This document shows positions 1 through 64,000 of a DNA stretch of 64,000 bases, one piece after another. Position 1 is the first letter of the stretch; every line of letters begins with the position of its first letter. This stretch comes from an uncultured Gammaproteobacteria bacterium (GTDB lineage: Bacteria > Pseudomonadota > Gammaproteobacteria > Steroidobacterales > Woeseiaceae): the NCBI GenBank assembly GCA_937899415.1, contig CALBPI010000068.1, positions 1 to 64,000 on the forward strand, read 5' to 3'. The notes beneath the pieces are model-generated. The model ran no database searches and was not told where the DNA came from. It worked only from the letters and a program-made list of their open reading frames with translations. Both the position numbers and the translations under genes were made by a program.

Positions 1-79
1 CCACCGACGAATCGACACCGCCCGACATCGCCACGATGACGGGACCCGTGCCTTCGGGCATCCAGAATTCCGTGTCCAT
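1..79 (-). CDS. mnmA: tRNA-specific 2-thiouridylase MnmA, N-terminal fragment cut by the window edge
   Basis: Reading the minus strand from an ATG at 77-79 gives 26 codons that end at the window edge. The peptide contains IVAMSGGVDSSV (about residues 15-26), the PP-loop ATP pyrophosphatase motif found at the N terminus of MnmA. Family knowledge: MnmA activates U34 of Lys, Glu and Gln tRNAs with ATP and inserts sulfur delivered by the IscS/Tus relay; it is cytoplasmic. It lies 49 bases downstream of nudJ on the same strand, the nudJ-mnmA pairing seen in many gammaproteobacteria. Other PP-loop enzymes share this motif, but the neighbour makes MnmA the best call. Confidence 0.85.
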   Translation of the reverse strand, partial: MDTEFWMPEGTGPVIVAMSGGVDSSV

Positions 80-128
80 ATCGTTATTTTACGAGAAATA
101 CGGCAACGCTGCGGCTGCCGGGCGCGTT

Positions 129-629
129 TCAGATGCGCTGCGCCTTGCGTTCGAAGCGGCGCGCCAGGCCTGCGGCGTCGAGGTCAGGCTCGACGACGAG
201 CTGCTCGCGCTTGCCGCGCGTGTAGTCTTCGAGGGCGGCCAGCATCAGCGGCGAACGCAGCCGGTGTGCCTCGGCCTCCAGTGCGGCGCGATCGTGCCAG
301 TGCACGCTCAGGATGCCGGCATCGAGCGCGAGCCCGTCGGGAACGCCGGGCGCGTCGCCGCAGTAGACAAGCTGTAGCTTGCGTTTGTTGCGGTGCAGGT
401 CGAGCCAGAGATAGGCACCAATGAAGCCCGTGACTGTGAAGTCGAAGCGCGTCTCCTCGAGCACCTCGCGGACGATGGCCTGTTCGGGTGACTCGCCGGC
501 TTCGATGTGGCCACCCGGCAGGCTCACGGCTAGCCCCCGAGAACTCATTTCCTCGATGCAGAGGTAGCGGCCGTCGCGTTCGGCGATGGCGGCAACCGTC
601 ACATCCGTTTCAAGGGTTTCCTGCGTCAT
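129..629 (-). CDS. nudJ: Nudix hydrolase, NudJ-type phosphatase
   Basis: A 166-residue protein with a Nudix box at residues 40-62: G40, E46 and REVLEET at 54-60 fit GX5EX7REUXEE. The usual glycine near the end of the box is Arg61. NudJ of E. coli is a HMP-PP/thiamin-PP and nucleoside di/triphosphate phosphatase of similar size. Immediately downstream on the same strand is mnmA, the standard NudJ neighbour; upstream is a DUF7931-like gene whose stop lies four bases from this start. The Nudix assignment is seen directly in the sequence; the NudJ subgroup rests on size and gene order. Confidence 0.85.
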   Translation of the reverse strand: MTQETLETDVTVAAIAERDGRYLCIEEMSSRGLAVSLPGGHIEAGESPEQAIVREVLEETRFDFTVTGFIGAYLWLDLHRNKRKLQLVYCGDAPGVPDGLALDAGILSVHWHDRAALEAEAHRLRSPLMLAALEDYTRGKREQLVVEPDLDAAGLARRFERKAQRI

Positions 630-632
630 ATC

Positions 633-1145
633 TCAAAGGTGCAGGTTGCGAAACTCGTGCTCGACTTCGCTGGCGGCCCAGATCTCGTCAAAGGTCTGCA
701 GGTAATTCGTAGCCACGGGGGGGGAGTAGCTGTCCGCGATGCCTTCCCAGCGCGTCGCGTCGAGGCGGTAGGCAATGGCGCGGTTGTCGGCGATGCAATA
801 AGCCTCTGGATGATCACGGTAGTCGTCGTGAACGTTGCGAAATTCGATGAAGCTGTTGAGCCTGCGCCCCATGGTGACCAGCCGGTTGCCATTCTTGATG
901 GCCCGCATGGGGTCTGCGATGAGTACCCGCACCCGCGCAAACCGTCTCGACAGGATCAGTTTCTTTACGGCTTCGAGAAAGTCCGGGTGGTCGTAAATAC
1001 CAGGCTCCAGGTCGCGAGTCAGGATCGACACCTTGCGTTCGGCCAGCGCGCACACCTGCGTTGCCGCCTCGCGCATGTCACCGCGCGAGGACAGCACCCA
1101 GCGTTCGCCTTCCCGTCGGGGATGTTCTGCTGCCGTCATTTGCAC
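633..1145 (-). CDS. DUF7931-like protein, partner of the upstream GNAT gene
   Basis: A 170-residue soluble protein without signal peptide or membrane segment. It begins with a region of the type AAEHPRREGERWVLSSRGDM and continues with a mixed alpha/beta fold including VSILTRDLEPGIYDHPDF and VRVLIADPMRAIKNGNRLV. I recall such domains as C-terminal extensions of GNAT acetyltransferases in other gammaproteobacteria (DUF7931); this is recall, not a search result. Its position directly after a free-standing GNAT gene supports the link. The fold resembles phospholipase D-like half domains, but no complete HKD motif is visible, so catalysis is not claimed. It lies in the purB-GNAT-nudJ-mnmA group on the minus strand. 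Confidence 0.6.
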   Translation of the reverse strand: MQMTAAEHPRREGERWVLSSRGDMREAATQVCALAERKVSILTRDLEPGIYDHPDFLEAVKKLILSRRFARVRVLIADPMRAIKNGNRLVTMGRRLNSFIEFRNVHDDYRDHPEAYCIADNRAIAYRLDATRWEGIADSYSPPVATNYLQTFDEIWAASEVEHEFRNLHL

Positions 1146-1208
1146 TACTGCTCCCGTTCCCGTGCGTATCCCACGGGGACCGCGCGAGCGCAGTGCCAGC
1201 AGGTCGGC

Positions 1209-1649
1209 TTAGGTCCGGCTTAACCGCATCATGCGGTGTTCGATCCCGGCCTCCATGAACGGGTCACCGACTGCGGTGAACCCGAACGACTCGTAGAAGC
1301 CAACGGCCTCCGACTGCGCGTGCAGCCAGGGGACCGCTTCGCCTTGATGAATGGCTGCGTAGAGCAGCGCCTCCAGTAGGGCGGCACCCACACCCGCGCC
1401 GCGGGCAACAGGCAATACCGCCATCCTCGTGATCTTACCGTCGGGCTGCAGGCGCCCCGTGCCGACCGCGTCACGTTTTGTGCCGTAGGCCAGGAAGTGC
1501 GTGCTGTCCGCGTCGTACTCATCCCATTCGAGTTCGGGCGGTACGTTCTGTTCCGAAATGAACACGCGCTCGCGAATCTCGCGGATGGCGCCGCCGTCCT
1601 CGATCCAGTCGGCAACCCGGACCTCGGGTTTCTGCATCGCGTCGCCCAC
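1209..1649 (-). CDS. GNAT family N-acetyltransferase
   Basis: A 146-residue GNAT-fold protein. The acetyl-CoA pyrophosphate-binding motif A is visible as MAVLPVARGAGVGAALLEAL (about 76-95, with the R/Q-x-x-G-x-G loop as RGAGVG), followed by a late FYESFGFTAVGDPFMEAGIE segment typical of ElaA/YjcF-like small GNATs. The substrate is unknown. The start used is a GTG at 1649; an ATG at 1637 (MQKPEV) is an equally plausible start, and neither has a clear Shine-Dalgarno sequence. The purB stop lies six bases upstream, so the gene is probably co-transcribed with purB and with the DUF7931-like gene downstream. Confidence 0.8.
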   Translation of the reverse strand: MGDAMQKPEVRVADWIEDGGAIREIRERVFISEQNVPPELEWDEYDADSTHFLAYGTKRDAVGTGRLQPDGKITRMAVLPVARGAGVGAALLEALLYAAIHQGEAVPWLHAQSEAVGFYESFGFTAVGDPFMEAGIEHRMMRLSRT

Positions 1650-1655
1650 GTTATG

Positions 1656-3083
1656 TCAACTCGGGTCCGGGGCGTCGTCGCCGCGGGCGCGCAGCGCCTC
1701 CTCGGCAAGCAGCGTGGCGATGCCCGTGTAGCTTCCGGGTGTCATGTCGAGCAGCGCAGCCTTGGCGGCCTCGGGGATTTCGAGGCTCGCGACAAAGCCC
1801 GCAAGCTGCGTGGCGTCGATGGCGGCGCCGCGTGTCAGCGCCTTGAGCCGATCATAGGCGTCGGGCACCCCGTGGCGGCGCATGAGGGTCTGCACGGGCT
1901 CCGCGAGGACCTCCCAGCTGGCCTCGAGGTCTGCCTGCATGCGCGGCCGGTCCACCTCGAGCTTGGACAAGCCGCGCGAGAACGAGGCACAGGCGATCAG
2001 GCAGTGGCCCAGGGCTGTGCCCAGATTGCGCAGCACCGTGGAGTCCGTGAGGTCACGTTGCCAGCGCGAAATCGGCAGCTTCTCGGCGAAGTGCGTGAGC
2101 AGGGCATTGGCGACACCCAGGTTGCCTTCAGCGTTCTCGAAGTCGATGGGGTTGACCTTATGCGGCATCGTCGAGGAACCGACTTCGCCCTCGATGACAC
2201 GTTGGCGAAAGTAGCCCAGGCTGATGTAGCCCCAGATATCGCGGGCGAGGTCGATGAGTACGGTGTTGAACCGCGTCAATGCGTGGGCGAGCTCCGCGAT
2301 CCAGTCGTGCGGCTCGATCTGCGTGGTCATGGCGTTGGGCGCGAGATCCAGTCGCCTCAGCAGCCGCGCGCTCTGTGCGGGCCAGTCGACGTCGGGGTAA
2401 GCCGCGGCGTGTGCGTTGAAGTTGCCGACGGCGCCATTGAACTTGCCCAAGGGCTCGACGCTGGCTACAGCGCGAAGCTGGCGGTCGAGTCGAACAACGA
2501 CGTTGGCGAGTTCCTTGCCTAACGTTGTCGGGCTCGCCGTCTGACCGTGCGTACGCGACAACATGGGCTGCGACGTCTCCGCGGCAGCGAGCGCCGCGAG
2601 CTGGTTGGTTATGCCGCGCATTGCGGGCTGCAGCACGCGGTCTCGCGCGTCACGCAGCATCAGCGCGTAGGCTAAGTTGTTGATGTCTTCCGACGTGCAG
2701 CCGAAGTGGATGAACTCGCTGATGCGCTCGGCACCGTCCAGGCCGGTGATCACCTCGCGCAGGTAATATTCACAGGCTTTGACGTCGTGATTGGTGCGCG
2801 CCTCGATGGCTTTCACGCGCGCCGCGTCCTCGATCCCGAAGTCGTCAACGAGTTGTGTGAGCCGCTCGTCGATGCGGTCCGGGAGCGCGTCGAGTTCGCT
2901 GATCTCGGCGCTCTCAGCAAGCACCTGCAGCCAGCGCACCTCGATCTCGATGCGGTAGCGGATGAGGCCGTACTCGCTGGCGATGTCGCGTAGCGGGGCG
3001 ACCTTGCCGGCGTAGCGCCCGTCCACGGGGGACAGCGCCTTGAGCGACTGGTATTGAGACGCCTCGGGTTCGTTCGATGCCAT
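1656..3083 (-). CDS. purB: adenylosuccinate lyase
   Basis: PurB cleaves adenylosuccinate and SAICAR to fumarate plus AMP or AICAR in purine synthesis. The protein (about 475 residues) begins with LKALSPVDGRYAGK, as in E. coli-type PurB, and carries the fumarase/aspartase superfamily signature SSTMPHKVNPIDFENAEGN near residues 300-318, containing the mobile catalytic serine loop. Two ATGs are possible: one at 3092 lies only two bases after the GGAGG sequence, while the one at 3083 lies eleven bases after it and is preferred. It heads a minus-strand cluster and is divergent from fumC across about 160 bases. In E. coli purB neighbours hflD, mnmA and phoPQ. Confidence 0.96.
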   Translation of the reverse strand: MASNEPEASQYQSLKALSPVDGRYAGKVAPLRDIASEYGLIRYRIEIEVRWLQVLAESAEISELDALPDRIDERLTQLVDDFGIEDAARVKAIEARTNHDVKACEYYLREVITGLDGAERISEFIHFGCTSEDINNLAYALMLRDARDRVLQPAMRGITNQLAALAAAETSQPMLSRTHGQTASPTTLGKELANVVVRLDRQLRAVASVEPLGKFNGAVGNFNAHAAAYPDVDWPAQSARLLRRLDLAPNAMTTQIEPHDWIAELAHALTRFNTVLIDLARDIWGYISLGYFRQRVIEGEVGSSTMPHKVNPIDFENAEGNLGVANALLTHFAEKLPISRWQRDLTDSTVLRNLGTALGHCLIACASFSRGLSKLEVDRPRMQADLEASWEVLAEPVQTLMRRHGVPDAYDRLKALTRGAAIDATQLAGFVASLEIPEAAKAALLDMTPGSYTGIATLLAEEALRARGDDAPDPS

Positions 3084-3247
3084 TCTGTTCATGCCCTCCG
3101 GGTGCCGTCACAACCCTGCGGGTACGGCCGCGATGGGCGTGCTGGACAAGCTTCAGCAAACCCCTAATCATACACGCCCCGGGGACGTGGTGGCCGCCGC
3201 CCCGAGCGGCCCACCGCAGCATCACACTCAAGGTTTAGGGCCAGGAC

Positions 3248-4636
3248 ATGAGCGACAAGGCAACGCGAATCGAGCGCGACAGCATGGGTGAACTCGAGGT
3301 GCCGGAAACGGCACTCTGGGGTGCCCAGACGCAACGCGCCGTCAATAACTTCAAGATTTCGGGCGAGACCATGCCGGCCGCCTTCATTACGGCGCTCGCA
3401 CGCGTGAAATGGGCCTGCGCTGGCGCCAACGCCGAGCTTGGGCTGCTGGGCTCATCGCGTGCTGTGGCGATCCAGCAGGCCGCGCAGACGATCATCGACG
3501 GCGAGCACCTCGACGCGTTTCCTGTCGACGTGTTCCAGACGGGCTCGGGCACCTCGACCAATATGAATGCCAACGAGGTGATCGCGCGGCTTGCAAGTGA
3601 CATCGCCGACAAACCCGTCCACCCCAACGACGACGTCAACATGGGGCAGAGCAGCAACGATGTCATCCCGACCACGATTCACGTGAGTGCCGCGCTCAGC
3701 GTGCGTGAGCAGCTGCTGCCCGCGTTGGAGCACCTGGCGACGGTGCTCGAGGAAAAGGCCGCGACACTCGACACCGTGGTCAAGACGGGTCGCACTCACC
3801 TCATGGACGCGATGCCCGTGCGCCTGAGCCAGGAGCTGGGTGCCTGGCGCCAGCAGATCGTCTCAGGCATGGCGCGCGTCGAAGCGACGTTACCGCGCCT
3901 GACGCGGCTCGCGCAGGGCGGCACGGCCGTCGGCAGCGGCATCAACGCGCACCCGCGCTTCGGTGCCAAGGTCGCCACGCTGCTCGCCGAGCAGACGAAA
4001 TGCCCATTTGAGCCTGCTGAGTCGCATTTCGAAGCGCTGGCCTGTCAGGACACGGCCGTCGAATTGTCCGGGCAGCTCAAGGTTGTCGCCGTCAGTCTCA
4101 TGAAGATCGCCAATGACCTGCGCTGGATGAACTCTGGGCCGCTTGCGGGCCTTGGTGAGATCGCACTGCCCGCGCTGCAGCCGGGCTCGAGCATCATGCC
4201 GGGCAAGGTGAATCCCGTGATCCCCGAAGCGGTGGCCATGGTCGCCGCACAGGTCATCGGCAACGACGCTGCCGTTACCGTGGGCGGGCAGGCCGGAAAT
4301 TTCCAGCTCAACGTGATGCTGCCAATGGTTGCGAAGAATGTTCTGCAATCCATTGAATTAATTAGTAACGCAGCCCGGCATATCGCCGACTATGCGATTG
4401 CCGGCTTCACGGTCAACGAAGACAACCTCACGCAGGCGCTGGGCCGCAACCCGATCCTTGTGACGGCGCTGAATCCCGTGATTGGCTACGAGCTGGGTGC
4501 CAAGGTGGCCAAGACGGCTTACGCCGAAGGGCGGCCCGTCAAGGATGTCGCGCTGGAAATGACCGAGCTGTCTGCTGAAGAGCTTGATCGCCTGCTCGAC
4601 CCGGCCGGGCTCACGGAGGGCGGTATCCGCAACTGA
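3248..4636 (+). CDS. fumC: class II fumarate hydratase
   Basis: This oxygen-stable TCA-cycle enzyme interconverts fumarate and malate. The 462-residue length is normal for FumC. Visible motifs are TGSGTSTNMNANEV near residue 98, GRTHLMDAMPVRLSQE, and the superfamily signature GSSIMPGKVNPVIPE near residue 313. No iron-sulfur cysteines are expected in this class. The ATG at 3248 follows a weak CAGGAC element. The stop TGA shares one base with the start of the following Nudix gene (4636), so the two are probably translationally coupled. Confidence 0.96.
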   Translation: MSDKATRIERDSMGELEVPETALWGAQTQRAVNNFKISGETMPAAFITALARVKWACAGANAELGLLGSSRAVAIQQAAQTIIDGEHLDAFPVDVFQTGSGTSTNMNANEVIARLASDIADKPVHPNDDVNMGQSSNDVIPTTIHVSAALSVREQLLPALEHLATVLEEKAATLDTVVKTGRTHLMDAMPVRLSQELGAWRQQIVSGMARVEATLPRLTRLAQGGTAVGSGINAHPRFGAKVATLLAEQTKCPFEPAESHFEALACQDTAVELSGQLKVVAVSLMKIANDLRWMNSGPLAGLGEIALPALQPGSSIMPGKVNPVIPEAVAMVAAQVIGNDAAVTVGGQAGNFQLNVMLPMVAKNVLQSIELISNAARHIADYAIAGFTVNEDNLTQALGRNPILVTALNPVIGYELGAKVAKTAYAEGRPVKDVALEMTELSAEELDRLLDPAGLTEGGIRN

Positions 4637-5262
4637 TGGTCGACGCAGCGCGACTTCGGCGCGCCCTCGTTGGGCATGAGGCGCCGCCCGATCCCAACGA
4701 CGTCGTGGTCCCCGTGGCCGAACCGGCGCTGCCCGAAGGTTGGCGTGAGCGTCGCATCGCCGGCGCGCGACATGCGGCGATTCTCGTGCCGTTCGTCGAT
4801 ACCGGAGACGGTCTCGAGGTCGTGCTCACCGAACGCGCGGCGCACCTGAAACATCATCCGGGCCAGGTCAGCTTCCCGGGCGGTGCGGCGGAGCCCCACG
4901 ATGCGAACCTTGCGGCGACGGCGTTGCGCGAGACCGAAGAGGAAGTGGGTATCCAGGCCAGTCGTGTAGAAGTGCTGGGCTACCTGCGTCCGCAGTGGAC
5001 CATCAGTGGCTATACGATGACGCCGGTCATCGGGCTCGTTTCGGGTGCTGTGTCACTGATGCCTGATCCGAGCGAGGTCGCAACCGCCTTTCAGGTTCCG
5101 GCGGCGCACCTGTTCGATGTGCGTCAGCACCGACATTTTCGGCGCGAATATGACGGATTCGCGTTTGACGCGCTCGAGATTCAGTGGCGTGAACACCGGA
5201 TATGGGGCGCTACGGCCGGCGTGATCGAGCGCCTGCACCGCGTCATCGAGCGGCAGGACTAG
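4636..5262 (+). CDS. Nudix hydrolase, NudL/CoA pyrophosphatase type
   Basis: A 208-residue Nudix protein. The UPF0035-type motif LTERAAHLKHHPGQVSFPGG (about 64-83) runs directly into a Nudix box, GGAAEPHDANLAATALRETE (about 82-101), followed by EEVGI. Family knowledge: proteins with this extended motif (NudL of E. coli, PCD1/NUDT7 relatives) hydrolyse coenzyme A and its thioesters to 3',5'-ADP and 4'-phosphopantetheine. Activity on CoA is inferred from the motif only. It overlaps the fumC stop by one base and ends nine bases before the convergent methyltransferase gene. Confidence 0.85.
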   Translation: MVDAARLRRALVGHEAPPDPNDVVVPVAEPALPEGWRERRIAGARHAAILVPFVDTGDGLEVVLTERAAHLKHHPGQVSFPGGAAEPHDANLAATALRETEEEVGIQASRVEVLGYLRPQWTISGYTMTPVIGLVSGAVSLMPDPSEVATAFQVPAAHLFDVRQHRHFRREYDGFAFDALEIQWREHRIWGATAGVIERLHRVIERQD

Positions 5263-5271
5263 CGAGATCCA

Positions 5272-6318
5272 CTAGCGGGGCCGCTCAAACAGGTAGTGGC
5301 TGACGCCCCATTCCTGCCCTTTGTCATAGCCGAAGAGCTCCGCGCAGGCCATAAAGAACATGCGCCAGCGCATCCACCAGCGCTGGGTTTCGGGCTCGCC
5401 GTAGGTCTCGCTGAGGATGGGCCGCACCTGCGCCTCGCGGGCGTCCATCGTGGCCAGCCAGGCGTTCGAGGTCTTCTCGTAGTGTCGGCCGTCCCAGCGC
5501 CACTGGCTCACGAGTGACAGGTGGTCCTGGAAGCGCAGTGCCAGATCGTCGCTGGGCATCATGCCGCCCGAGAAGAAGTGCCGGCTCATCCAGTCTGCGC
5601 TGCCCCGATCCTCGAACAGGTAGGCTGCGCTGCGGTGCGCGAACACGTGCATGAAGAAGCGTCCGCCAGGGACCAGCCAGTCGTGCACGCGCGCGAACAG
5701 GCGGGGCCAGTTACGCATGTGCTCGAACATCTCGACCGACACCACACGATCGAAGTGTGCGTCTGGGTCAAACACGTTCATGTCGGCCGTGATAATCGTC
5801 ACGTTGTCGAGTCCGCGCCGTTGCGCTTCGGCCTTGATCCACTCGCGTTGCGATTGTGAGTTGGAGACGCCGGTCACCTGGCAATTCGGGTAATGCGCCG
5901 CGATCCAGAGCGACACAGAGCCCCAGCCGCAGCCGAGATCGAGTACCCGCTGGCCGTCCGTGATGCCTGCCCGATTGCAGGACACTTGCAAGGCGGCGGC
6001 TTCCGAGGCTTCTAGGGTGGTGACACCGTCAGGCCAGAAGCCGCAGCTGTATTTTCGGTGCGGGCCCAGTACGGCGCCGAAGAACGCTGCCGGTACCTCG
6101 TAGTGCTGTTCGTTGGCGAGGTCGGGCACGAGCGCGATGGGCGCCTCACGCAGCGCCTCAACAAAGCGCTGTTTATCGCTGGCGACGCGTTCTGCGTCGG
6201 TGGTTGCGGACTGCTGCAGTCGCTTCGCCATGAGTCCACGCATTGCGCGCCGTAGAAGTGCATCGGGGATCCAGCCGCGCTCGGTCCAGGCGATCGTGCG
6301 TTCATTGGCGAGTCCCAC
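5272..6318 (-). CDS. CFA-synthase-like SAM-dependent methyltransferase
   Basis: A 348-residue class I methyltransferase of the cyclopropane-fatty-acyl-phospholipid synthase superfamily. The SAM-binding motif VLDLGCGWGS is at 125-134, VTGVSNSQSQREWI follows, and the acidic VVSVEMFEHM segment is present. The N terminus (GLMAKRLQQ) and the C-terminal WWMRWRMFFMACAELFGY segment are typical of the subgroup that also contains coclaurine N-methyltransferase-like bacterial proteins. True CFA synthases are about 380 residues with an N-terminal lipid-binding domain that is short here, so a lipid substrate is likely but unproven. The GTG start at 6318 is supported by an AAGGAG sequence upstream. It stands alone on the minus strand. 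Confidence 0.8.
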   Translation of the reverse strand: MGLANERTIAWTERGWIPDALLRRAMRGLMAKRLQQSATTDAERVASDKQRFVEALREAPIALVPDLANEQHYEVPAAFFGAVLGPHRKYSCGFWPDGVTTLEASEAAALQVSCNRAGITDGQRVLDLGCGWGSVSLWIAAHYPNCQVTGVSNSQSQREWIKAEAQRRGLDNVTIITADMNVFDPDAHFDRVVSVEMFEHMRNWPRLFARVHDWLVPGGRFFMHVFAHRSAAYLFEDRGSADWMSRHFFSGGMMPSDDLALRFQDHLSLVSQWRWDGRHYEKTSNAWLATMDAREAQVRPILSETYGEPETQRWWMRWRMFFMACAELFGYDKGQEWGVSHYLFERPR

Positions 6319-6437
6319 GTGCGGCGCTCCTTGGGCGTCAGTTTTCGGGTGATCTGTGCGGCCAGACGCGGCATGCTACGCGAGCCACGCGGGCGCCGCA
6401 CTTGCCCGTGATTTGGGGTCTGGAAACGCAAGCACTA

Positions 6438-6466
6438 TTGAACATTAGCCAATAGTCATATTTATA
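6438..6466 (+). promoter_or_regulatory. predicted sigma-70 promoter for mazG
   Basis: TTGAAC at 6438-6443 and TTTATA at 6461-6466 are separated by 17 bases in a sharply AT-rich patch inside a GC-rich genome. Transcription would start near 6473-6475, only 6-8 bases before the mazG ATG at 6481, which has no Shine-Dalgarno sequence. The motif match is seen in the sequence; promoter use is inferred. Confidence 0.5.
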
Positions 6467-6480
6467 TAAAACAATTAGTA

Positions 6481-7284
6481 ATGACCAATATCTCTAAACT
6501 CATTAATGTTATGGCCGCCCTGCGAGATCCTGAGTCTGGCTGCCCCTGGGACCTCGAGCAGGATTTCGCGAGCATCGCGCCCTACACGATTGAGGAGGCC
6601 TACGAGGTCGCCGATGCTATTGAACGGGGCGCCTTGCAGGAGCTGCCCGACGAACTCGGCGATTTGCTCCTGCAGGTTGTATTTCATGCCCGCATGGCCG
6701 AGGAGCAGGGCCTTTTTGCGTTTGACGACGTGGTCACGGCCATCGTCGACAAGATGGTGCGGCGTCACCCGCACGTGTTCGGCGACGAGGAGCGCGGCGA
6801 CAGTGCGCGGGTGCTGGGTCGTTGGGAAGACATCAAGGCGGCCGAGCGCGCCGCAGCAGGCGGCGAGGCGGCCGCGGACGACAGCGCCCTGGCCGGCGTG
6901 GCTGCGGGGCTGCCCGCACTGCAACGGGCCGTGAAGCTTGGCAAACGAGCGGCGCGCGCCGGGTTTGACTGGCGCGCACCCGAGCAAGTGCGCGGCAAGG
7001 TGGATGAGGAATTGGCCGAGCTCGATGCGGCGATCGCCGAGCTTGCTCCCCGTGTCAGCGGCGCGGACAGCGCCGTTGAGGACGAGCTCGGCGACCTGTT
7101 GTTCACCGTCGCACAGTGGTCGCGACACCTCGGGGTGGATCCGGCGCGCGCGTTGCGGCGGTCCTCGGCCAAATTCGAGCGCCGCTTTCGGCGCATGGAG
7201 GCGGGTCTGGACGGGGCGCCCGATACGCATGACGATGCCGCGCTGGACGCTGCCTGGGAGGCCGCAAAGGCCCGCGACGCCTGA
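6481..7284 (+). CDS. mazG: nucleoside triphosphate pyrophosphohydrolase MazG
   Basis: MazG hydrolyses NTPs and dNTPs to monophosphate and pyrophosphate; in E. coli it clears aberrant nucleotides and lowers ppGpp during starvation. The 267-residue protein has the two-domain full-length form. The first domain includes LRDPESGCPWDLEQDF, the EEAYEVADAI helix and the metal-binding PDELGDLLLQVVFHAR; the second repeats the pattern as DEELAELDAAIAE and EDELGDLLFTV. The start at 6481 matches the usual MazG N terminus, although the region lacks a ribosome binding site. It ends with ordinary high-GC sequence, unlike its AT-rich first 30 bases. Confidence 0.95.
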   Translation: MTNISKLINVMAALRDPESGCPWDLEQDFASIAPYTIEEAYEVADAIERGALQELPDELGDLLLQVVFHARMAEEQGLFAFDDVVTAIVDKMVRRHPHVFGDEERGDSARVLGRWEDIKAAERAAAGGEAAADDSALAGVAAGLPALQRAVKLGKRAARAGFDWRAPEQVRGKVDEELAELDAAIAELAPRVSGADSAVEDELGDLLFTVAQWSRHLGVDPARALRRSSAKFERRFRRMEAGLDGAPDTHDDAALDAAWEAAKARDA

Positions 7285-7395
7285 GGTTCAGCGTTTCAGG
7301 CTCATTCAGGCCGTATTCAGCCCCGCGCGCGTAGTGTGGGCTCACGCTCCCGGCATGGGGCCGGGGCGCACTGTGTGAGTCCTCCGGAGGCAACC

Positions 7396-7941
7396 ATGAA
7401 CACCCCCAAGCGAATCGCGGCCGCAACCGCGCTGTGCCTGGCCACTGCGGCGCAGCCAGCATTGGCCGACCCCCGTTACGACGACGGCGGCGAAACCACC
7501 TACGAGTACGCCCGCGTGCTCGACGTCAAACCCCTGATCCGCACCGTGCAGGTCGAGATCCCCGTTCGCGAGTGCTACGAGCGCCCCGTCGAGGTGCGCC
7601 GTGAGCGCCGTCGCGGTGGGTTCGGCCGCGTGATTGCGGGTGGCATCATCGGTGGCGTCATCGGCAGCCAATTCGGTGATGGCAGCGGCCGCGAGGCCAT
7701 GACGGTGCTCGGCAGCGTCATGGGCGCCGCCAGTGCGTCTGAAAAGAACCAACATGAACACGGCCGTCAAGAACGCGTTCAGAAGTACTGTGAGACCACC
7801 TACGAGTACGAGGAACGCGACCGTGTTGAGGGCTTCCGCGTGACCTATGAGTTCGACGGCAAGACCTACACGACCCGCACCGAGACCGATCCCGGTGACG
7901 AGATCCGTGTGCGCGTCGACGTCAGGCCGCTGGTCGACTGA
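7396..7941 (+). CDS. glycine-zipper 2TM envelope protein (17 kDa surface antigen-like)
   Basis: A 181-residue exported protein. Residues 1-24 (ending AQPALA) form a cleavable signal peptide. A glycine-zipper hairpin, FGRVIAGGIIGGVIGSQFG, lies in the middle and is followed by GREAMTVLGSVMGA. Flanking segments each contain a cysteine (VRECYERPV and QKYCETTYEYEE), which could pair. Similar proteins (Rickettsia 17 kDa antigen, SlyB, YcfJ) sit in the outer membrane or periplasm; this one has no lipobox. The ATG at 7396 is chosen over an upstream GTG because a strong CCGGAGG lies six bases before it and a signal peptide follows. It precedes the PepSY/phoPQ-like genes, as envelope-stress reporters often do. 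Confidence 0.75.
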   Translation: MNTPKRIAAATALCLATAAQPALADPRYDDGGETTYEYARVLDVKPLIRTVQVEIPVRECYERPVEVRRERRRGGFGRVIAGGIIGGVIGSQFGDGSGREAMTVLGSVMGAASASEKNQHEHGRQERVQKYCETTYEYEERDRVEGFRVTYEFDGKTYTTRTETDPGDEIRVRVDVRPLVD

Positions 7942-8022
7942 ATCCCCGAGGCACCCGTGCAGCGGCTGAAATCGAGCAACGCGTCATTGCAAAGGCGTAC
8001 GTGGCAACCGAGAATTCCCAGG

Positions 8023-8319
8023 ATGATCAGGATTCTCGGTGCCACCCTGTTGCTGGCCGCCGGCACGGCCCAGGCCCTGCCGGTCGCGCCTGCCACAGAT
8101 GCGTCCGGTGCGGTGGCCGTCGTTGCCGACAACCCCGCGCCGGATGCCGTGGCGCGCGACAAGGTGACGCTCGAAGAGGCCGTGCGCCGCGTACGCAAGC
8201 AGTACGGTGGCCGCATCGTGTCCGCGGAGACGCAGGGCAGCGGCGATCGCCGCGTGCACGTGATCAAGGTGCTGACCGACGACGGTCGCGTGCGCACGGT
8301 TCGGATCAACGCGAACTGA
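8023..8319 (+). CDS. small exported PepSY-like protein
   Basis: A 98-residue protein with a signal peptide (MIRILGATLLLAAGTAQA) and a C-terminal PepSY-like unit (VTLEEAVRRVRKQYGGRIVS, then RRVHVIKVLTDDGRVRTVRI). PepSY domains are periplasmic modules, often next to two-component systems or peptidases. The start at 8023 is preferred because it places the signal peptide at the N terminus; a GTG at 7957 would add 22 polar residues. Its stop is one base before the phoP-like ATG at 8321, so it is almost certainly co-expressed with the response regulator and sensor kinase. A role in sensing is inferred from context. Confidence 0.75.
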   Translation: MIRILGATLLLAAGTAQALPVAPATDASGAVAVVADNPAPDAVARDKVTLEEAVRRVRKQYGGRIVSAETQGSGDRRVHVIKVLTDDGRVRTVRINAN

Positions 8320-8320
8320 T

Positions 8321-9004
8321 ATGCGTTTGCTACTCGTAGAAGACGACGTCGCGCTGCGCGAGAGCCTGACCAACCAGCTGCTGTCGGCGGGCTACCGCGT
8401 GGAGCAGGCGGCGGACGGGGAAGAGGGCTGGTACTACGCCAGCGAGTACCCCATCGATCTGGCCATTGTCGATCTGGGCTTGCCGAAAATGCCCGGACTC
8501 GAGCTCGTACAGAAGCTGCGCGAGTCGGGCCGCACCTACCCGATCCTCATTCTGACAGCGCGCGACAGCTGGCAGGACAAGGTCGACGGCCTGCAGAGCG
8601 GCGCCGACGACTACGTGGCCAAGCCATTCCACTTCGAAGAGCTCGCCGCCCGCGTGAATGCGCTGCTGCGCCGCGCCGGCGGCTGGGCATCGGCCGAGCT
8701 CGACTGCGGTCGCATCAAGCTCGACACCTCGAAGCAACTGCTCACGGTCGACAACGAGAGTGTTGAACTCACGAGTTTTGAATACGCCTTACTTGAGCAC
8801 CTGATGATCCGCGCAGGCGACGTGATCTCGAAGACCGAGCTCACGGAGCGGCTCTACGACCAGGACTACGAGCGCGACAGCAACGTCATCGAAGTGTTTA
8901 TCGGTCGTCTGCGCAAGAAGCTCGACCCGGACGGCACACTGAAGCCCATCGAGACCTTGCGCGGCCGCGGCTACCGCTTCGCGCTGGCCCGGGCCGGCGA
9001 CTGA
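8321..9004 (+). CDS. phoP: OmpR-family response regulator, PhoP-like
   Basis: A 227-residue receiver plus winged-helix regulator. The acidic pocket is D8/D9, the phosphoacceptor is D51 (IVDLGLPKMPG), LTARD supplies the switch threonine and AKPFHFEEL the conserved lysine. The C-terminal OmpR-type DNA-binding domain includes LTSFEYALLEHLM and SNVIEVFIGRLRKKL, ending in LRGRGYRFAL. Sequence style and the PhoQ-like partner make PhoP the best match. It starts one base after the PepSY-like gene and ends nine bases before the kinase. Target genes are unknown, and the glycine-zipper gene upstream is a reasonable candidate. Confidence 0.85.
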   Translation: MRLLLVEDDVALRESLTNQLLSAGYRVEQAADGEEGWYYASEYPIDLAIVDLGLPKMPGLELVQKLRESGRTYPILILTARDSWQDKVDGLQSGADDYVAKPFHFEELAARVNALLRRAGGWASAELDCGRIKLDTSKQLLTVDNESVELTSFEYALLEHLMIRAGDVISKTELTERLYDQDYERDSNVIEVFIGRLRKKLDPDGTLKPIETLRGRGYRFALARAGD

Positions 9005-9012
9005 GCGGCAGC

Positions 9013-10362
9013 GTGCGCTCGCTGCGGCTACGTCTGCTGGCCTGGACGAGCCTGCTGCTGGCGGCAAGCTTCGCGCTGCTGGGCGCCGTCATCGACTCGG
9101 GTTTTGAGGCGGCGCTCGAACAAGCACAGCGCGATCTGCTCGACAGCCAGATCATCACTTTGCTGGCCGTTTCCGAGCCTGGTGAGGGTGAATCACTCGC
9201 CTTGCCTTACGACATGCCCGAAGTGCGTCTCAACGCGCCAGGGTCGGGCCTGTATGCATCCATTCGCGACAACACGGGTGCCGCGCAATGGCAGTCCGCC
9301 TCGGTCGTTGGGCTCGACATCGAGCCCGCTGCGCCGCTGCCGGAAGCAGGCCAACGCCTCGTAACGGTCCAGGAGACCTCGACGGGTGAACGCTTGCAGG
9401 CCATGACGCTCGGCATCGTCTGGCAGTTTGATGACACGCGCAGTCGTTACTTCGCGCTGACGGTTGCCGAAAGCCGCGCGAGCATCGAAGCGCAGCTCCG
9501 GAGCTTTCGCGGCCAGCTCTACATGGCTTTTGCGGCTATCGCGGTGGTGTTGCTGATTGCGGTGGCTGCGTTGCTGTCGTGGCTGCTGCGGCCGCTAGGT
9601 CAGATCGCGCGCGAGATTCGCGCCGTCGAAGCCGGCGAGCGCGGAAGCCTCTCTGCTGACTACCCGAGCGAGCTCACAGGCGTCGCCCGCAACCTCAACC
9701 GCTTGGTCGACAGCGAGACGCGACGCACCACGCGCTACCAGCAAACGCTGTCCAACCTGGCGCACAGTTTGAAGACGCCATTGGCGGCGGCACAAAGCCT
9801 GCTGGGCGAACGCGGTGACCGCGAGGACCCTGTGGCGGAGCAGCTCATGCGCATGCAGGACATCGTGCGCTACCAGCTCGCGCGGCCCGCCGCGGCGGGC
9901 GGTCAGCTTACGGGGCGTGGCGCTGTGCCCATTCTGCCCGAGCTTCACGCGCTGCTCGATGGGCTCGACAAGGTCTATCGCGACAAGGGCGTCAGTGCCG
10001 AACTCGATGTTGCCGAAAACCTGAGCTTTGATGGCGACCGTGGCGATCTCGTCGAGATCGTGGGCAACCTGCTCGACAATGCCTACAAGTGGAGTGAACG
10101 CCGCGTGTTGCTCGAGGCGCGCGGTGATCAGGCGGTGCTCACGATTCGTATCGAAGATGACGGGCCGGGCATCGATGATGTCGCTGGCGCACTCGAACGC
10201 GGCACGCGGCTCGATGAAACCACGCCCGGCACGGGCATCGGTCTGGCCGTCGCCAATGAACTTGTTGCCGTGTACGAGGGCACGCTGGATATCAATCGCG
10301 GGCCGCTGGGTGGTGCGCAGCTGACAGTGACCTTGCCGGGCGGGACTTCGGGCGGCGACTGA
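9013..10362 (+). CDS. phoQ: sensor histidine kinase, PhoQ-like
   Basis: A 449-residue inner-membrane kinase: TM1 at about 5-27, a periplasmic domain of about 140 residues, TM2 at about 170-193, then HAMP, DHp and ATPase regions. The DHp motif NLAHSLKTPLAAAQSLL contains the phosphorylated His251 and closely follows PhoQ. The N box (GNLLDNAYKW), G1 (EDDGPGID) and G2 (GTGIGLAVANEL) are intact. The periplasmic part lacks a run of acidic residues like the one that binds divalent cations in enterobacterial PhoQ, so the stimulus may differ. The GTG at 9013 is used; it is the only start that includes TM1. Confidence 0.85.
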   Translation: MRSLRLRLLAWTSLLLAASFALLGAVIDSGFEAALEQAQRDLLDSQIITLLAVSEPGEGESLALPYDMPEVRLNAPGSGLYASIRDNTGAAQWQSASVVGLDIEPAAPLPEAGQRLVTVQETSTGERLQAMTLGIVWQFDDTRSRYFALTVAESRASIEAQLRSFRGQLYMAFAAIAVVLLIAVAALLSWLLRPLGQIAREIRAVEAGERGSLSADYPSELTGVARNLNRLVDSETRRTTRYQQTLSNLAHSLKTPLAAAQSLLGERGDREDPVAEQLMRMQDIVRYQLARPAAAGGQLTGRGAVPILPELHALLDGLDKVYRDKGVSAELDVAENLSFDGDRGDLVEIVGNLLDNAYKWSERRVLLEARGDQAVLTIRIEDDGPGIDDVAGALERGTRLDETTPGTGIGLAVANELVAVYEGTLDINRGPLGGAQLTVTLPGGTSGGD

Positions 10363-10383
10363 GGCCTGTGCGATAATCGCCGC

Positions 10384-13300
10384 ATGACGCGGTCTCCAAC
10401 GCCGCGCGCAGACGATCTGATGCTGCGCGACGCGTACGCGCTGGCCACGGGCAAGCGCCTCAATCAATACACTCTGGACACTTCGCAGGCACAACGCGCC
10501 GCCCGCGAGGCGCTCGCGCTCGTCCATGCGGGTGGTGACGATGACTTGCCGATTGGCCAGCACCGCGACGCCATCATCGAGGCGTTGCAGACGAACCGCG
10601 TGATCGTGGTGTCGGGCGAGACGGGCTCGGGCAAAACCACGCAGCTGCCGCGATATGCAGTCGCTGCAGGATTCGGCCGTCGCGCCATGATCGGCCACAC
10701 GCAGCCCCGTCGCATCGCGGCGCGCGCTGTCGCCAGCCGTATTGCCGAACTCTCTGGCGTCACGTTGGGAGAGGGTGTGGGTTACGCCGTTCGCTTCGAC
10801 GACCGCAGTGCGCCCAACACCCTCGTGCGCGTGATGACCGACGGTATCCTGCTGAATGCGCTGCAGCGCGACCCGCTGTTGCTCGACTACGAGGTCATCA
10901 TTGTTGACGAGGCGCACGAGCGCAGCCTCAACATCGATTTCCTGCTGGGTTATCTCAAGCGTCTGCTCGACAAGCGCGACGACCTGCGCCTCATCATCAC
11001 ATCGGCGACCATCGACCACGAGCGCTTCGCCGCACATTTCGGCGACGCGCCTGTCATTGAAGTCTCCGGGCGCGGCCACCCGGTCACCGTGCACTACACA
11101 GACACGGCCGTCGCCACCGATGACAGCCGCAAGCTCGCGCGCCAGGTCGCCGAAGCGGTCGACAGCGTGCTCTCCGAGCGGCTCGCCGAGGGCGCGCCCG
11201 ACGTGCTGGTGTTTCTGCCCGGCGAACGCGAGATCCGTGATGCCGAGCGTGCCATCAGCAAGCGGCGTGGGCCCGATGTTGATGTCTTGCCGCTCTACGG
11301 TCGGCTGTCCGACAAAGACCAGGCGCGCGTGTTCCAGGCGGCGGGTCGACGCCGCGTCGTGTTGGCGACCAACGTGGCCGAGACCTCGATCACGGTGCCG
11401 CGTATTGGTGCGGTGATTGACTCGGGCCTTGCGCGCATCAGTCGCTACGCGCACCGCAGCCGCGTGCAGCGCCTTGGCGTGGAGCCCGCGTCGCAGGCCA
11501 GCGCCAATCAGCGTGCAGGGCGTTGCGGGCGCATCGGTCCCGGCGTGTGTCTGCGCCTGTACCCCGAGTCAGACTTCGAGTCGCGCGATGCGTTTACCAA
11601 CCCGGAGATCCTGCGGACGAATCTCGCGAGCGTCGTGTTGCAGATGGCGGCGCTAGGGCTTGGTGACCCGCTCGCGTTTCCGTTTCTCGACGCGCCCAGC
11701 GCAGCAACCGTCGACGATGCACGACGCTTGCTCACCGAACTGGGTGCGCTGGGCGGCAAGCGCAAGATTACGAAACTGGGGCGTAGACTCGCACGCCTGC
11801 CGCTTGATCCGCGCCTCGCACGCATGCTCGTGGCCGAAACTGATCCTCAAACGCTCGCCATCGTCACGGTCATCGTCGCCGCACTGAGTATCCAGGACCC
11901 GCGCTTGCGGCCACCCGACCAGGCCGAGGCCGCGGACACGGCGCACGCGGCCTTTGAGGTGCCCGGTTCCGACTTTCTCGGGTTGTACGCACTCTGGACT
12001 GCGGCCCACGCGCAACGCGAGGCCCTGGGTCGCCGCGCCTACGAGCGCTGGTGCGAAACGAATTTTCTATCGCCGCGGCGCATGCGCGAGTGGGGTGAGG
12101 TGTTCACGCAGCTTGCCCGGCTCGTGAGCGCGGATCGCAAACAGCTGCCGCCGCTGGCCAGCGTGGTTGATTCGCGCGCAGACCGTGTCCACCGCGCCGT
12201 GCTGACTGGCCTGCTGTCGCACATTGGGACGCATGAGGCCGACGGCGAGTACGTCGGCGCGGGCGCGCGCCGCTTTCGACTGCACCCGGCGTCGACCCTG
12301 CACGGGCGCACGCCGCGCTGGGTCATGGCGCTCGAAATCGTGCAAACGCACCGCAGGCTGGCACGACATGTCGCGCGCTTTGACGCACGCTGGCTGCCGC
12401 CAATTGCGGGCCGCCTCGTTGAGTACGAATACCAACAGCCCTATTGGAACGCGAAGCGGGGCCGCGTCGAGGCAAAGCGCACGAGTCTCCTGTACGGCCT
12501 TGTGATCGAAGCCGGAAAACGTGTGGACTTTGGCGCCATCGATGCGGTGTCGGCCAGGACAGTGTTCCTTCGCGACGCACTCGCGGCTGATCGTGTAGGC
12601 CTCAAAGCTGAGTTCCTCGCACACAACCGCGCCGTGCTCGAAACCGTGGCCGGTATCGCGGGTCGTTTGCGACGGCGCGTGGAGATCGGGCCTGCCGCGT
12701 TGGCAGCGCGCTACGCTGATTGTCTGCCTGAGTCGGTCATCGACCGGCGCTCGCTCGCGCGCTGGCTTGAGAAGGCCACGGCCGATGAACGCGCGCGGCT
12801 GCACTTCTCGCAGGACCAGCTCACGGGCGAGGCGCTCGACGATGACGTGCTGGCCGACATGCCCGAGAAGGTCGAGCTCGCGGGCAATCGCCTCAAGATT
12901 GACTATCAATTCGCCCCCGACCGCATTGACGATGGCGCCAGCGTTGTCGTTCCTGCGGCCTTATTGCCCGCGATTACGATGAGCCAGATCGAGACGAGCA
13001 TTCCAGGGCTCACGGCGCGTCGTATCGAAGCGCGGCTGCGCGCGCTGCCCAAGGTCAGCCGCCGGCAACTGCACCCGATTCGTGAGGTGGCGAGCCGACT
13101 CGTCGCGCGTCTCGGAGAGCTCGGAACGACGGGCTCACTCGATGCCCGGTTGTCGGCCCTGCTCGCGACCGAGTACCGCGTCGAGGTTGCGCCTGACTCC
13201 TGGGCCGAGCTTGTTGAGCCCGACTACCTGAAACCTGCCATTCGTGTCGTCGACGATCGTGGCCGTGCGCTGGGTTCGGGGCGGGACCTTGAGGCACTCA

Positions 13301-14241
13301 AGCGCGATCTCGCGCCGCAGGTGCAGGCGCAGACGCGTGAGCTGACGCCCCAGACAGCGGCGAGCGAGACAACACCCAAGCGCGAGTGGCGCTTCGACGC
13401 CATTGCCGAGTCCCAGACGGAGTCGCGCGGTGAGCTGACTTTGACGGTCTACCCGGCGTTACGTGAGCGCGGCGCGGGCGTCATCGTGCATCCGTTCCTC
13501 GATGCGGGTGAGGCGCAGCTGGCGCACGATGCGGCCGTGCTCGCCTTGCTCGGCTACCGGTTTACGCAGCAGCTCAAAGCGCTGCGCAAGACGCTGCTTG
13601 CGGACCGCGAGATTCAGCTCCGATGGGCCGCACATAATGACCCTGGCGGCGCCGCGCTCATCGAGGATGTTCAGCGTGCGACCTTGCAGCGCGCCTTTGG
13701 CGACCGGTTTGCTGCGGTGCGCGACGCGGAGGCCTGGCGTGCGCTCTGCGACGCGCACGCGCATGAGGTGGTTGGCGCCGGTGAGCAGGTGCTCGCCGTG
13801 TTACGCGCGGTGCTGGCCGCGGAGGTAGCCTGTCGAGCTGCGCTCGACACGGCGCCCGAGCACGTCGTGGATGCGCGCGATGATGTGCGTGCCCAAATAG
13901 GGCGGTTGGTGTATCCGGGCTTTTTGGGGGCGACGCCTGCGGCGCGACTCGATGATCTGCCGCGCTTTCTCGAGGGCGCGCGCCTGAGGCTCGAGCGTGT
14001 CGCGTCCAACACAGCACGCGACCACGATTCGATGGCCATGGTGCACAGCCTTGAGGCGCGCATCAAAGCGTTTGACCGCGCCACGCCGACGCCGGAACAG
14101 CGAGACGCCCTCGAGGCCTTCCGCTGGCTCGTTGAGGAGTTGCGCGTCTCGTTGTTCGCCCAGGTGCTGGGCACCCGCGATAAGGTCTCCGCCAAGCGCC
14201 TCGAAAAGCGCTGGGAAGAGATTCTGCGGATGGCGGCCTGA
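10384..14241 (+). CDS. hrpA: ATP-dependent RNA helicase HrpA
   Basis: A 1285-residue DEAH-box helicase; E. coli HrpA is about 1300. Motif I is GETGSGKTTQLP (from about residue 79), motif II DEAH at about 174-177, motif III SATID, motif V TNVAETSITVP and motif VI QRAGRCGRIGPG (about 374-385). The helicase core is followed by the winged-helix/ratchet/OB region and the long HrpA-specific C-terminal domain (DUF3418) ending KRLEKRWEEIL. Family knowledge: HrpA rescues stalled ribosomes and acts in mRNA processing. It starts 21 bases after phoQ and converges on the slipin gene with two bases between the stops. A 619-codon antisense frame overlaps it and is a GC-rich shadow. Confidence 0.96.
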   Translation: MTRSPTPRADDLMLRDAYALATGKRLNQYTLDTSQAQRAAREALALVHAGGDDDLPIGQHRDAIIEALQTNRVIVVSGETGSGKTTQLPRYAVAAGFGRRAMIGHTQPRRIAARAVASRIAELSGVTLGEGVGYAVRFDDRSAPNTLVRVMTDGILLNALQRDPLLLDYEVIIVDEAHERSLNIDFLLGYLKRLLDKRDDLRLIITSATIDHERFAAHFGDAPVIEVSGRGHPVTVHYTDTAVATDDSRKLARQVAEAVDSVLSERLAEGAPDVLVFLPGEREIRDAERAISKRRGPDVDVLPLYGRLSDKDQARVFQAAGRRRVVLATNVAETSITVPRIGAVIDSGLARISRYAHRSRVQRLGVEPASQASANQRAGRCGRIGPGVCLRLYPESDFESRDAFTNPEILRTNLASVVLQMAALGLGDPLAFPFLDAPSAATVDDARRLLTELGALGGKRKITKLGRRLARLPLDPRLARMLVAETDPQTLAIVTVIVAALSIQDPRLRPPDQAEAADTAHAAFEVPGSDFLGLYALWTAAHAQREALGRRAYERWCETNFLSPRRMREWGEVFTQLARLVSADRKQLPPLASVVDSRADRVHRAVLTGLLSHIGTHEADGEYVGAGARRFRLHPASTLHGRTPRWVMALEIVQTHRRLARHVARFDARWLPPIAGRLVEYEYQQPYWNAKRGRVEAKRTSLLYGLVIEAGKRVDFGAIDAVSARTVFLRDALAADRVGLKAEFLAHNRAVLETVAGIAGRLRRRVEIGPAALAARYADCLPESVIDRRSLARWLEKATADERARLHFSQDQLTGEALDDDVLADMPEKVELAGNRLKIDYQFAPDRIDDGASVVVPAALLPAITMSQIETSIPGLTARRIEARLRALPKVSRRQLHPIREVASRLVARLGELGTTGSLDARLSALLATEYRVEVAPDSWAELVEPDYLKPAIRVVDDRGRALGSGRDLEALKRDLAPQVQAQTRELTPQTAASETTPKREWRFDAIAESQTESRGELTLTVYPALRERGAGVIVHPFLDAGEAQLAHDAAVLALLGYRFTQQLKALRKTLLADREIQLRWAAHNDPGGAALIEDVQRATLQRAFGDRFAAVRDAEAWRALCDAHAHEVVGAGEQVLAVLRAVLAAEVACRAALDTAPEHVVDARDDVRAQIGRLVYPGFLGATPAARLDDLPRFLEGARLRLERVASNTARDHDSMAMVHSLEARIKAFDRATPTPEQRDALEAFRWLVEELRVSLFAQVLGTRDKVSAKRLEKRWEEILRMAA

Positions 14242-14243
14242 GC

Positions 14244-15026
14244 CTAGCTGCCGGTCGGCTTACCGCCGTTACTTGTGATCGTCTCGGCGATGCCCTTGAG
14301 CGGCTCGATGAGATCCATGGGCAGCGGGAACACGATGGTCGAGCTTTTCTCGCCGGCAATATCTTTGAGCGTTTGCAGGTAACGCAGCTGCAGGGCCTGC
14401 TTCTCGCCCGCGAGCATGCGTGCGGCCTCGGCGAGCTTCTGTGCGGCCTGTTGCTCACCTTCGGCGTTGATCACCTTGGCGCGACGGGAACGTTCCGCTT
14501 CGGCCTGCTGGGCGATGGCGCGGATCATGCTTTCGTCGAGGTCGACGTGCTTGATCTCGACGTTGGCCACCTTGATGCCCCAGTTGTCGGTGCGCGAGTC
14601 GAGGATCGTCTGAATGTCGGCGTTGAGCTTGTCGCGCTCACTGAGCATGTCATCGAGCTCATGCTGACCCAGTACCGATCGCAATGTGGTTTGCGCAAGC
14701 TGACTTGTAGCCTCGAACACGTTGGCTACATTGATGATCGCTTTTTCAGCGGCAACGATGCGGAAGTAGATGACGGCATTCACTTTGACCGACACGTTGT
14801 CTTTGGAGATCACATCTTGCGTCGGGACGTCCATCACGTTGACGCGCAGGTCCACGATGGTCGCTTTCTGTACAAACGGGAACAGAAAGATAATGCCGGG
14901 CCCTTTTACGGTCTGGTAGCGGCCAAGTAAGAACACCACTCCGCGCTCGTACTCCTGAAGAATCTTGAACGCATTGAACGCAATAACGACCGCAAGAACG
15001 GCGAGGAAAATAAGAAAGACATCCAT
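14244..15026 (-). CDS. SPFH/Band 7 slipin (bacterial stomatin)
   Basis: A 260-residue prokaryotic stomatin. A short N-terminal membrane anchor ([20 protein letters not shown]) is followed by the band 7 domain starting [19 protein letters not shown] and a C-terminal helical stretch rich in Ala/Glu ([20 protein letters not shown]). Slipins oligomerise in membrane microdomains. Its upstream partner is an NfeD protease, the classic slipin/NfeD operon in which the protease may cleave the slipin C terminus (known for Pyrococcus PH1510/PH1511). The ATG at 15026 is selected because residues before it in a longer frame show no relation to the family. The 3' end nearly touches hrpA. Confidence 0.92.
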
Positions 15027-15060
15027 TCGGAATGCTCCGTAATCGAAGAGTGGGCTGAGG

Positions 15061-16554
15061 CTAGGTTGCGGATTTCTTGGGAGACGGCATGGGGCTGACG
15101 TGCACAGTGAGCCCATCGAGGCGTGTGACCTGCAATGACTGTCCTGCGCGAACCGGGCGATCGCTGACGGCGTGCCAGCGTTCGCTCTCGAGCCAGACAA
15201 ATCCTTCGCCATCGAAGTCGTCGATAGCAACAGCTTGGTGCTTCCGCATGCCGACCTCGCCTGTGACAGCGCCACGCACGTGCAGTCGCCGCGCGTAGAA
15301 CGCAGTGCCGAGGGTCAGTGCGCCAATCGTCGCGGCGATACTGCCGAGCGTGAACCTGGAAATCTCAAAGCCTGGGACTCCCGTGTCGAAGGCCATAATG
15401 GCGCCGACGATAAACGCGATAATCCCGCCGAGCCCCAAGGCGCCAAACGAGGGCACGAAGATCTCAGCGGTCATGAGAACGACGCCCAGCAGAATGAGTC
15501 CGAGCCCCACGTAGTTCACGGGCATGACCTGCAGCGCGTAGGCGGCCAGCAGCAGGCAGATGGCGCCGATGACGCCGGGCACGATGGCGCCCGGGTTGAA
15601 GGCTTCAAACCACAGGCCGTAGACGCCGACGAGCACGAGCAATACGGCGATCGACGGGTCTGAAATGACAAGCAGCAGCTTTTGACGCCAGGTGGGCTCA
15701 AAGAACGAAACTTCGGCGCCGGCCGTCGCCAGCGTCACCGTGTCACCGTTGTCGAGCACAACACTCTCGCCGTCGACGGCTGTGAGCAATTCGTCGAGGC
15801 TGCTCGCGAGCACGTCGGCAACATTCTGCTCGACCGCCTCGCGCGCCGTCAGCGTGGCGCCGTCGCGCACCGCCTTCTCGGCCCAGTCGGCATTGCGGTC
15901 ATGGCGCTCGGCCAGCGTCCGGATGTAGGAGACGGCATCATTAATGATCTTCCGGCCCATGGCGCTCGGATTGCGTTCGGTCGCGGGCGCGGCGTCCTCG
16001 GCGGCGGCCTCGGCCGCGGCTGCGTCGTCGCCTGCTGCGTCTTCGGTCCCGTCCACGGCATCACGCACGGCATCGGCAACTTCGTCGGCGCCATCGCTGC
16101 CCGGGCGACCCGGGGCGTCGTCGTCCGTCACGCCGCTGCCGCCGATATCCACGGGCGTTGCCGCACCAAGGTTGCTTGTGGGGTGCATGGCGGCCACGTG
16201 GCTCGCGAGCAGGATGTAGGTGCCCGCGCTGGCCGCGCGTGCACCACCCGGGCCGACCCAGGTCGCAACGGGAACCGGTGAGGCGAGAATCTCACTCACA
16301 ATGTCGCGCATGGCGCTGTCGAGACCGCCCGGCGTGTCCATGCGCAGGACGATGAGATCGGCGTCCGCGTCGATGGCTTTGCGCATGCCTGTGCGTACAA
16401 TTTCCGCGCTGGCCGCACCGATGCCGCCCTCGATATCGATAACGTAGGCATCGGCCGCGTGAGCGGTGTGGGTCAACGCCGCAGCGGTGGCCAGTGTCCC
16501 GAAAAACACGGACGCGACGCGGCGTACAGCTTGGCTTAGTCTTGCGAGGTTCAT
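15061..16554 (-). CDS. NfeD family membrane serine protease (long form)
   Basis: A 497-residue protein with a signal peptide (1-33), a ClpP-like serine protease domain, four or five membrane segments (about 285-410) and a C-terminal OB-fold NfeD domain ([18 protein letters not shown] onward). The nucleophile is Ser109 in [14 protein letters not shown] and the general base is probably Lys202 in GRKIINDAV. Between them lies an unusual Ala/Asp/Glu-rich insert (about 137-197), so the two residues are 93 apart rather than about 40 as in Pyrococcus PH1510. It is transcribed just before the slipin gene (34-base gap), matching the known partnership. The insert may be a flexible periplasmic linker. 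Confidence 0.9.
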
Positions 16555-16656
16555 GGCTGCATTTTAGCACTTCGACCCCCGGTCACCGAAGGCCGCACGT
16601 TCACGGGGTGTCTAATGGCGTGCAATAATCAGTGACCTAGGGGGAGCATCTTCGGC

Positions 16657-17160
16657 GTGGCGCGCATCAAGTTTTTCACTACTGGCGGGACGATAGACAA
16701 GGTCTACTTCGATGCTGCAAGTGCATTCGAAGTCGGCGAGTCTGTCATCGATCACATCCTGCGCGAGGCCCTCGTCGACTACGAGTTTGAGTCTGTGTCG
16801 CTCATGCGAAAAGACAGTCTCGAAATGAGCGATGAGGATCGTTCCAGGATCCGCGCAGCGATCGAGGCCGATGCGGCGACGCGCATCATCGTGACGCACG
16901 GCACCGACACCATGGTGGATACGGCGCTCGCGCTCGAGGGGCTCGACGACAAGACCATCGTGCTCACGGGTGCATTGACGCCTGCGCGGTTCCGGTCAAC
17001 GGATGCGATTTTTAACGTGGGCATGGCCGTCGCGGCCGTGCAGAGTCTGCCGGCGGGCGTCTATGTCGCCATGAGCGGGCAGGTGTTCGCGGCGGGCGAT
17101 GTGGTCAAAAATCGCGACCGCAACCGATTTGAGGTGCTGCCCGAGAACGGCAGCGCCTGA
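16657..17160 (+). CDS. single-domain asparaginase-like protein
   Basis: A 167-residue protein matching only the N-terminal domain of L-asparaginases. Both catalytic threonine motifs are present: TTGGTID at 8-14 and HGTDTMVDTA at 81-90, with VLTGALTPARFRSTDAIFNV later. Full asparaginases are about 330 residues, and the C-terminal domain, which helps build the active site across the dimer, is absent. Short stand-alone forms exist in several proteobacteria, so this is probably a natural short family rather than a broken gene; the downstream gene has its own ribosome binding site. The GTG start follows GGGGGAG. Activity on asparagine is unproven. Confidence 0.75.
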   Translation: MARIKFFTTGGTIDKVYFDAASAFEVGESVIDHILREALVDYEFESVSLMRKDSLEMSDEDRSRIRAAIEADAATRIIVTHGTDTMVDTALALEGLDDKTIVLTGALTPARFRSTDAIFNVGMAVAAVQSLPAGVYVAMSGQVFAAGDVVKNRDRNRFEVLPENGSA

Positions 17161-17172
17161 CAGGAGCATGAG

Positions 17173-18063
17173 ATGAAGAGAACTGCAGTTGTCATGGCGC
17201 TCGCCTTGGCTGTGGCCCAACCCGCAATCGCACAGAATCCGATGGAGAACGTCGAAATCGAGGTTCAACAGGTTGGCGAGGGGCTGTACATGCTCATCGG
17301 TCGGGGCGGCAACCTTGGTCTGTCCGTCGGTGAGGATGCGACGTTTCTGATCGATGACCAGTTCGCGCCGCTCACCGACAAAATCATCGCGGCCGTTGCG
17401 ACCGTGACCGATCGCCCCATCGACTACGTGCTCAACACGCACTGGCACTTCGACCACACGGGCGGCAACGAAAACTTAGGCGACAGCGCGCTCATCATGG
17501 CGCACGACAACGTGCGCAAGCGCATGGCGGCCGGTCAGTTCCTCGAGGCCTTCCAGATGCAGATCGACCCGGCGCCCGACGTGGCGCTGCCGGCCCTGAC
17601 ATTCAATGACACGCTGACTCTGCATGCCAACGGTCTGACCATCCGTGGCTTTCACATCGAGCACGCGCACACCGACGGCGACACGCTGGTCCATTTTGAA
17701 GAGGCCAACGTCGTGCACATGGGCGATACGTTCTTCAACGGCATCTACCCGTTTCTTGATGTCGAGAGCGGCGGTGACATCGACGGGCTGATCGAGGCCG
17801 CCGATGCCGTGCTCGCCATCGCCGACGAGGATACGAACATCATTCCCGGCCACGGCCCACTGGCCGATCGGGACGCGCTCCTTGGCTACCGCGCCATGCT
17901 CTCCGGTATACGCGATGCCGTGGCCAAAGGGATCGCCGAGGACATGAGCCTGGAGGAGATCCAGGCGACCGGTCCGTCGGCGCCCTTCGATGCCGAGTAC
18001 GGTGACGGCTTCATGCCGCCCGAGCGCTTCGTCGCTGCCGTTTATGTCTCGCTGACCGACTGA
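17173..18063 (+). CDS. periplasmic MBL-fold metallohydrolase
   Basis: A 296-residue metallo-beta-lactamase-fold protein with a signal peptide (cleavage after AIAQ, about residue 21). The metal site HWHFDHTGG is at 90-98, with later ligands in FHIEHAHTDGDTLVHF, MGDTFFNG and PGHGPLAD. These match the periplasmic QuiP/SoxH-like and B3-related MBL proteins; true beta-lactamase activity cannot be inferred. A CAGGAG sequence precedes the ATG. It follows the short asparaginase gene by 12 bases, suggesting co-transcription, and converges on amaB. Confidence 0.82.
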   Translation: MKRTAVVMALALAVAQPAIAQNPMENVEIEVQQVGEGLYMLIGRGGNLGLSVGEDATFLIDDQFAPLTDKIIAAVATVTDRPIDYVLNTHWHFDHTGGNENLGDSALIMAHDNVRKRMAAGQFLEAFQMQIDPAPDVALPALTFNDTLTLHANGLTIRGFHIEHAHTDGDTLVHFEEANVVHMGDTFFNGIYPFLDVESGGDIDGLIEAADAVLAIADEDTNIIPGHGPLADRDALLGYRAMLSGIRDAVAKGIAEDMSLEEIQATGPSAPFDAEYGDGFMPPERFVAAVYVSLTD

Positions 18064-18075
18064 CCGGCCCGCGCG

Positions 18076-19599
18076 TTAACCCAGGTCGAAGTTAATGCCC
18101 TGGGCCAATGGCAGGTCGGTGCCGTAGTTGATCGTGTTGGTCTGGCGGCGCATGTAGGCCTGCCAGGAATCGCTGCCGGCCTCACGACCGCCACCGGTTT
18201 CCTTTTCACCACCGAACGCACCGCCGACTTCGGCGCCTGATGTGCCGATGTTGACGTTGGCGATGCCGCAGTCCGAACCGCTGGCTGCGAGGAACTGCTC
18301 CGCGCGCTGCAGGTTGTCTGTAAAGATGGCTGAGGACAGGCCCTGGCGCACATCGTTCTGCATCGCGATGGCTTCATCGAGCGTGTCGAAGCCGATCACG
18401 TAGAGCAACGGCGCGAAGGTCTCGTTCTGCACGATGTCCCAGTGGTTCTCTGCCGTCGCAATAGCAGGCGTGACAAAGTTGCCGGGGCGGTCGAGGCGAT
18501 CGCCACCCGTGAGCAGTTCACCGCCTGCATCGCGAACGGCGGCAATGGCGTTTTCGAAACGTTCGACCGAAGACGCGTCGATGAGCGGACCCATGAGCGT
18601 CGCATCGTCGAGCGGGTCGCCGATGCGCACTTGCTTGTAAGCGCCGACGAGTTTCTCCAGAAGCTCGTCGCGGCGGCTTGAGTGCACGAAGACGCGGCGC
18701 GTCGTCGTGCAACGCTGGCCGGCTGTACCGACCGCACCGAAGACGATGGCCGGAACTGCAAGGTCCATGTTGGCGAACTCGTCCACGATCAGTGCGTTGT
18801 TGCCGCCGAGCTCGAGCAGCGAGCGGCCCATGCGGCGGGCGACCTGCGCGCCGACGTTGTTGCCGATCTCGCAGCTGCCCGTGAAGCTCATGAGGTCGAT
18901 GCGGCGGTCGTCGACGAACTGCGTCGCGAGCGTGTTATCGACGTCGTTGAACAGGTGCATGATCGGCGGCAGGTCCATGTCGGCCAGCGCTTCATTGCAG
19001 ATCTTTTGCACGGCGACACCGCAGAGCGGCGTCTTGGGCGAGGGCTTCCAGATGCAGACGTTGCCCGCGATGGCCGCGATGAATGCGTTCCAGGACCAGA
19101 CGGCCACAGGAAAGTTGAACGCCGAGATGATGCCGACCAGCCCCAGCGGGTGCCACTGCTCGTACATGCGGTGCTGCGGGCGTTCCGAGTGCATGGTCTT
19201 GCCGTACATCATGCGCGACTGGCCGACGGCGAAGTCTGCGATGTCGATCATCTCCTGCACTTCACCCACGCCCTCGGCTTTGATCTTGCCGTTCTCGAGG
19301 CTGACGAGACTGCCCAGTGCGTCGAGGTTGTCGCGCAATGCGTTCCCCATGCGACGCACGGCTTCGCCGCGCGCAGGTGCAGGCACAGTGCGCCAGATGG
19401 CGAAGGCTTCGCGTGCGGCGACGACGATGCGTTCGTAGTCGTCAGCGCTCGAGACGCCCACGTGGGCAATGGTCTCGCCCGTCGTCGGGTTGATTGAAGC
19501 AATCCGGCCGGCGCCGGAATCCGCGAGCGGGGTGCCGCCAATCCAGGTGCCGGCGTTGTCGGCACCCAGGCCGAGCTGTTCAAGTACGGGGTGGGTCAT
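18076..19599 (-). CDS. amaB: aldehyde dehydrogenase, L-aminoadipate semialdehyde/piperideine-6-carboxylate type
   Basis: A 507-residue ALDH7-type enzyme. The catalytic cysteine is C297 in [26 protein letters not shown] carries the conserved glutamate. The ALDH7 (antiquitin/AmaB) family oxidises 2-aminoadipate 6-semialdehyde to 2-aminoadipate with NAD+. The upstream gene on the same strand encodes a saccharopine-dehydrogenase-like enzyme, giving a short lysine degradation route (lysine to aminoadipate) through lysine 6-dehydrogenase. A GAGGAA sequence precedes the ATG. The substrate is inferred from family and neighbour. Confidence 0.88.
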
Positions 19600-19618
19600 G
19601 TTGGGTTCCTCTGTGGGC

Positions 19619-20764
19619 TTATTGGCCCGAGCTGGCCGTGGCGATGGCCAGCGATGAGACGTTGGCGTCGCCGCCGTCGGCGTACCAGCGTCCGAATCGG
19701 TTGGTCAGGATGTCTTCGAGCGTGAACTGCTCCTGCGCGACAAAGCCCGCGAAGCGGCCCGGCGTTTCGAGCACCTTGTCGACCACGGCGCAGATGCCGC
19801 TGGCCGTCGTGATCTGGATGGCCGACCAGAGTCGGCCGGCGACGCGCTGCGGGTAGACCTTGTTCACGTAGTTTTCTTCGCGCAGTACGCCAGCCTGCAC
19901 GCCACGCACGGCGGCGTAGACGATGACAACGTCCTGCAGTGTCGCCGGGACGGCGCGCTCGAGAATCAGTTTGAGCGTTTCGCGGTCGTCCTTGAGCCCG
20001 AGTCCGTTCATGAGCAGGCGCATCTGCTCACAGTGGCCCGGGTAGCGCATGGTCTTGTAGTCCATGTTCCGCACGCGGTCGCGGTAGGTCTCCGCCAGCG
20101 AGCCGAGTCCGCCCGAGGTGTTGAACGCTTCATAGAGCGTGCCGTCGATCTGGATTTCCTCGAGGCCTTCGAGCGGGAGCACCTGTACGGGTTCGCCGTC
20201 GACGATGCTCGTGCAAAGGTTGGCGTATTCGTTAATGACGCCGTCCGTCGACCAGGTCAGCGCGTACTTGAGCGCGTTGCTTGGGTGCTGGGGCAGGGCA
20301 CCGACACGCAGCTGCACATCTCGCACTTCGTCAAAGTGACTGATGAGCTCGTTGGCGGCGATGCTGATAAAGCCGGGCGCGAGACCACACTGCGGTACGA
20401 AGGCGGTGTCGGCGCCCTCGGCGAAACCGCGCACGGCTTCGGTAACGGCCACATCTTCGGTGAGATCGAAATAGTGCAGGCCGGCGTCGCGCGCGGCTTC
20501 GGCGACAGGCGGGTTGCAGAAAAAGGGCAGACTCGAGATCAAGGTGCCCGGCGTGTGCTCGGCGATGTGGGCCGCCAGTGCGGCCGGATCGGTCGCATCG
20601 AGCGCGAACGGCGTGACGTTATCCAAGCCGTGTCCGGTGGCGACGGTGCGGGCGGCTTCTGCGTCCGCGTCGGCCAACTGGACGTCGTAATCACCGCTGT
20701 CGGCAAGCAGACCCGAAATCAGCGCGCCGATCTTGCCGGCACCGAGAATCAGTACCTTGTGCAT
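19619..20764 (-). CDS. saccharopine dehydrogenase family protein, probable L-lysine 6-dehydrogenase
   Basis: A 381-residue cytosolic NAD(P)-dependent oxidoreductase. The N-terminal Rossmann motif is [20 protein letters not shown] (about 4-23), and the middle carries [20 protein letters not shown] and [18 protein letters not shown], typical of saccharopine dehydrogenase-like proteins and lysine 6-dehydrogenases. It lies 19 bases upstream of amaB, which would oxidise the semialdehyde product. Alternative reactions in the family (saccharopine reductase, carboxynorspermidine synthase) fit the neighbourhood less well. GAGAAGG precedes the ATG. About 225 bases separate it from the divergent DAHP synthase gene. 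Confidence 0.82.
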
Positions 20765-20990
20765 ACCTTCTCATTCCCCATTTATTTTCAATGACTTGGG
20801 CGACTCTTCCGGCCGCCGCTGCGCAACCGTCCCGGGGTGCGCTTCACGTCAGGTGGCGCGGAGTGTGCCCAATCCGGCACGCCGTGACCACCCAGGGACT
20901 GCCCGGCAGTTTCTCATGTAACCGTAGGTCATTGGCAGCCTTGCGTTTTTCTTTTTGCAGCGCACAAAACCGCTGTGGCACCATCGCGCC
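20765..20990. other. divergent intergenic region between the lysine dehydrogenase and DAHP synthase genes
   Basis: This 226-base spacer must hold both promoters. I see a T-rich stretch (20944-20957) upstream of the DAHP synthase start but no confident -35/-10 pair, no lysine riboswitch and no trp/tyr operator I can recognise. Confidence 0.5.
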
Positions 20991-22336
<1,346 letters not shown>

Positions 22337-22340
<4 letters not shown>

Positions 22341-22909
22341 CGCGTCTCGCGCAGGGCGCGCCACGCGGCGCGCGTCTCGATGCCCCGGCTGGCGCCGGGC
22401 GCAAGGTCACCCAGGGTCCACGGTCCCACCCGGTGGCGAATCAGCCTGAGCGTGGGCAAGCCCACAGCCGCCGTCATGCGCCGCACCTGCCGGTTGCGGC
22501 CTTCATCGATAACGACTTCAACCCAGCTGTCGGGCACCGACTGGCGTTCGCGAATGGGTGGCACACGGGGCCACAGCGATTCCGGCGGCGCGATATGTCG
22601 CGCGGTTAGCGCGCGGGCCGGTCCGTCATTCAAATTTACGCCCGCGATCAGAGCGTCCAACGCCTCCCTTGAGGCATCGCCCTCAACCTGAGCCCAGTAG
22701 TGCTTGCGTGTCTTGTGCCGGGGTGACGCGATGGCTGCCTGCAGCTTGCCGTCATTGGTGAGCAACAAGAGCCCCTCGCTGTCGTAGTCGAGCCGCCCGG
22801 CCGGGTAGACCTCAGGCACTGTCACGTAGTCCGCGAGCGTCGCTTTGTCGCCGTCCGTCGTGAACTGTGAGAGCACGCGAAACGGCTTGTTGAGGAGGAC
22901 CAGGGGCAT
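22337..22909 (-). CDS. rluE: 23S rRNA pseudouridine synthase, RluE type
   Basis: A 190-residue RsuA/RluE-family enzyme. The catalytic aspartate is D41 in [18 protein letters not shown], and later motifs include [10 protein letters not shown] and [10 protein letters not shown]. There is no S4 domain, as expected for RluE, which modifies U2457 of 23S rRNA. It is divergent from icd, the same arrangement as rluE-icd in E. coli, which supports the subgroup. Its TAG stop shares four bases (22337-22340) with the TAA of the DAHP synthase gene. Confidence 0.9.
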
Positions 22910-22941
22910 GGGCTGGGGTCACTGTGGCGGGGCCGTTACGG

Positions 22942-22947
22942 TACAAT
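22942..22947 (+). promoter_or_regulatory. possible -10 element upstream of icd
   Basis: TACAAT followed by a GC-rich GCCCGC discriminator sits about 100 bases before the icd ATG. It resembles the -10 of the tRNA-Gly promoter in this window. No good -35 hexamer lies at the right distance, so this is tentative. Confidence 0.3.
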
Positions 22948-23047
22948 GCCCGCTTTGGCCCGCGCTACTGCGGGCCGTTTCGCGTGGACCGGAGCGAGGC
23001 CGGTCAGACGGGCACAGAAGCCCCCGCAAACAACACCAGGGACAAGC

Positions 23048-24385
23048 ATGCAATACGAGAAGATTCAGGTTCCGGACCACGGCGACCCGATAACGCTGAC
23101 GCGTGACGGCCGGCTCGACGTGCCGGACCAGCCCATCGTGCCGTACGTCGAGGGCGACGGTATCGGCATCGACGTGACGCCCGTGATGCTCGACGTCGCC
23201 AATGCAGCTGTCGAGAAGGCCTATGGTGGCAAGCGCAAGATTGCCTGGATGGAAGTCTACGCGGGCGCGAAGGCCAGCCAGGTGTACGAAAGCGCGACGT
23301 TCCTGCCCGAGGAAACGCTCGACGCGTTGCAGCGTTACGTGGTGTCGATCAAGGGCCCGCTGGCTACGCCTATCGGCGGCGGCATCCGCTCACTCAACGT
23401 GTCGATCCGCCAGACGCTCGACCTCTATGCCTGCGTGCGCCCCATTCGCTACTTCCCGGGTGTTGAGACGCCCATGAAAGAATCTGAGCTCGTGAACATG
23501 GTGGTGTTCCGGGAGAACACCGAGGACATCTATGCGGGTATCGAGTACCCGACGGGGTCGCAGGAAGCGCAGAAGCTCATCAAGTTCCTGCAGGACGAAC
23601 TCGGGGTCACGAAGATCCGGTTCCCGTCGAGCTCAGGCATCGGCATCAAGCCCGTGTCGCGCGAGGGTTCGGAGCGCCTGATTCGCAAGGCCATCAATTA
23701 CTGCGTCGACAACGACCTCTCTTCGGTGACGTTGGTCCACAAGGGCAACATCATGAAGTACACGGAGGGCGCGTTCTGCCAGTGGGGCTACCAGGTTGCA
23801 CAGGAAGACTTCGGCGCGCAGCCGAAAGACGGTGGCCCCTGGCTTGCGTTCAAGAACCCGCGCACGGGCAACGAGATCATCGTCAAGGACGTCATTGCGG
23901 ATAACTTCCTGCAGCAGATTCTGCTGCGCCCCGAGCAATACGACGTCATCGCCACGTTGAATTTGAACGGCGACTACATCTCCGACGCGCTCGCGGCTCA
24001 GGTGGGCGGCATCGGCATCGCGCCGGGCGCCAACATCGGTGAAGGCATCGGCGTATTCGAGGCCACGCATGGCACCGCACCGGGCTTTGCGGGCAAAGAC
24101 CGCGTCAACCCGGGCTCACTGATTCTCTCTGCCGAGATGATGCTGCGTTACATGGGCTGGACCGAGGCGGCCGATCTCATCGTCAAGGGCGTCGCGAACA
24201 CGATCGCGGCCAAGGAGCTCACGTTTGACCTCGCGCTGCTGCGTGAGGCCATCCGGGCACCCAAACGCACGCAATCGACGGGCAAGGGCGACGTCGAGAA
24301 TGAGCTCGAGCAGCTCATTCCGGGTGCGACCCTGTTAGGAACAAAGGGATTTGGCGACGCCATCATCCGGCACATGGATGACTGA
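23048..24385 (+). CDS. icd: NADP-dependent isocitrate dehydrogenase
   Basis: TCA-cycle enzyme converting isocitrate to 2-oxoglutarate and CO2. The 445-residue dimeric-type protein contains [30 protein letters not shown], and the substrate loop [20 protein letters not shown]. Ser115 in that loop corresponds to the AceK-phosphorylated serine of E. coli Icd, so glyoxylate-bypass control is possible. Late motifs are [20 protein letters not shown]. The ATG at 23048 follows CAGGGA and gives the family N terminus. It is divergent from rluE. Confidence 0.96.
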
Positions 24386-24392
24386 ATCGAGA

Positions 24393-25049
24393 ATGTCCGA
24401 GACCTACGACCGCAACTGTACCAATTGCCCGCGGCTTGCCGAGCTGCTCGCAGACGTGCAGGAGCGCTACCCCGAGTACCACGCGCGGCCCGTGCCGTCT
24501 TTCGGTAGCACGTCACCGCGCTTGCTCATCGTCGGACTGGCGCCGGGCATGCACGGGGCGAATGCGACCGGGCGCGCGTTCACGGGTGACTACGCGGGCG
24601 TGCTGCTCTACGAAACACTGCATGCGATTGGCATCGCGAGCCGGCCGCAGTCCATAAGCGTCGACGACGGTCTTGAGTTGGCCGGCACGCGTATTACCAA
24701 TGCCGTAAAATGCCTGCCGCCGCAGAACAAGCCCGTGGCTGCGGAGGTGAACGCCTGCGCCAGCAAGTTCCTGGTTCATGAGCTGGCTGAGGTGAATCGC
24801 GATGGCGGCGTCCTGCTTGCCTTGGGTGGTATCTCGCACAAGGCCATCATTCGCACCCTCGGCCTTCGGCAGGCGGACTACCGCTTTGCGCACGCTGCTG
24901 AGCACCACTTGCCGGACGGCCGCGTGCTCGTCGACTCCTACCACTGCAGCCGGTACAACACCTCAACTCGGCGACTGACCCCGGACATGTTTATGCACGC
25001 GGTCGAACGTGCCGCGCGGCTGGCGCAGGTGGGGCGCTTCGCCTCCTGA
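24393..25049 (+). CDS. family 5 uracil-DNA glycosylase (UDGb)
   Basis: A 218-residue iron-sulfur DNA glycosylase. The N-terminal CTNCPRL cysteine pair, GLAPGMHGANATGRAFTGD, NAVKCLPPQNKP and HCSRYNTSTRRLT are the family 5 (UDGb) motifs; the four cysteines would bind a 4Fe-4S cluster. Motif 1 has GLAPGMHG, without the catalytic Asp of family 1 enzymes, as normal for UDGb, which removes uracil and other deaminated bases. The ATG at 24393 is used; another at 24378 overlaps the icd stop. The next gene is uvrC, so two DNA repair genes are adjacent and probably co-transcribed. Confidence 0.88.
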   Translation: MSETYDRNCTNCPRLAELLADVQERYPEYHARPVPSFGSTSPRLLIVGLAPGMHGANATGRAFTGDYAGVLLYETLHAIGIASRPQSISVDDGLELAGTRITNAVKCLPPQNKPVAAEVNACASKFLVHELAEVNRDGGVLLALGGISHKAIIRTLGLRQADYRFAHAAEHHLPDGRVLVDSYHCSRYNTSTRRLTPDMFMHAVERAARLAQVGRFAS

Positions 25050-25055
25050 TTCTCG

Positions 25056-26915
25056 ATGAGTGACGACGGGGGCGCGTTCGACCCGAAGGCCTTTGTGGCC
25101 GAGCTGTCGCATCGGCCGGGCGTTTACCGGATGCAGGACGCCGACGGCAAGATCATCTACGTCGGCAAGGCGCGCGATCTCAGAAAACGCGTGGCGACTT
25201 ACTTCAGCGGCAAGGCCAAGGATGCGAAGACCATGGCCATGGTCGAACGCGTAGCGGGCATTGAGGTCACGCTGACCAAAACCGAGTCCGAGGCGCTCCT
25301 GCTCGAGCACACGCTCATCAAGCGCCACCGACCGCGCTTCAACATCCTGCTCCGAGACGACAAGTCCTACCCGTGGATCCGCGTGAGCACTGAACACGCG
25401 TTCCCGCGGTTGTCGTTCTACCGCGGCAGCCGCAAGGGCAAGGCCGCGTACTACGGCCCTTACCCCAGCGCAGGCGCGGTCAAGAACACACTCAACGAAC
25501 TGCAGAAGCTCTTCCGCGTGCGCCAGTGCCGCGACAGTTTTTACGCCAACCGCTCGCGCCCTTGCCTGCAGTACCAGATCAAACGCTGCTCGGGGCCCTG
25601 CGTCGGGCTCATCACGCCCGACGACTATGCGCGCGATGTCGAGGACAGTGTGGCCTTTCTGCAGGGTCGCAACAGCGAAGTCATCGAGCGGCTCGTGGTG
25701 CGCATGGAGGCGGCGGCAGAGAAGCTCGACTTCGAGCAGGCCGCGCGGCTGCGCGACCAGGTGTCGCGACTGCGCCGCATCGAAACCGAGCAGCGCGTGT
25801 CGACGCGCGGTGATGCCGATGCCGACATCATCGGACTGCATCGAAGCGAGGGCGTCACCTGCGTGGCCGTGCTCATCGTGCGCGACGGGCGTGTGCTGGG
25901 CAGTCGCACTTATCTGCCCGCGAATGCTGCCGGCATCGAAGACGCTGCAGTCATCAGCGCGTTTCTGGGCCAGTACTACCTCGACGGCGAACCGCCTAAG
26001 GAAGTCATCCTGCCCACAGCTATCGAGGACGGTGATGTGCTCGCCGAAGCTCTTGCTGAGCGTGCCGGCCACAAGGTCGCCATTAAACACTCAGTGCGCG
26101 GTGACCGTGCGGGCTGGCTGGGTATGGCCGCGGATAACGCGACGCAAGGGGCGCGGCTCGAATCGGCGAACCGGACCGGCATCGGCAAGCAGCTCGAGGC
26201 CCTCGCCGAGGCGTTCAACCTGACTGCGCCGCCGGGCCGCATCGAGTGCTTCGATATCAGCCATACGAGCGGCGAGGCCACCGTGGCGTCTTGCGTCGTG
26301 TTTGGCACCGAAGGGCCGCTCAAGAGCGACTACCGACGCTTCAACATCAAGGAAGCGGGTGCGGGCGACGATTACGCCGCCATGCGTGAGGCACTTCAGC
26401 GCCGCTACGCACGCGTGCAGAAGGGTGAGGTGCCGATGCCTGATCTCGTGCTGATTGACGGCGGCAAGGGCCAGCTTGCCCAGGCCATTGAGGTGCTCGA
26501 CGAGCTCAAGCTCAACGAGATCAGGCTCATCGGTGTGGCCAAGGGTCGCTCGCGCAGACCGGGCGCGGAGCAGCTGTTTCAGCCGGGTGCCACCCGCCCG
26601 ACCACGCTTGCGCCCGACGCGCCTGCGCTGTTGCTGATCCAGCGCATCCGCGACGAGGCGCATCGATTCGCTATCACGGGCCACCGTAACCGGCGCGCGA
26701 AGGCGCGCAAGACCTCGGGGCTCGAGGGAATCCCGGGCCTGGGTCCCGTGCGGCGACGGCAATTGCTGACACGCTTTGGTGGCCTGCAGGGGCTGCGCCG
26801 TGCGAGCATTGACGACATGGTCAAGGTGAAAGGGATCAGTCGCGATCTCGCAGAACGCGTCTACCTTGAGTTCCATCGCAGTATTGATCCCGACAGCGCC
26901 GGGGGGGCGTCGTGA
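25056..26915 (+). CDS. uvrC: excinuclease ABC subunit C
   Basis: Dual-incision nuclease of nucleotide excision repair. The 619-residue length is normal. Domains are the N-terminal GIY-YIG nuclease (GVYRMQDADGKIIYVGKARD, about 20-39), a cysteine segment (KRCSGPCVG), the UVR helix (EKLDFEQAARLRDQV), the RNase H-like nuclease (ECFDISHTSGEATVASCVVF) and C-terminal tandem helix-hairpin-helix motifs (GIPGLGPVRRRQLL). It starts six bases after the glycosylase stop and its TGA overlaps the GTG start of pgsA, the conserved uvrC-pgsA pair. Confidence 0.97.
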   Translation: MSDDGGAFDPKAFVAELSHRPGVYRMQDADGKIIYVGKARDLRKRVATYFSGKAKDAKTMAMVERVAGIEVTLTKTESEALLLEHTLIKRHRPRFNILLRDDKSYPWIRVSTEHAFPRLSFYRGSRKGKAAYYGPYPSAGAVKNTLNELQKLFRVRQCRDSFYANRSRPCLQYQIKRCSGPCVGLITPDDYARDVEDSVAFLQGRNSEVIERLVVRMEAAAEKLDFEQAARLRDQVSRLRRIETEQRVSTRGDADADIIGLHRSEGVTCVAVLIVRDGRVLGSRTYLPANAAGIEDAAVISAFLGQYYLDGEPPKEVILPTAIEDGDVLAEALAERAGHKVAIKHSVRGDRAGWLGMAADNATQGARLESANRTGIGKQLEALAEAFNLTAPPGRIECFDISHTSGEATVASCVVFGTEGPLKSDYRRFNIKEAGAGDDYAAMREALQRRYARVQKGEVPMPDLVLIDGGKGQLAQAIEVLDELKLNEIRLIGVAKGRSRRPGAEQLFQPGATRPTTLAPDAPALLLIQRIRDEAHRFAITGHRNRRAKARKTSGLEGIPGLGPVRRRQLLTRFGGLQGLRRASIDDMVKVKGISRDLAERVYLEFHRSIDPDSAGGAS

Positions 26916-27472
26916 CCTTCAATCTCGCCAACAGCATCACCGCGTTTCGAATCGCGGCCATCCCGCTCTGCGTGGTGTTGTTTTACATGCCCGTGGAGTG
27001 GGGTCGTAAAGCCGCCGCGCTCGTGTTCGCCGCAGCGGCGATCTCGGACTTCGTCGACGGCTGGATCGCGCGCAAGTTCGATCAGATGACGCCGTTTGGC
27101 GCCTTTCTCGACCCCGTTGCCGACAAGCTCATCGTGGCCGTTGCGCTGGTGCTGCTCGTCGAGTCTGACGGGCGCATGATCATGGCCATCGTTGCCGCGA
27201 TCATCATCGGGCGCGAGATCACGGTGTCGGCGCTGCGTGAATGGATGGCGCAGCAGAAGGCCAGCGCCACCGTGGCCGTGTCCATGGCCGGTAAGATCAA
27301 GACCACGTTCCAGCTCATCGGGCTCAGTTTCATGCTCTGGGGCGATCAGCTCTGGGGGCTGCCCATCGAGGAGCTAGGATTCGCCGCGTTGCTCATTGCG
27401 TCCGCGATGACCATGTGGTCGATGTGGGTGTACCTGAGCGCCGCGTGGCCTGTGCTGCGGCGCGGCACTTGA
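26912..27472 (+). CDS. pgsA: CDP-diacylglycerol-glycerol-3-phosphate 3-phosphatidyltransferase
   Basis: Integral membrane enzyme making phosphatidylglycerophosphate, the first step to phosphatidylglycerol and cardiolipin. The 186-residue protein has the CDP-alcohol phosphotransferase motif in SDFVDGWIARKFDQ followed by GAFLDPVADK, with all the conserved aspartates. About five membrane segments are visible. The GTG start overlaps the uvrC stop (GTGA). A tRNA-Gly gene lies 99 bases downstream, as in E. coli. Confidence 0.95.
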   Translation: MTFNLANSITAFRIAAIPLCVVLFYMPVEWGRKAAALVFAAAAISDFVDGWIARKFDQMTPFGAFLDPVADKLIVAVALVLLVESDGRMIMAIVAAIIIGREITVSALREWMAQQKASATVAVSMAGKIKTTFQLIGLSFMLWGDQLWGLPIEELGFAALLIASAMTMWSMWVYLSAAWPVLRRGT

Positions 27473-27496
27473 GTTAATATTGTGAGCCGGCTGGCG

Positions 27497-27524
27497 TTGA
27501 CAGCACGGTCGCGCGGAGTACAAT
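27497..27524 (+). promoter_or_regulatory. sigma-70 promoter of tRNA-Gly
   Basis: A perfect TTGACA at 27497-27502 and TACAAT at 27519-27524, spaced 16 bases, followed by a GC-rich discriminator (GCCGCG) typical of stringently controlled stable-RNA promoters. The predicted start near 27531 leaves a 40-base leader before the tRNA. Confidence 0.75.
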
Positions 27525-27571
27525 GCCGCGCTCGGTTGGTGGCCAGCGTGTCGCCCATAGACACCGAACAA

Positions 27572-27647
27572 GCGGGTGTAGCTCAGTTGGTAGAGCGCAA
27601 CCTTGCCAAGGTTGAGGTCGACGGTTCGAACCCGTTCACCCGCTCCA
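27572..27647 (+). tRNA. tRNA-Gly(GCC)
   Basis: A 76-base cloverleaf with encoded CCA. The acceptor stem is GCGGGTG pairing with CACCCGC, the discriminator is U. The anticodon loop TTGCCAA gives anticodon GCC, and the T arm carries GGTTCGAACCC. It corresponds to glyW, first of the glyW-cysT-leuZ cluster that follows pgsA in E. coli. Confidence 0.97.
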
Positions 27648-27654
27648 GGCTCGA

Positions 27655-27686
27655 AACCCGGTCGCACCGCGCGGCCGGGTTTTTTT
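27655..27686 (+). terminator. rho-independent terminator after tRNA-Gly
   Basis: AACCCGG (27655-27661) pairs with CCGGGTT (27675-27681) and runs into a tract of seven T (27680-27686). It ends the tRNA-Gly transcript, so this tRNA is not cotranscribed with the later tRNA-Cys and tRNA-Leu as it is in E. coli. Confidence 0.85.
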
Positions 27687-27727
27687 GTGCCCGCGGGGCA
27701 GGGCGTGCGCAGCCTGACCCACTCGGA

Positions 27728-27744
27728 TATAATTTCACGTGAAA
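27728..27744 (+). promoter_or_regulatory. -10 element overlapped by a 12-base palindrome, probable operator of the homogentisate genes
   Basis: TATAAT at 27728-27733 is directly overlapped by the perfect palindrome TTTCACGTGAAA (27733-27744), 35 bases before the fahA-like ATG. No consensus -35 is visible. A dimeric repressor bound here would block the promoter. HmgR-type regulators control such genes elsewhere, but which protein binds this site is unknown. Confidence 0.55.
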
Positions 27745-27779
27745 CTAATTTCGATTCGACCTCAGGAACGCCTTCCACC

Positions 27780-28760
27780 ATGAAACTCGCCAGCCTCAAA
27801 TCGGGCCGTGATGGCCAGCTCGTCGTTGTCAGCCGTGACCTAACGCGTGCCGTCGCCGCGGCCGATATTGCGCCCACGATGCAGGCCGCGCTCGATGACT
27901 GGGATGCTGTAGCGCCGCGGCTGGCAGGTTTGTTTGACGCGCTGGAGTGCGGTGAGGCTGAGGGCGCCTTCGATTTCGATCAGGCGGCCTGTGACTCGCC
28001 GTTGCCCCGGGCCTACCATTGGGTCGATGGCAGCGCCTACGTCAACCACGTCGAGCTCGTACGCAAGGCGCGTGGCGCCGAGATGCCCGAGAGCTTCTGG
28101 CACGACCCGCTGGTCTACCAGGGTGGCTCCGACACCTTCCTGGGGCCGCGTGATGATATCCCCGTGCCCAGCGAAGACTTCGGTATCGACATGGAAGCAG
28201 AGACGGCCGTAATCACGGGCGATGTGCCCATGGGCACGGCGGCCGAGGATGCGGGGCGGCACGTCAAGCTGCTCATGATCGTCAATGATGTGTCGCTACG
28301 TGGCCTGATTCCTGGTGAGCTCGCCAAGGGCTTTGGGTTCTATCAGTCCAAGCCGTCGAGTGCATTCGCACCCGTGGCTGTGACGCCCGACGAGCTCGGC
28401 GACCACTACGCCGATGGCACGTTTTCGCTGGCGCTTGAGACGCAGCTTAACGGCGAGCTCTTCGGTGCGCCCGAGTGCGGCGTCGACATGACCTTCAATT
28501 TCAATCAGCTCGTCGCGCACGTCAGCAAGACGCGCGCGCTGGGTGCGGGCACGATCATTGGCAGCGGCACGATTTCGAACTACGACCGCAGCAAGGGTTC
28601 GAGCTGTATTGCCGAGAAGCGCATGCTCGAGACGATCGAGCACGGTGAACCGAAGACGCCATTCATGAAGTACGGCGACACCGTGCGCATCGAAATGCGT
28701 GACGGCGACGGCAAATCGATCTTCGGCGTTATCGAGCAAACGGTGGTGCCGGCGTCATGA
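27780..28760 (+). CDS. fumarylacetoacetate hydrolase family protein
   Basis: A 326-residue FAH-fold hydrolase, probably the final enzyme of tyrosine/homogentisate breakdown, splitting fumarylacetoacetate into fumarate and acetoacetate. Visible features are MKLASLKSGRDGQLVVVSRD at the start, PESFWHDPLVYQGGSDTFLG, the metal-site region FGIDMEAETAVITGDVPMGT, and GAGTIIGSGTISNYD. It is shorter than eukaryotic FAH (about 420) but normal for the bacterial FAH next to hmgA. The ATG at 27780 is preferred to an upstream GTG-frame start that would run through the tRNA gene. Its TGA overlaps the hmgA ATG (ATGA). Confidence 0.88.
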   Translation: MKLASLKSGRDGQLVVVSRDLTRAVAAADIAPTMQAALDDWDAVAPRLAGLFDALECGEAEGAFDFDQAACDSPLPRAYHWVDGSAYVNHVELVRKARGAEMPESFWHDPLVYQGGSDTFLGPRDDIPVPSEDFGIDMEAETAVITGDVPMGTAAEDAGRHVKLLMIVNDVSLRGLIPGELAKGFGFYQSKPSSAFAPVAVTPDELGDHYADGTFSLALETQLNGELFGAPECGVDMTFNFNQLVAHVSKTRALGAGTIIGSGTISNYDRSKGSSCIAEKRMLETIEHGEPKTPFMKYGDTVRIEMRDGDGKSIFGVIEQTVVPAS

Positions 28761-30052
28761 GCGTGCAGGGCGCCGAACTGCTGCCGGGTTTCCGCTGCCA
28801 CAAGCAGTCGGAAGCCATCGAGGGCGTGCTGCCCATCGGTCGCAATTCGCCGCAACGCGTTGCCCACGAGCTCTATGCCGAGAAGCTCTCGGGCACGGCG
28901 TTCACGGCGCCGCGTGCCCAGGTGCTGCGTACCTGGCTGTACAGAATCCGGCCCTCGGTGGGGCTGGGGCAGTTCTCGCCGCTCGATCATGCGCGGCTGC
29001 GCTCGGCGCCCGATGCCGAAGGCGTCATGACGCCCAACCAGCTGCGTTGGGGGCCGTTCGATCCCGCGGCCAACGAAGGCGATTTCGTTGACGGTCTCGT
29101 CACGCTGGCCACGACGGGTAGCGCCCTGGGCCAGTCCGGCATCGCCGTGCACCGCTACACGGCCACGCGCTCGATGACGGACCGCTTTTTCTACAACGCG
29201 GATGGCGAGCTGCTCGTTGTGCCGCAGACGGGCACGCTGACCGCCCACACCGAGTGCGGTGTGCTCGAGGTGCCCGTGGGGCACATCCTACTGATCCCGC
29301 GTGGCATGAAGTTTCGTGTTGCCATCGAGACGGCGTCCTGCGGTTTCATCTGTGAGAACTACGGTGCTGCCTTCCAGCTGCCGGAGCGTGGGCCCATTGG
29401 CACCGATGGTCTCGCGAACGACCGAGATTTTGAGAGCCCCGTGGCGGCCTTTGAGGACCGCGAGGGCGACTTCGAACTCGTCGCCAAATTCGGCGGCAAG
29501 CTGTTCTCAGCCCCTATTGGCCACAGCCCGCTCGACGTGGTCGCCTGGCACGGAAACGATGTGCCGTACCGCTATGACCTCGAGCGCTTCAACACGATGG
29601 GCTCGATCAGCTACGACCACCCGGACCCGTCGATCTTCACGGTGCTCACGTCGCCGTCCGACACGCCGGGCACGGCCAACTGCGACTTCGTGATCTTCCC
29701 GCCGCGCTGGTTGGTTATGGAAGACACCTTCCGCCCGCCCTGGTACCACCGCAATGTCATGAGCGAGTTCATGGGCTTGCTCTACGGTGAGTACGACGCC
29801 AAGGCGGCTTCAGGCTTTGGGCCCGGTGGTTCGAGCCTGCACAACTGCATGTCGGGCCACGGCCCGGACACGAAGAGCTACCGCACGGGCACCACCACGG
29901 CGCTCGCGCCGCAGAAGCTCGACCACACGATGGCGTTCATGTTCGAGTCGCGCACGATCCTCGTGCCGACGGAATTCGCGATGCGTGCGCCCGAGCTGCA
30001 CCCGGACTACGCGGACTGCTGGCAGGACCTGCCGCGGGGCCTCGAAAGCTGA
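28757..30052 (+). CDS. hmgA: homogentisate 1,2-dioxygenase
   Basis: Non-heme iron dioxygenase that opens the ring of homogentisate to maleylacetoacetate in phenylalanine/tyrosine catabolism. The 431-residue length is normal. Family motifs are LLPGFRCHKQSEAIEGVLPI near the N terminus, RPSVGLGQFSPLD, PPWYHRNVMSEFMGLLYG with an iron-ligand histidine and glutamate, and LHNCMSGHGPDTKSYRTGTT. It is translationally coupled to the FAH gene. No maleylacetoacetate isomerase or HPPD gene is present in the window, so the pathway is incomplete here. Confidence 0.96.
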   Translation: MSVQGAELLPGFRCHKQSEAIEGVLPIGRNSPQRVAHELYAEKLSGTAFTAPRAQVLRTWLYRIRPSVGLGQFSPLDHARLRSAPDAEGVMTPNQLRWGPFDPAANEGDFVDGLVTLATTGSALGQSGIAVHRYTATRSMTDRFFYNADGELLVVPQTGTLTAHTECGVLEVPVGHILLIPRGMKFRVAIETASCGFICENYGAAFQLPERGPIGTDGLANDRDFESPVAAFEDREGDFELVAKFGGKLFSAPIGHSPLDVVAWHGNDVPYRYDLERFNTMGSISYDHPDPSIFTVLTSPSDTPGTANCDFVIFPPRWLVMEDTFRPPWYHRNVMSEFMGLLYGEYDAKAASGFGPGGSSLHNCMSGHGPDTKSYRTGTTTALAPQKLDHTMAFMFESRTILVPTEFAMRAPELHPDYADCWQDLPRGLES

Positions 30053-30110
30053 CGTTTCGTCTGTGATTCTCCAGGGCGCGCGTGCTATATTTGCGCGCCT
30101 TCACGGCCAC

Positions 30111-30184
30111 GGCTAGGTGGCAGAGTGGTTATGCAGCGGCCTGCAAAGCCGTGTACGCCGGTTCGATTCCGACCCTAGCCTCCA
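30111..30184 (+). tRNA. tRNA-Cys(GCA)
   Basis: A 74-base tRNA with encoded CCA. GGCTAGG pairs with CCTAGCC, and the anticodon loop CTGCAAA gives GCA. A TATATT box at 30086-30091 with a GCGCGCC discriminator is a possible own promoter. It corresponds to cysT of the E. coli glyW-cysT-leuZ cluster, but here hmgA separates it from tRNA-Gly. Confidence 0.96.
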
Positions 30185-30298
30185 TCCCTCAAGGTGTTTC
30201 GCACCCGGCGGTCGTCCGGGCAGACCGTGACACTGCAAGTAGATTCCAGCGGCGTTCCGAGTGCACCATAGGCGGGTGCACCGATCAGGAACTCCAGC

Positions 30299-31468
30299 AT
30301 GGCGTCGACTACAGACTCACAACAGCTGACCGTCTTCGATGCGGCCGATATTGATGTCGTACCCGTAGATGCCGACATCGACACCGCAGTGCTCGAAACC
30401 GAGTCCACGCGCATCGTAGCCGCACTCATGGCGCTTGACCCGGCAGCCCAGGACGATCGTCAAACCGGCCTCGATACGGTTTCGGGCCTGGCCATGGATT
30501 TGCAGCAGCAGTCTGCGCGGCAGCTCGATCTGTTGAACGCGCCCGTGCACCGCATCATCGATGAGGGCGAGGCCGGTGGTAGGGTCGGCATGTCGCTGGC
30601 TGATCTCAAGGTGGCGGTGGAGCGTGTTGATCCGCGTCGGTTCGACTTCGAGCCTGGTTGGTTTTCGCGCATGCTGGGCTACCTGCCGTTTATCGGTACG
30701 CCACTCAAGCGTTACCTCACGCGCTACGAGAGCACGCGCACGGTGATTGACGCTATCGTGCGTTCACTGGACCTGGGCCGCGAACAGCTCAAGCGCGACA
30801 ACGTTGTGCTCGCCGACGACCAGAAAGCCATGCGTGACGCGACGGGTCGCCTGGCGAAGGCCGTGCAACTGGGCCAGCTCATCGACAGCAAGCTCACCGG
30901 AGAGGCAGACGCACTCGAGTCCGGTTCCGAGCAGCACCGCTTCCTTTCCGAGGACGTGCTCTTCCCGCTGCGCCAGCGGGTCATCGATTTGCAGCAGCAA
31001 CTGGCTGTGAACCAGCAAGGCATCCTGGCGACGGAGCTCATCAGCCGAAACAACAGAGAGCTCGTGCGCGGTGTCGATCGCGCGATCAATGTGACGGCGC
31101 GCGCGCTCAAGGTGGCCGCGACGGTGTCGATCGCACTCGCGGATCAGAAGGCTGTTATCAACAAGGTCAACAGCGTGAATGAAGTGACCTCTGACCTTAT
31201 CGCGGGCACGGCTGAGCAGCTCAAGAACCAGGGTTCTGAAATTCAGAAGCAGGCGGCTTCGGCAATGCTCGACATTAATGCTCTGAAGTCTGCATTCGCC
31301 GATCTCGATGTGGCCATCGACGATGTGGCCTCATTCCGCTCCGAGGCATTACCCAAGATGGCCGCCTCGGTCGCGGAGCTCGAAGTCGTAACCACGAAGG
31401 CCGCGGCGTCTATCGAACGACTCGACGCTTCGCGTCGTCCTGAGGGGCGTATCCAGATCGACGTGTGA
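30299..31468 (+). CDS. TelA/KlaA-family protein (toxic anion resistance family)
   Basis: A 389-residue, cytoplasmic, largely alpha-helical protein. The TelA family core is seen at about 122-200: WFSRMLGYLPFIGTPLKRYL, then RYESTRTVIDAIVRSLDLGR and EQLKRDNVVLADDQKAM. The C-terminal half is a long helical/coiled-coil region rich in A, Q and V. Family knowledge: TelA (PF05816) is named from plasmid tellurite resistance (KlaA) but its biochemistry is unclear; homologues often pair with XpaC-like membrane proteins. It is the first gene of a four-gene operon between two tRNAs, and its TGA overlaps the GTG of the helicase gene. Tellurite resistance should not be assumed. Confidence 0.85.
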   Translation: MASTTDSQQLTVFDAADIDVVPVDADIDTAVLETESTRIVAALMALDPAAQDDRQTGLDTVSGLAMDLQQQSARQLDLLNAPVHRIIDEGEAGGRVGMSLADLKVAVERVDPRRFDFEPGWFSRMLGYLPFIGTPLKRYLTRYESTRTVIDAIVRSLDLGREQLKRDNVVLADDQKAMRDATGRLAKAVQLGQLIDSKLTGEADALESGSEQHRFLSEDVLFPLRQRVIDLQQQLAVNQQGILATELISRNNRELVRGVDRAINVTARALKVAATVSIALADQKAVINKVNSVNEVTSDLIAGTAEQLKNQGSEIQKQAASAMLDINALKSAFADLDVAIDDVASFRSEALPKMAASVAELEVVTTKAAASIERLDASRRPEGRIQIDV

Positions 31469-34098
31469 GCGTATTCCCGGACGACCTGCGCTTTATCCAT
31501 GAGTGGCGGCCGTACCAGGGCCGCCTGCTCGAGGAATTGCACGATCACCTGCATGATCGCCACCTGCATATCGTCGCGGCGCCTGGCGCCGGCAAGACGG
31601 TGCTGGGTCTTGAGGTCATCCGGCAGTTGGGCGTGCCGGCGCTCGTGCTGGTGCCTTCGCTCACCATTCGCGGGCAGTGGCTCAAGCACTTTCGTGACGT
31701 ATTCCAGTCGGAGGACCCGAACAAGGCGGTGCTTGCCAGCAGCGCGCTCGATGCGCCAGCGGCGCTGACCGTCTCGACCTACCAGGCGCTTTATTCGGCG
31801 GGCTTCGATGACGACGCCGAGTTGCCAGAGGCGCTTATGCAGATTGAAACGCTGGTGCTCGACGAAGCGCATCACCTTCGTAATGAGTGGTGGAAATCGC
31901 TGGTCAGCCTGCGCGAGCGGCTGCCTGAATTGCGCGTTGTCTCGCTGACCGCAACACCGCCCTACGACGTGCCGCCCCGCGAGTGGAATCGCTACTTTGA
32001 GATGTGCGGCCCGATTGACGCCATCATCTCGATTCCGGAACTTGTTAAGGCCGGCAACCTGTGCCCGCACGAGGACTACGTTTTCTTCAGTGTGCCGGAG
32101 CCCGCGGAATCAGCGGCGATCACGGCATTCCGGGAACAGGTGGATCGTCTGCAGTCCTGGTTGCTCAGCGAGCCCGACTTCGCGCGTGCCTTGCTGGGTC
32201 ACCCCTGGTTCAGCAAGTTTGATTCGGACACCCATCGTGAATCGGTGTTTGAGCATCCCGAGTTGTTCTCAGCAATGATCGTCTGCCTCGAAGCGATGGG
32301 CCACGAATGTGGTGCGCAGAAGGACTACCTGGGCGTTGCAGGCGAGACGACGCCGAAGCCCGACGAGGGCTGGTTTGAGATCCTCCTGACCGAGCTCATT
32401 TCGGACCGCGCCGACCGTTTTGATCTTTCGGAGGGCTTTCGGCGCGAACTTCGGCAACGGCTGTCGGCCATGCATGTCGTTCACCGCAAAAAGGTCGTGC
32501 TGACGAATCCCGAGTCGCTGGATCGGTCATTGCGTCACAGTGAGAGCAAGCTCGACAGCGTCGTTGCGATCGTTGGCAAGGAGCACGCGGCACTCGGCGA
32601 TGCGCTTCGCATGGTGGTGCTGACCGACTACGTTCAGGGCGGCCAGGTCCGGAGCGGAGGCACGAGCCGGCGCCTTGGCGCGGTGCCGATACTCGATCGT
32701 GTTCGGGAGCAACACGGCACCGCGCTTCGCGCTGGCCTACTGACGGGTAACCTGGTGATTGTTCCGCGGCAACTTCGCGAGCTTCTGAGTGCAGCCATGC
32801 AGCGGCACGGCGCCAGTGACGCGCCGCGGTTCATTCCTTTGCCGGCCGATGGCGAGTACCTGCAGATCAACGTTGATTCGGGGACGCGGCTGGTGGTCAC
32901 AGCGGCGGTAACGGACCTGCTCAATGCCGGTGAGCTACACGTGCTTGTGGGTACCGTCGCTTTGCTCGGGCAGGGCTGGGACGCGCCTGCCACAAACACG
33001 CTGGTCATCGCGTCGGCAACGTCGTCCTATGTGCAGACGAATCAAGTCCGCGGGCGCGCGATCCGGATTGACCCGGCCAATCCCCGGAAGGTTTCAAACA
33101 TCTGGCACCTCGTGTGCGTGGAGCCGGACACCGGTCACGGTGGTTCGGACTTCCACAAACTGCGCACACGCTTTTCGGCGTTCGAGGGCTTGAGCTACGA
33201 CGATGACACGATTCGCAGTGGATTCGAGCGCCTGTTCGAGGCACCGGCGCGCTGGACCGAGGTCGAGGTGGCACGCCTTAACGCCCGTTCGACCGTGCAC
33301 GCCGCAGCGCGCGACCGAATTCGCCACGGCTGGGAAAAAGCACTCGAGCCCACGAGCGACGCGCGCGTCAATGGCATCGTCGAGGAGGTCAGTGTTGGGC
33401 GACGTGAGATTGTTGACTCGCGCGTGTTGAAGCACCCAGCCCGCCGCAGCCTGCTGCCGTTGACGGTCCTGGGTGGCTACATCCCGGCAGCCATGCTCGT
33501 GCTGCCAGTGACGGCTGGTGCGCCGCCGATTGTCTGGGCCCTGCATGGGGCCGCGCTGGGTGGATTGATCCACATTGGGCGAATTCCGCGCTTGATGCGC
33601 GACTGGTGGCAAGTGATGCGCAACGGCATGGGCCCGGCGGCATTGCGGCGCGTCGCCGAAGCGATTCTCGAGAGTCTTTGCGAGGCCGAGGTCATCACAA
33701 CGTCCAGGGCGTCGCTGTCGCTGTCAGTCACGCCTTGGCCCGGCGGTCGAACCGTCTGTTCTCTGCGCGGCGGCACACTGCGGGACGCAGACGTCTTCGT
33801 GCGGTGTATGGAGGAAGTGCTGGATCCCGTGGAGAATCCGCGCTACCTGCTGTTTCATCCGCACCGGTCGTGGCGTCGGGCGCGACGCGGCGATGGGGAC
33901 TATCACGCGGTGCCCAGCGCACTGGGCCGCCGGCGCGAGGCCGAGATCCTTGCGCGCCATTGGCGTCGCCTCATTGGTCGCTGCGAGCTGGTCTACACAC
34001 GACGCGCCGAAGGGCGTGTCCAGTTGTTGAAGGCACGCGCCCGCGCCTGGGTTAATCTCGGGCGGAAGATGGTCAGCCGGCAGAGCGTTTGGCGTTGA
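31465..34098 (+). CDS. superfamily 2 helicase with C-terminal hydrophobic hairpin
   Basis: An 877-residue SF2 helicase. The motifs are WRPYQGRLL (Q-like), AAPGAGKTVLG with K44-T45, DEAH at 133-136, SLTATP at 160-165, VGTVALLGQGWDAPATNTLV (motif V, about 495) and QVRGRAIRID (motif VI, about 525). A helical insert lies between the two RecA domains. After the core, residues about 662-705 form a strongly hydrophobic stretch (LLPLTVLGGYIPAAMLVLPV and PIVWALHGAALGGLIHIG), likely two membrane helices, followed by a basic 170-residue domain with YLLFHPHRSWRRARRG. No nuclease motif is visible. It is coupled to telA (GTGA overlap). The function is unknown; the fold resembles restriction-type translocases. 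Confidence 0.8.
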   Translation: MSVFPDDLRFIHEWRPYQGRLLEELHDHLHDRHLHIVAAPGAGKTVLGLEVIRQLGVPALVLVPSLTIRGQWLKHFRDVFQSEDPNKAVLASSALDAPAALTVSTYQALYSAGFDDDAELPEALMQIETLVLDEAHHLRNEWWKSLVSLRERLPELRVVSLTATPPYDVPPREWNRYFEMCGPIDAIISIPELVKAGNLCPHEDYVFFSVPEPAESAAITAFREQVDRLQSWLLSEPDFARALLGHPWFSKFDSDTHRESVFEHPELFSAMIVCLEAMGHECGAQKDYLGVAGETTPKPDEGWFEILLTELISDRADRFDLSEGFRRELRQRLSAMHVVHRKKVVLTNPESLDRSLRHSESKLDSVVAIVGKEHAALGDALRMVVLTDYVQGGQVRSGGTSRRLGAVPILDRVREQHGTALRAGLLTGNLVIVPRQLRELLSAAMQRHGASDAPRFIPLPADGEYLQINVDSGTRLVVTAAVTDLLNAGELHVLVGTVALLGQGWDAPATNTLVIASATSSYVQTNQVRGRAIRIDPANPRKVSNIWHLVCVEPDTGHGGSDFHKLRTRFSAFEGLSYDDDTIRSGFERLFEAPARWTEVEVARLNARSTVHAAARDRIRHGWEKALEPTSDARVNGIVEEVSVGRREIVDSRVLKHPARRSLLPLTVLGGYIPAAMLVLPVTAGAPPIVWALHGAALGGLIHIGRIPRLMRDWWQVMRNGMGPAALRRVAEAILESLCEAEVITTSRASLSLSVTPWPGGRTVCSLRGGTLRDADVFVRCMEEVLDPVENPRYLLFHPHRSWRRARRGDGDYHAVPSALGRRREAEILARHWRRLIGRCELVYTRRAEGRVQLLKARARAWVNLGRKMVSRQSVWR

Positions 34099-34142
34099 AC
34101 AAGCAGCGACAGGACTTGATCGTGCCCGGGGCAGGGCAAACC

Positions 34143-34847
34143 ATGCTGGCCTACGGCGTTCGACGGTTGTTTCGTGATCGATGGACGGCAGCCATCGCAA
34201 TCATTGCTGTCCTGGTGATGGGGCTCGCGGTCGCGGGCGTGGTGGCGCGCATGGCGTTCGCAGTTGCCGCTGTGCTGCTGCCACTCGCGGTTGCCGCAGT
34301 TTTTGGATGGCGTCGGCACGGTTACGCGTCGGACTACGTGGCGGAGGCGGCTGCGGCATTGGCCCGGAATCGCCAGCGTCGGCTGGGCGGCATTCGCGCG
34401 GCGCTTTACGATCTCGCCAACGAGTCCGATCGCAAAAGCCCCGTGGGGGACCTGGGTGCCGAGGCACTGGATCGATTCACACTGTCGCAGACCCTGTTCG
34501 AGCGCTTCTCAGACTTGCTGGGTCGCAAGCTCGTACCCGGTGAACTCGCACACACGCGTTATCGCGAGACGGCAGAGCGCTATATGCTCGGTATGTCTGA
34601 CCAACTGGGCCGCGCTGCCGACGCGCTGCAAGCCACGGATGACAGCGCCGACGCTACTGCGTTGTCAGGCGTGCGTGCGCATCTGTCCGAGCTGGCCGAG
34701 GCGCAGGCTGCGCTCGAGCGGGCGGCCCGCAAACTCGAGGCGCTGCCTGACATTGATGCGGGGGTGCGTGCGGATGTCAGCGAGCTCACGCGTCAGCTTG
34801 ACCAGATCGGTGAGCAGATGGGGCGTTTGCAGGCCGACGAGACCTAG
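34143..34847 (+). CDS. membrane-anchored helical protein, possibly XpaC-like
   Basis: A protein of about 234 residues that I do not firmly recognise. Two adjacent membrane helices near the N terminus (AAIAIIAVLVMGLAVAGVVA and AFAVAAVLLPLAVAAVFGW) are followed by a cytoplasmic, charged, helical domain ending in coiled-coil-like heptads (ELAEAQAALERAARKLEAL). This architecture resembles XpaC (PF10112), the usual partner of TelA in Bacillus, including a TRYRETAERYMLGMSDQLG segment. Possible starts are TTG 34089, TTG 34095 (overlapping the helicase stop as TTGA), GTG 34122 and ATG 34143; the last follows GCAGGG and is used. The XpaC link is inference. Confidence 0.6.
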   Translation: MLAYGVRRLFRDRWTAAIAIIAVLVMGLAVAGVVARMAFAVAAVLLPLAVAAVFGWRRHGYASDYVAEAAAALARNRQRRLGGIRAALYDLANESDRKSPVGDLGAEALDRFTLSQTLFERFSDLLGRKLVPGELAHTRYRETAERYMLGMSDQLGRAADALQATDDSADATALSGVRAHLSELAEAQAALERAARKLEALPDIDAGVRADVSELTRQLDQIGEQMGRLQADET

Positions 34848-34926
34848 CAGGGTGGTTTGGTCTTTGGTGCTGGGCGTTTGTGTGTTCCCCGCTACGAGTC
34901 AGTAACAAGCAGGTGGACTTGCGACG

Positions 34927-35778
34927 ATGCGCAGCATTTCAGCTGACATAGAACCCGAAGCGAAGCTGTCGAAGCACCTGTATGACCTGGCGCATGCCTA
35001 CTGGTCATTCTCCGCGCTGTCGTTGACGCAATTCGGCCTGCTGATCGCCGCCGCCGTGCTCTTACTCGCGAGCGACTCCGGTGTTGTCGACAAGTCGACA
35101 GTCGGTTTCCTGTGGGCGACGATGCTCATCCTGGCGACGTTCGCTTGGATCGCCACGCCAATCGCGACGTTTCGGCTGGCGACAGCCGTCGAGTCGAGCC
35201 GACCTGCGGCCTGGACCTTGGGCGGCTTTGTTCCGGTGCTATCGCTCATCGCCTTATTCGTGTTGCCCGCGAGGGCGCAGGTGCAATTCGCGCAAGCGCA
35301 GGTGCACTATCGATTCTTCGGACAGAAGTTGCCCTTCCACGCCGATTGGTCCCGTCCGCACCTCGTGTCATTGGCCGTGGTGTTTGCGGTGCTGGCCATG
35401 CTGTTGGGATACGCGGTGACCACAGCGCTTGCGGCGCAGGGCGCACCCTCGCCACTCGTCGTGCAGATGGCCAGTCTTGCGTCGCGGACGGTATTGCCAG
35501 CGATCGTCGTGGCTGTGCTCTTATTCCTGTCGTACGGTCAGGCATTGACGGCGACCCAGTCGCTTCGACTCGCGGTTTACGCACACGCAAACGCCATCCT
35601 GGTTCTGGTCTATCGCCTCTGGCAACGTCAGGAGTTCATCAACACGTACGGCTCCGCCGAGGTGCTCGAGCAAGTCATTCAGCTCGAGCTGCGTTACCTC
35701 GTGAGCTCCATTCCCGTCACGGCGGTTATTGTGTGGCTGGTCCGCCGAGTTGGGGCAACACGTCGCGTGGCAGCGTGA
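34927..35778 (+). CDS. polytopic membrane protein of unknown function
   Basis: A 283-residue protein with about six or seven membrane segments, including LTQFGLLIAAAVLLLASD, FLWATMLILATFAWIATPIA, TLGGFVPVLSLIALFVLPA, LAVVFAVLAMLLGYAVTTA, TVLPAIVVAVLLFLSYG and a C-terminal SSIPVTAVIVWLVRR. No signal peptide, catalytic motif or transporter signature is recognised. It is the last gene of the TelA-helicase operon, 79 bases after the XpaC-like gene, and is followed by an inverted repeat and tRNA-Leu. It may form the membrane part of the same system; this is inferred from position only. Confidence 0.7.
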   Translation: MRSISADIEPEAKLSKHLYDLAHAYWSFSALSLTQFGLLIAAAVLLLASDSGVVDKSTVGFLWATMLILATFAWIATPIATFRLATAVESSRPAAWTLGGFVPVLSLIALFVLPARAQVQFAQAQVHYRFFGQKLPFHADWSRPHLVSLAVVFAVLAMLLGYAVTTALAAQGAPSPLVVQMASLASRTVLPAIVVAVLLFLSYGQALTATQSLRLAVYAHANAILVLVYRLWQRQEFINTYGSAEVLEQVIQLELRYLVSSIPVTAVIVWLVRRVGATRRVAA

Positions 35779-35785
35779 TAGACGG

Positions 35786-35834
35786 AGCCTGAATCGACGC
35801 ACCCCACGGCTGGTGGCGATACGTGATTCAGGCT
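35786..35834. repeat. 10-base perfect inverted repeat after the TelA operon
   Basis: AGCCTGAATC (35786-35795) and GATTCAGGCT (35825-35834) are perfect inverted copies separated by 29 bases, which themselves can pair (CACC with GGTG). It sits eight bases after the last operon stop and 30 bases before tRNA-Leu. No T tract follows, so it could be a rho-dependent or bidirectional terminator, or an insertion scar. Confidence 0.7.
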
Positions 35835-35863
35835 ATCGTTGCCGCCGTCGCAAAGACCACGCA

Positions 35864-35950
35864 GCCCGGGTGGCGGAATTGGTAGACGCTGCGGACTTAA
35901 AATCCGCTGTCCGAAAGGACGTGTGGGTTCGAGTCCCACCCCGGGCACCA
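35864..35950 (+). tRNA. tRNA-Leu(UAA)
   Basis: An 87-base class II tRNA with encoded CCA. GCCCGGG pairs with CCCGGGC, the anticodon loop CTTAAAA gives UAA, and a long variable arm (TGTCCGAAAGGACG) is present. It corresponds to leuZ, third of the E. coli glyW-cysT-leuZ cluster; here it is 5.7 kb from tRNA-Cys. Confidence 0.97.
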
Positions 35951-35972
35951 ATGGATTCGAGGCGCCGGGTGC

Positions 35973-36215
35973 CTATGCGTCGGCTTTCCCTCGAAACGGC
36001 CGCGTGAACCACTGCCAGATGCGTTGCCTTGCTTGAACGACAGCAACACCGAGGCTAGCCGCCGCAATCCAGATCGCCGCTTCGGTGATGATAGCAACGG
36101 CTGTCACCCACACGAACCAGACCTCTCGACTGACATCCAACGTGAGAGCGACGCCAAGGCTCAGCCACGCGAGCACTACAACACTGCCAATGCCCAGCAT
36201 CAGAACTTTCTTCAT
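35973..36215 (-). CDS. small membrane protein, two predicted helices
   Basis: An 80-residue protein starting MKKVLMLGIGSVVVLAWLSL, with two hydrophobic segments (about 4-25 and 33-60: VWFVWVTAVAIITEAAIWIA) and a basic C terminus (FTRPFRGKADA). The ATG at 36215 is supported by GTGGAGAAC just upstream; a longer frame to 36260 has no such site. I do not recognise a family. It stands alone after tRNA-Leu on the opposite strand. Confidence 0.6.
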   Translation of the reverse strand: MKKVLMLGIGSVVVLAWLSLGVALTLDVSREVWFVWVTAVAIITEAAIWIAAASLGVAVVQARQRIWQWFTRPFRGKADA

Positions 36216-36333
36216 GGTGTTCTCCACAGGATTGATTGAGATTCGGTGGAGGAGTCGCACCAGGAAATCGTTTCTGTCGGCGAGACCCGAAAAAGCGTCC
36301 TGGGTCTCGCAAACTAGTGCGTAGAGACGCGGC

Positions 36334-36771
36334 TTACTTCACTGTGTAACCGCGCGCCTCGAGGCAGGCCATAGTCGCTTTCCTGAACAACGCACGCTGC
36401 TCGGCGATGGCTGCTTCCTGCGCTTCACGTTCCTTGTCCGCCGCAGCCTGAGCACGACGATTCTTGCGCCCCTGGCGCGCCGCGCCTACGGCGGCACCTT
36501 TCGCCGCAGCGTCGCTGTCGTCTCCAATGGCGGCGCCTATCGCTGCGCCGCGGACTGCACCGCCACGCTTCTTTTTGGGGTCTTCAACTTCGACCACGGC
36601 TTCCGTGGGGTCGAAGCCCGTCTCTTCGCGCGCCCAGATGAAGCATTGACCCTCATCTTCGAGCTGCTTCTCTTTGCTTTGGCCTTCGGCCGGGTAAATG
36701 ATCAGTGGGTCTTCTGCCAGTGCGGGCATTGCGACCAGCAGAGCGGCAGCAACAACGGTGAGTGCTTTCAT
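36334..36771 (-). CDS. exported glycine-zipper protein (YMGG-like)
   Basis: A 145-residue protein with a clear signal peptide (MKALTVVAAALLVAMPALA). The mature part has a charged region (DPLIIYPAEGQSKEKQLEDE), one cysteine (GQCFIW), a glycine/alanine-zipper hairpin (GGAVRGAAIGAAIGDDSDAA), a basic helix and a C-terminal ACLEARGYTVK typical of YMGG-like Gly-zipper proteins. AAGGAG upstream fixes the start at 36771. Such proteins are envelope components of unclear function. It is followed by another exported protein gene further upstream on the same strand, with its own terminator between them. Confidence 0.7.
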   Translation of the reverse strand: MKALTVVAAALLVAMPALAEDPLIIYPAEGQSKEKQLEDEGQCFIWAREETGFDPTEAVVEVEDPKKKRGGAVRGAAIGAAIGDDSDAAAKGAAVGAARQGRKNRRAQAAADKEREAQEAAIAEQRALFRKATMACLEARGYTVK

Positions 36772-36856
36772 TTCGATCTCCTTCGGAGTCCTTGATGAGT
36801 CGATGTGGCCGCGCACGGTCCATATCCTGGAGTGTACGTGCACGGGGTCATAACGG

Positions 36857-36886
36857 AAAACTGGCGGGGCCGCATAAGGCCCCGCC
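36857..36886 (-). terminator. rho-independent terminator of the exported protein gene 36895-37452
   Basis: A perfect 9-base stem, GGCGGGGCC (36863-36871) with GGCCCCGCC (36878-36886), and a 6-base loop; on the minus strand the hairpin is followed by AGTTTTCC (T4 at 36857-36860). It lies just after the stop of the minus-strand gene at 36895. Confidence 0.85.
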
Positions 36887-36894
36887 GTGATGTC

Positions 36895-37452
36895 TCAGCT
36901 GTCGATCTTGTCGAGTGCTTTGACGAGGCTGTGTCCCCAGCCGTTGAACATACGCTTCACGTCGATGCGGTTGCTAAAGCGGTCGTTGCGACCCCAGTTG
37001 TTGCCCGCGTCGCGGTTGTCTTCGAGGACCTGAATCTCGCCGCTGGCGTCGCTGATGACGATGCGCAGCTTCGCGCTGCCTGCACCCTGGGAGACGTAGC
37101 GTTCGCCGGGCATGCGGCTCTTGTCGTCGTCCTTGGGCGCCAGCGGACGGAGCTTGAGCAGCTCGCCTTCGATGACGTAGTCGGCAACTTCCGCATCGGC
37201 AACGATGACGTACTCGTCTTCGCCGCCGATCACTTTCTCGACTTCCTGCTTGTAGAGCGACGCGAGCGCTGCCCATTCTTCATCGGAAAGCTCGAAATCG
37301 CGGCCCGACAGGCGGTTGTAGGACTGCGGCTCGGCGATTTCTGCGTTGGCGACGTCAAGTGCGTCGATGTAGACCTGGGCCGGTTCGTGGGCCGCGACGT
37401 TGCCGACGAGTGCGGCGAGAATGACGAAGGCGACGGCTTTGTGCTTGAACAT
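36895..37452 (-). CDS. exported protein of unknown function
   Basis: A 185-residue protein with a signal peptide (MFKHKAVAFVILAALVGNVAA). The mature part starts EPAQVYIDALDVANAEIAEP and includes YKQEVEKVIGGEDEYVIVAD and KLRIVISDASGEIQVLEDNR. The pattern resembles DUF3313-type periplasmic proteins, but I cannot assign it firmly. The ATG at 37452 follows CAGGAG and gives the signal peptide. A strong terminator follows the stop. The gene is divergent from the AraC-type regulator, which might control it. Confidence 0.6.
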   Translation of the reverse strand: MFKHKAVAFVILAALVGNVAAHEPAQVYIDALDVANAEIAEPQSYNRLSGRDFELSDEEWAALASLYKQEVEKVIGGEDEYVIVADAEVADYVIEGELLKLRPLAPKDDDKSRMPGERYVSQGAGSAKLRIVISDASGEIQVLEDNRDAGNNWGRNDRFSNRIDVKRMFNGWGHSLVKALDKIDS

Positions 37453-37583
37453 GATCTGACTCCTGTTAGGTTGGTTGTCCGTGGCGATTCGCACCGTGCG
37501 TCTCGTCCACGGCAGCCACTCTAGGGCGCGCCCGGATTGACCGATAATCGCTGGCGGCCAACGGCTTATCATTTCGCGCCAAC

Positions 37584-38609
37584 GTGGAAGAACAGAGCAA
37601 AAACAAGCACTTGACTACCACCACGCATGCGGGCATAGGCCGCATGATGGTGCGTGCGCTGGCTACGTATGGCGTGGATGGCGCGGCCCTGCTTGAAGAG
37701 GCGGGCGTCGTTGTGCCCGAAGGTGGCGCGGCCGACGAGCGCTTGCGTTCGTTGGCCATGCAGCAGGTCTGGCGGCGCGCTGTCGAGGTCACGGACGATG
37801 AGGCCTTTGGAATCACGTTTGCCGAGCAGCTGCACCCGGCCTCGCTGCTTGGGCTCGGCTTCACGTGTTCGGTGAGCAATACTTTGCGCGATGCTTTCGA
37901 GCGGCTTGTGCGGTACTACCGCGTGATCGCATCGGCCGGGGAGGTTGTGCTTGAGGATGACGACGACGGGCTGCGGCTTGCCTACCGGATTCCGGGGGCA
38001 CGCGGCGCGGCAGCGCCGGCTTCACTCGATGCTGCGCTCGCGCTGTACGTTCAATTGGCGCGATTGACGCAGCCCGGTGAACTGGCGCCTGCGCGCGTCG
38101 AGCTGCAGCGCGAAGCGCCCAACGATGCGACGCGCCTCGACGCGTTCTTCCGTTGTCCCATTCGCTATGACCAGGAAGAAAACGCGCTGATCTTCGACCG
38201 CGAGTCGCTGGAGCGGCCGTTACCCATGGCGAACCCCGATCTTGCGCGCGCCAGCGACCAGGTGATCATCGACTACCTGCGGCGGCACGAAACTGACGAC
38301 ACCCTGGGCCAGGTGCGCGCGGCCATCATTGACTGGTTGCCCGCGGGCGCGCCGTCACAGGCAGCGATTGCCAAAGCGCTGAATACGAGTTCGCGAACGC
38401 TGCAGCGCAAACTGAGAGCGAGTGGCGTCACGTTCAGCGGTCTGCTTGAAGACGTGCGCTGCGAACTCGCACAACAATACCTGGGCGCGCCGGGTCGCAG
38501 CGTCAGCGAGGTGGCCTACCTGTTAGGCTTCAGCGAGCCCAGCAATTTCTCACGATCATTCAAGCGCTGGACGGGCCAAACCCCCCAAGCGTTTCAAACT
38601 GGCGGCTGA
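37584..38609 (+). CDS. AraC-family transcriptional regulator
   Basis: A 341-residue regulator. The N-terminal two thirds match the AraC ligand-binding domain found in OruR/ArgR-like regulators (PF12625-like: GITFAEQLHPASLLGLGFTC). The C-terminal AraC DNA-binding domain has two helix-turn-helix units, AAIAKALNTSSRTLQRKLRA (about 257-276) and SVSEVAYLLGFSEPSNFSRS (about 309-328), ending FKRWTGQTPQAF. The GTG at 37584 is used; the first ATG codons are 20 residues further in. The HtrA-like gene starts 24 bases after it. The ligand is unknown. Confidence 0.85.
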   Translation: MEEQSKNKHLTTTTHAGIGRMMVRALATYGVDGAALLEEAGVVVPEGGAADERLRSLAMQQVWRRAVEVTDDEAFGITFAEQLHPASLLGLGFTCSVSNTLRDAFERLVRYYRVIASAGEVVLEDDDDGLRLAYRIPGARGAAAPASLDAALALYVQLARLTQPGELAPARVELQREAPNDATRLDAFFRCPIRYDQEENALIFDRESLERPLPMANPDLARASDQVIIDYLRRHETDDTLGQVRAAIIDWLPAGAPSQAAIAKALNTSSRTLQRKLRASGVTFSGLLEDVRCELAQQYLGAPGRSVSEVAYLLGFSEPSNFSRSFKRWTGQTPQAFQTGG

Positions 38610-38632
38610 GCCGCCCAACTCTGGAGACTCCG

Positions 38633-39658
38633 ATGATGCGGATGTTTGCGGTAGGTGCGACCGTCATGGCCCTGGCACTGACGAACGAGGCCAAGGCCAC
38701 CGATTTTAGTGAATTGTTCGAGAAGACAGATCCGGCCGTGGCCGTCATCTACACGACCGAGCGGGTCCCTTCGGCGCAGACGCGATCTGGGGAAGTGGCT
38801 TCCGAAGGGCTGGGTTCGGGTGTGCTCATTGACGACGAGGGCCACGTCATGACCGCGGCACATGTCGTGCAGACCGCCGACTTCATTCTCGTGGAATTCG
38901 CCGACGGGCAGAAAATGACCGCGGCCGTTGTATCTTCCGATCCACTCAAGGACGTCGCGCTGCTCAAGCTCGACGGTATGCCGAACCGGATCAAGCCCGC
39001 GAAGCTCGGCGACTCCGATAAGGTGCGCATCGGCGACGAGGTCTACGTGATTGGTGCGCCCTATGGCCTGACCCACACGCTCACAATTGGTCACATCTCC
39101 GCACGTCACCGGTATGACGGGACAATGATGGATGGTGTGCAGGCCGAAGTGTTTCAGACCGATGCCTCGATCAATCAGGGCAATTCAGGCGGGCCCATGT
39201 TCAACACGCGTGGCGAGGTCGTTGGCATTGTGAGCTACATCCGCAGCCAGTCAGGTGGCTCGGAGGGTCTGGGCTTTGCCGTAACTTCGAACGCAAGCTA
39301 CGAGGCACTGTTCGAGAGCCGAATGATCTGGTCCGGCATGAGCGGCGTGATGGTCTCGGGTGCGTTGGCCCAGGCGCTCAACGTGCCGCAGGACTATGGG
39401 TTTCTTGTGCAGCAGGTCGCCGCGCGTTCGCCCGCTGAACGGCTTGGTCTCAAGCCCAGTCGCCTGGCAGCCGTCGTGGAAGGTCAGCCCATGCACATCG
39501 GCGGCGATATCATTCTGTCGGTTAACGGCATCCCGATCTCACCAGCGATGCAGCAGTACCGTGGCAAGATTCGCGATATGCAGACAGGTCCGACAGTGCC
39601 GCTGCGCATCCTGCGCGGCGGTGAAGTTATCGAGCTGCAGGCACCCGTCGCGCGTTAG
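38633..39658 (+). CDS. HtrA-like trypsin-fold serine protease with a PDZ-type domain
   Basis: A 341-residue periplasmic S1C-type protease. A signal peptide (about 1-22) is followed by the catalytic triad: His77 in MTAAHVVQ, Asp107 in SDPLKDVALLK and Ser185 in NQGNSGGPMF. A C-terminal PDZ-like domain (about 245-335, with GGDIILSVNGIPIS) follows. It is shorter than DegP (one PDZ, not two) and closer to DegS in length, but has a cleavable signal rather than a clear anchor. An envelope quality-control role is inferred. Its TAG stop overlaps the stop of the convergent lipoprotein gene. Confidence 0.88.
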   Translation: MMRMFAVGATVMALALTNEAKATDFSELFEKTDPAVAVIYTTERVPSAQTRSGEVASEGLGSGVLIDDEGHVMTAAHVVQTADFILVEFADGQKMTAAVVSSDPLKDVALLKLDGMPNRIKPAKLGDSDKVRIGDEVYVIGAPYGLTHTLTIGHISARHRYDGTMMDGVQAEVFQTDASINQGNSGGPMFNTRGEVVGIVSYIRSQSGGSEGLGFAVTSNASYEALFESRMIWSGMSGVMVSGALAQALNVPQDYGFLVQQVAARSPAERLGLKPSRLAAVVEGQPMHIGGDIILSVNGIPISPAMQQYRGKIRDMQTGPTVPLRILRGGEVIELQAPVAR

Positions 39659-40113
39659 GGGCAGCGCTGCTTGACGAAATTGCGTCGGTCGCTGCCGTCG
39701 GCGCGTGAGATGTCGGCGAACAGTCGGTCGCCTTCACGCTGGTAGCGAATCCGCTGCGGGTAGTCGTGGGCATCATTGAAGAATACGACGAGGTCGTCGT
39801 CTTCGCGTTCAGACGGAAACGATCCACCGGGCTGGTTTGACGGGTAGGCCGTGAACACCAGAGCGCCGTCATCGCCACGACGAATGCTCATGAGCTCATG
39901 AAACACGGTTCGGTTTTCGACGACGACGCTTGAGAAACCGATGAGCGCTTCGCCATCATCGGACCAGGCCTCGATCTGTTGACCGTCGCTCGATACCCAG
40001 CAGCCCGCAAGCCAGGTGGGCAGGGGCTCTGCTTCGGCCGGCGCCTGCAGCGCGCAGCCTCCAAGCACGAAATTGCAGGCCACCAAGCCTGCCAGTCTGA
40101 AGGCGGTCGTCAT
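39655..40113 (-). CDS. DUF6265-type lipoprotein
   Basis: A 152-residue lipoprotein. The lipobox LGGC places the lipidated cysteine at residue 20 after MTTAFRLAGLVACNFV. The mature domain starts TWLAGCWVSSDGQQIEAWSD and continues IGFSSVVVENRTVFHELMSI, which matches the pattern I associate with DUF6265. Its function is unknown; the family folds as a small beta barrel. The ATG at 40113 is chosen to place the signal peptide. It converges on the protease gene with a four-base stop overlap. Confidence 0.7.
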   Translation of the reverse strand: MTTAFRLAGLVACNFVLGGCALQAPAEAEPLPTWLAGCWVSSDGQQIEAWSDDGEALIGFSSVVVENRTVFHELMSIRRGDDGALVFTAYPSNQPGGSFPSEREDDDLVVFFNDAHDYPQRIRYQREGDRLFADISRADGSDRRNFVKQRCP

Positions 40114-40241
40114 CCTTGCCTCTCCCACGACGTGCCAGATGCTGAGCGTGCAATGTGATTCGCGTCGTCGCAAGCCGAGTTTGCCCGCTTCGGGACATCA
40201 CACCGGTGTTACGTCAACACGACAGCGTTTAGGATGCGGGC

Positions 40242-41615
40242 ATGCCTGAGCCAAAACACAACCCGAATCCCAGCAAGATTGTGGACCCGCCGCGTTGGCT
40301 GCGCTGGTTCATCAGCAAGCGCGTGCTGGGTCCCTTCACCAGTGGCAAGGCCATCGAGAAGCGGCGGCGACGCGCGGAGGCCGAGCGGCGCAAGCGTGGC
40401 GAGCCACATGTCGTTGAGTACTTTCACCAGCTTGATGATCCATATTCGCACTTGACCGCACAGGTGCTCGCGACGTTCGCCGAACGCTATGACATCGAGT
40501 TACGGTATTACCTGACTCGCGCGACCGGCGGTAAGAACCAGCCCGAGCTCGAGAAGCTCGCGGTGTGGGCGCGTCGTGACGCTGCGCTCATTGCACCACA
40601 TCTCGGGCTCGCGTTTCCCGAGCAGGCCGGCACTGTTCCGGACACGAACCACGAACACCTAGCCGGCCGGGCTCTGGCCAACAAGAAGGACGCTGCGTTC
40701 ATCGAACGCGTGGAAGTCATCTCGCGGGCGCTGTGGTCAGGCGACGAGGCGGCGCTCATTGAGCTTGCCGAGGACGGCGGCAGTGCTGCCGATCTCGATG
40801 CGGCGCTGGATCGTGGTTCCGCGCAGCTCGCAGAGCGGCAACACTACTCGGGCGCGACGTTCTACTACGGTGGTGAATGGTACTGGGGCGTCGATCGGCT
40901 CTTTCACCTCGAGGAGCGGCTGCGGGAATTAGGTGCGTGCAAGAGGCCGGACTTGCCGTTCGTGGCACCGCGTCCTGATGTGGACGTATCTGATCTCGAT
41001 GCGAGCGCGTTGCGTTTGGACTTCTACCCATCGCTGAACTCGCCGTATACAGCGATCGTGTTTGACCGAACCATCGCGCTGAAAGATGCGTGCGCGATCG
41101 AGTTTCACCACAAGCCCGTGTTGCCCATGATCATGCGTGGCTTACCGGTGCCTTTGCCAAAGGCGCAGTACCTGCTCTTTGACACCAAACGTGAGGCAGA
41201 TTTCGAGGGCGTGCCGTTCGGCAAGGTTGTGATGCCCGTGGGCACGCCTACGCGGCGTGCGTATTCGCTGTTGCCCTGGGCCAAGTCAAAGGGTCGTGAT
41301 GAAGCGCTTATGAGTGCGTTACTGAGCCATGCGTTCGCCATGGGCGTCGGTTTGCACAAGACGTCGGGCATGCGTCGTGCTGTCGAGGCAGCGGGGCTCG
41401 ATTGGGCAGAGGCTCGCCAGGTCATAGACAGCGATGAATGGAAGCCCGTCGTCGAGCAAAGCCAAAAGGAAATGGTCGATGGATTGGGTTTGTGGGGCGT
41501 GCCGTGCTTTCGGGTGTCCGGGCCCGGTGGCGAATCTGATCTCGCGATCTGGGGGCAGGACCGACTTTGGCTCGTCGCGGCTGAGATCAAGCGCCGCGTG
41601 GGAGGCGAGAATTAG
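40242..41615 (+). CDS. tandem DsbA-fold protein without CXXC (HCCA isomerase-like)
   Basis: A 457-residue protein with two thioredoxin-like DsbA domains. The first starts near residue 57 (VVEYFHQLDDPYSHLTAQVL) and the second near 260 (LRLDFYPSLNSPYTAIVFDR). Both carry the DPYSH/SPYT turn typical of 2-hydroxychromene-2-carboxylate isomerase and FrnE-like members instead of a CXXC, so no disulfide exchange is expected. A basic N-terminal extension (SGKAIEKRRRRAEAERRKRG) precedes them. There is no signal peptide, so it is cytoplasmic. The late LWGVPCFRVSG motif matches the DsbA cis-proline region. The substrate is unknown. Confidence 0.75.
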   Translation: MPEPKHNPNPSKIVDPPRWLRWFISKRVLGPFTSGKAIEKRRRRAEAERRKRGEPHVVEYFHQLDDPYSHLTAQVLATFAERYDIELRYYLTRATGGKNQPELEKLAVWARRDAALIAPHLGLAFPEQAGTVPDTNHEHLAGRALANKKDAAFIERVEVISRALWSGDEAALIELAEDGGSAADLDAALDRGSAQLAERQHYSGATFYYGGEWYWGVDRLFHLEERLRELGACKRPDLPFVAPRPDVDVSDLDASALRLDFYPSLNSPYTAIVFDRTIALKDACAIEFHHKPVLPMIMRGLPVPLPKAQYLLFDTKREADFEGVPFGKVVMPVGTPTRRAYSLLPWAKSKGRDEALMSALLSHAFAMGVGLHKTSGMRRAVEAAGLDWAEARQVIDSDEWKPVVEQSQKEMVDGLGLWGVPCFRVSGPGGESDLAIWGQDRLWLVAAEIKRRVGGEN

Positions 41616-41632
41616 GCCAGTGTGGTCGATGT

Positions 41633-41654
41633 GAATGGCGGAGAGGGTGGGATT
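41633..41654. repeat. copy of the tRNA-Ser 3' end, left repeat
   Basis: A 22-base exact direct repeat of 41783-41804, which covers the 3' end and T-arm side of the tRNA-Ser gene. The rest of 41655-41760 contains degenerate T-arm-like pieces (GGCTCGAACCC and GTGGGTTCGAATCC) but no intact tRNA. It may be a tRNA duplication remnant or an old integration scar. Confidence 0.8.
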
Positions 41655-41782
41655 GGCAACGCCGGTCTCGGTTCGCTGCGCGACCCTCGGCTCGAACCCG
41701 AATCGTCTGTCGCCGTGGGTTCGAATCCCCGCGCGACACGCGTACGCGCTGTCGGTGAGCTCTGAGTGGGGAAGGATGGTGG

Positions 41783-41875
<93 letters not shown>

Positions 41876-41958
41876 GCGGCGCGAGTCACACATGACCGTG
41901 TGGTCGGGACGGCGGATACTGAAGAAACTGGCGCTGAAAAGCAACGCCTGGCAGGGGG

Positions 41959-43284
41959 TTAGCGCTTGCGGCGGGGGCGCCTTTTCTTGGGCGTGATAGT
42001 CGACTCGGCCTCGCGCTTGGCCACCTCGGGTGCCAGGATCCGTTGCACGCGAGTTTCGGACAGCGGATCGGCCTCGTCGCGGCGCCGCGCTTTCGCGTTA
42101 CGGTACTTGAGGCGGTAGTCGCCGATGACCACGATGTCACTGTGCATGAGCGCCTGCTGGCGCACTTGCCGCGAGTTGACGGACATGCCGTTGGTCGAGT
42201 TGACGTCGATCAGGTTCGCGGCGTCCGGCTTGCAGATGATGATCGCGTGGTGCCGGCTAACCCAGCGCGAGGGCAGCACAATGTCGTTGTGCGGCGCACG
42301 GCCGATGAGCACCTTGCGGCGACGGATCACGTAGCGTTCCAGCAACTGGCCGTTGCAGTTAACGAGAATCTCGCCGTAGGGCGCCTGGTCGTCGCCCAGT
42401 GTTTCCGTGCCACCGTCGTCGAAGGGAATCGCGGACTGCGCGTCGCCCGGAATCCTGCGGATTTCGGTGGCATCTGACGGTTCTTCGAAGGCATCGCCCG
42501 TTGGGCTCAGCATGTCAGCCGGCAGCGGTGCGTGCGCGCCCACGGAATCAGCGACCAGCCGTGTGATACGGCCGGGCAGGCCGCGGCCTGCGTGCCAGAG
42601 CACTTCGACTGACTGGTCGTCGGTTTCTTGCTGGTTCGCTTCCAGCAGCATCCGGATGAGCTGGCGAGACTCGGCTTCTGCCATTATCTCAACCCGCGCC
42701 TCGCAGGCGACGCGCTTGCGGACGGGCTGCATGACCTCTGCGGCGATGATGTGACTCAGCCCATCGCCACCGGCCAGGACCATGCGGTATGTGCTCTGGC
42801 GCTGCTGCTTCATGTTGGCCAGCTCGACGATGAGCCTCAGGATCGGCGGCTTCGCCTCGTCGACGTTATCGAAGGCCAGGATGGGCGGGGTGCCGTGGTC
42901 GGTCTGGTGTTGGGCGATGACGTGAGTCATGGCCAGAGATTCGGTTTCGTTGGCGTCAGGCAGCGGATAGCCGAAGCGCTCGAGAATGCTCAGAAGCACA
43001 CCGGCAACAGTCGCACCACGGACGTCGATATGCACTGCGACGACATCGCCGTCGTGTTTCTTGGCGATGCGCTGGAGGTGTTCGGAAACGAGCGCTGAGA
43101 GTCCGCAGCCCGGGGCACCGGTAAGAATCGACAGGCCATGCGGCTGTGCATAGGCAGCCGCAAGGGACTCCAATGCCTGCTCTCTGTTGGCATCAGTCAC
43201 GAAAGGCACTGGCGCGAAGCCAGCGAGTGGTTCAGTCGTCGCGGACAAGTAAGGCCCCTCATACTTGCTTTTGTGTCGCGGCAC
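41959..43284 (-). CDS. ExeA-like AAA ATPase fused to an FHA domain, P-loop degenerate
   Basis: A 441-residue protein. The N-terminal part resembles ExeA/GspA-type AAA ATPases, with a P-loop-like TGAPGCGLSAL (55-65) in which the Walker A lysine is replaced by Leu62, and a Walker B-like PILAFDNVDEA. A C-terminal FHA domain (about 315-390) shows VLIGRAPHNDIVLPSRWVSR, then HHAI and NSTNGMSVN, with the phosphothreonine-binding residues intact. A basic tail ends PKKRRPRRKR. It is cytoplasmic. The GTG at 43284 has GGAG upstream. Nucleotide binding is doubtful. A link to type II/IV pilus or secretion machinery is possible but not supported by neighbours. Confidence 0.75.
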   Translation of the reverse strand: MPRHKSKYEGPYLSATTEPLAGFAPVPFVTDANREQALESLAAAYAQPHGLSILTGAPGCGLSALVSEHLQRIAKKHDGDVVAVHIDVRGATVAGVLLSILERFGYPLPDANETESLAMTHVIAQHQTDHGTPPILAFDNVDEAKPPILRLIVELANMKQQRQSTYRMVLAGGDGLSHIIAAEVMQPVRKRVACEARVEIMAEAESRQLIRMLLEANQQETDDQSVEVLWHAGRGLPGRITRLVADSVGAHAPLPADMLSPTGDAFEEPSDATEIRRIPGDAQSAIPFDDGGTETLGDDQAPYGEILVNCNGQLLERYVIRRRKVLIGRAPHNDIVLPSRWVSRHHAIIICKPDAANLIDVNSTNGMSVNSRQVRQQALMHSDIVVIGDYRLKYRNAKARRRDEADPLSETRVQRILAPEVAKREAESTITPKKRRPRRKR

Positions 43285-43331
43285 ACTCCAAGCGACCGCG
43301 CCTAACTGCTTGTCATTGTTAGGGCGATTCG

Positions 43332-43343
43332 CTGGCCGGCCAG
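43332..43343. promoter_or_regulatory. 12-base perfect palindrome in the spacer upstream of ccmA
   Basis: CTGGCCGGCCAG lies in the 237-base divergent spacer between the FHA-ATPase and ccmA genes. A TAAAAT box (43368-43373) lies 25 bases downstream towards ccmA, without a clear -35. It may be an operator; palindromes made only of GC-rich words can also arise by chance. Confidence 0.35.
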
Positions 43344-43521
43344 TCTAACTGCGGCACGTCGATGGTGTAAAATGCGTATTAGCTGTTGTGCCATTACGCG
43401 CACATATGTCTCACTGTGACGGGCTTCCCGCAGTCAGTTTCCCGCGTTTGGTAAAGTTGTTTCTCCAAAAATCGCGTAAGCGGTTGTTTCGTAATGCCCA
43501 TTAGTTTTTCCCGGACCCGAC

Positions 43522-44154
43522 TTGGAAACCCCGTTGTTTTCCGCGCATGACCTCGCCGTGTTTCGTGGCGAGCGGTGCCTGATCCAGAGCTTGTCGCTCG
43601 AGGTCGCGGCCGGCGACATCGTGCACCTCGTGGGCCCCAACGGTTGCGGCAAGACGTCGCTCATGCGGGTCTTCGCAGGCCTGGCCACGCCTGAGCGCGG
43701 TGACGTCCAGTGGCGCGGCGCGCCGATTCACCGGTGCTTGACCGAGTTCCACCAGAACCTGGCCTGGCTCGGGCATGCGGCCGGCCTCAAAGGCGACCTG
43801 ACGTTGGAAGAAAACATCCGCTTCGACAACGCGCTGCGCCGACGTGCAGCGCCGCAGCGGGTGTCCGAGGTGCTGCAACGCCTGGGGCTCGCGAACCGAC
43901 GCGACGTGGCGGCACGTGGTTTGTCGGCAGGGCAGCGGCGTCGCCTGGCGCTCGCACGCGTGCTGCTCTCAGATGCTGCCCTTTGGCTGCTCGACGAGCC
44001 GTTCACAAATCTCGACGATAGTGGCCAAAACCTCGTCAGCGAGCTGTTCCGCGATCATGCGGCGGCCGGCGGTGCCATCGTTTTTGCAGCACATAGCGCT
44101 GTCGATATTGAGGGCCGGACCGTTCGTCGGCTTGCCTGGCAGGGTCATGGCTGA
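43522..44154 (+). CDS. ccmA: heme exporter ATP-binding protein CcmA
   Basis: ATPase of the CcmAB complex that releases holo-CcmE from CcmC during cytochrome c maturation. The 210-residue ABC protein has Walker A GPNGCGKTSL, signature LSAGQRRRLALARVL, and Walker B LWLLDEPFTNLD. The TTG at 43522 is the only start codon after an in-frame stop at 43492, so this is a rare non-AUG start. It overlaps ccmB by eight bases and begins the complete ccm operon. Confidence 0.95.
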   Translation: METPLFSAHDLAVFRGERCLIQSLSLEVAAGDIVHLVGPNGCGKTSLMRVFAGLATPERGDVQWRGAPIHRCLTEFHQNLAWLGHAAGLKGDLTLEENIRFDNALRRRAAPQRVSEVLQRLGLANRRDVAARGLSAGQRRRLALARVLLSDAALWLLDEPFTNLDDSGQNLVSELFRDHAAAGGAIVFAAHSAVDIEGRTVRRLAWQGHG

Positions 44155-44878
44155 CGGGGCCCCGGACAAGACGCCGGGCACGGTCCGCCTGCGCGAGGCC
44201 TCGTTACGGCCCGTCGGGAGCTTTGGCGCCGTTGTGGCGCGGGAACTGCAACTCGCAGTTCGACGCCCCGCGGACGTGCTCAATCCGCTCTTTTTTTTCT
44301 CCGTGGTGGCCACCATGTTTCCGCTTGCCGTGAGCCCATTACCCCAGGTGCTTGAGGTGATCGGGCCAGGGATCGTGTGGGTCGCCGCCTTGCTTGCTGC
44401 TTTGCTACCGCTCAACGGCCTGTTTGGCCAGGATTTCGACGACGGTACGCTCGAGCACTATGTCATGTCGGGCCAGAGTCTTGTGGCCATATGTTTCGCG
44501 AAAACTGTGGCCTTGTGGTTAGTCGCTGCGTTGCCGCTTGTGCTAGCGTCCTCAGTGGTTGCGGAAACCTATCGGTTGCCGCTGGAGGCCCTGCCGGTAC
44601 TGGTGCTCGCACTGGCTGTCGGCAGCTTTGCACTGTGTGCGCTGGGTGCTGTAGCGGCCGCGCTCACGGTGGGTGTGCAACGAGCCAGCGCGCTGATCGC
44701 GCTGCTCGTGTTGCCACTCATGGTGCCCGTGCTGATTTTCGGCACACGAGCGGTGTCACTGGCAGGCGCTGGCGACCCCGTGGCAGGCCCCGTGTACCTG
44801 CTGTTGGCCATTGGACTGGCCGCAGCGTTGCTGGCGCCCATTGCAGCTGCGGTGGCATTGAGAATCAGCCTCGATTGA
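44147..44878 (+). CDS. ccmB: heme exporter membrane protein CcmB
   Basis: Inner-membrane partner of CcmA. The 243-residue protein has six predicted helices and the family segments LAVRRPADVLNPLFFFSVVA and GLFGQDFDDGTLEHYVMSG. The ATG at 44147 lies inside the end of ccmA (8-base overlap); an upstream in-frame extension to 43844 is a shadow of ccmA. It has about 20 extra N-terminal residues compared with the 220-residue E. coli protein. Confidence 0.95.
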   Translation: MADGAPDKTPGTVRLREASLRPVGSFGAVVARELQLAVRRPADVLNPLFFFSVVATMFPLAVSPLPQVLEVIGPGIVWVAALLAALLPLNGLFGQDFDDGTLEHYVMSGQSLVAICFAKTVALWLVAALPLVLASSVVAETYRLPLEALPVLVLALAVGSFALCALGAVAAALTVGVQRASALIALLVLPLMVPVLIFGTRAVSLAGAGDPVAGPVYLLLAIGLAAALLAPIAAAVALRISLD

Positions 44879-44919
44879 GGCATCCGGAAAGAGACGGATA
44901 ACGAACGACGCGCAAGCCT

Positions 44920-45669
44920 ATGTGGAAGTGGTTTCATAAACTCGCATCGCCACCGCATTTCTACCGCCTCGCGGGGCTGTGGGCGCCGTGGTTGATGGGC
45001 GCAGCACTTATCCTGATAGCGTACAGCCTCTACGCGGGGCTCGTACTCGCCCCGCCCGACTATCAGCAGGGCGACGCGTTTCGGATTATCTACGTGCACG
45101 TGCCCTCGGCGTACCTGTCTCTGATGGCCTACACGATGATGGCCGTGGCCTCGGCCATCGGCCTGGTGTGGCGTATGAAGCTCGCGCATGCCGTGGCCGC
45201 GTCAGCAGCGCCCATCGGTGCCTCATTTACCTTCCTCGCGCTCTTCACGGGCTCGGTTTGGGGGCACCCTATGTGGGGAACCTGGTGGGAGTGGAGCGAT
45301 CCGAGAATGATGACGGAGCTGATCCTGCTGTTTCTCTATCTCGGGTATATGGCACTGCGCGCCGCGTTCGAAGATCGCAAGCGCGCCGATCGTGCGGGGG
45401 CCGTGCTGGCCATCGTTGGTGTGGTCAATGTCGTGCTCGTGCATTACTCGGTGGAATGGTGGAGCTCGCTGCACCAGGGTCAGACAGTGATGAATGAAGA
45501 CGCCACCATGCCCGCCAGCATGTTGACGCCACTCTTGACGATGATTCTTGCGTTCACGCTATTTTTCGGCGCCGTGATGTTCATGCGTTTGCGGGGCGAA
45601 ATCTTGCTGCGAGAAACGAACGCGCGCTGGGTCCGCCGGATGGTGACCGGGGAGGCCGCGCATGGCTGA
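44920..45669 (+). CDS. ccmC: heme lyase component CcmC
   Basis: Inner-membrane protein that loads heme onto CcmE. The 249-residue protein has six membrane segments and the heme-handling tryptophan-rich motif WGTWWEWSDPRMM (periplasmic). The conserved histidines flanking the motif fall in YVHVPSAY and LVHYSVEWWSSLHQG. It starts 41 bases after ccmB and overlaps ccmD by eight bases. Confidence 0.96.
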   Translation: MWKWFHKLASPPHFYRLAGLWAPWLMGAALILIAYSLYAGLVLAPPDYQQGDAFRIIYVHVPSAYLSLMAYTMMAVASAIGLVWRMKLAHAVAASAAPIGASFTFLALFTGSVWGHPMWGTWWEWSDPRMMTELILLFLYLGYMALRAAFEDRKRADRAGAVLAIVGVVNVVLVHYSVEWWSSLHQGQTVMNEDATMPASMLTPLLTMILAFTLFFGAVMFMRLRGEILLRETNARWVRRMVTGEAAHG

Positions 45670-45853
45670 GTTTTTCGCCATGGGGGGCTATGCCGGCTAC
45701 GTCTGGAGCGCCTTCGGTGTGACCCTGATCGTGCTCGCCGGCAACGGGTGGTTCGCGCGTCGGCGCCACGCCCAGATCATCGCGTCACTGCGCCGCAATG
45801 CACAGGTCGAATCGACCGAGGCGCAGCCGGGCTTCAAGGAGGTCATGACGTGA
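45662..45853 (+). CDS. ccmD: heme exporter small protein CcmD
   Basis: A 63-residue single-pass membrane protein with the CcmD pattern: FFAMGGYAGYVWSAFGVTLI, a short loop and a basic cytoplasmic tail (WFARRRHAQIIASLRRNA). CcmD stabilises CcmC-CcmE contacts. The ATG lies inside the end of ccmC and the TGA overlaps the GTG of ccmE. Confidence 0.93.
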   Translation: MAEFFAMGGYAGYVWSAFGVTLIVLAGNGWFARRRHAQIIASLRRNAQVESTEAQPGFKEVMT

Positions 45854-46287
45854 CGCCCAAGCAACAACGCATGCTGTCCGTTGGCATGCTACTCGTGGGT
45901 CTCATCGTCGTGTCTGCGCTGAGCATTGGTGCGCTGCGCGAGAATACGGGCTTCTACCTGGAGCTTGATGAAGTGGCTGCAGGCGAGTTCCCGACAGACC
46001 GGCGATTTCGTGTCGGCGGTCTGGTCGCGGAGGGCAGCCTCAACCGCGAGCCTGGCAGCCTCGAGCTTCAGTTCACGCTGACCGATACGGCGAATACGCT
46101 GCTCGTGTCCTACACGGGTGTGTTGCCGGACCTGTTTCGTGATGGGCAAGGCATCATTGCCCATGGCCGCATGGGCCCGGACGGCATCTTTGTCGCCGAC
46201 GAAGTGCTCGCCAAGCACGACGAGAACTACATGCCGCCCGAGGTGGCCGACTCGCTCGAGAAACAGGGCTACCAGGCGGCGGAGTAA
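45850..46287 (+). CDS. ccmE: cytochrome c maturation heme chaperone CcmE
   Basis: A 145-residue membrane-anchored periplasmic chaperone that binds heme covalently through a histidine. The anchor is about residues 9-28, followed by an OB-fold domain, and the heme-binding motif LAKHDENYMP supplies His123 and Tyr127. The GTG start at 45850 overlaps the ccmD stop; the longer upstream reading frame is the shadow of ccmD. ccmF starts three bases after it. Confidence 0.95.
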   Translation: MTPKQQRMLSVGMLLVGLIVVSALSIGALRENTGFYLELDEVAAGEFPTDRRFRVGGLVAEGSLNREPGSLELQFTLTDTANTLLVSYTGVLPDLFRDGQGIIAHGRMGPDGIFVADEVLAKHDENYMPPEVADSLEKQGYQAAE

Positions 46288-46290
46288 CTC

Positions 46291-48270
46291 ATGATCGCCG
46301 AACTCGGGCAGATCGCCCTGATCATCGCACTCATCCTTGCTGTGCTGCAGGGCGTGTTGCCGCTCATTGGCGCGCAGCGCAACGACGCCGCCCTCATGGC
46401 CTTCGCGCGGCCCGCCGCGGTAGCGCAATTTGGCTTCATCGCCATCGCTTTCGGCATCCTCGTCAATGCGTTCGTACTCAACGATTTCTCGTTGACCTAT
46501 GTCGCCAACAACTCCAACAGTGAGCTGCCGACGATGTACCGCGTCGCCGCCGTGTGGGGAGCCCACGAGGGCTCCATGCTGTTGTGGGTGCTTATCCTGG
46601 CGACCTGGACGCTGGCCGTCGCCTGGCGCTCGCGCTCGCTGCCCGAGGACATGGTCGCGCGCGTGCTGGGCGTACTCGGGCTCATCAGTGTTGGCACGCT
46701 GGCCTTCATCCTCTTCACGTCGAACCCGTTCTGGCGCTTGCAACCCGCGGCGCTCGACGGCGCCGATCTGAACCCGCTGTTGCAGGACCCAGCGCTCGTG
46801 ATCCACCCGCCCATGCTTTACGTGGGCTACGTCGGTTTGTCGGTCGCGTTCGCGTTTGCCATTGCGGCCATGTTGTCAGGCCGGCTCGACCGGCAGTGGG
46901 CGCGCTGGACGCGGCCCTGGACCACGGCGGCCTGGGTGTTTCTGACGCTTGGCATCGCGCTCGGCAGCTGGTGGGCGTACTACGAGCTCGGCTGGGGCGG
47001 CTGGTGGTTCTGGGACCCGGTCGAGAATGCCTCGTTTATGCCCTGGCTCGCGGCCACGGCACTGTTCCATTCGCTGGCCGTGACCGAAACGCGCGGGCTG
47101 TTCAAGAGCTGGACGCTGCTGCTCGCCATCATGGCGTTCTCTCTGAGCCTGCTGGGTACCTTCCTCGTGCGCTCGGGCATTCTTGTCTCCGTGCACGCGT
47201 TTGCGAGTGACCCTGCACGCGGCTACTTCATTCTGGCGTTCCTGTTCGTGGTGATCGGTGTCGCGCTGGCGTTGTACGCCTGGCGCGCACCCGGGCTCGA
47301 CACGGCGGGTGGTTTTCAGGCCAGCTCGCGCGAGACCTTCCTGCTCGTGAACAACGTGTTGCTCGTGGTCGCCGCGGCGCTCATTCTGATCGGCACGCTG
47401 TACCCACTATTCGTCGATTATTTCGCCAACGCCAAGGTGTCCGTTGGTGCACCCGTCTTCGAACTCGCATTCGTGATTCCCATGTTGCCGCTTGTCGTGC
47501 TCATGGGTGTGGGCATGCACGCGACCTGGCGCACGGGCAACCTGCGCGAGACGCTGGTGCGCTTCAAGTGGCACATTGGTGCTGCGCTCGCGATCGGCAT
47601 CGCGTTGCCCGTGCTGGGATTCGGTGCACCCGGGCCGCTTACGGTCGTCGGCACGACGGCAGCCGTCTGGCTCATTCTCGCGTCGCTGGCCGAACCCGTG
47701 CAGGCCCTCACGGGCAAGAAGCGCGTGTCGGCCGCCCGCATGGGCATGCACGTCGCGCACCTCGGTGTGGGCGTGTTCACGCTGGGTGTCGCCATCGTCA
47801 CCTCGTATGGCATTGAGGCCGATCGCTCGATCCGTCCCGGCGAAACGGTGGCCGTTGCCGGTCATGAATTCACGTTAAACCGTTTCGATGCCGTTACGGG
47901 CCCGAACTACGATGCCATCCGTGGCACGGTCGCTGTGACACGCGAAGGCGATGCGGTGGCAACGCTTGCGCCAGAGAAGCGACGTTACCGCCAGCAGCAG
48001 AGCCCCATGACCGAGGCTGGCATTGACGCCTCTCTCGGCCGTGATCTCTTTGTGGCACTCGGTGATCCGCTCGGTGATAACGCCTGGTCGGTACGTATTC
48101 AGTACAAGCCCATGATCCGGTTGATCTGGCTCGGTTGCATCATCATGGCGCTGGGCGGTCTGGTCGCCATGTCAGACCGTCGCTATCGCGTACGCGAATC
48201 GGCGACGGCCAAAGCGGGCGCTCGCGACGCGGCAGCTGCTGCGACGGCGCCGGCGCAGGAAGCAGGCTGA
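46291..48270 (+). CDS. ccmF: heme lyase subunit CcmF
   Basis: A 659-residue inner-membrane protein of the holocytochrome c synthetase CcmFH. It has about fifteen membrane segments; the periplasmic WWD heme motif is WGGWWFWDPVENASFMPW (about residues 232-249). A large C-terminal periplasmic region (VAGHEFTLNRFDAVTGPNYD) precedes the last helix. Length and order match E. coli CcmF (647). Confidence 0.97.
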   Translation: MIAELGQIALIIALILAVLQGVLPLIGAQRNDAALMAFARPAAVAQFGFIAIAFGILVNAFVLNDFSLTYVANNSNSELPTMYRVAAVWGAHEGSMLLWVLILATWTLAVAWRSRSLPEDMVARVLGVLGLISVGTLAFILFTSNPFWRLQPAALDGADLNPLLQDPALVIHPPMLYVGYVGLSVAFAFAIAAMLSGRLDRQWARWTRPWTTAAWVFLTLGIALGSWWAYYELGWGGWWFWDPVENASFMPWLAATALFHSLAVTETRGLFKSWTLLLAIMAFSLSLLGTFLVRSGILVSVHAFASDPARGYFILAFLFVVIGVALALYAWRAPGLDTAGGFQASSRETFLLVNNVLLVVAAALILIGTLYPLFVDYFANAKVSVGAPVFELAFVIPMLPLVVLMGVGMHATWRTGNLRETLVRFKWHIGAALAIGIALPVLGFGAPGPLTVVGTTAAVWLILASLAEPVQALTGKKRVSAARMGMHVAHLGVGVFTLGVAIVTSYGIEADRSIRPGETVAVAGHEFTLNRFDAVTGPNYDAIRGTVAVTREGDAVATLAPEKRRYRQQQSPMTEAGIDASLGRDLFVALGDPLGDNAWSVRIQYKPMIRLIWLGCIIMALGGLVAMSDRRYRVRESATAKAGARDAAAAATAPAQEAG

Positions 48271-48271
48271 C

Positions 48272-48805
48272 ATGCGATTCGCGTTACCGCTGGCCGTGTT
48301 CATCGCGCTGGGCGCGCTGTTCGCGTTTAGTCTCACGCGCGACCCGACGCTGATCCCGTCGCCATTGCTCGATCAACCGCTACCAAGCTTCTCGCTGCCG
48401 GATCTTGCTGACCCTGAAGTAAACGTGACGGAGGCCGCACTCGCCGGAAATCCCGCGTTGCTCAACATTTGGGGCAGCTGGTGCGCGCAGTGTGGTACAG
48501 AACACGCATTTCTCATGGAGCTGGCCCGCAACGGTGTGCCGATCGTCGGTCTGAACTGGAATGACGAACAAGACTCGGCCCGTGCCTGGCTTGAGCGCCT
48601 GGGTGACCCTTACGTCGTGACCGCTGTCGACGTGGAAGGCCGCGTGGCGATCGACCTGGGCGTGTACGGCGCACCCGAGACGTTTCTGGTCGATGGTGGC
48701 GGCACGATCATCTACAAGTACATCGGGCCGCTGACGCCCCAGGTATGGCGTGATGAGTTCATGCCGCGACTGGCCCAGCTCGACTCGGGAGGCGCCGGTG
48801 ATTAG
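48272..48805 (+). CDS. ccmG: thioredoxin-like reductant CcmG/DsbE
   Basis: A 177-residue membrane-anchored periplasmic thioredoxin. The N-terminal anchor is about 1-20; the redox motif is WCAQC with C71 and C74, and the acidic Glu77 that tunes the family follows (GTEH). YGAPETFLVDGGG carries the cis-proline. It keeps the apocytochrome and CcmH cysteines reduced. It overlaps ccmH by eight bases. Confidence 0.94.
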   Translation: MRFALPLAVFIALGALFAFSLTRDPTLIPSPLLDQPLPSFSLPDLADPEVNVTEAALAGNPALLNIWGSWCAQCGTEHAFLMELARNGVPIVGLNWNDEQDSARAWLERLGDPYVVTAVDVEGRVAIDLGVYGAPETFLVDGGGTIIYKYIGPLTPQVWRDEFMPRLAQLDSGGAGD

Positions 48806-49223
48806 TGCGTTGCTTCGCACAGGGCTCGTCGCGTTGTGTGTCCTGTTGTCGACATCGGCAGTCGCCATCGACACAGCGCGTGCTTTTGAGGACGACGCCA
48901 TGCAGGCGCGCTACCAGCGACTCATCGCCGAGGTTCGCTGCCTGACCTGCCAGAACCAGTCCATCAAAGATTCCAACGCGCCGTTGGCGCGCGACCTGCG
49001 TGCTGTCGTGCGTGAGCAGATGGAAGCCGGCGCCACTGACGCCGAGATTTATGCGTTCCTGCAGGCTCGCTACGGCGACTTTGCGTTGTACAAGCCCCCG
49101 TTCTCGGCGAGGACCGCGCTGCTCTGGTTGTCACCCGTGGTGCTCTTGGCCCTGGGTGGCTTTGCCATCGTCCGAGTCGTGCGTCGCCGCGCGAGTATGG
49201 ACATCGGAGTGGATGGGGCCTAA
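48798..49223 (+). CDS. ccmH: cytochrome c-type biogenesis protein CcmH
   Basis: A 141-residue periplasmic protein with a signal peptide (about 1-23), the conserved redox motif VRCLTCQNQSI (C48, C51) and a C-terminal membrane helix (ALLWLSPVVLLALGGFAIV). This is the short CcmH; the TPR part found fused in E. coli CcmH is a separate gene (ccmI) here. The GTG at 48798 inside ccmG is chosen because it leads directly into the signal peptide. Confidence 0.93.
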   Translation: MISALLRTGLVALCVLLSTSAVAIDTARAFEDDAMQARYQRLIAEVRCLTCQNQSIKDSNAPLARDLRAVVREQMEAGATDAEIYAFLQARYGDFALYKPPFSARTALLWLSPVVLLALGGFAIVRVVRRRASMDIGVDGA

Positions 49224-50228
49224 ATGGGCGCGAGCTTCTACGTCCTTGCCGCGGTCATGCTGCTCGCGGGGTTTCTGCTGGCTGGCTGGCCGTTGTTGCG
49301 TGAACGCCGTTTGGGCATCGCAGCGTTGGTGGCCTTGGCCCTTGTCGGCGGTGGTGCCGCGTTGTACCCGATTGCGAGTAACTACCAGCCCCTGAGTGCG
49401 AACTATCTGGCGTTGCTCGACGCACAGGATGAAGCCGGCGTGCGCCGTGCTGCGGCGGCGTTGTCACAGGAGCTGATGTCCCGTCCCGACGACTTCCAGG
49501 GCTGGCGCCTGCTGGGACGTGCAAGGCTCGAGATTAACGAGTATGCAGAGGCCGAGTCCGCACTGCGACAGGCATTGCGTGTGGCGCCCGGGCCCGATCC
49601 CGAGCTGCTGCTGTTGCTCGGGCAGGCGATCAGTTTTGGCGGTACCAACCGCATTTCACCCGAGGCGGCGAGCTTGTTTATCCAGGCCTACCAGATGGCG
49701 CCCAATGTCCCGGGTGCCATGTGGTATGCCGGGCTCGCCCATGCCTCGAGGGGCGAAAATCTCGCCGCTGCTGCGGCCTGGGAGGCGCTGCTTGCGCAAT
49801 CACCGCCGCCCGAAGTGGCGTCGATCCTGCGCGAACAGATCGCGGTGCTGCGGGCGACGGCGCAGCCCGCCTCGGCCGATGCTTCGGCCCTCACTCTGGC
49901 CGTGCGTCTCGGCGATACGCCGCAAGCCGCCTGGCCCGCGGCGGCGCGCCTGTTCGTGTCGGTGCGTGATGCGGACCGTCCAGGACCACCACTCGCTGCC
50001 GCGCAGTACGCCCCCGATGTCTTGCCCGTGACGGTCGCGCTTGGCGACGCGGATGCCATGATCGCAGGTCGCAACATCAGCTCCGCGACGCGCTACGAGA
50101 TCGTCGCGCGCGTGTCGATGAACGGTGATCCCATCGGTGGCTCGGGTGACTGGGTGGGGCGCCTGAGTATCGATCGCGCCGAGGTCGACGGCCCCATCGA
50201 GCTTGTCATTGATACAGTGGCGCCATGA
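49224..50228 (+). CDS. ccmI: cytochrome c biogenesis TPR protein CcmI
   Basis: A 334-residue apocytochrome c chaperone with two N-terminal membrane helices (VLAAVMLLAGFLLAGWPLL and IAALVALALVGGGAALYPIA) and periplasmic TPR repeats (about 90-210), followed by a beta-rich C-terminal domain as in CycH/CcmI. The ATG directly follows the ccmH stop, and the TGA overlaps the start of the thioesterase gene. Confidence 0.9.
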   Translation: MGASFYVLAAVMLLAGFLLAGWPLLRERRLGIAALVALALVGGGAALYPIASNYQPLSANYLALLDAQDEAGVRRAAAALSQELMSRPDDFQGWRLLGRARLEINEYAEAESALRQALRVAPGPDPELLLLLGQAISFGGTNRISPEAASLFIQAYQMAPNVPGAMWYAGLAHASRGENLAAAAAWEALLAQSPPPEVASILREQIAVLRATAQPASADASALTLAVRLGDTPQAAWPAAARLFVSVRDADRPGPPLAAAQYAPDVLPVTVALGDADAMIAGRNISSATRYEIVARVSMNGDPIGGSGDWVGRLSIDRAEVDGPIELVIDTVAP

Positions 50229-50629
50229 CCACGTCGTTCGATATCGACGCCAACAACTGCTTCGCCTGCAGTTCAACCAATCCCATCGGGCTCAATATCC
50301 GTTTCAGCATGGAAGGCGCGCTGTGTGTCGCGAAGTTCACGCCCGGGCCCAATCACGTGGGCTACAACGATGTCGTGCATGGCGGCATCCTGTTTACGGC
50401 GCTCGATGACGTCATGGCGAACTGGCTGTTCCTGCAGGGCCGGCGCGCCTACACGGGCAAAGCCAGCATTCGCTACCGGCGCGAGGGTCGTGTGGGCGAG
50501 ACCCTCAGGCTCGAGGGGGCCTGCGTGCGTGAGCGTCGGCGGCTTGTAGAGCTCACGGGGCGCGCGCTGGTTGCGGAGACAGGCGAAGTCGTTTGCGAGG
50601 CCGAAGGCACATTCATGTTGACCGGCTAA
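50225..50629 (+). CDS. PaaI-like hotdog thioesterase
   Basis: A 134-residue hotdog-fold protein. NNCFACSSTNPIGLNIRFSM at the N terminus and NDVVHGGILFTALDDVMANW (about 47-66) are the PaaI-type thioesterase pattern. The N-terminal CFAC pair is typical of a common subgroup and may not be catalytic. The substrate acyl-CoA is unknown. It overlaps the ccmI stop (ATGA), so it is translated with the ccm operon, although a role in cytochrome maturation is not expected. Confidence 0.85.
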   Translation: MTTSFDIDANNCFACSSTNPIGLNIRFSMEGALCVAKFTPGPNHVGYNDVVHGGILFTALDDVMANWLFLQGRRAYTGKASIRYRREGRVGETLRLEGACVRERRRLVELTGRALVAETGEVVCEAEGTFMLTG

Positions 50630-50667
50630 TGCGCCGGTGCGATGTTGGCGTTCGTCATTCGTGGTGC

Positions 50668-50696
50668 TTGGCATTACTCCAGTTTTTACTTTAAAT
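50668..50696 (+). promoter_or_regulatory. sigma-70 promoter for the amidohydrolase pair
   Basis: TTGGCA (50668-50673) and TTAAAT (50691-50696) with a 17-base spacer in an AT-rich gap. The predicted start near 50703 leaves a short 14-base leader before the ATG at 50717, which lacks a strong ribosome binding site. Confidence 0.55.
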
Positions 50697-50716
50697 AAAT
50701 GGCGTAAACCTTAGAT

Positions 50717-52090
50717 ATGATTAGTATAAATCGATCTGTTTTGGTGCTCGGATTGGCCCTGCTTGTCGGTTGCGGAGGCGACGATGACGCCGACACATCG
50801 AGCGAGGCTTTTGCCAGCACTTACGTTCCAGCGGCCGCTGATCCGGTGCTCATCGAAAACGCGACCGTTTTCACAGGCACGGGTGAGCGGCTGGACGATG
50901 CCGATGTGCTTCTCGTCGACGGTCGCATTGAGCAGGTGGGGCAAGACTTACGCGCCCCCCGCGACGCGACGGTCATCGACGCCACAGGGCGCTTTGTCAC
51001 GCCGGGCATCATCGACGTGCACTCGCACCTGGGCGTGTACGCTTCGCCCGGGGTGCAGGCGCACTCCGATGGCAACGAGGCCACGGGACCGAACACCGCG
51101 GAAGTCTGGGCTGAGCACAGCGTCTGGCCGCAGGACCCCGGTTTCTCTGCGGCGCTGGCGGGTGGCGTCACGACAATGATGATTTTGCCTGGGTCGGCCA
51201 ACCTATTCGGTGGCCGTGCAGTCACCGTCAAGAACGTGTTCGGACGCACCGTCATGGACATGAAATTTCCGGGCGCGCCCTACGGCCTCAAGATTGCCTG
51301 CGGTGAAAACCCCAAGCGGGTCTACGGCAGCCGCGGCCAGGCGCCATCAACCCGGATGGGCAACATCGCCGGATTCCGCAAGGCCTGGATTGAAGCCAGC
51401 GCGTACCGCGACAAGCTCGACGCAGCGGCGCGGGGCGAGGGCGAGGCACCAACGCGCGACCTTCGGCTCGAGACGCTCGCGGGTGCGCTCAATGGCGACA
51501 TCCTCGTGCACAATCACTGCTACCGTGCCGATGAGATGGCCGTCATGCTCGACCTGGGTCGCGAGTTCGGCTTCAAGATCACGGCCTTCCACCATGCAGT
51601 CGAGTCCTACAAGATTGCCGACCTGCTGGCCAAAGCCGACGCCTGCTCGGCGATGTGGGCCGACTGGTGGGGCTTCAAGATGGAGGCCTACGACGGCATC
51701 CGTGAAAACGTCGCCTTCGTTGACGCCGCGGGCGCCTGCGCTATCGTGCATTCCGACTCCGAAATCGGCATCCAGCGGCTTAACCAGGAAACCGCCAAAG
51801 CCGTGGCTGCTGGCCGGCGCGCGGGCCTTGAGATCAGCGACGGGCACGCGATGCGCTGGCTGACGATCAACGCGGCCAAGGCACTCGGCATCGAAGACGA
51901 GACGGGTTCACTCGAGCCCGGCAAGATGGCCGACGTGGTGCTCTGGGACCGCAATCCGCTCAGCGTGTACGCGCGCGCCGAGCAGGTCTGGATTGACGGC
52001 GTGCTCATGTATGACCGTAACGACCCGGGCAAGCAACCGGTCACCGACTTTGCGCTGGGGACTGTGAGCGCGGCGGGAGGTGTGCGGTGA
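50717..52090 (+). CDS. periplasmic amidohydrolase lipoprotein
   Basis: A 457-residue lipoprotein (lipobox LVGC, Cys19) of the amidohydrolase superfamily, imidazolonepropionase-like branch. The metal motif is intact: GIIDVHSHLGVYA (HXH), later NHCYRADEMAVML, ITAFHHAVESY and the catalytic aspartate in IVHSDSEIGIQRL. The C-terminal SLEPGKMADVVLWDRNPLSV closes the beta domain. The substrate may be an imide, peptide or lactam; none can be assigned. It is coupled to a paralogue (GTGA overlap). Confidence 0.82.
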   Translation: MISINRSVLVLGLALLVGCGGDDDADTSSEAFASTYVPAAADPVLIENATVFTGTGERLDDADVLLVDGRIEQVGQDLRAPRDATVIDATGRFVTPGIIDVHSHLGVYASPGVQAHSDGNEATGPNTAEVWAEHSVWPQDPGFSAALAGGVTTMMILPGSANLFGGRAVTVKNVFGRTVMDMKFPGAPYGLKIACGENPKRVYGSRGQAPSTRMGNIAGFRKAWIEASAYRDKLDAAARGEGEAPTRDLRLETLAGALNGDILVHNHCYRADEMAVMLDLGREFGFKITAFHHAVESYKIADLLAKADACSAMWADWWGFKMEAYDGIRENVAFVDAAGACAIVHSDSEIGIQRLNQETAKAVAAGRRAGLEISDGHAMRWLTINAAKALGIEDETGSLEPGKMADVVLWDRNPLSVYARAEQVWIDGVLMYDRNDPGKQPVTDFALGTVSAAGGVR

Positions 52091-53388
52091 GCCGCCGGAT
52101 CGCCATGGCGCTGGCGGCTGCCGCAACGCTTCTGATTGCACCGGTCCAGGCCGACGTCATTGCCATTTCGGGTGGCACCGTGCACACGCTGTCCGACACC
52201 GGCACGATCGAAGACGCCGTGATTCTTATCGAGGACGGCCAGATCACGCGCGTCGGACGGGGGCTTCGTATTCCGGACGCCGCGACTGTCATTGATGCGA
52301 CCGGCAAGGTGGTGACACCCGGTCTGTTCGCCGCACACACGCAGTTGGGTCTCGTGGAGGTCAATGCCGTCAGCGATACCGTCGACGGTCAGCAGCGCGG
52401 CACCGAGTTCGGCGCGGCCTTCGAAGTGGCCGACGCTTACAACCCGGCTTCAACGCTGGTCGCCGTGTCTCGTGTTGAGGGCGTTACGCGCGCGGCCATC
52501 GTGCCGTCGCCGGGCTTCGCCTGGAACGGCACGCCCGGTGGTGTGGTGTCGGGTCAGGCGGCCGTCGTGCACCTGGGCGAGGGCGATGACTTTCTGGTTT
52601 TAAGAAAGGCCGCCGTCGTTGCCCACCTGGGCGCCAACGGGGGCGCGCTGGCGGGTGGCTCCCGCGCGGGTGCGCTATTGGCGCTGACCACCGCGTTCGA
52701 GGACGCCATCGACTACGCCCGGTTCCGGGATGCCTACGACGCGGGTGCACGGCGTGCGTACAGCGTGAGCCGAGCCGATCTCGAGGCGCTGCAGTCGGTC
52801 CTGACGGGGGACACGCCCGTGTATCTGAGCGTGGATCGGGCCAGCGATATTCGCGTGGCCATCGACATGGCCGACCGCTTCGGGCTGAAACTCGTCATCG
52901 TGGGTGGCGCCGAGGCCTGGAAAGTTGCTGACCGCCTGGCCGCGAGCAATACGGCTGTGATCGTCTCACCGCTCAACAACCTGCCGGGCAGTTTCGACAG
53001 CCTTTCGTCGACGCTCGAGAATGCGCGCGCGCTGCAGGAGGCCGGTGTGCGTCTCGCGTTTGGCGATGGTGACACGCACAACGCGCGCAATCTGACCCAA
53101 CTGGCCGGCAACGCCGTCGCCCACGGCTTGCCGTGGATCGACGGCCTGCGCGCGATTACGGCTACACCGGCCGACGTTTTGGGACTGGGCGACAAATTCG
53201 GGCGCCTGGCGCCCGGCATGGTGGCGGACGTGGTCGTTTGGGACGGCGACCCGCTGGAGTTGACGAGCTACCCGGTCGAGGTACTGATCGATGGCGCCGT
53301 CGTCGAAGGCGACAGCAGGCAAACGTTGCTCCGCGATCGTTACCGCGATCTCACGGACGCGCGACCGCCCGCTTACCGCAACCGCTAG
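52087..53388 (+). CDS. exported amidohydrolase paralogue with a degraded metal site
   Basis: A 433-residue exported protein (signal peptide ending about PVQA) of the same superfamily as the preceding gene. The family frame is clear (VVTPGLFAAHTQLGLVEV and RLAPGMVADVVVWDGDPLEL), but the HXH of strand 1 reads AHTQ, the later metal histidines are not present (KLVIVGGAEAWKV where a His is expected), and the catalytic Asp lies in LAFGDGDTHN. It is therefore probably catalytically weak or a regulatory partner of the first subunit. The GTG start overlaps the upstream TGA. Confidence 0.78.
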   Translation: MSRRIAMALAAAATLLIAPVQADVIAISGGTVHTLSDTGTIEDAVILIEDGQITRVGRGLRIPDAATVIDATGKVVTPGLFAAHTQLGLVEVNAVSDTVDGQQRGTEFGAAFEVADAYNPASTLVAVSRVEGVTRAAIVPSPGFAWNGTPGGVVSGQAAVVHLGEGDDFLVLRKAAVVAHLGANGGALAGGSRAGALLALTTAFEDAIDYARFRDAYDAGARRAYSVSRADLEALQSVLTGDTPVYLSVDRASDIRVAIDMADRFGLKLVIVGGAEAWKVADRLAASNTAVIVSPLNNLPGSFDSLSSTLENARALQEAGVRLAFGDGDTHNARNLTQLAGNAVAHGLPWIDGLRAITATPADVLGLGDKFGRLAPGMVADVVVWDGDPLELTSYPVEVLIDGAVVEGDSRQTLLRDRYRDLTDARPPAYRNR

Positions 53389-55111
53389 CACCTTCAATTA
53401 CGGCATACGCCTCGCTGCGACACTGTTCCTGTCGCTGGCGGGCATCACCGCGCGCGCGGATGGGCTGGTGATCGAAGGCGTCGAGGGTGCACTGGCCGAT
53501 AACGTTCGGGCCTACGTCGCTCTGGACAGCCAGCCTTGCGATGCACCGGAGTGGCAAATGCGGCGTCGATTCTCCGACGCGAATGCGCTCGCGCGAGACG
53601 CGCTGGCGGCCTTTGGCCACTACGCACCCGAGATCGATTCCAGCATCCGCTTCGGTGATGCGTGCTGGGACGCCACGCTGAGCATTACACCCGGGCCGCA
53701 AGTTCGTTACGAGCGGTTCGAGGTGAGGGTCGCGGGCGCTGCCGCGGATGATGCCCAGGTGAATGCGGTGGTGAAGGCGCGGCCCGAGGCGGGTGACACG
53801 CTGCACCACGGTCGCTATGAGGCTTACAAGAACCGGCTAGGCCAGGTGCTCGCGGCGCGTGGCTACGCCGAGTGGCGATTTGATGCTGCGGGGGTTGATG
53901 TTGATGTCGCGCGCGGACGGGCGGTGGGCGAGATTGCGATCGCGAGCGGCCCGCGGTATCGCTATGGCGAGATTCGCATTGAACAGGAGGCGTTCGAGCC
54001 GGGGCTTATCGAACGCTTTATCGACATTGAGCCCGGGCAACCGTTTTCACGGTCCGAACTCATTCGGCTTCAGGGTGACCTCACCTCGAGCGCCTTGTTT
54101 GACCAGGTGACCGTTGCGCCCGATTACGACGCCATGGCCGCGCAGGAGATTCCCGTCACGATTCGCCTCGTGCCTGGCGAGCGCATTGGCTACTTCGTCG
54201 GGGTTGGTGTATCGACGGACCGCGGCCCGCGGTTGTCGGGCGGCTACCGCAACCGTCGCGTCAATTCACGCGGGCACCAGTTCACGGCTGAGGCCGAGGC
54301 GTCGCCCGTACTGTCGCGGCTCGAGGCGCGTTACCGGCAGCCGCTCAAAGATCCCCGGGTCGAGTGGCAGAGTTATCAGTTGCGCCTTGCCGACGAAGAA
54401 ACGGATACCTCCGAAAGCACGACGGCCGAGCTTGGCGTCGAGCGTATTCGCAGCCTGGCCAATCGTTGGGTGTTGACTTACGGGCTGCAGCTCAGTCGCT
54501 CGGACTTCATTGTCGGCACCGTCGAAGACACGACAACACTTGTGATGCCTGTGGCAGGTCTGACGCGTCGCGTTGCCGACAGCGATACGAACCCGCGCTG
54601 GGGCACGAGCCTTGAAATGCGTTTGCGCGGCGCGGGCACGGCGGTCGGTTCGTCAACGGACTTTCTTCAGGTGTATGCGCGCTACCGGCAACTGATTCCG
54701 ATTGGCGAGCGCGGCAGGCTCGCCTTCCGCGGTGAACTGGGCACGACCTGGCGCAACGACTTCGAAGAGCTGCCGCCGCAAGTGCGGTTCTTTGCGGGTG
54801 GCGATACCAGCGTGCGCGGCTACGCGTATGAATCGCTGGGCCCAGTTGACGTTGAGGGTAATGTCATCGGTGGCGCGAGCCTGGTGACTGCCAGCCTTGA
54901 GTACGAGTACGCGTTGCGCGGGCGCTGGGGCGTCGCTGTGTTTGCCGACACGGGCAATGCGTTCAACGACCGCGACGTCGATGAACGTACGGGTGTCGGT
55001 TTTGGCGTCGTTTGGCGGTCACCCGTAGGCCCCTTGCGTGCCTATCTCGCGCACCCGCTCGATGACGATCAGACGGTGCGACTGCACGTGACTTTTGGTG
55101 CCGACCTGTGA
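53291..55111 (+). CDS. tamA: outer-membrane translocation subunit TamA
   Basis: TamA is a BamA-like outer-membrane barrel that works with TamB. The protein has a signal-like hydrophobic core (IRLAATLFLSLAGITARA), three POTRA units (about 60-270, including RYGEIRIEQEAFEPGLIERF and PGQPFSRSELIRLQGDL), and a 16-stranded barrel, with the RGY-type motif VRFFAGGDTSVRGYAYESLG and the terminal RLHVTFGADL. The only in-frame ATG/GTG/TTG before the signal core is the ATG at 53291, which overlaps the amidohydrolase by 98 bases and leaves a long N-region; the true start may be a rarer codon nearer 53400. Coupled to tamB by GTGA. Confidence 0.88.
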   Translation: MAPSSKATAGKRCSAIVTAISRTRDRPLTATASTFNYGIRLAATLFLSLAGITARADGLVIEGVEGALADNVRAYVALDSQPCDAPEWQMRRRFSDANALARDALAAFGHYAPEIDSSIRFGDACWDATLSITPGPQVRYERFEVRVAGAAADDAQVNAVVKARPEAGDTLHHGRYEAYKNRLGQVLAARGYAEWRFDAAGVDVDVARGRAVGEIAIASGPRYRYGEIRIEQEAFEPGLIERFIDIEPGQPFSRSELIRLQGDLTSSALFDQVTVAPDYDAMAAQEIPVTIRLVPGERIGYFVGVGVSTDRGPRLSGGYRNRRVNSRGHQFTAEAEASPVLSRLEARYRQPLKDPRVEWQSYQLRLADEETDTSESTTAELGVERIRSLANRWVLTYGLQLSRSDFIVGTVEDTTTLVMPVAGLTRRVADSDTNPRWGTSLEMRLRGAGTAVGSSTDFLQVYARYRQLIPIGERGRLAFRGELGTTWRNDFEELPPQVRFFAGGDTSVRGYAYESLGPVDVEGNVIGGASLVTASLEYEYALRGRWGVAVFADTGNAFNDRDVDERTGVGFGVVWRSPVGPLRAYLAHPLDDDQTVRLHVTFGADL

Positions 55112-58100
55112 GCGTGCGGCGTTTTCGCTGGCTGCGCCGATCCGCGCTTGCTGTCCTTGTCTTGTTAGTGACACTGGTTGCGATGGCGTCCTGGCTCGCA
55201 GGGACAACCTCCGGTGCACGCTTTGTTGTGAATCGCGCGGTCGGCTACGTACCTGGCGCGTTGTCGATTGCCGAAGTCGACGGCACGCTGATCGGAGGCC
55301 TGACGCTACGGGGCGTGGCTTACGCTGACGGCGCGCTGCAGGCGCGTGTCGATGCGCTCACCGTCCGCGTAGCGCCTTCTGTGGTGATCAACTGGCGCCG
55401 TGTGACCGTTCGCGAACTGACCCTTTCGGGCATGGTTCTGACGCTTCCCGAATCGGGCAATGCCGAGCCCGCGCCCGAGGCGGGATCACTGCGTGTTCCC
55501 GCTATAGCGCTGGATCCGTTGCCCGTCGCACTGGACGTGGTGCGATTGTCGATCAATGACCTTCGGGTCGTGCGCGGCGCGGCACCCGAAATCGAGGTCA
55601 CGCGCGTGAGCTTCTCCGGGGAATTCGACGGGCAGGATCTCGAATTACGCGAGCTCGCGGTCGATGCCCCGATGGGCCGCGCCGCGCTAGCAGGCCGCGT
55701 GCAACTGTCCCCGGATCTGCGCGCGCGCCTCACGCTTGACTGGCTGCTGAGCGGCAATGCTGAAACGCAGGGCGCGCTCGTCGTGTCAGGAGACCGTGAG
55801 CGCTACGAGGTTCGCCACGAACTCGCGGCACCGTTTGTGGTGACGACAGCAGGAACCGTGGCCATGCCCATCGATGCGTCGCCGCGCGTTGATCTTGAGA
55901 GCACCGCGACGCGCATTGCCTACGCTACCGCATCGCAGGAGGTTGTCGCGACGGATCTTGTCGTGGGTGTTGCCGGTCGGACCGAAGACTGGCGCATGAC
56001 GGCTACGGCTGATCTTGATGGCGATGGCTTGTCGGGCCTTGCGGCGAGCCTCGAAGCCAGCGGTGATCTGCGTACGGTCGTGCTGGACGCCCTGGAACTC
56101 AACGAGGTTGGAGAAACGCGGCTCCGTGCGACGGGGTCGGCACGTTTCGTTAATGCGCCCGACTGGGACGCGACGCTCGAGCTGCGACAGCTGCCCACGG
56201 CGCGTGTGTTGCCTGACATTGATGCCGTGTTGACAGGTGCGCTTTCGGTGCAGGGCGCTTTGGGCGACGCGCCCACGGTTCGCGTGACGACCGACGGTAT
56301 CGAGGGTCTGTGGCGCGACTACGCCGTTACGCTTGTGGGCGCAGCGCGGGTTGAGCCTGATGCCGTGACCTTGGACGCCGTGCGCGCTTCGGTGGGTGAT
56401 AACCTGCTGTCGCTGGCCGGTACGCTGGGCCGCGAGGCTGGTGCAGAACTGGACGTGGCATTGCGTGCGCCGGAGTTGTCTGCGCTCTGGCCCGGTCTTG
56501 CGGGCGCGGCCTATGTGGAAGGAAGGGTTTCGGGCACGGTGTCAGCGCCCACGATTGCGTTGGCGCTCGACGTCCCTGAGCTTTCCTACGGTGAGCTGGC
56601 GTTGACCGCGTTGTCGGGACGCGTGGATGCAGACTCCGGCGTCTCAGGCGCCTTCGATGTCGACCTTGCGGCCGCAGCGGTTCGCTCAGGCGACACCCGC
56701 GCAGAGGACTTGCGCGTTGCGATCACAGGCCCGGTCGATGACCACATGATTGTGCTTGAGGGCGCATCGGCACCGTTGTCGCGTGCGCAGATTCGCGCGA
56801 CGGGTGGATACGCGTCGCAGCAATGGACAGGGCGTGTGACGGTCGCTGAACTCAGCCTCGCCGCACCCGACGCAGCAGTCGAAGACTGGTCGCTGGAGTC
56901 GCCCGTCGCGCTTTCCGCGTCCGCGCAGACCGTGCGGTTTGAGCAAGGTTGCCTGGCGAGCGCGTCGTCAGCACGTCTTTGTCTCGAGGCCCTGGTCACC
57001 CCCGATGAGATCGAAGCGCAGGCTTCGCTTGAGCGCCTCGACCTGTCGACCTGGTTGCCGCCAATTGCCGAAGGTCTGGAGATCGCAGGACGGGCCAACG
57101 CGAGCCTGCAGCTCGCAGGCCCGCGCGAGCGACTCAGTGGTGCTGCGTCGTTCGGCATCGACGGTCTCGAGATGGCACAAGGCGAGGGTGACGCGCGCAA
57201 TCGCGTCGCGTTTGATGATGCACAGGCAGCGCTGATACTCGAAGCCGGTTCTCTCAGCGCGACGCTGGGCCTGCGGGCCGACACTGGCGGCTTGCTGGAC
57301 GTGGAGATTGACGTCGGCGACGCCTACGCTTCCGACGACGCACTAAGCGGCACCGTCAACCTGTCAGTCCCGGATGTAACAGCGCTGAATGTGCTCAGCG
57401 ATGCGCTGGCATTCTCGGAGGGCACACTCGAAGGCGAGGTGCTGATCACGGGCACGCGGCAGCAGCCCCGGATCGAGACCGACTTTGATGCCACGGCGAT
57501 TCGTGCGCGTCTGTTGCCGTTGGGCATCGAGCTGCGGGAGCTGCGCTTCAATGCGGCATCGACGGACAGCGGCAGGGTTCGTATGGAGGCAGCCGGGCAA
57601 TCGGGTGAAGGCAGCTTCAGGCTTGAGGGGAATGCCCAGCTGCGGGGTGATGGTGCGCCCAATGCGCGAGCGTCTGTCAAAGCAACGCGACTGACCTTTC
57701 TCGACTTGCCCGATGCCACCGGCGTCGCGAGCCTCGATCTCAGCCTTGAGGCAAGCCCTGAACGGCAGTCGCTGTCCGGCTCGCTGGCCGTGGACAGTGC
57801 ATCAGTGATCGTTCGCGGCTTGCCAGAGAGCGCGGTCCGCGTGAGCGACGACATCGTCGTTGTCAACGAGGCCAAGGATGCGCCGAGCGGTGCACCGCCC
57901 GGTCCGCTGCGCACAGTAGACGTCAATGTGACGCTTTCCGAGGACGTCAGGCTTGAGGGTTTTGGCCTCAAGACGCGACTCGATGGGGACCTCAAGCTTA
58001 CGAAGCGGCCGCGTTCGGATCTTGCAGGTACGGGCAGCCTGCAACTCAAAGATGCGACCTACGAAGCCTACGGCCAGGCGCTCGAGGTCAGTCGTGGGCA

Positions 58101-58605
58101 ACTGGTGTTCAACGGGCCGCTTGATGCGCCCGTGCTCGACATTCGCGCGGAGCGAGTCGTTGACGAGACGCGCGTCGGTATCGACATCGCGGGCACGCCG
58201 GATGCCCTGTCGTCGACGCTGTTCTCGGAGCCTGCGCTGCCGGATGCCGAGGCGTTCAGTCTGTTGCTCACCGGGCGACCACTCGAGTCGGCAGGCGAGT
58301 CCGGCGACACGGCGCTGGCCGACGCGGCCCTGACACTCGGTCTCAAGCGCGCCTTCGGGGTCAGCAGCGCGATCCGCAATGCTGTCGGCCTCGACACGCT
58401 GACCGTGGCCGGCAGTGGTCGTGACGGGCGTGTGCTGGCAGGCAAGCAGCTCTCGAAAGACCTCTACCTCGAGTACGCCTACGGCGTGTTTGACCAGGTG
58501 AGTACGGTGCTCGTCCGTCTACAGCTCAACAAGCGCCTGGCGCTTGAGTCGCAGTCGGGTGATACGCAGTCCGTCGACCTCGTCTATTCCGTGGGCTCTC
58601 GCTGA
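55108..58605 (+). CDS. tamB: translocation and assembly module subunit TamB
   Basis: A 1165-residue periplasmic protein anchored by an N-terminal helix (SALAVLVLLVTLVAMASWLA). It consists of long AsmA/TamB-type beta repeats and ends in the conserved DUF490 domain (about 850-1165; VNVTLSEDVRLEGFGLKTRL, DLYLEYAYGVFDQVSTVLVR). Bacterial TamB proteins bridge the membranes and help lipid transport and outer-membrane protein assembly. The GTG overlaps the tamA stop. Length is close to E. coli TamB (1259). Confidence 0.93.
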   Translation: MSVRRFRWLRRSALAVLVLLVTLVAMASWLAGTTSGARFVVNRAVGYVPGALSIAEVDGTLIGGLTLRGVAYADGALQARVDALTVRVAPSVVINWRRVTVRELTLSGMVLTLPESGNAEPAPEAGSLRVPAIALDPLPVALDVVRLSINDLRVVRGAAPEIEVTRVSFSGEFDGQDLELRELAVDAPMGRAALAGRVQLSPDLRARLTLDWLLSGNAETQGALVVSGDRERYEVRHELAAPFVVTTAGTVAMPIDASPRVDLESTATRIAYATASQEVVATDLVVGVAGRTEDWRMTATADLDGDGLSGLAASLEASGDLRTVVLDALELNEVGETRLRATGSARFVNAPDWDATLELRQLPTARVLPDIDAVLTGALSVQGALGDAPTVRVTTDGIEGLWRDYAVTLVGAARVEPDAVTLDAVRASVGDNLLSLAGTLGREAGAELDVALRAPELSALWPGLAGAAYVEGRVSGTVSAPTIALALDVPELSYGELALTALSGRVDADSGVSGAFDVDLAAAAVRSGDTRAEDLRVAITGPVDDHMIVLEGASAPLSRAQIRATGGYASQQWTGRVTVAELSLAAPDAAVEDWSLESPVALSASAQTVRFEQGCLASASSARLCLEALVTPDEIEAQASLERLDLSTWLPPIAEGLEIAGRANASLQLAGPRERLSGAASFGIDGLEMAQGEGDARNRVAFDDAQAALILEAGSLSATLGLRADTGGLLDVEIDVGDAYASDDALSGTVNLSVPDVTALNVLSDALAFSEGTLEGEVLITGTRQQPRIETDFDATAIRARLLPLGIELRELRFNAASTDSGRVRMEAAGQSGEGSFRLEGNAQLRGDGAPNARASVKATRLTFLDLPDATGVASLDLSLEASPERQSLSGSLAVDSASVIVRGLPESAVRVSDDIVVVNEAKDAPSGAPPGPLRTVDVNVTLSEDVRLEGFGLKTRLDGDLKLTKRPRSDLAGTGSLQLKDATYEAYGQALEVSRGQLVFNGPLDAPVLDIRAERVVDETRVGIDIAGTPDALSSTLFSEPALPDAEAFSLLLTGRPLESAGESGDTALADAALTLGLKRAFGVSSAIRNAVGLDTLTVAGSGRDGRVLAGKQLSKDLYLEYAYGVFDQVSTVLVRLQLNKRLALESQSGDTQSVDLVYSVGSR

Positions 58606-58668
58606 GCGGTACCCGCCACGACTGCCAGTCCGTATACTTCGGCGCTGGTTTCCCAAGCGGTAGTTGTG

Positions 58669-59637
58669 ATGTCTTTACCCCCCGTTCTGCAGAATAGCCT
58701 GCGTCTGCCCGTCGTCGGCGCGCCCATGTTCATCGTTTCGGGGCCCAAGCTCGTTATCGAGCAGTGCCGGGCCGGCATCGTTGGCAGTTTTCCTGCGCTG
58801 AATGCGCGCCCGCAGCCCCTGCTCGACGACTGGCTTGCTGAGATTACAGAAACGCTGGAACTAGAGCGGGCGGCGAATCCGGATAAGCCCATCGCGCCCT
58901 TTGCCGTGAACCAGATCTGTCACGCGAGCAACGACCGCCTCGAGGCGGATCTCGAGTCGTGCGTGAAGTTCAAGGTGCCGATCATCATTACGAGCCTGCG
59001 TCCGCCGCAGATTGTTGTGGACGCCGTGCACAGCTACGGCGGTGTTGTGTTCCATGACGTCATCAACATGCGTCACGCACGCAAGGCCATCGAGCAAGGC
59101 GTCGACGGCATCATCGCCGTGTGCGCCGGCGCGGGTGGTCACGCGGGCATGCTGAGCCCGTTTGCGCTCATCAAAGAGCTGCGCGCCGAGTTCGACGGCA
59201 CAATTTTGCTGTCGGGCGCCATGACCTCGGGTCAGGACGTCATTGCTGCTCAGGCGATTGGCGCCGACCTGGCCTACATCGGGTCGCGGTTCATCGCCAC
59301 GGAAGAGGCAAACGCCGACTCGGGCTACAAGCAGATGCTCGTGGAGACGGCGGCCGTCGATATCGTCTACAGCTCGTTGTTCACGGGGGTACTGGGCAAC
59401 TACCTGAAGCCCAGCATCACCAACGCGGGACTCGACCCCGACAACCTGCCCGCGGCTGACAAGTCGACGATGAACTTCGGCAGCGGTGGCAACCAGAAGT
59501 CCAAGGCCTGGCGCGATATCTGGGGTGCAGGTCAGGGTGTGGGCAGCATCCATGATGTGCTGCCCGTCGCCGAACTCGTCGAGCGTATGGCCGACGAATA
59601 CGCCGACACCATGGCGCGGCTCCGGGGCGCCGCCTGA
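58669..59637 (+). CDS. nitronate monooxygenase (NMO/2-nitropropane dioxygenase family)
   Basis: A 322-residue FMN-dependent TIM-barrel enzyme. Typical motifs are RLPVVGAPMFIVSGPKLVIE at the N terminus, ITSLRPPQIVVDAVHSYGG, ICAGAGGHAG-type phosphate/FMN region (IIAVCAGAGGHAGMLSPFAL), and GADLAYIGSRFIATEE. It oxidises alkyl nitronates such as propionate 3-nitronate in characterised members, but many homologues have other substrates. The ATG at 58669 is used; a GTG at 58666 would add one residue. crcB follows after eight bases. Confidence 0.88.
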   Translation: MSLPPVLQNSLRLPVVGAPMFIVSGPKLVIEQCRAGIVGSFPALNARPQPLLDDWLAEITETLELERAANPDKPIAPFAVNQICHASNDRLEADLESCVKFKVPIIITSLRPPQIVVDAVHSYGGVVFHDVINMRHARKAIEQGVDGIIAVCAGAGGHAGMLSPFALIKELRAEFDGTILLSGAMTSGQDVIAAQAIGADLAYIGSRFIATEEANADSGYKQMLVETAAVDIVYSSLFTGVLGNYLKPSITNAGLDPDNLPAADKSTMNFGSGGNQKSKAWRDIWGAGQGVGSIHDVLPVAELVERMADEYADTMARLRGAA

Positions 59638-59645
59638 GGCGCGCC

Positions 59646-60029
59646 GTGCCCGTCGCGAAGCAGCTGATCCTGGTCGCGCTGGGTGGCGCGGCGGGCGCAG
59701 CCTGCCGCCACCTTGTAAACCTGGGGTTTGCGCGCAGCGACTATCCCTGGTCGACGATGATCGTCAATGTCGCGGGTTCGCTGTTGTTGGGTGCGCTTGT
59801 GTACTGGTTCGCCCTTCGGGGTGGTGCCTGGGAGACGAGCGGTCGCTTGTTGCTGGCAACGGGGTTTTGCGGTGCGTTCACAACCATGTCGGCGCTGGCA
59901 CTCGAAACGCGAGAGCTCGCGGAGGTCAGCTCGTCCTGGTCCGCGTCCTTATTCGCACTGGGCACCCTCGGTTTGTCGATTGCCGGCCTGATTATCGGTG
60001 CCGGCCTGGCGCGCGCGGTGCTCGACTAA
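59646..60029 (+). CDS. crcB: fluoride ion channel CrcB
   Basis: A 127-residue four-helix fluoride exporter (Fluc). Family motifs seen are GGAAGAACRHLVN near the N terminus, STMIVNVAGSLLLGAL with the conserved asparagine and GFCGAFTTMSALALETREL, the Phe/Thr-lined pore and sodium site. The GTG start lies eight bases after the nitronate monooxygenase gene, with no room for a fluoride riboswitch. It converges on the decarboxylase gene with overlapping stops. Confidence 0.93.
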   Translation: MPVAKQLILVALGGAAGAACRHLVNLGFARSDYPWSTMIVNVAGSLLLGALVYWFALRGGAWETSGRLLLATGFCGAFTTMSALALETRELAEVSSSWSASLFALGTLGLSIAGLIIGAGLARAVLD

Positions 60030-61411
60030 GCGGCGTCGCGCGCGACCGCGGCATCGCGTGAGACTGTAAGCCGTGCCGTGATGTCGTCGATCCAGTCCCG
60101 ATGCTCTGCCTTCATGAGGCAGCTGCGCAGGCATGTCAGCGTATCTCGATCAGCTGTCATGGCCGACAGACCCGCCGGCAGACGCTCGGGTGCCACGTCG
60201 ATCAGCGCCAGGTGCAAATCGCGCTGGGCGGCCTCGTCGAAAATTGCCTGAGCCAATCGCGAGGATTCGCTGAACGAGCTCGAATTGACGCCCCAAACGA
60301 TGATATCGAGCTCGGGTGCCTGCAGCAGCGTGAAGCCCTCGTCGGCCTCGACACGAGCGGCAAGATCGCGCGCGGCCGCGATGCACTGCTCGAGCATGCC
60401 TGCAAACGTCCTGCCACGTTCCAGCGGCAAGAGTCTTTGCGTGGTCCACAACGCGACGGCTGCGGCTCCAGCCCGAGAGCACTCAAGGCTGATCTCGCCC
60501 AGGTGCAAGTCGTCCGAGCTGAAGTAGGTGTAGGGCGAATCGTGTTGGTAGTGCCGTCCGACGGCCGGGTCGGGAAACAGGATGCAGCCGCAACCATAAG
60601 GCTGTAGTCCGTGCTTGTGCGGATCGATGGCGACGCTGTCCGCGTGCGCGATCGCATCGTAGGCGCGACGCGCGTCGTCACCCAGCGTTGAGGCCAGCGT
60701 GAAATAACCCCCGTAGGCGGCGTCGACGTGAACGCGGATATCGCGCGGACGGCAAAGCGCCAGAATCGCATCGACACGGTCGACCGAGCCCGCACTCGTC
60801 GTGCCTGCCGTGGCCACGACCGTACCAATGTCGTCGGTGCTGTCGAGCAGGGCTTCAAGCGCGTCGAGCGACATCCGGCCCGTGTGGTCAGTTGGGCAGG
60901 CCGTGAACGGTACGCCCAGCACGGCCGACAGGCGGCTGTGCGTGTAGTGAGACTCCGCCGAGGCGACAACACGGCGCCCGCCGGTTTCTTCCCGCGACAC
61001 CCAAAGTGCTTCGAGGTTGGCCACCGTGCCGCCTGAGGTCAGGTGGCCCAGGTGTGTCTCGAATCCGAACATGGCAGCGATTTCTGCAACGGCTTCTTTT
61101 TCCATCGCGGAGCTCGCGCGTCCGCCGTCGAGTGCGTGGTTGTTGGGATTCACATACTGCGCGAGCTGGTAGGCGAGCCGCGCGACGGGGTGCGGCGGCT
61201 TGAGCATCTGACCCGCGTAGAGCGGGTGGGCGTAAGGGTAGTTGTCTTGCAGCCGTTCCGCGGCCGCAAGCAATGCATCGCGTGCGGCGTCGTCGATTGC
61301 GGGGCGCGTGGACGCGGGTAGTGACAGGCTGTCGCCGAGGCGATCAACGGCGGCGTCGAGCGCGGCAATGGCGCCTGGCTCCTGCAATTCGAAGCGGTTG
61401 TCGGTTGTCAT
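60026..61411 (-). CDS. PLP-dependent group II decarboxylase
   Basis: A 461-residue pyridoxal-phosphate decarboxylase. The PLP lysine is K266 in VAIDPHKHGLQPYGCG, and HLTSGGTVANLEALWVSREE, VDAAYGGYF and GTTSAGSVD complete the cofactor site. Group II members decarboxylate glutamate, tyrosine, DOPA, tryptophan, diaminobutyrate or aspartate; the substrate is not evident. It stands upstream of no clear partner on the minus strand, ten bases after the pirin gene boundary, so they are a likely two-gene unit only if the order is pirin then decarboxylase. Confidence 0.85.
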   Translation of the reverse strand: MTTDNRFELQEPGAIAALDAAVDRLGDSLSLPASTRPAIDDAARDALLAAAERLQDNYPYAHPLYAGQMLKPPHPVARLAYQLAQYVNPNNHALDGGRASSAMEKEAVAEIAAMFGFETHLGHLTSGGTVANLEALWVSREETGGRRVVASAESHYTHSRLSAVLGVPFTACPTDHTGRMSLDALEALLDSTDDIGTVVATAGTTSAGSVDRVDAILALCRPRDIRVHVDAAYGGYFTLASTLGDDARRAYDAIAHADSVAIDPHKHGLQPYGCGCILFPDPAVGRHYQHDSPYTYFSSDDLHLGEISLECSRAGAAAVALWTTQRLLPLERGRTFAGMLEQCIAAARDLAARVEADEGFTLLQAPELDIIVWGVNSSSFSESSRLAQAIFDEAAQRDLHLALIDVAPERLPAGLSAMTADRDTLTCLRSCLMKAEHRDWIDDITARLTVSRDAAVARDAA

Positions 61412-61420
61412 GTGTTGCGT

Positions 61421-62293
61421 TTACTCGGGGAGGGGAATGAACTCGTCGTCGCCAGGCACCCGATCGAAGCGCATGTTGGCCCAGTCCTGCTTTGCGGTCT
61501 CGATGCGATCGAGTCGACTGGAGACGAAGTTCCACCAGATGTGGCGCTTCTCGGGCATCGGATCGCCGCCGAGCAGCATAACGCGTGAGCCTGCTGCGAC
61601 CGACATGGTCACGGGAGCGCCCACGCTGAAGATGACCATCTCGCCGTCACCGAATTGCTGACCGTCGACATGGATGCTGCCCGTCACGACGTACGCGGCG
61701 CGGTCATCGAACCGATCCTCCAACGTTACGCTGCCTGCGCCCTCGGCGTGACAGTCGGCGTAGAACATGGGCCAAAGGGTGTCGACGGGTGCGGTGTGAC
61801 CCGCCATCTCGCCTGCGATGAGGCGAAAGGACAGTGCGCCGTCCTGCCAGGCCGGCAGGGTGTCGGCAGCGTGGTGTACGAAGGAGGGTTCGATTTCCTC
61901 ATGTTCGACAGGCAGCGCGAGCCATGACTGGATCCCGTGGATGCGTGATTCGGCGTTGCGCGACGCATCGTCGCTACGCTCGCTGTGGGTGATGCCACGG
62001 CCCGCGGTCATCCAGTTCACGGCACCCGGCTCGATATTCTGGTTGGCGCCGACACTGTCGCGGTGAAAGAGGCTGCCCTCAAACAGGTAGGTGACCGTCG
62101 CCAGATTGATGTGGGGGTGGGGGCGTACATCGATGCCCTTGCCCGGGGGAAACACGGCGGGGCCCATGTGGTCGAAAAAGATGAACGGGCCCACGGTCGG
62201 GTGCGATCCGTGGGGCAGCACGCGGCGCACGGTGAAGTCGCCTAAGTCGCGTTCACGTGGGCGGATTACGGTCTCGATGCTATGCATTTCCAT
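61421..62293 (-). CDS. pirin family protein
   Basis: A 290-residue bicupin. Iron ligands are in the N-terminal cupin: RPHPHINLATVTYLFEG supplies two histidines and GRGITHSERS supplies a histidine and glutamate. The HGSHPTVGPFIFFDHMGP segment is diagnostic. Pirins are quercetinase-like dioxygenases or redox sensors; the role here is unknown. The start is either the codon at 62293 (MEMHSIET) or the ATG at 62287. It lies ten bases upstream of the decarboxylase gene on the same strand, so the two are probably co-transcribed. Confidence 0.9.
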   Translation of the reverse strand: MEMHSIETVIRPRERDLGDFTVRRVLPHGSHPTVGPFIFFDHMGPAVFPPGKGIDVRPHPHINLATVTYLFEGSLFHRDSVGANQNIEPGAVNWMTAGRGITHSERSDDASRNAESRIHGIQSWLALPVEHEEIEPSFVHHAADTLPAWQDGALSFRLIAGEMAGHTAPVDTLWPMFYADCHAEGAGSVTLEDRFDDRAAYVVTGSIHVDGQQFGDGEMVIFSVGAPVTMSVAAGSRVMLLGGDPMPEKRHIWWNFVSSRLDRIETAKQDWANMRFDRVPGDDEFIPLPE

Positions 62294-62407
62294 GAGGTTG
62301 CCGCTATGTAGGGAAGCCCCATTGTTTCACACGCGCGGCGCCCCGTGCACACAGACGGGGGCTTGTATCGCGCAAGCTTCAGGGTCCGACCGACCGACTA
62401 TTCCGCC

Positions 62408-63736
62408 ATGATCGATTTGCTGAGTCTTGCTGTTCCGTTCTTCCTCGCCGCCATCGCGGTGGAGTGGGTGCTTGATCGGCGTGGCAACGTGGGCTGGATG
62501 CCTTGGCAGGATGCCCTGGGCAGCCTGAGTGCCGGTGCGCTGAGTACCACAACGGGTTTATTCACCAAGTTGATCGGCATCGCCGTCTACGCCTGGGTGC
62601 TTGAGCACTTCGCGCTATGGCGGATGCCTGCTGAGTGGTTCGACCTGTCCGCGTCGGGCGTGCTGGCCTGGCTCGGTGTGCTGCTGACCTGGGACTTCTT
62701 CTATTACTGGAAGCACCGTCTCGGGCACGAGGTGGCGCTGCTCTGGGCGGCGCACAGCGTTCATCACCAGAGTGAGGAGTACAACCTCACCACGGCACTG
62801 CGTCAGACCAGCACGGACTTCATCATCGGCTGGATCGTGTACGTGCCCATGTTTCTGCTCGGCGTGCCATTGCATGTGTTCGCAACGGTCGCCGCGCTCG
62901 ATCTCATTTACCAGTTCTGGGTGCACACCCGGCACATCGACAAACTGGGCTGGGCCGACCGCGTATTCGTCACGCCGTCCAATCATCGTGTCCACCACGC
63001 CCAGAACACGCCGTACCTCGACAAAAACTACGGCGGCATCCTTATCATCTGGGACCGGCTGTTCGGGACCTTTGCCGAGGAGCGCGATGACGAGCCCGTT
63101 GTATTCGGCGTGCGTCGCCCGTTGTCGAGCTTCAACGTGTTTGAGGCCAACTGGAGTGTCTATCGCGATCTCATTGCTGACAGCCGGCACGCTTCGAACT
63201 GGCGTGACCGGTTCGCCCTTTGGCTGCGGCACCCGGGATGGCGCCCCGACGATGTGGCTGCGCGCTATCCGCGGCCCTATGCGCCGCTCGAGGCATTCCA
63301 GAAGCACAGCGCGCTGGTGTCTGAACCCAGCCGTCGTTATCTGCTGACGCAATTCACGGTGGCAATCCTGATGACACTCGTTATCGGCGTCTTAGCACCG
63401 GGTGCAAGCTGGCAGGGGTTGCTCGCCGCCTGCGTGGTGCTGTGGCTGCTACTCGCAAGCGTAGGTATCGCGAGCGATGCACGGCCGGGTGCGGTTGCCT
63501 TTGAGCTCATCCGCCTTGCCGCGACTGTGCCACTTGCCGCGTACGCGGCCGCCGAGATTGCGCCCGTGTCCCGTGGTGGCGTTGTCGTTGCGGCAATCGT
63601 GTACGCGCTGTCCAGCGCGGCGTGGGTGGTGCGGGGCGACGCGCTCGCGTCGGTTCCCGAAGCATCGGGTCAGGCCACGTCGGCGGAACTCTCCGACGCA
63701 TCGGGCAGCCAGCGCGAGAGCATGTCACGCAGCTGA
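62408..63736 (+). CDS. sterol desaturase/fatty acid hydroxylase family membrane protein
   Basis: A 442-residue integral membrane diiron enzyme. The histidine boxes are HRLGHE, HSVHHQSEEYN and HRVHHAQNTPY, the pattern of the fatty acid hydroxylase superfamily (PF04116). An extra C-terminal half with four or five further membrane helices follows the catalytic part. The substrate is not identifiable (sterol, hopanoid, alkylglycerol or lipid A acyl). The ATG at 62408 has no good ribosome binding site; an upstream GTG at 62345 is possible. Its end overlaps the convergent receiver gene by 67 bases. Confidence 0.85.
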   Translation: MIDLLSLAVPFFLAAIAVEWVLDRRGNVGWMPWQDALGSLSAGALSTTTGLFTKLIGIAVYAWVLEHFALWRMPAEWFDLSASGVLAWLGVLLTWDFFYYWKHRLGHEVALLWAAHSVHHQSEEYNLTTALRQTSTDFIIGWIVYVPMFLLGVPLHVFATVAALDLIYQFWVHTRHIDKLGWADRVFVTPSNHRVHHAQNTPYLDKNYGGILIIWDRLFGTFAEERDDEPVVFGVRRPLSSFNVFEANWSVYRDLIADSRHASNWRDRFALWLRHPGWRPDDVAARYPRPYAPLEAFQKHSALVSEPSRRYLLTQFTVAILMTLVIGVLAPGASWQGLLAACVVLWLLLASVGIASDARPGAVAFELIRLAATVPLAAYAAAEIAPVSRGGVVVAAIVYALSSAAWVVRGDALASVPEASGQATSAELSDASGSQRESMSRS

Positions 63737-64000
63737 GACAGCGTGAAGGGCTTACTCAGGTAGTCGTCCATGCCGGCCTCGGCGCAGCGTTCCCGGTCGC
63801 CGTCGAGCGCATTGGCCGTGAGTGCAATGACGGGCACAGTGGTCTGACCTGACGTTGCCTCTCGTTCACGTAGTTGACGCGTTGCCACGAAGCCATCCAT
63901 CACGGGCATCTGGCAATCCATGAGTACCAGCGCAAAGTGGCTGCGCTCGAGCGCCGCGAGCGCCTCCTCGCCATTGGTGGCGATCTCCCAGGTGCAGTGT
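63670..64000 (-). CDS. response regulator receiver domain, C-terminal part of a larger signalling protein
   Basis: The minus strand from the window edge to 63670 encodes at least 110 residues in one open frame. They show a CheY-like receiver: the phosphoacceptor Asp lies in LVLMDCQMPVMDGF, the switch region in IALTANALDGDRE and the conserved lysine in YLSKPFTLSQLRDMLSRWL. The frame is open through the edge, so the start and N-terminal domains are missing. The sequence style is that of the C-terminal receiver of hybrid histidine kinases. The partial frame beginning at an internal ATG (63921) is not the true start. Confidence 0.85.
   Translation of the reverse strand, partial: HCTWEIATNGEEALAALERSHFALVLMDCQMPVMDGFVATRQLREREATSGQTTVPVIALTANALDGDRERCAEAGMDDYLSKPFTLSQLRDMLSRWLPDASESSADVA

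Follow-up and report, generated by a model that had tools for sequence, protein, structure and literature searches.

An operon in the genome of an uncultured gammaproteobacterium joins a TelA-family gene and an SF2 helicase gene to two genes for membrane proteins, and the question it raises is whether TelA and the helicase work as one system or only share a place in the chromosome. The window, that is, the whole stretch of DNA analyzed here, comprises 64,000 nt. A preliminary description placed four same-strand genes between two tRNA genes, and the ORF coordinates and ARAGORN tRNA predictions agree with that layout. The features used below, all on the plus strand, are as follows:

30111-30184 (+): tRNA-Cys(GCA), left border of the insertion (ARAGORN)
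30299-31468 (+): gene 1, TelA, 389 aa, predicted soluble and helical (PF05816, E=1.5e-64)
31465-34098 (+): gene 2, SF2 helicase, 877 aa, GTG start, of a membrane-anchored family (ResIII 1.6e-20, DEAD 2.3e-10)
33421-33624 (+): predicted two-helix membrane hairpin of the helicase, residues 653-720 (helices of the AF2 model and hydrophobic segment)
33631-34095 (+): conserved C-terminal domain of the helicase, residues 723-877 (AF2, Foldseek, Pfam)
34089-34847 (+): gene 3, putative TelA-partner protein, 252 aa, TTG start, two TM helices and a helical tail with GELxHxRY (BLASTP, phmmer)
34927-35778 (+): gene 4, orphan polytopic membrane protein, 283 aa, about five TM segments (hydropathy)
35864-35950 (+): tRNA-Leu(TAA), right border of the insertion (ARAGORN)

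The four ORFs are real genes and not chance. The TelA and helicase frames overlap by 4 nt and the helicase and gene 3 frames by 10 nt, which argues for translational coupling of genes 1-3; gene 4 follows gene 3 at a spacing of 79 nt. Base composition of the operon is the same as that of its surroundings, and a scan for sigma-70-type promoters at the operon found none and was uninformative. For genes 1-3, the overlaps bear out the earlier view of one tight operon. The TelA and SF2 helicase assignments were likewise confirmed by the Pfam values listed above, as were genes 3 and 4 as membrane proteins by their predicted TM segments. Two features were absent from that description: the membrane hairpin in the helicase and the membership of gene 3 in a TelA-linked family.

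The surrounding tract, uvrC-pgsA-tRNA-Gly-tRNA-Cys-tRNA-Leu, is recognizable in the window. Between cysT and leuZ, the gap measures 8-53 bp in 17 of the 29 relatives with a tRNA-Leu locus and 5.7 kb in the window; in others, it spans 0.7-4.9 kb and holds other, unrelated genes. The glyW-cysT-leuZ tract is an insertion hotspot, and in Dickeya, horizontally acquired clusters are bordered by these three tRNAs as well (PMC9765074). Integration by duplication of a tRNA tail was considered for the operon and rejected, as neither the tRNA-Cys nor the tRNA-Leu 3' end has a second copy in the window. Partial copies of the tRNA-Leu 3' part lie ~10 kb from the intact gene in two relatives (G029:C22:42009-42065 and G032:C4:81263-81319), which is what attachment sites of an element integrated at this locus would look like. 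The tract of the window also contains a second insertion, from tRNA-Gly to tRNA-Cys (27572-30184), with ORFs at 27603-28760 and 28757-30052 that we take, from reading their sequences, to resemble fumarylacetoacetase and homogentisate dioxygenase, respectively.

The biochemistry of TelA has been obscure for decades; in Bacillus and Listeria, the protein pairs with XpaC. Gene 1 scored 218.6 bits against PF05816 (cut-off, 30), covering positions 39-331 of the 332-position profile, and by this measure is a genuine TelA. Its closest relatives share 48.7% (L232) and 47.5% identity with it, and both have a partner gene beside TelA. The preliminary description considered TelA to be tied to toxic anions and envelope stress by name only. 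This is contradicted by a Listeria telA disruption mutant with raised sensitivity to both tellurite and nisin (Collins et al. 2010, cited in PMC12791056). Furthermore, the TelA pair of Lactococcus is induced under membrane stress in the CesSR response (PMC3139573), and TelA in Ter systems has been proposed to be a submembrane component that blocks entry of phages or xenobiotics (PMC7824862).

Gene 3 had no Pfam match above cut-off and no relative in 196 genomes of the order. In a two-sequence BLASTP comparison, it matched the protein encoded directly upstream of TelA on a Vibrio plasmid (6e-08), and phmmer linked it to the TelA-adjacent proteins of two gammaproteobacterial genomes, L231 and L232 (9.1e-07 and 1.7e-07, respectively). 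A GELxHxRY motif is common to gene 3 and its TelA-upstream relatives. With a profile of two Vibrio proteins built without gene 3, gene 3 ranked first of 5,352 ORFs (E=4e-4; next, 1.2). A profile that combined gene 3 with the Vibrio proteins matched the 313-341-aa neighbors of the next TelA group by hhalign (97.5%, E=6e-12), a signal contributed partly by the Vibrio rows, as gene 3 alone gave 14.5%. Searches with the partner-family profile found 11 other loci, all beside TelA, including four (L211, L214, L216 and L233) outside the set used to build the profile. Since the family lies directly upstream of TelA in these loci, gene 3 is likely to be a TelA partner as well. The family as defined here has two N-terminal TM helices, a helical tail, a GELxxxR motif and a position beside TelA, and gene 3 qualifies. 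We therefore assign it as what, on the evidence of these comparisons, is a distant member of an unannotated two-TM TelA-partner family. Two further candidates were rejected: XpaC/Halogen_Hydrol (PF10112), with no Pfam match at E <= 1 and an hhalign probability of 4.3% against XpaC relatives, and the 226-aa protein downstream of TelA-vWA in Sphaerotilus, to which gene 3 has no real similarity. Elsewhere, the gene order is partner-TelA, whereas the window has TelA-helicase-partner, with gene 3 separated from TelA by the helicase gene. As far as gene content and order tell, the arrangement is that of a helicase inserted, with altered gene order, into a known kind of TelA-plus-membrane-partner module. 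Gene 4 is an orphan membrane protein, with no relative in 196 order genomes, 219 class genomes, plasmids or viral contigs and no Pfam match above cut-off.

SF2 helicases are normally soluble. The window helicase aligns with 44 relatives, with conservation along the whole protein, and the GxGKT (Walker A), DE.H (DEAH) and QxRGRxIR columns that mark SF2 membership are invariant across the 45 aligned members. The closest counterparts of the core are XPB, FANCM and RIG-I-like motors, with XPB/RIG-I-like matches of Z up to 24.8 (371 residues, rmsd 4.3). In an AF2 model (pLDDT 85, pTM 0.81), two hairpin helices, at residues 653-682 and 688-720, follow the core. A hydrophobic segment is present at the hairpin in 80 of 81 aligned members (19-residue mean KD of at least 1.6), and two hydrophobic windows at a threshold of at least 1.2 occur in 66 of 81, the second being weaker in one Streptococcus group. 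Hydrophobicity is kept across the family, while the hairpin sequence itself is barely conserved. Arg-rich flanks on both sides of the hairpin suggest that the motor and the C-terminal domain are both cytoplasmic.

The C-terminal domain (residues 723-877) carries conserved NPRY, DYHAVP, YTR and EGR..LL motifs and, modeled alone with AF2, reached a pLDDT of 89.5 and a pTM of 0.85. It matched no Pfam family among the 45 members and no PDB entry by Foldseek at E <= 0.001. Because VIA-align returned only middling matches, to ferredoxin-like arrangements (best Z 6.2, 77 residues, rmsd 3.0), no relative can be named for this domain. If a membrane-hairpin helicase family is defined, as here, by a hairpin and the conserved C-terminal domain after the core, the window protein belongs to it. 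Its position in the family tree is uncertain, as it forms the longest branch (1.52; median, 0.32). The searches recognized neither a nuclease nor any other effector domain, and no paper on a membrane-bound bacterial helicase in immunity was found in the open-access literature. The weak matches that PADLOC gave for the helicase (PbeA, type I REase and DpdF) were rejected because they covered generic motor domains only, as were two PHROG DNA-helicase matches that covered the core alone.

Full-length relatives of the helicase, at 31-39% identity, were detected at 80 other loci in GTDB genomes from eight or more phyla (Planctomycetota, Pseudomonadota, Bacillota, Elusimicrobiota, Bacteroidota, Balneolota, Verrucomicrobiota and others), nearly always as a lone gene with variable neighbors. 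In line with an accessory, patchy distribution, one full-length copy (in G029) and a 291-aa remnant (in G056) were present among 59 relatives, and three clear members besides the window protein among 398 genomes of the phylum. The family is widespread, accessory and apparently undescribed. In mitis-group streptococci, the position of the helicase is constant, and the cassettes directly after it vary. Several kinds of type I restriction-modification (R-M) genes occur at L048, L051, L056 and further loci; the other cassettes include a type IIG enzyme at L060, a type II methyltransferase at L062, HerA at L075 and a type I methyltransferase at L077. A scan of 106 helicase-neighbor proteins gave one match to GajA. 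The streptococcal R-M adjacency may link the helicase family to defense and is a lead rather than a proof. Neighbors in other phyla are mostly metabolic or regulatory genes, and a Paenibacillus plasmid copy is surrounded by ordinary genes. The defense association proposed at the outset finds support, for the helicase family, in the streptococci.

Several helicase loci showed further arrangements. In the Phycisphaerae-type loci L012, L015, L016, L025, L053, L082 and L084, a small membrane protein is encoded 0-6 nt upstream of the helicase. It is a DUF1294 protein in the two members scanned and may represent a different membrane partner of the helicase in another lineage. At L028 and L032, in a Clostridiales and an Erysipelotrichaceae genome, the helicase stands between genes of 389 and ~380 aa, 19 and 34 nt away, with which it may form a three-gene operon. 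Like gene 3 in the window, a 165-aa ORF in G029 (L088:11511-12008) overlaps the helicase 3' end by 10 nt; it has no TM segment and no Pfam match. The helicase of the Rhodovulum plasmid pRSMBA (L176; 8848-11183) is probably a decayed copy; its annotation falls into two adjoining pieces.

We then return to whether TelA and the helicase travel together. TelA was found beside the helicase at 0 of 80 helicase loci, the helicase beside TelA at 0 of 32 TelA loci (order relatives, phylum and plasmids), and gene 3 at 0 of 80 helicase loci; for the helicase loci, TelA and gene 3 were sought with profiles built here, and more than 3 kb was available on both sides in 61 of 80. The only same-family genome with a full-length helicase relative, G029, had no TelA match in the genome. 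Partners in other TelA modules are vWA, SBP/OmpA-like or SPFH proteins, without helicases. Viral contigs contained no match to any of the four proteins, and no second copy of the operon was present among the 80 helicase loci, the 32 TelA loci or the plasmid, phage and viral-contig collections. Within the collections searched, the TelA-helicase pairing is therefore private to the window lineage. The four-gene system put forward in the preliminary description does not withstand these counts, a lack of co-occurrence that the description itself named as refuting it, or the lack of relatives of gene 4. Nor is the locus a housekeeping one.

The reading that we put first, if tentatively, is a lineage-specific accessory operon in which a motor acting on nucleic acid is tethered at the inner membrane by a TelA scaffold, with defense against incoming DNA as its most likely purpose. 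TelA would serve as a submembrane scaffold brought by gene 3 to the cytoplasmic membrane, at its inner face, where the hairpin would hold the helicase beside it, with gene 4 as an additional membrane part. The complex would use ATP to work on, or translocate along, nucleic acid that reaches the membrane, coupled to the TelA scaffold, and its target would most likely be phage or plasmid DNA. In favor of such tethering, we count the recurrent partner-TelA pair, the hairpin, the overlaps, the hotspot, the patchiness, the streptococcal R-M genes and the proposal for TelA in Ter systems. Against it, we count the missing second example of the operon, the occurrence of the helicase without TelA elsewhere including G029, the ordinary neighbors outside streptococci and the lack of a recognized effector domain.

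The closest rival, not firmly separated from tethering and in our view quite possible, is that the helicase and the TelA/partner genes are independent cargo stacked in the hotspot, sharing a transcript and working separately. This would fit the zero co-occurrence in both directions, the unrelated genes in the hotspot of relatives and the mostly solitary helicase. It sits less well with reading-frame overlaps on both sides of the helicase and with a helicase that splits a normally adjacent TelA/partner pair; the long branch of the window helicase also speaks against it, being expected (not proven) for adaptation to new partners. We consider unlikely an operon for tolerance of envelope stress or toxic anions, in which the helicase would handle RNA or DNA near the membrane outside defense. 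The ties of TelA to nisin and tellurite tolerance in Listeria (PMC12791056) and to the CesSR response in Lactococcus (PMC3139573), together with the membrane link of all four genes, agree with such a role, but the helicase family is accessory overall and flanks R-M genes in streptococci, and helicases are not among the partners of other TelA modules. A dedicated, horizontally spread TelA-helicase defense system, as first proposed, could draw on the operon structure and accessory status but is largely refuted by the absence of a second instance and highly improbable.

Going back to the tethered motor, a wider proposal that we regard as rather doubtful is that undescribed membrane-anchored SF2 helicases act, normally alone, at the inner membrane against incoming DNA and that one was captured here by a TelA/partner scaffold, joining envelope sensing and translocation. 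Found in eight or more phyla with its hairpin and conserved C-terminal domain, patchy in distribution and bordering R-M cassettes in streptococci, the helicase family is a new candidate for membrane-sited nucleic-acid defense or uptake control. The partner family, in turn, gives gene 3 a putative role and provides a handle on TelA's binding at the membrane.

Among known systems, Zorya also combines membrane proteins and an SF2 helicase within one operon, but the four proteins gave no Zorya or MotA/MotB-like match at E <= 1 (Pfam and PADLOC). Hna and Hachiman HamB resemble gene 2 as SF2 helicases of ~850-900 aa. Hna ends in a PD-(D/E)XK nuclease (PMC13381803), whereas the window helicase core is followed by the membrane hairpin and a conserved domain without recognized relatives; in this domain, no Pfam nuclease family and no significant fold match indicated PD-(D/E)XK, in libraries that may be without Hna structures. 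For Hachiman, no HamA match was obtained at E <= 1, and HamB matched weakly in 1 of 45 helicase family members. Ter systems (TerB/C/D/F and TelA) share TelA as a proposed submembrane component, but the four proteins of the operon have no TerB, TerC, TerD or TerF domains by Pfam. XpaC-TelA operons (B. subtilis xpaC-yaaN, Listeria lmo1966-lmo1967 and the XpaC-TelA-SPFH/GYF loci of order relatives) similarly place TelA beside a two-TM helical membrane protein; the window differs in a gene 3 that is not detectably XpaC/PF10112, in lacking an SPFH gene and in having a helicase. The vWA-SBP/OmpA-partner-TelA loci of Vibrio plasmids (L178 and L180), to which L232 is similar in gene sizes and order, contain the same TelA subgroup and partner family as genes 1 and 3, but in partner-TelA order, with vWA and SBP/OmpA genes and no helicase. 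Finally, the single-gene SF2 helicases of streptococci, rhizobia and planctomycetes, annotated as 'DEAD/DEAH box helicase family protein', share full-length homology, the hairpin and the C-terminal domain with gene 2; they are not linked to TelA, and the window protein is very divergent from them. The main interest thus lies in this helicase family itself and its putative capture by a TelA module rather than in a four-gene system.
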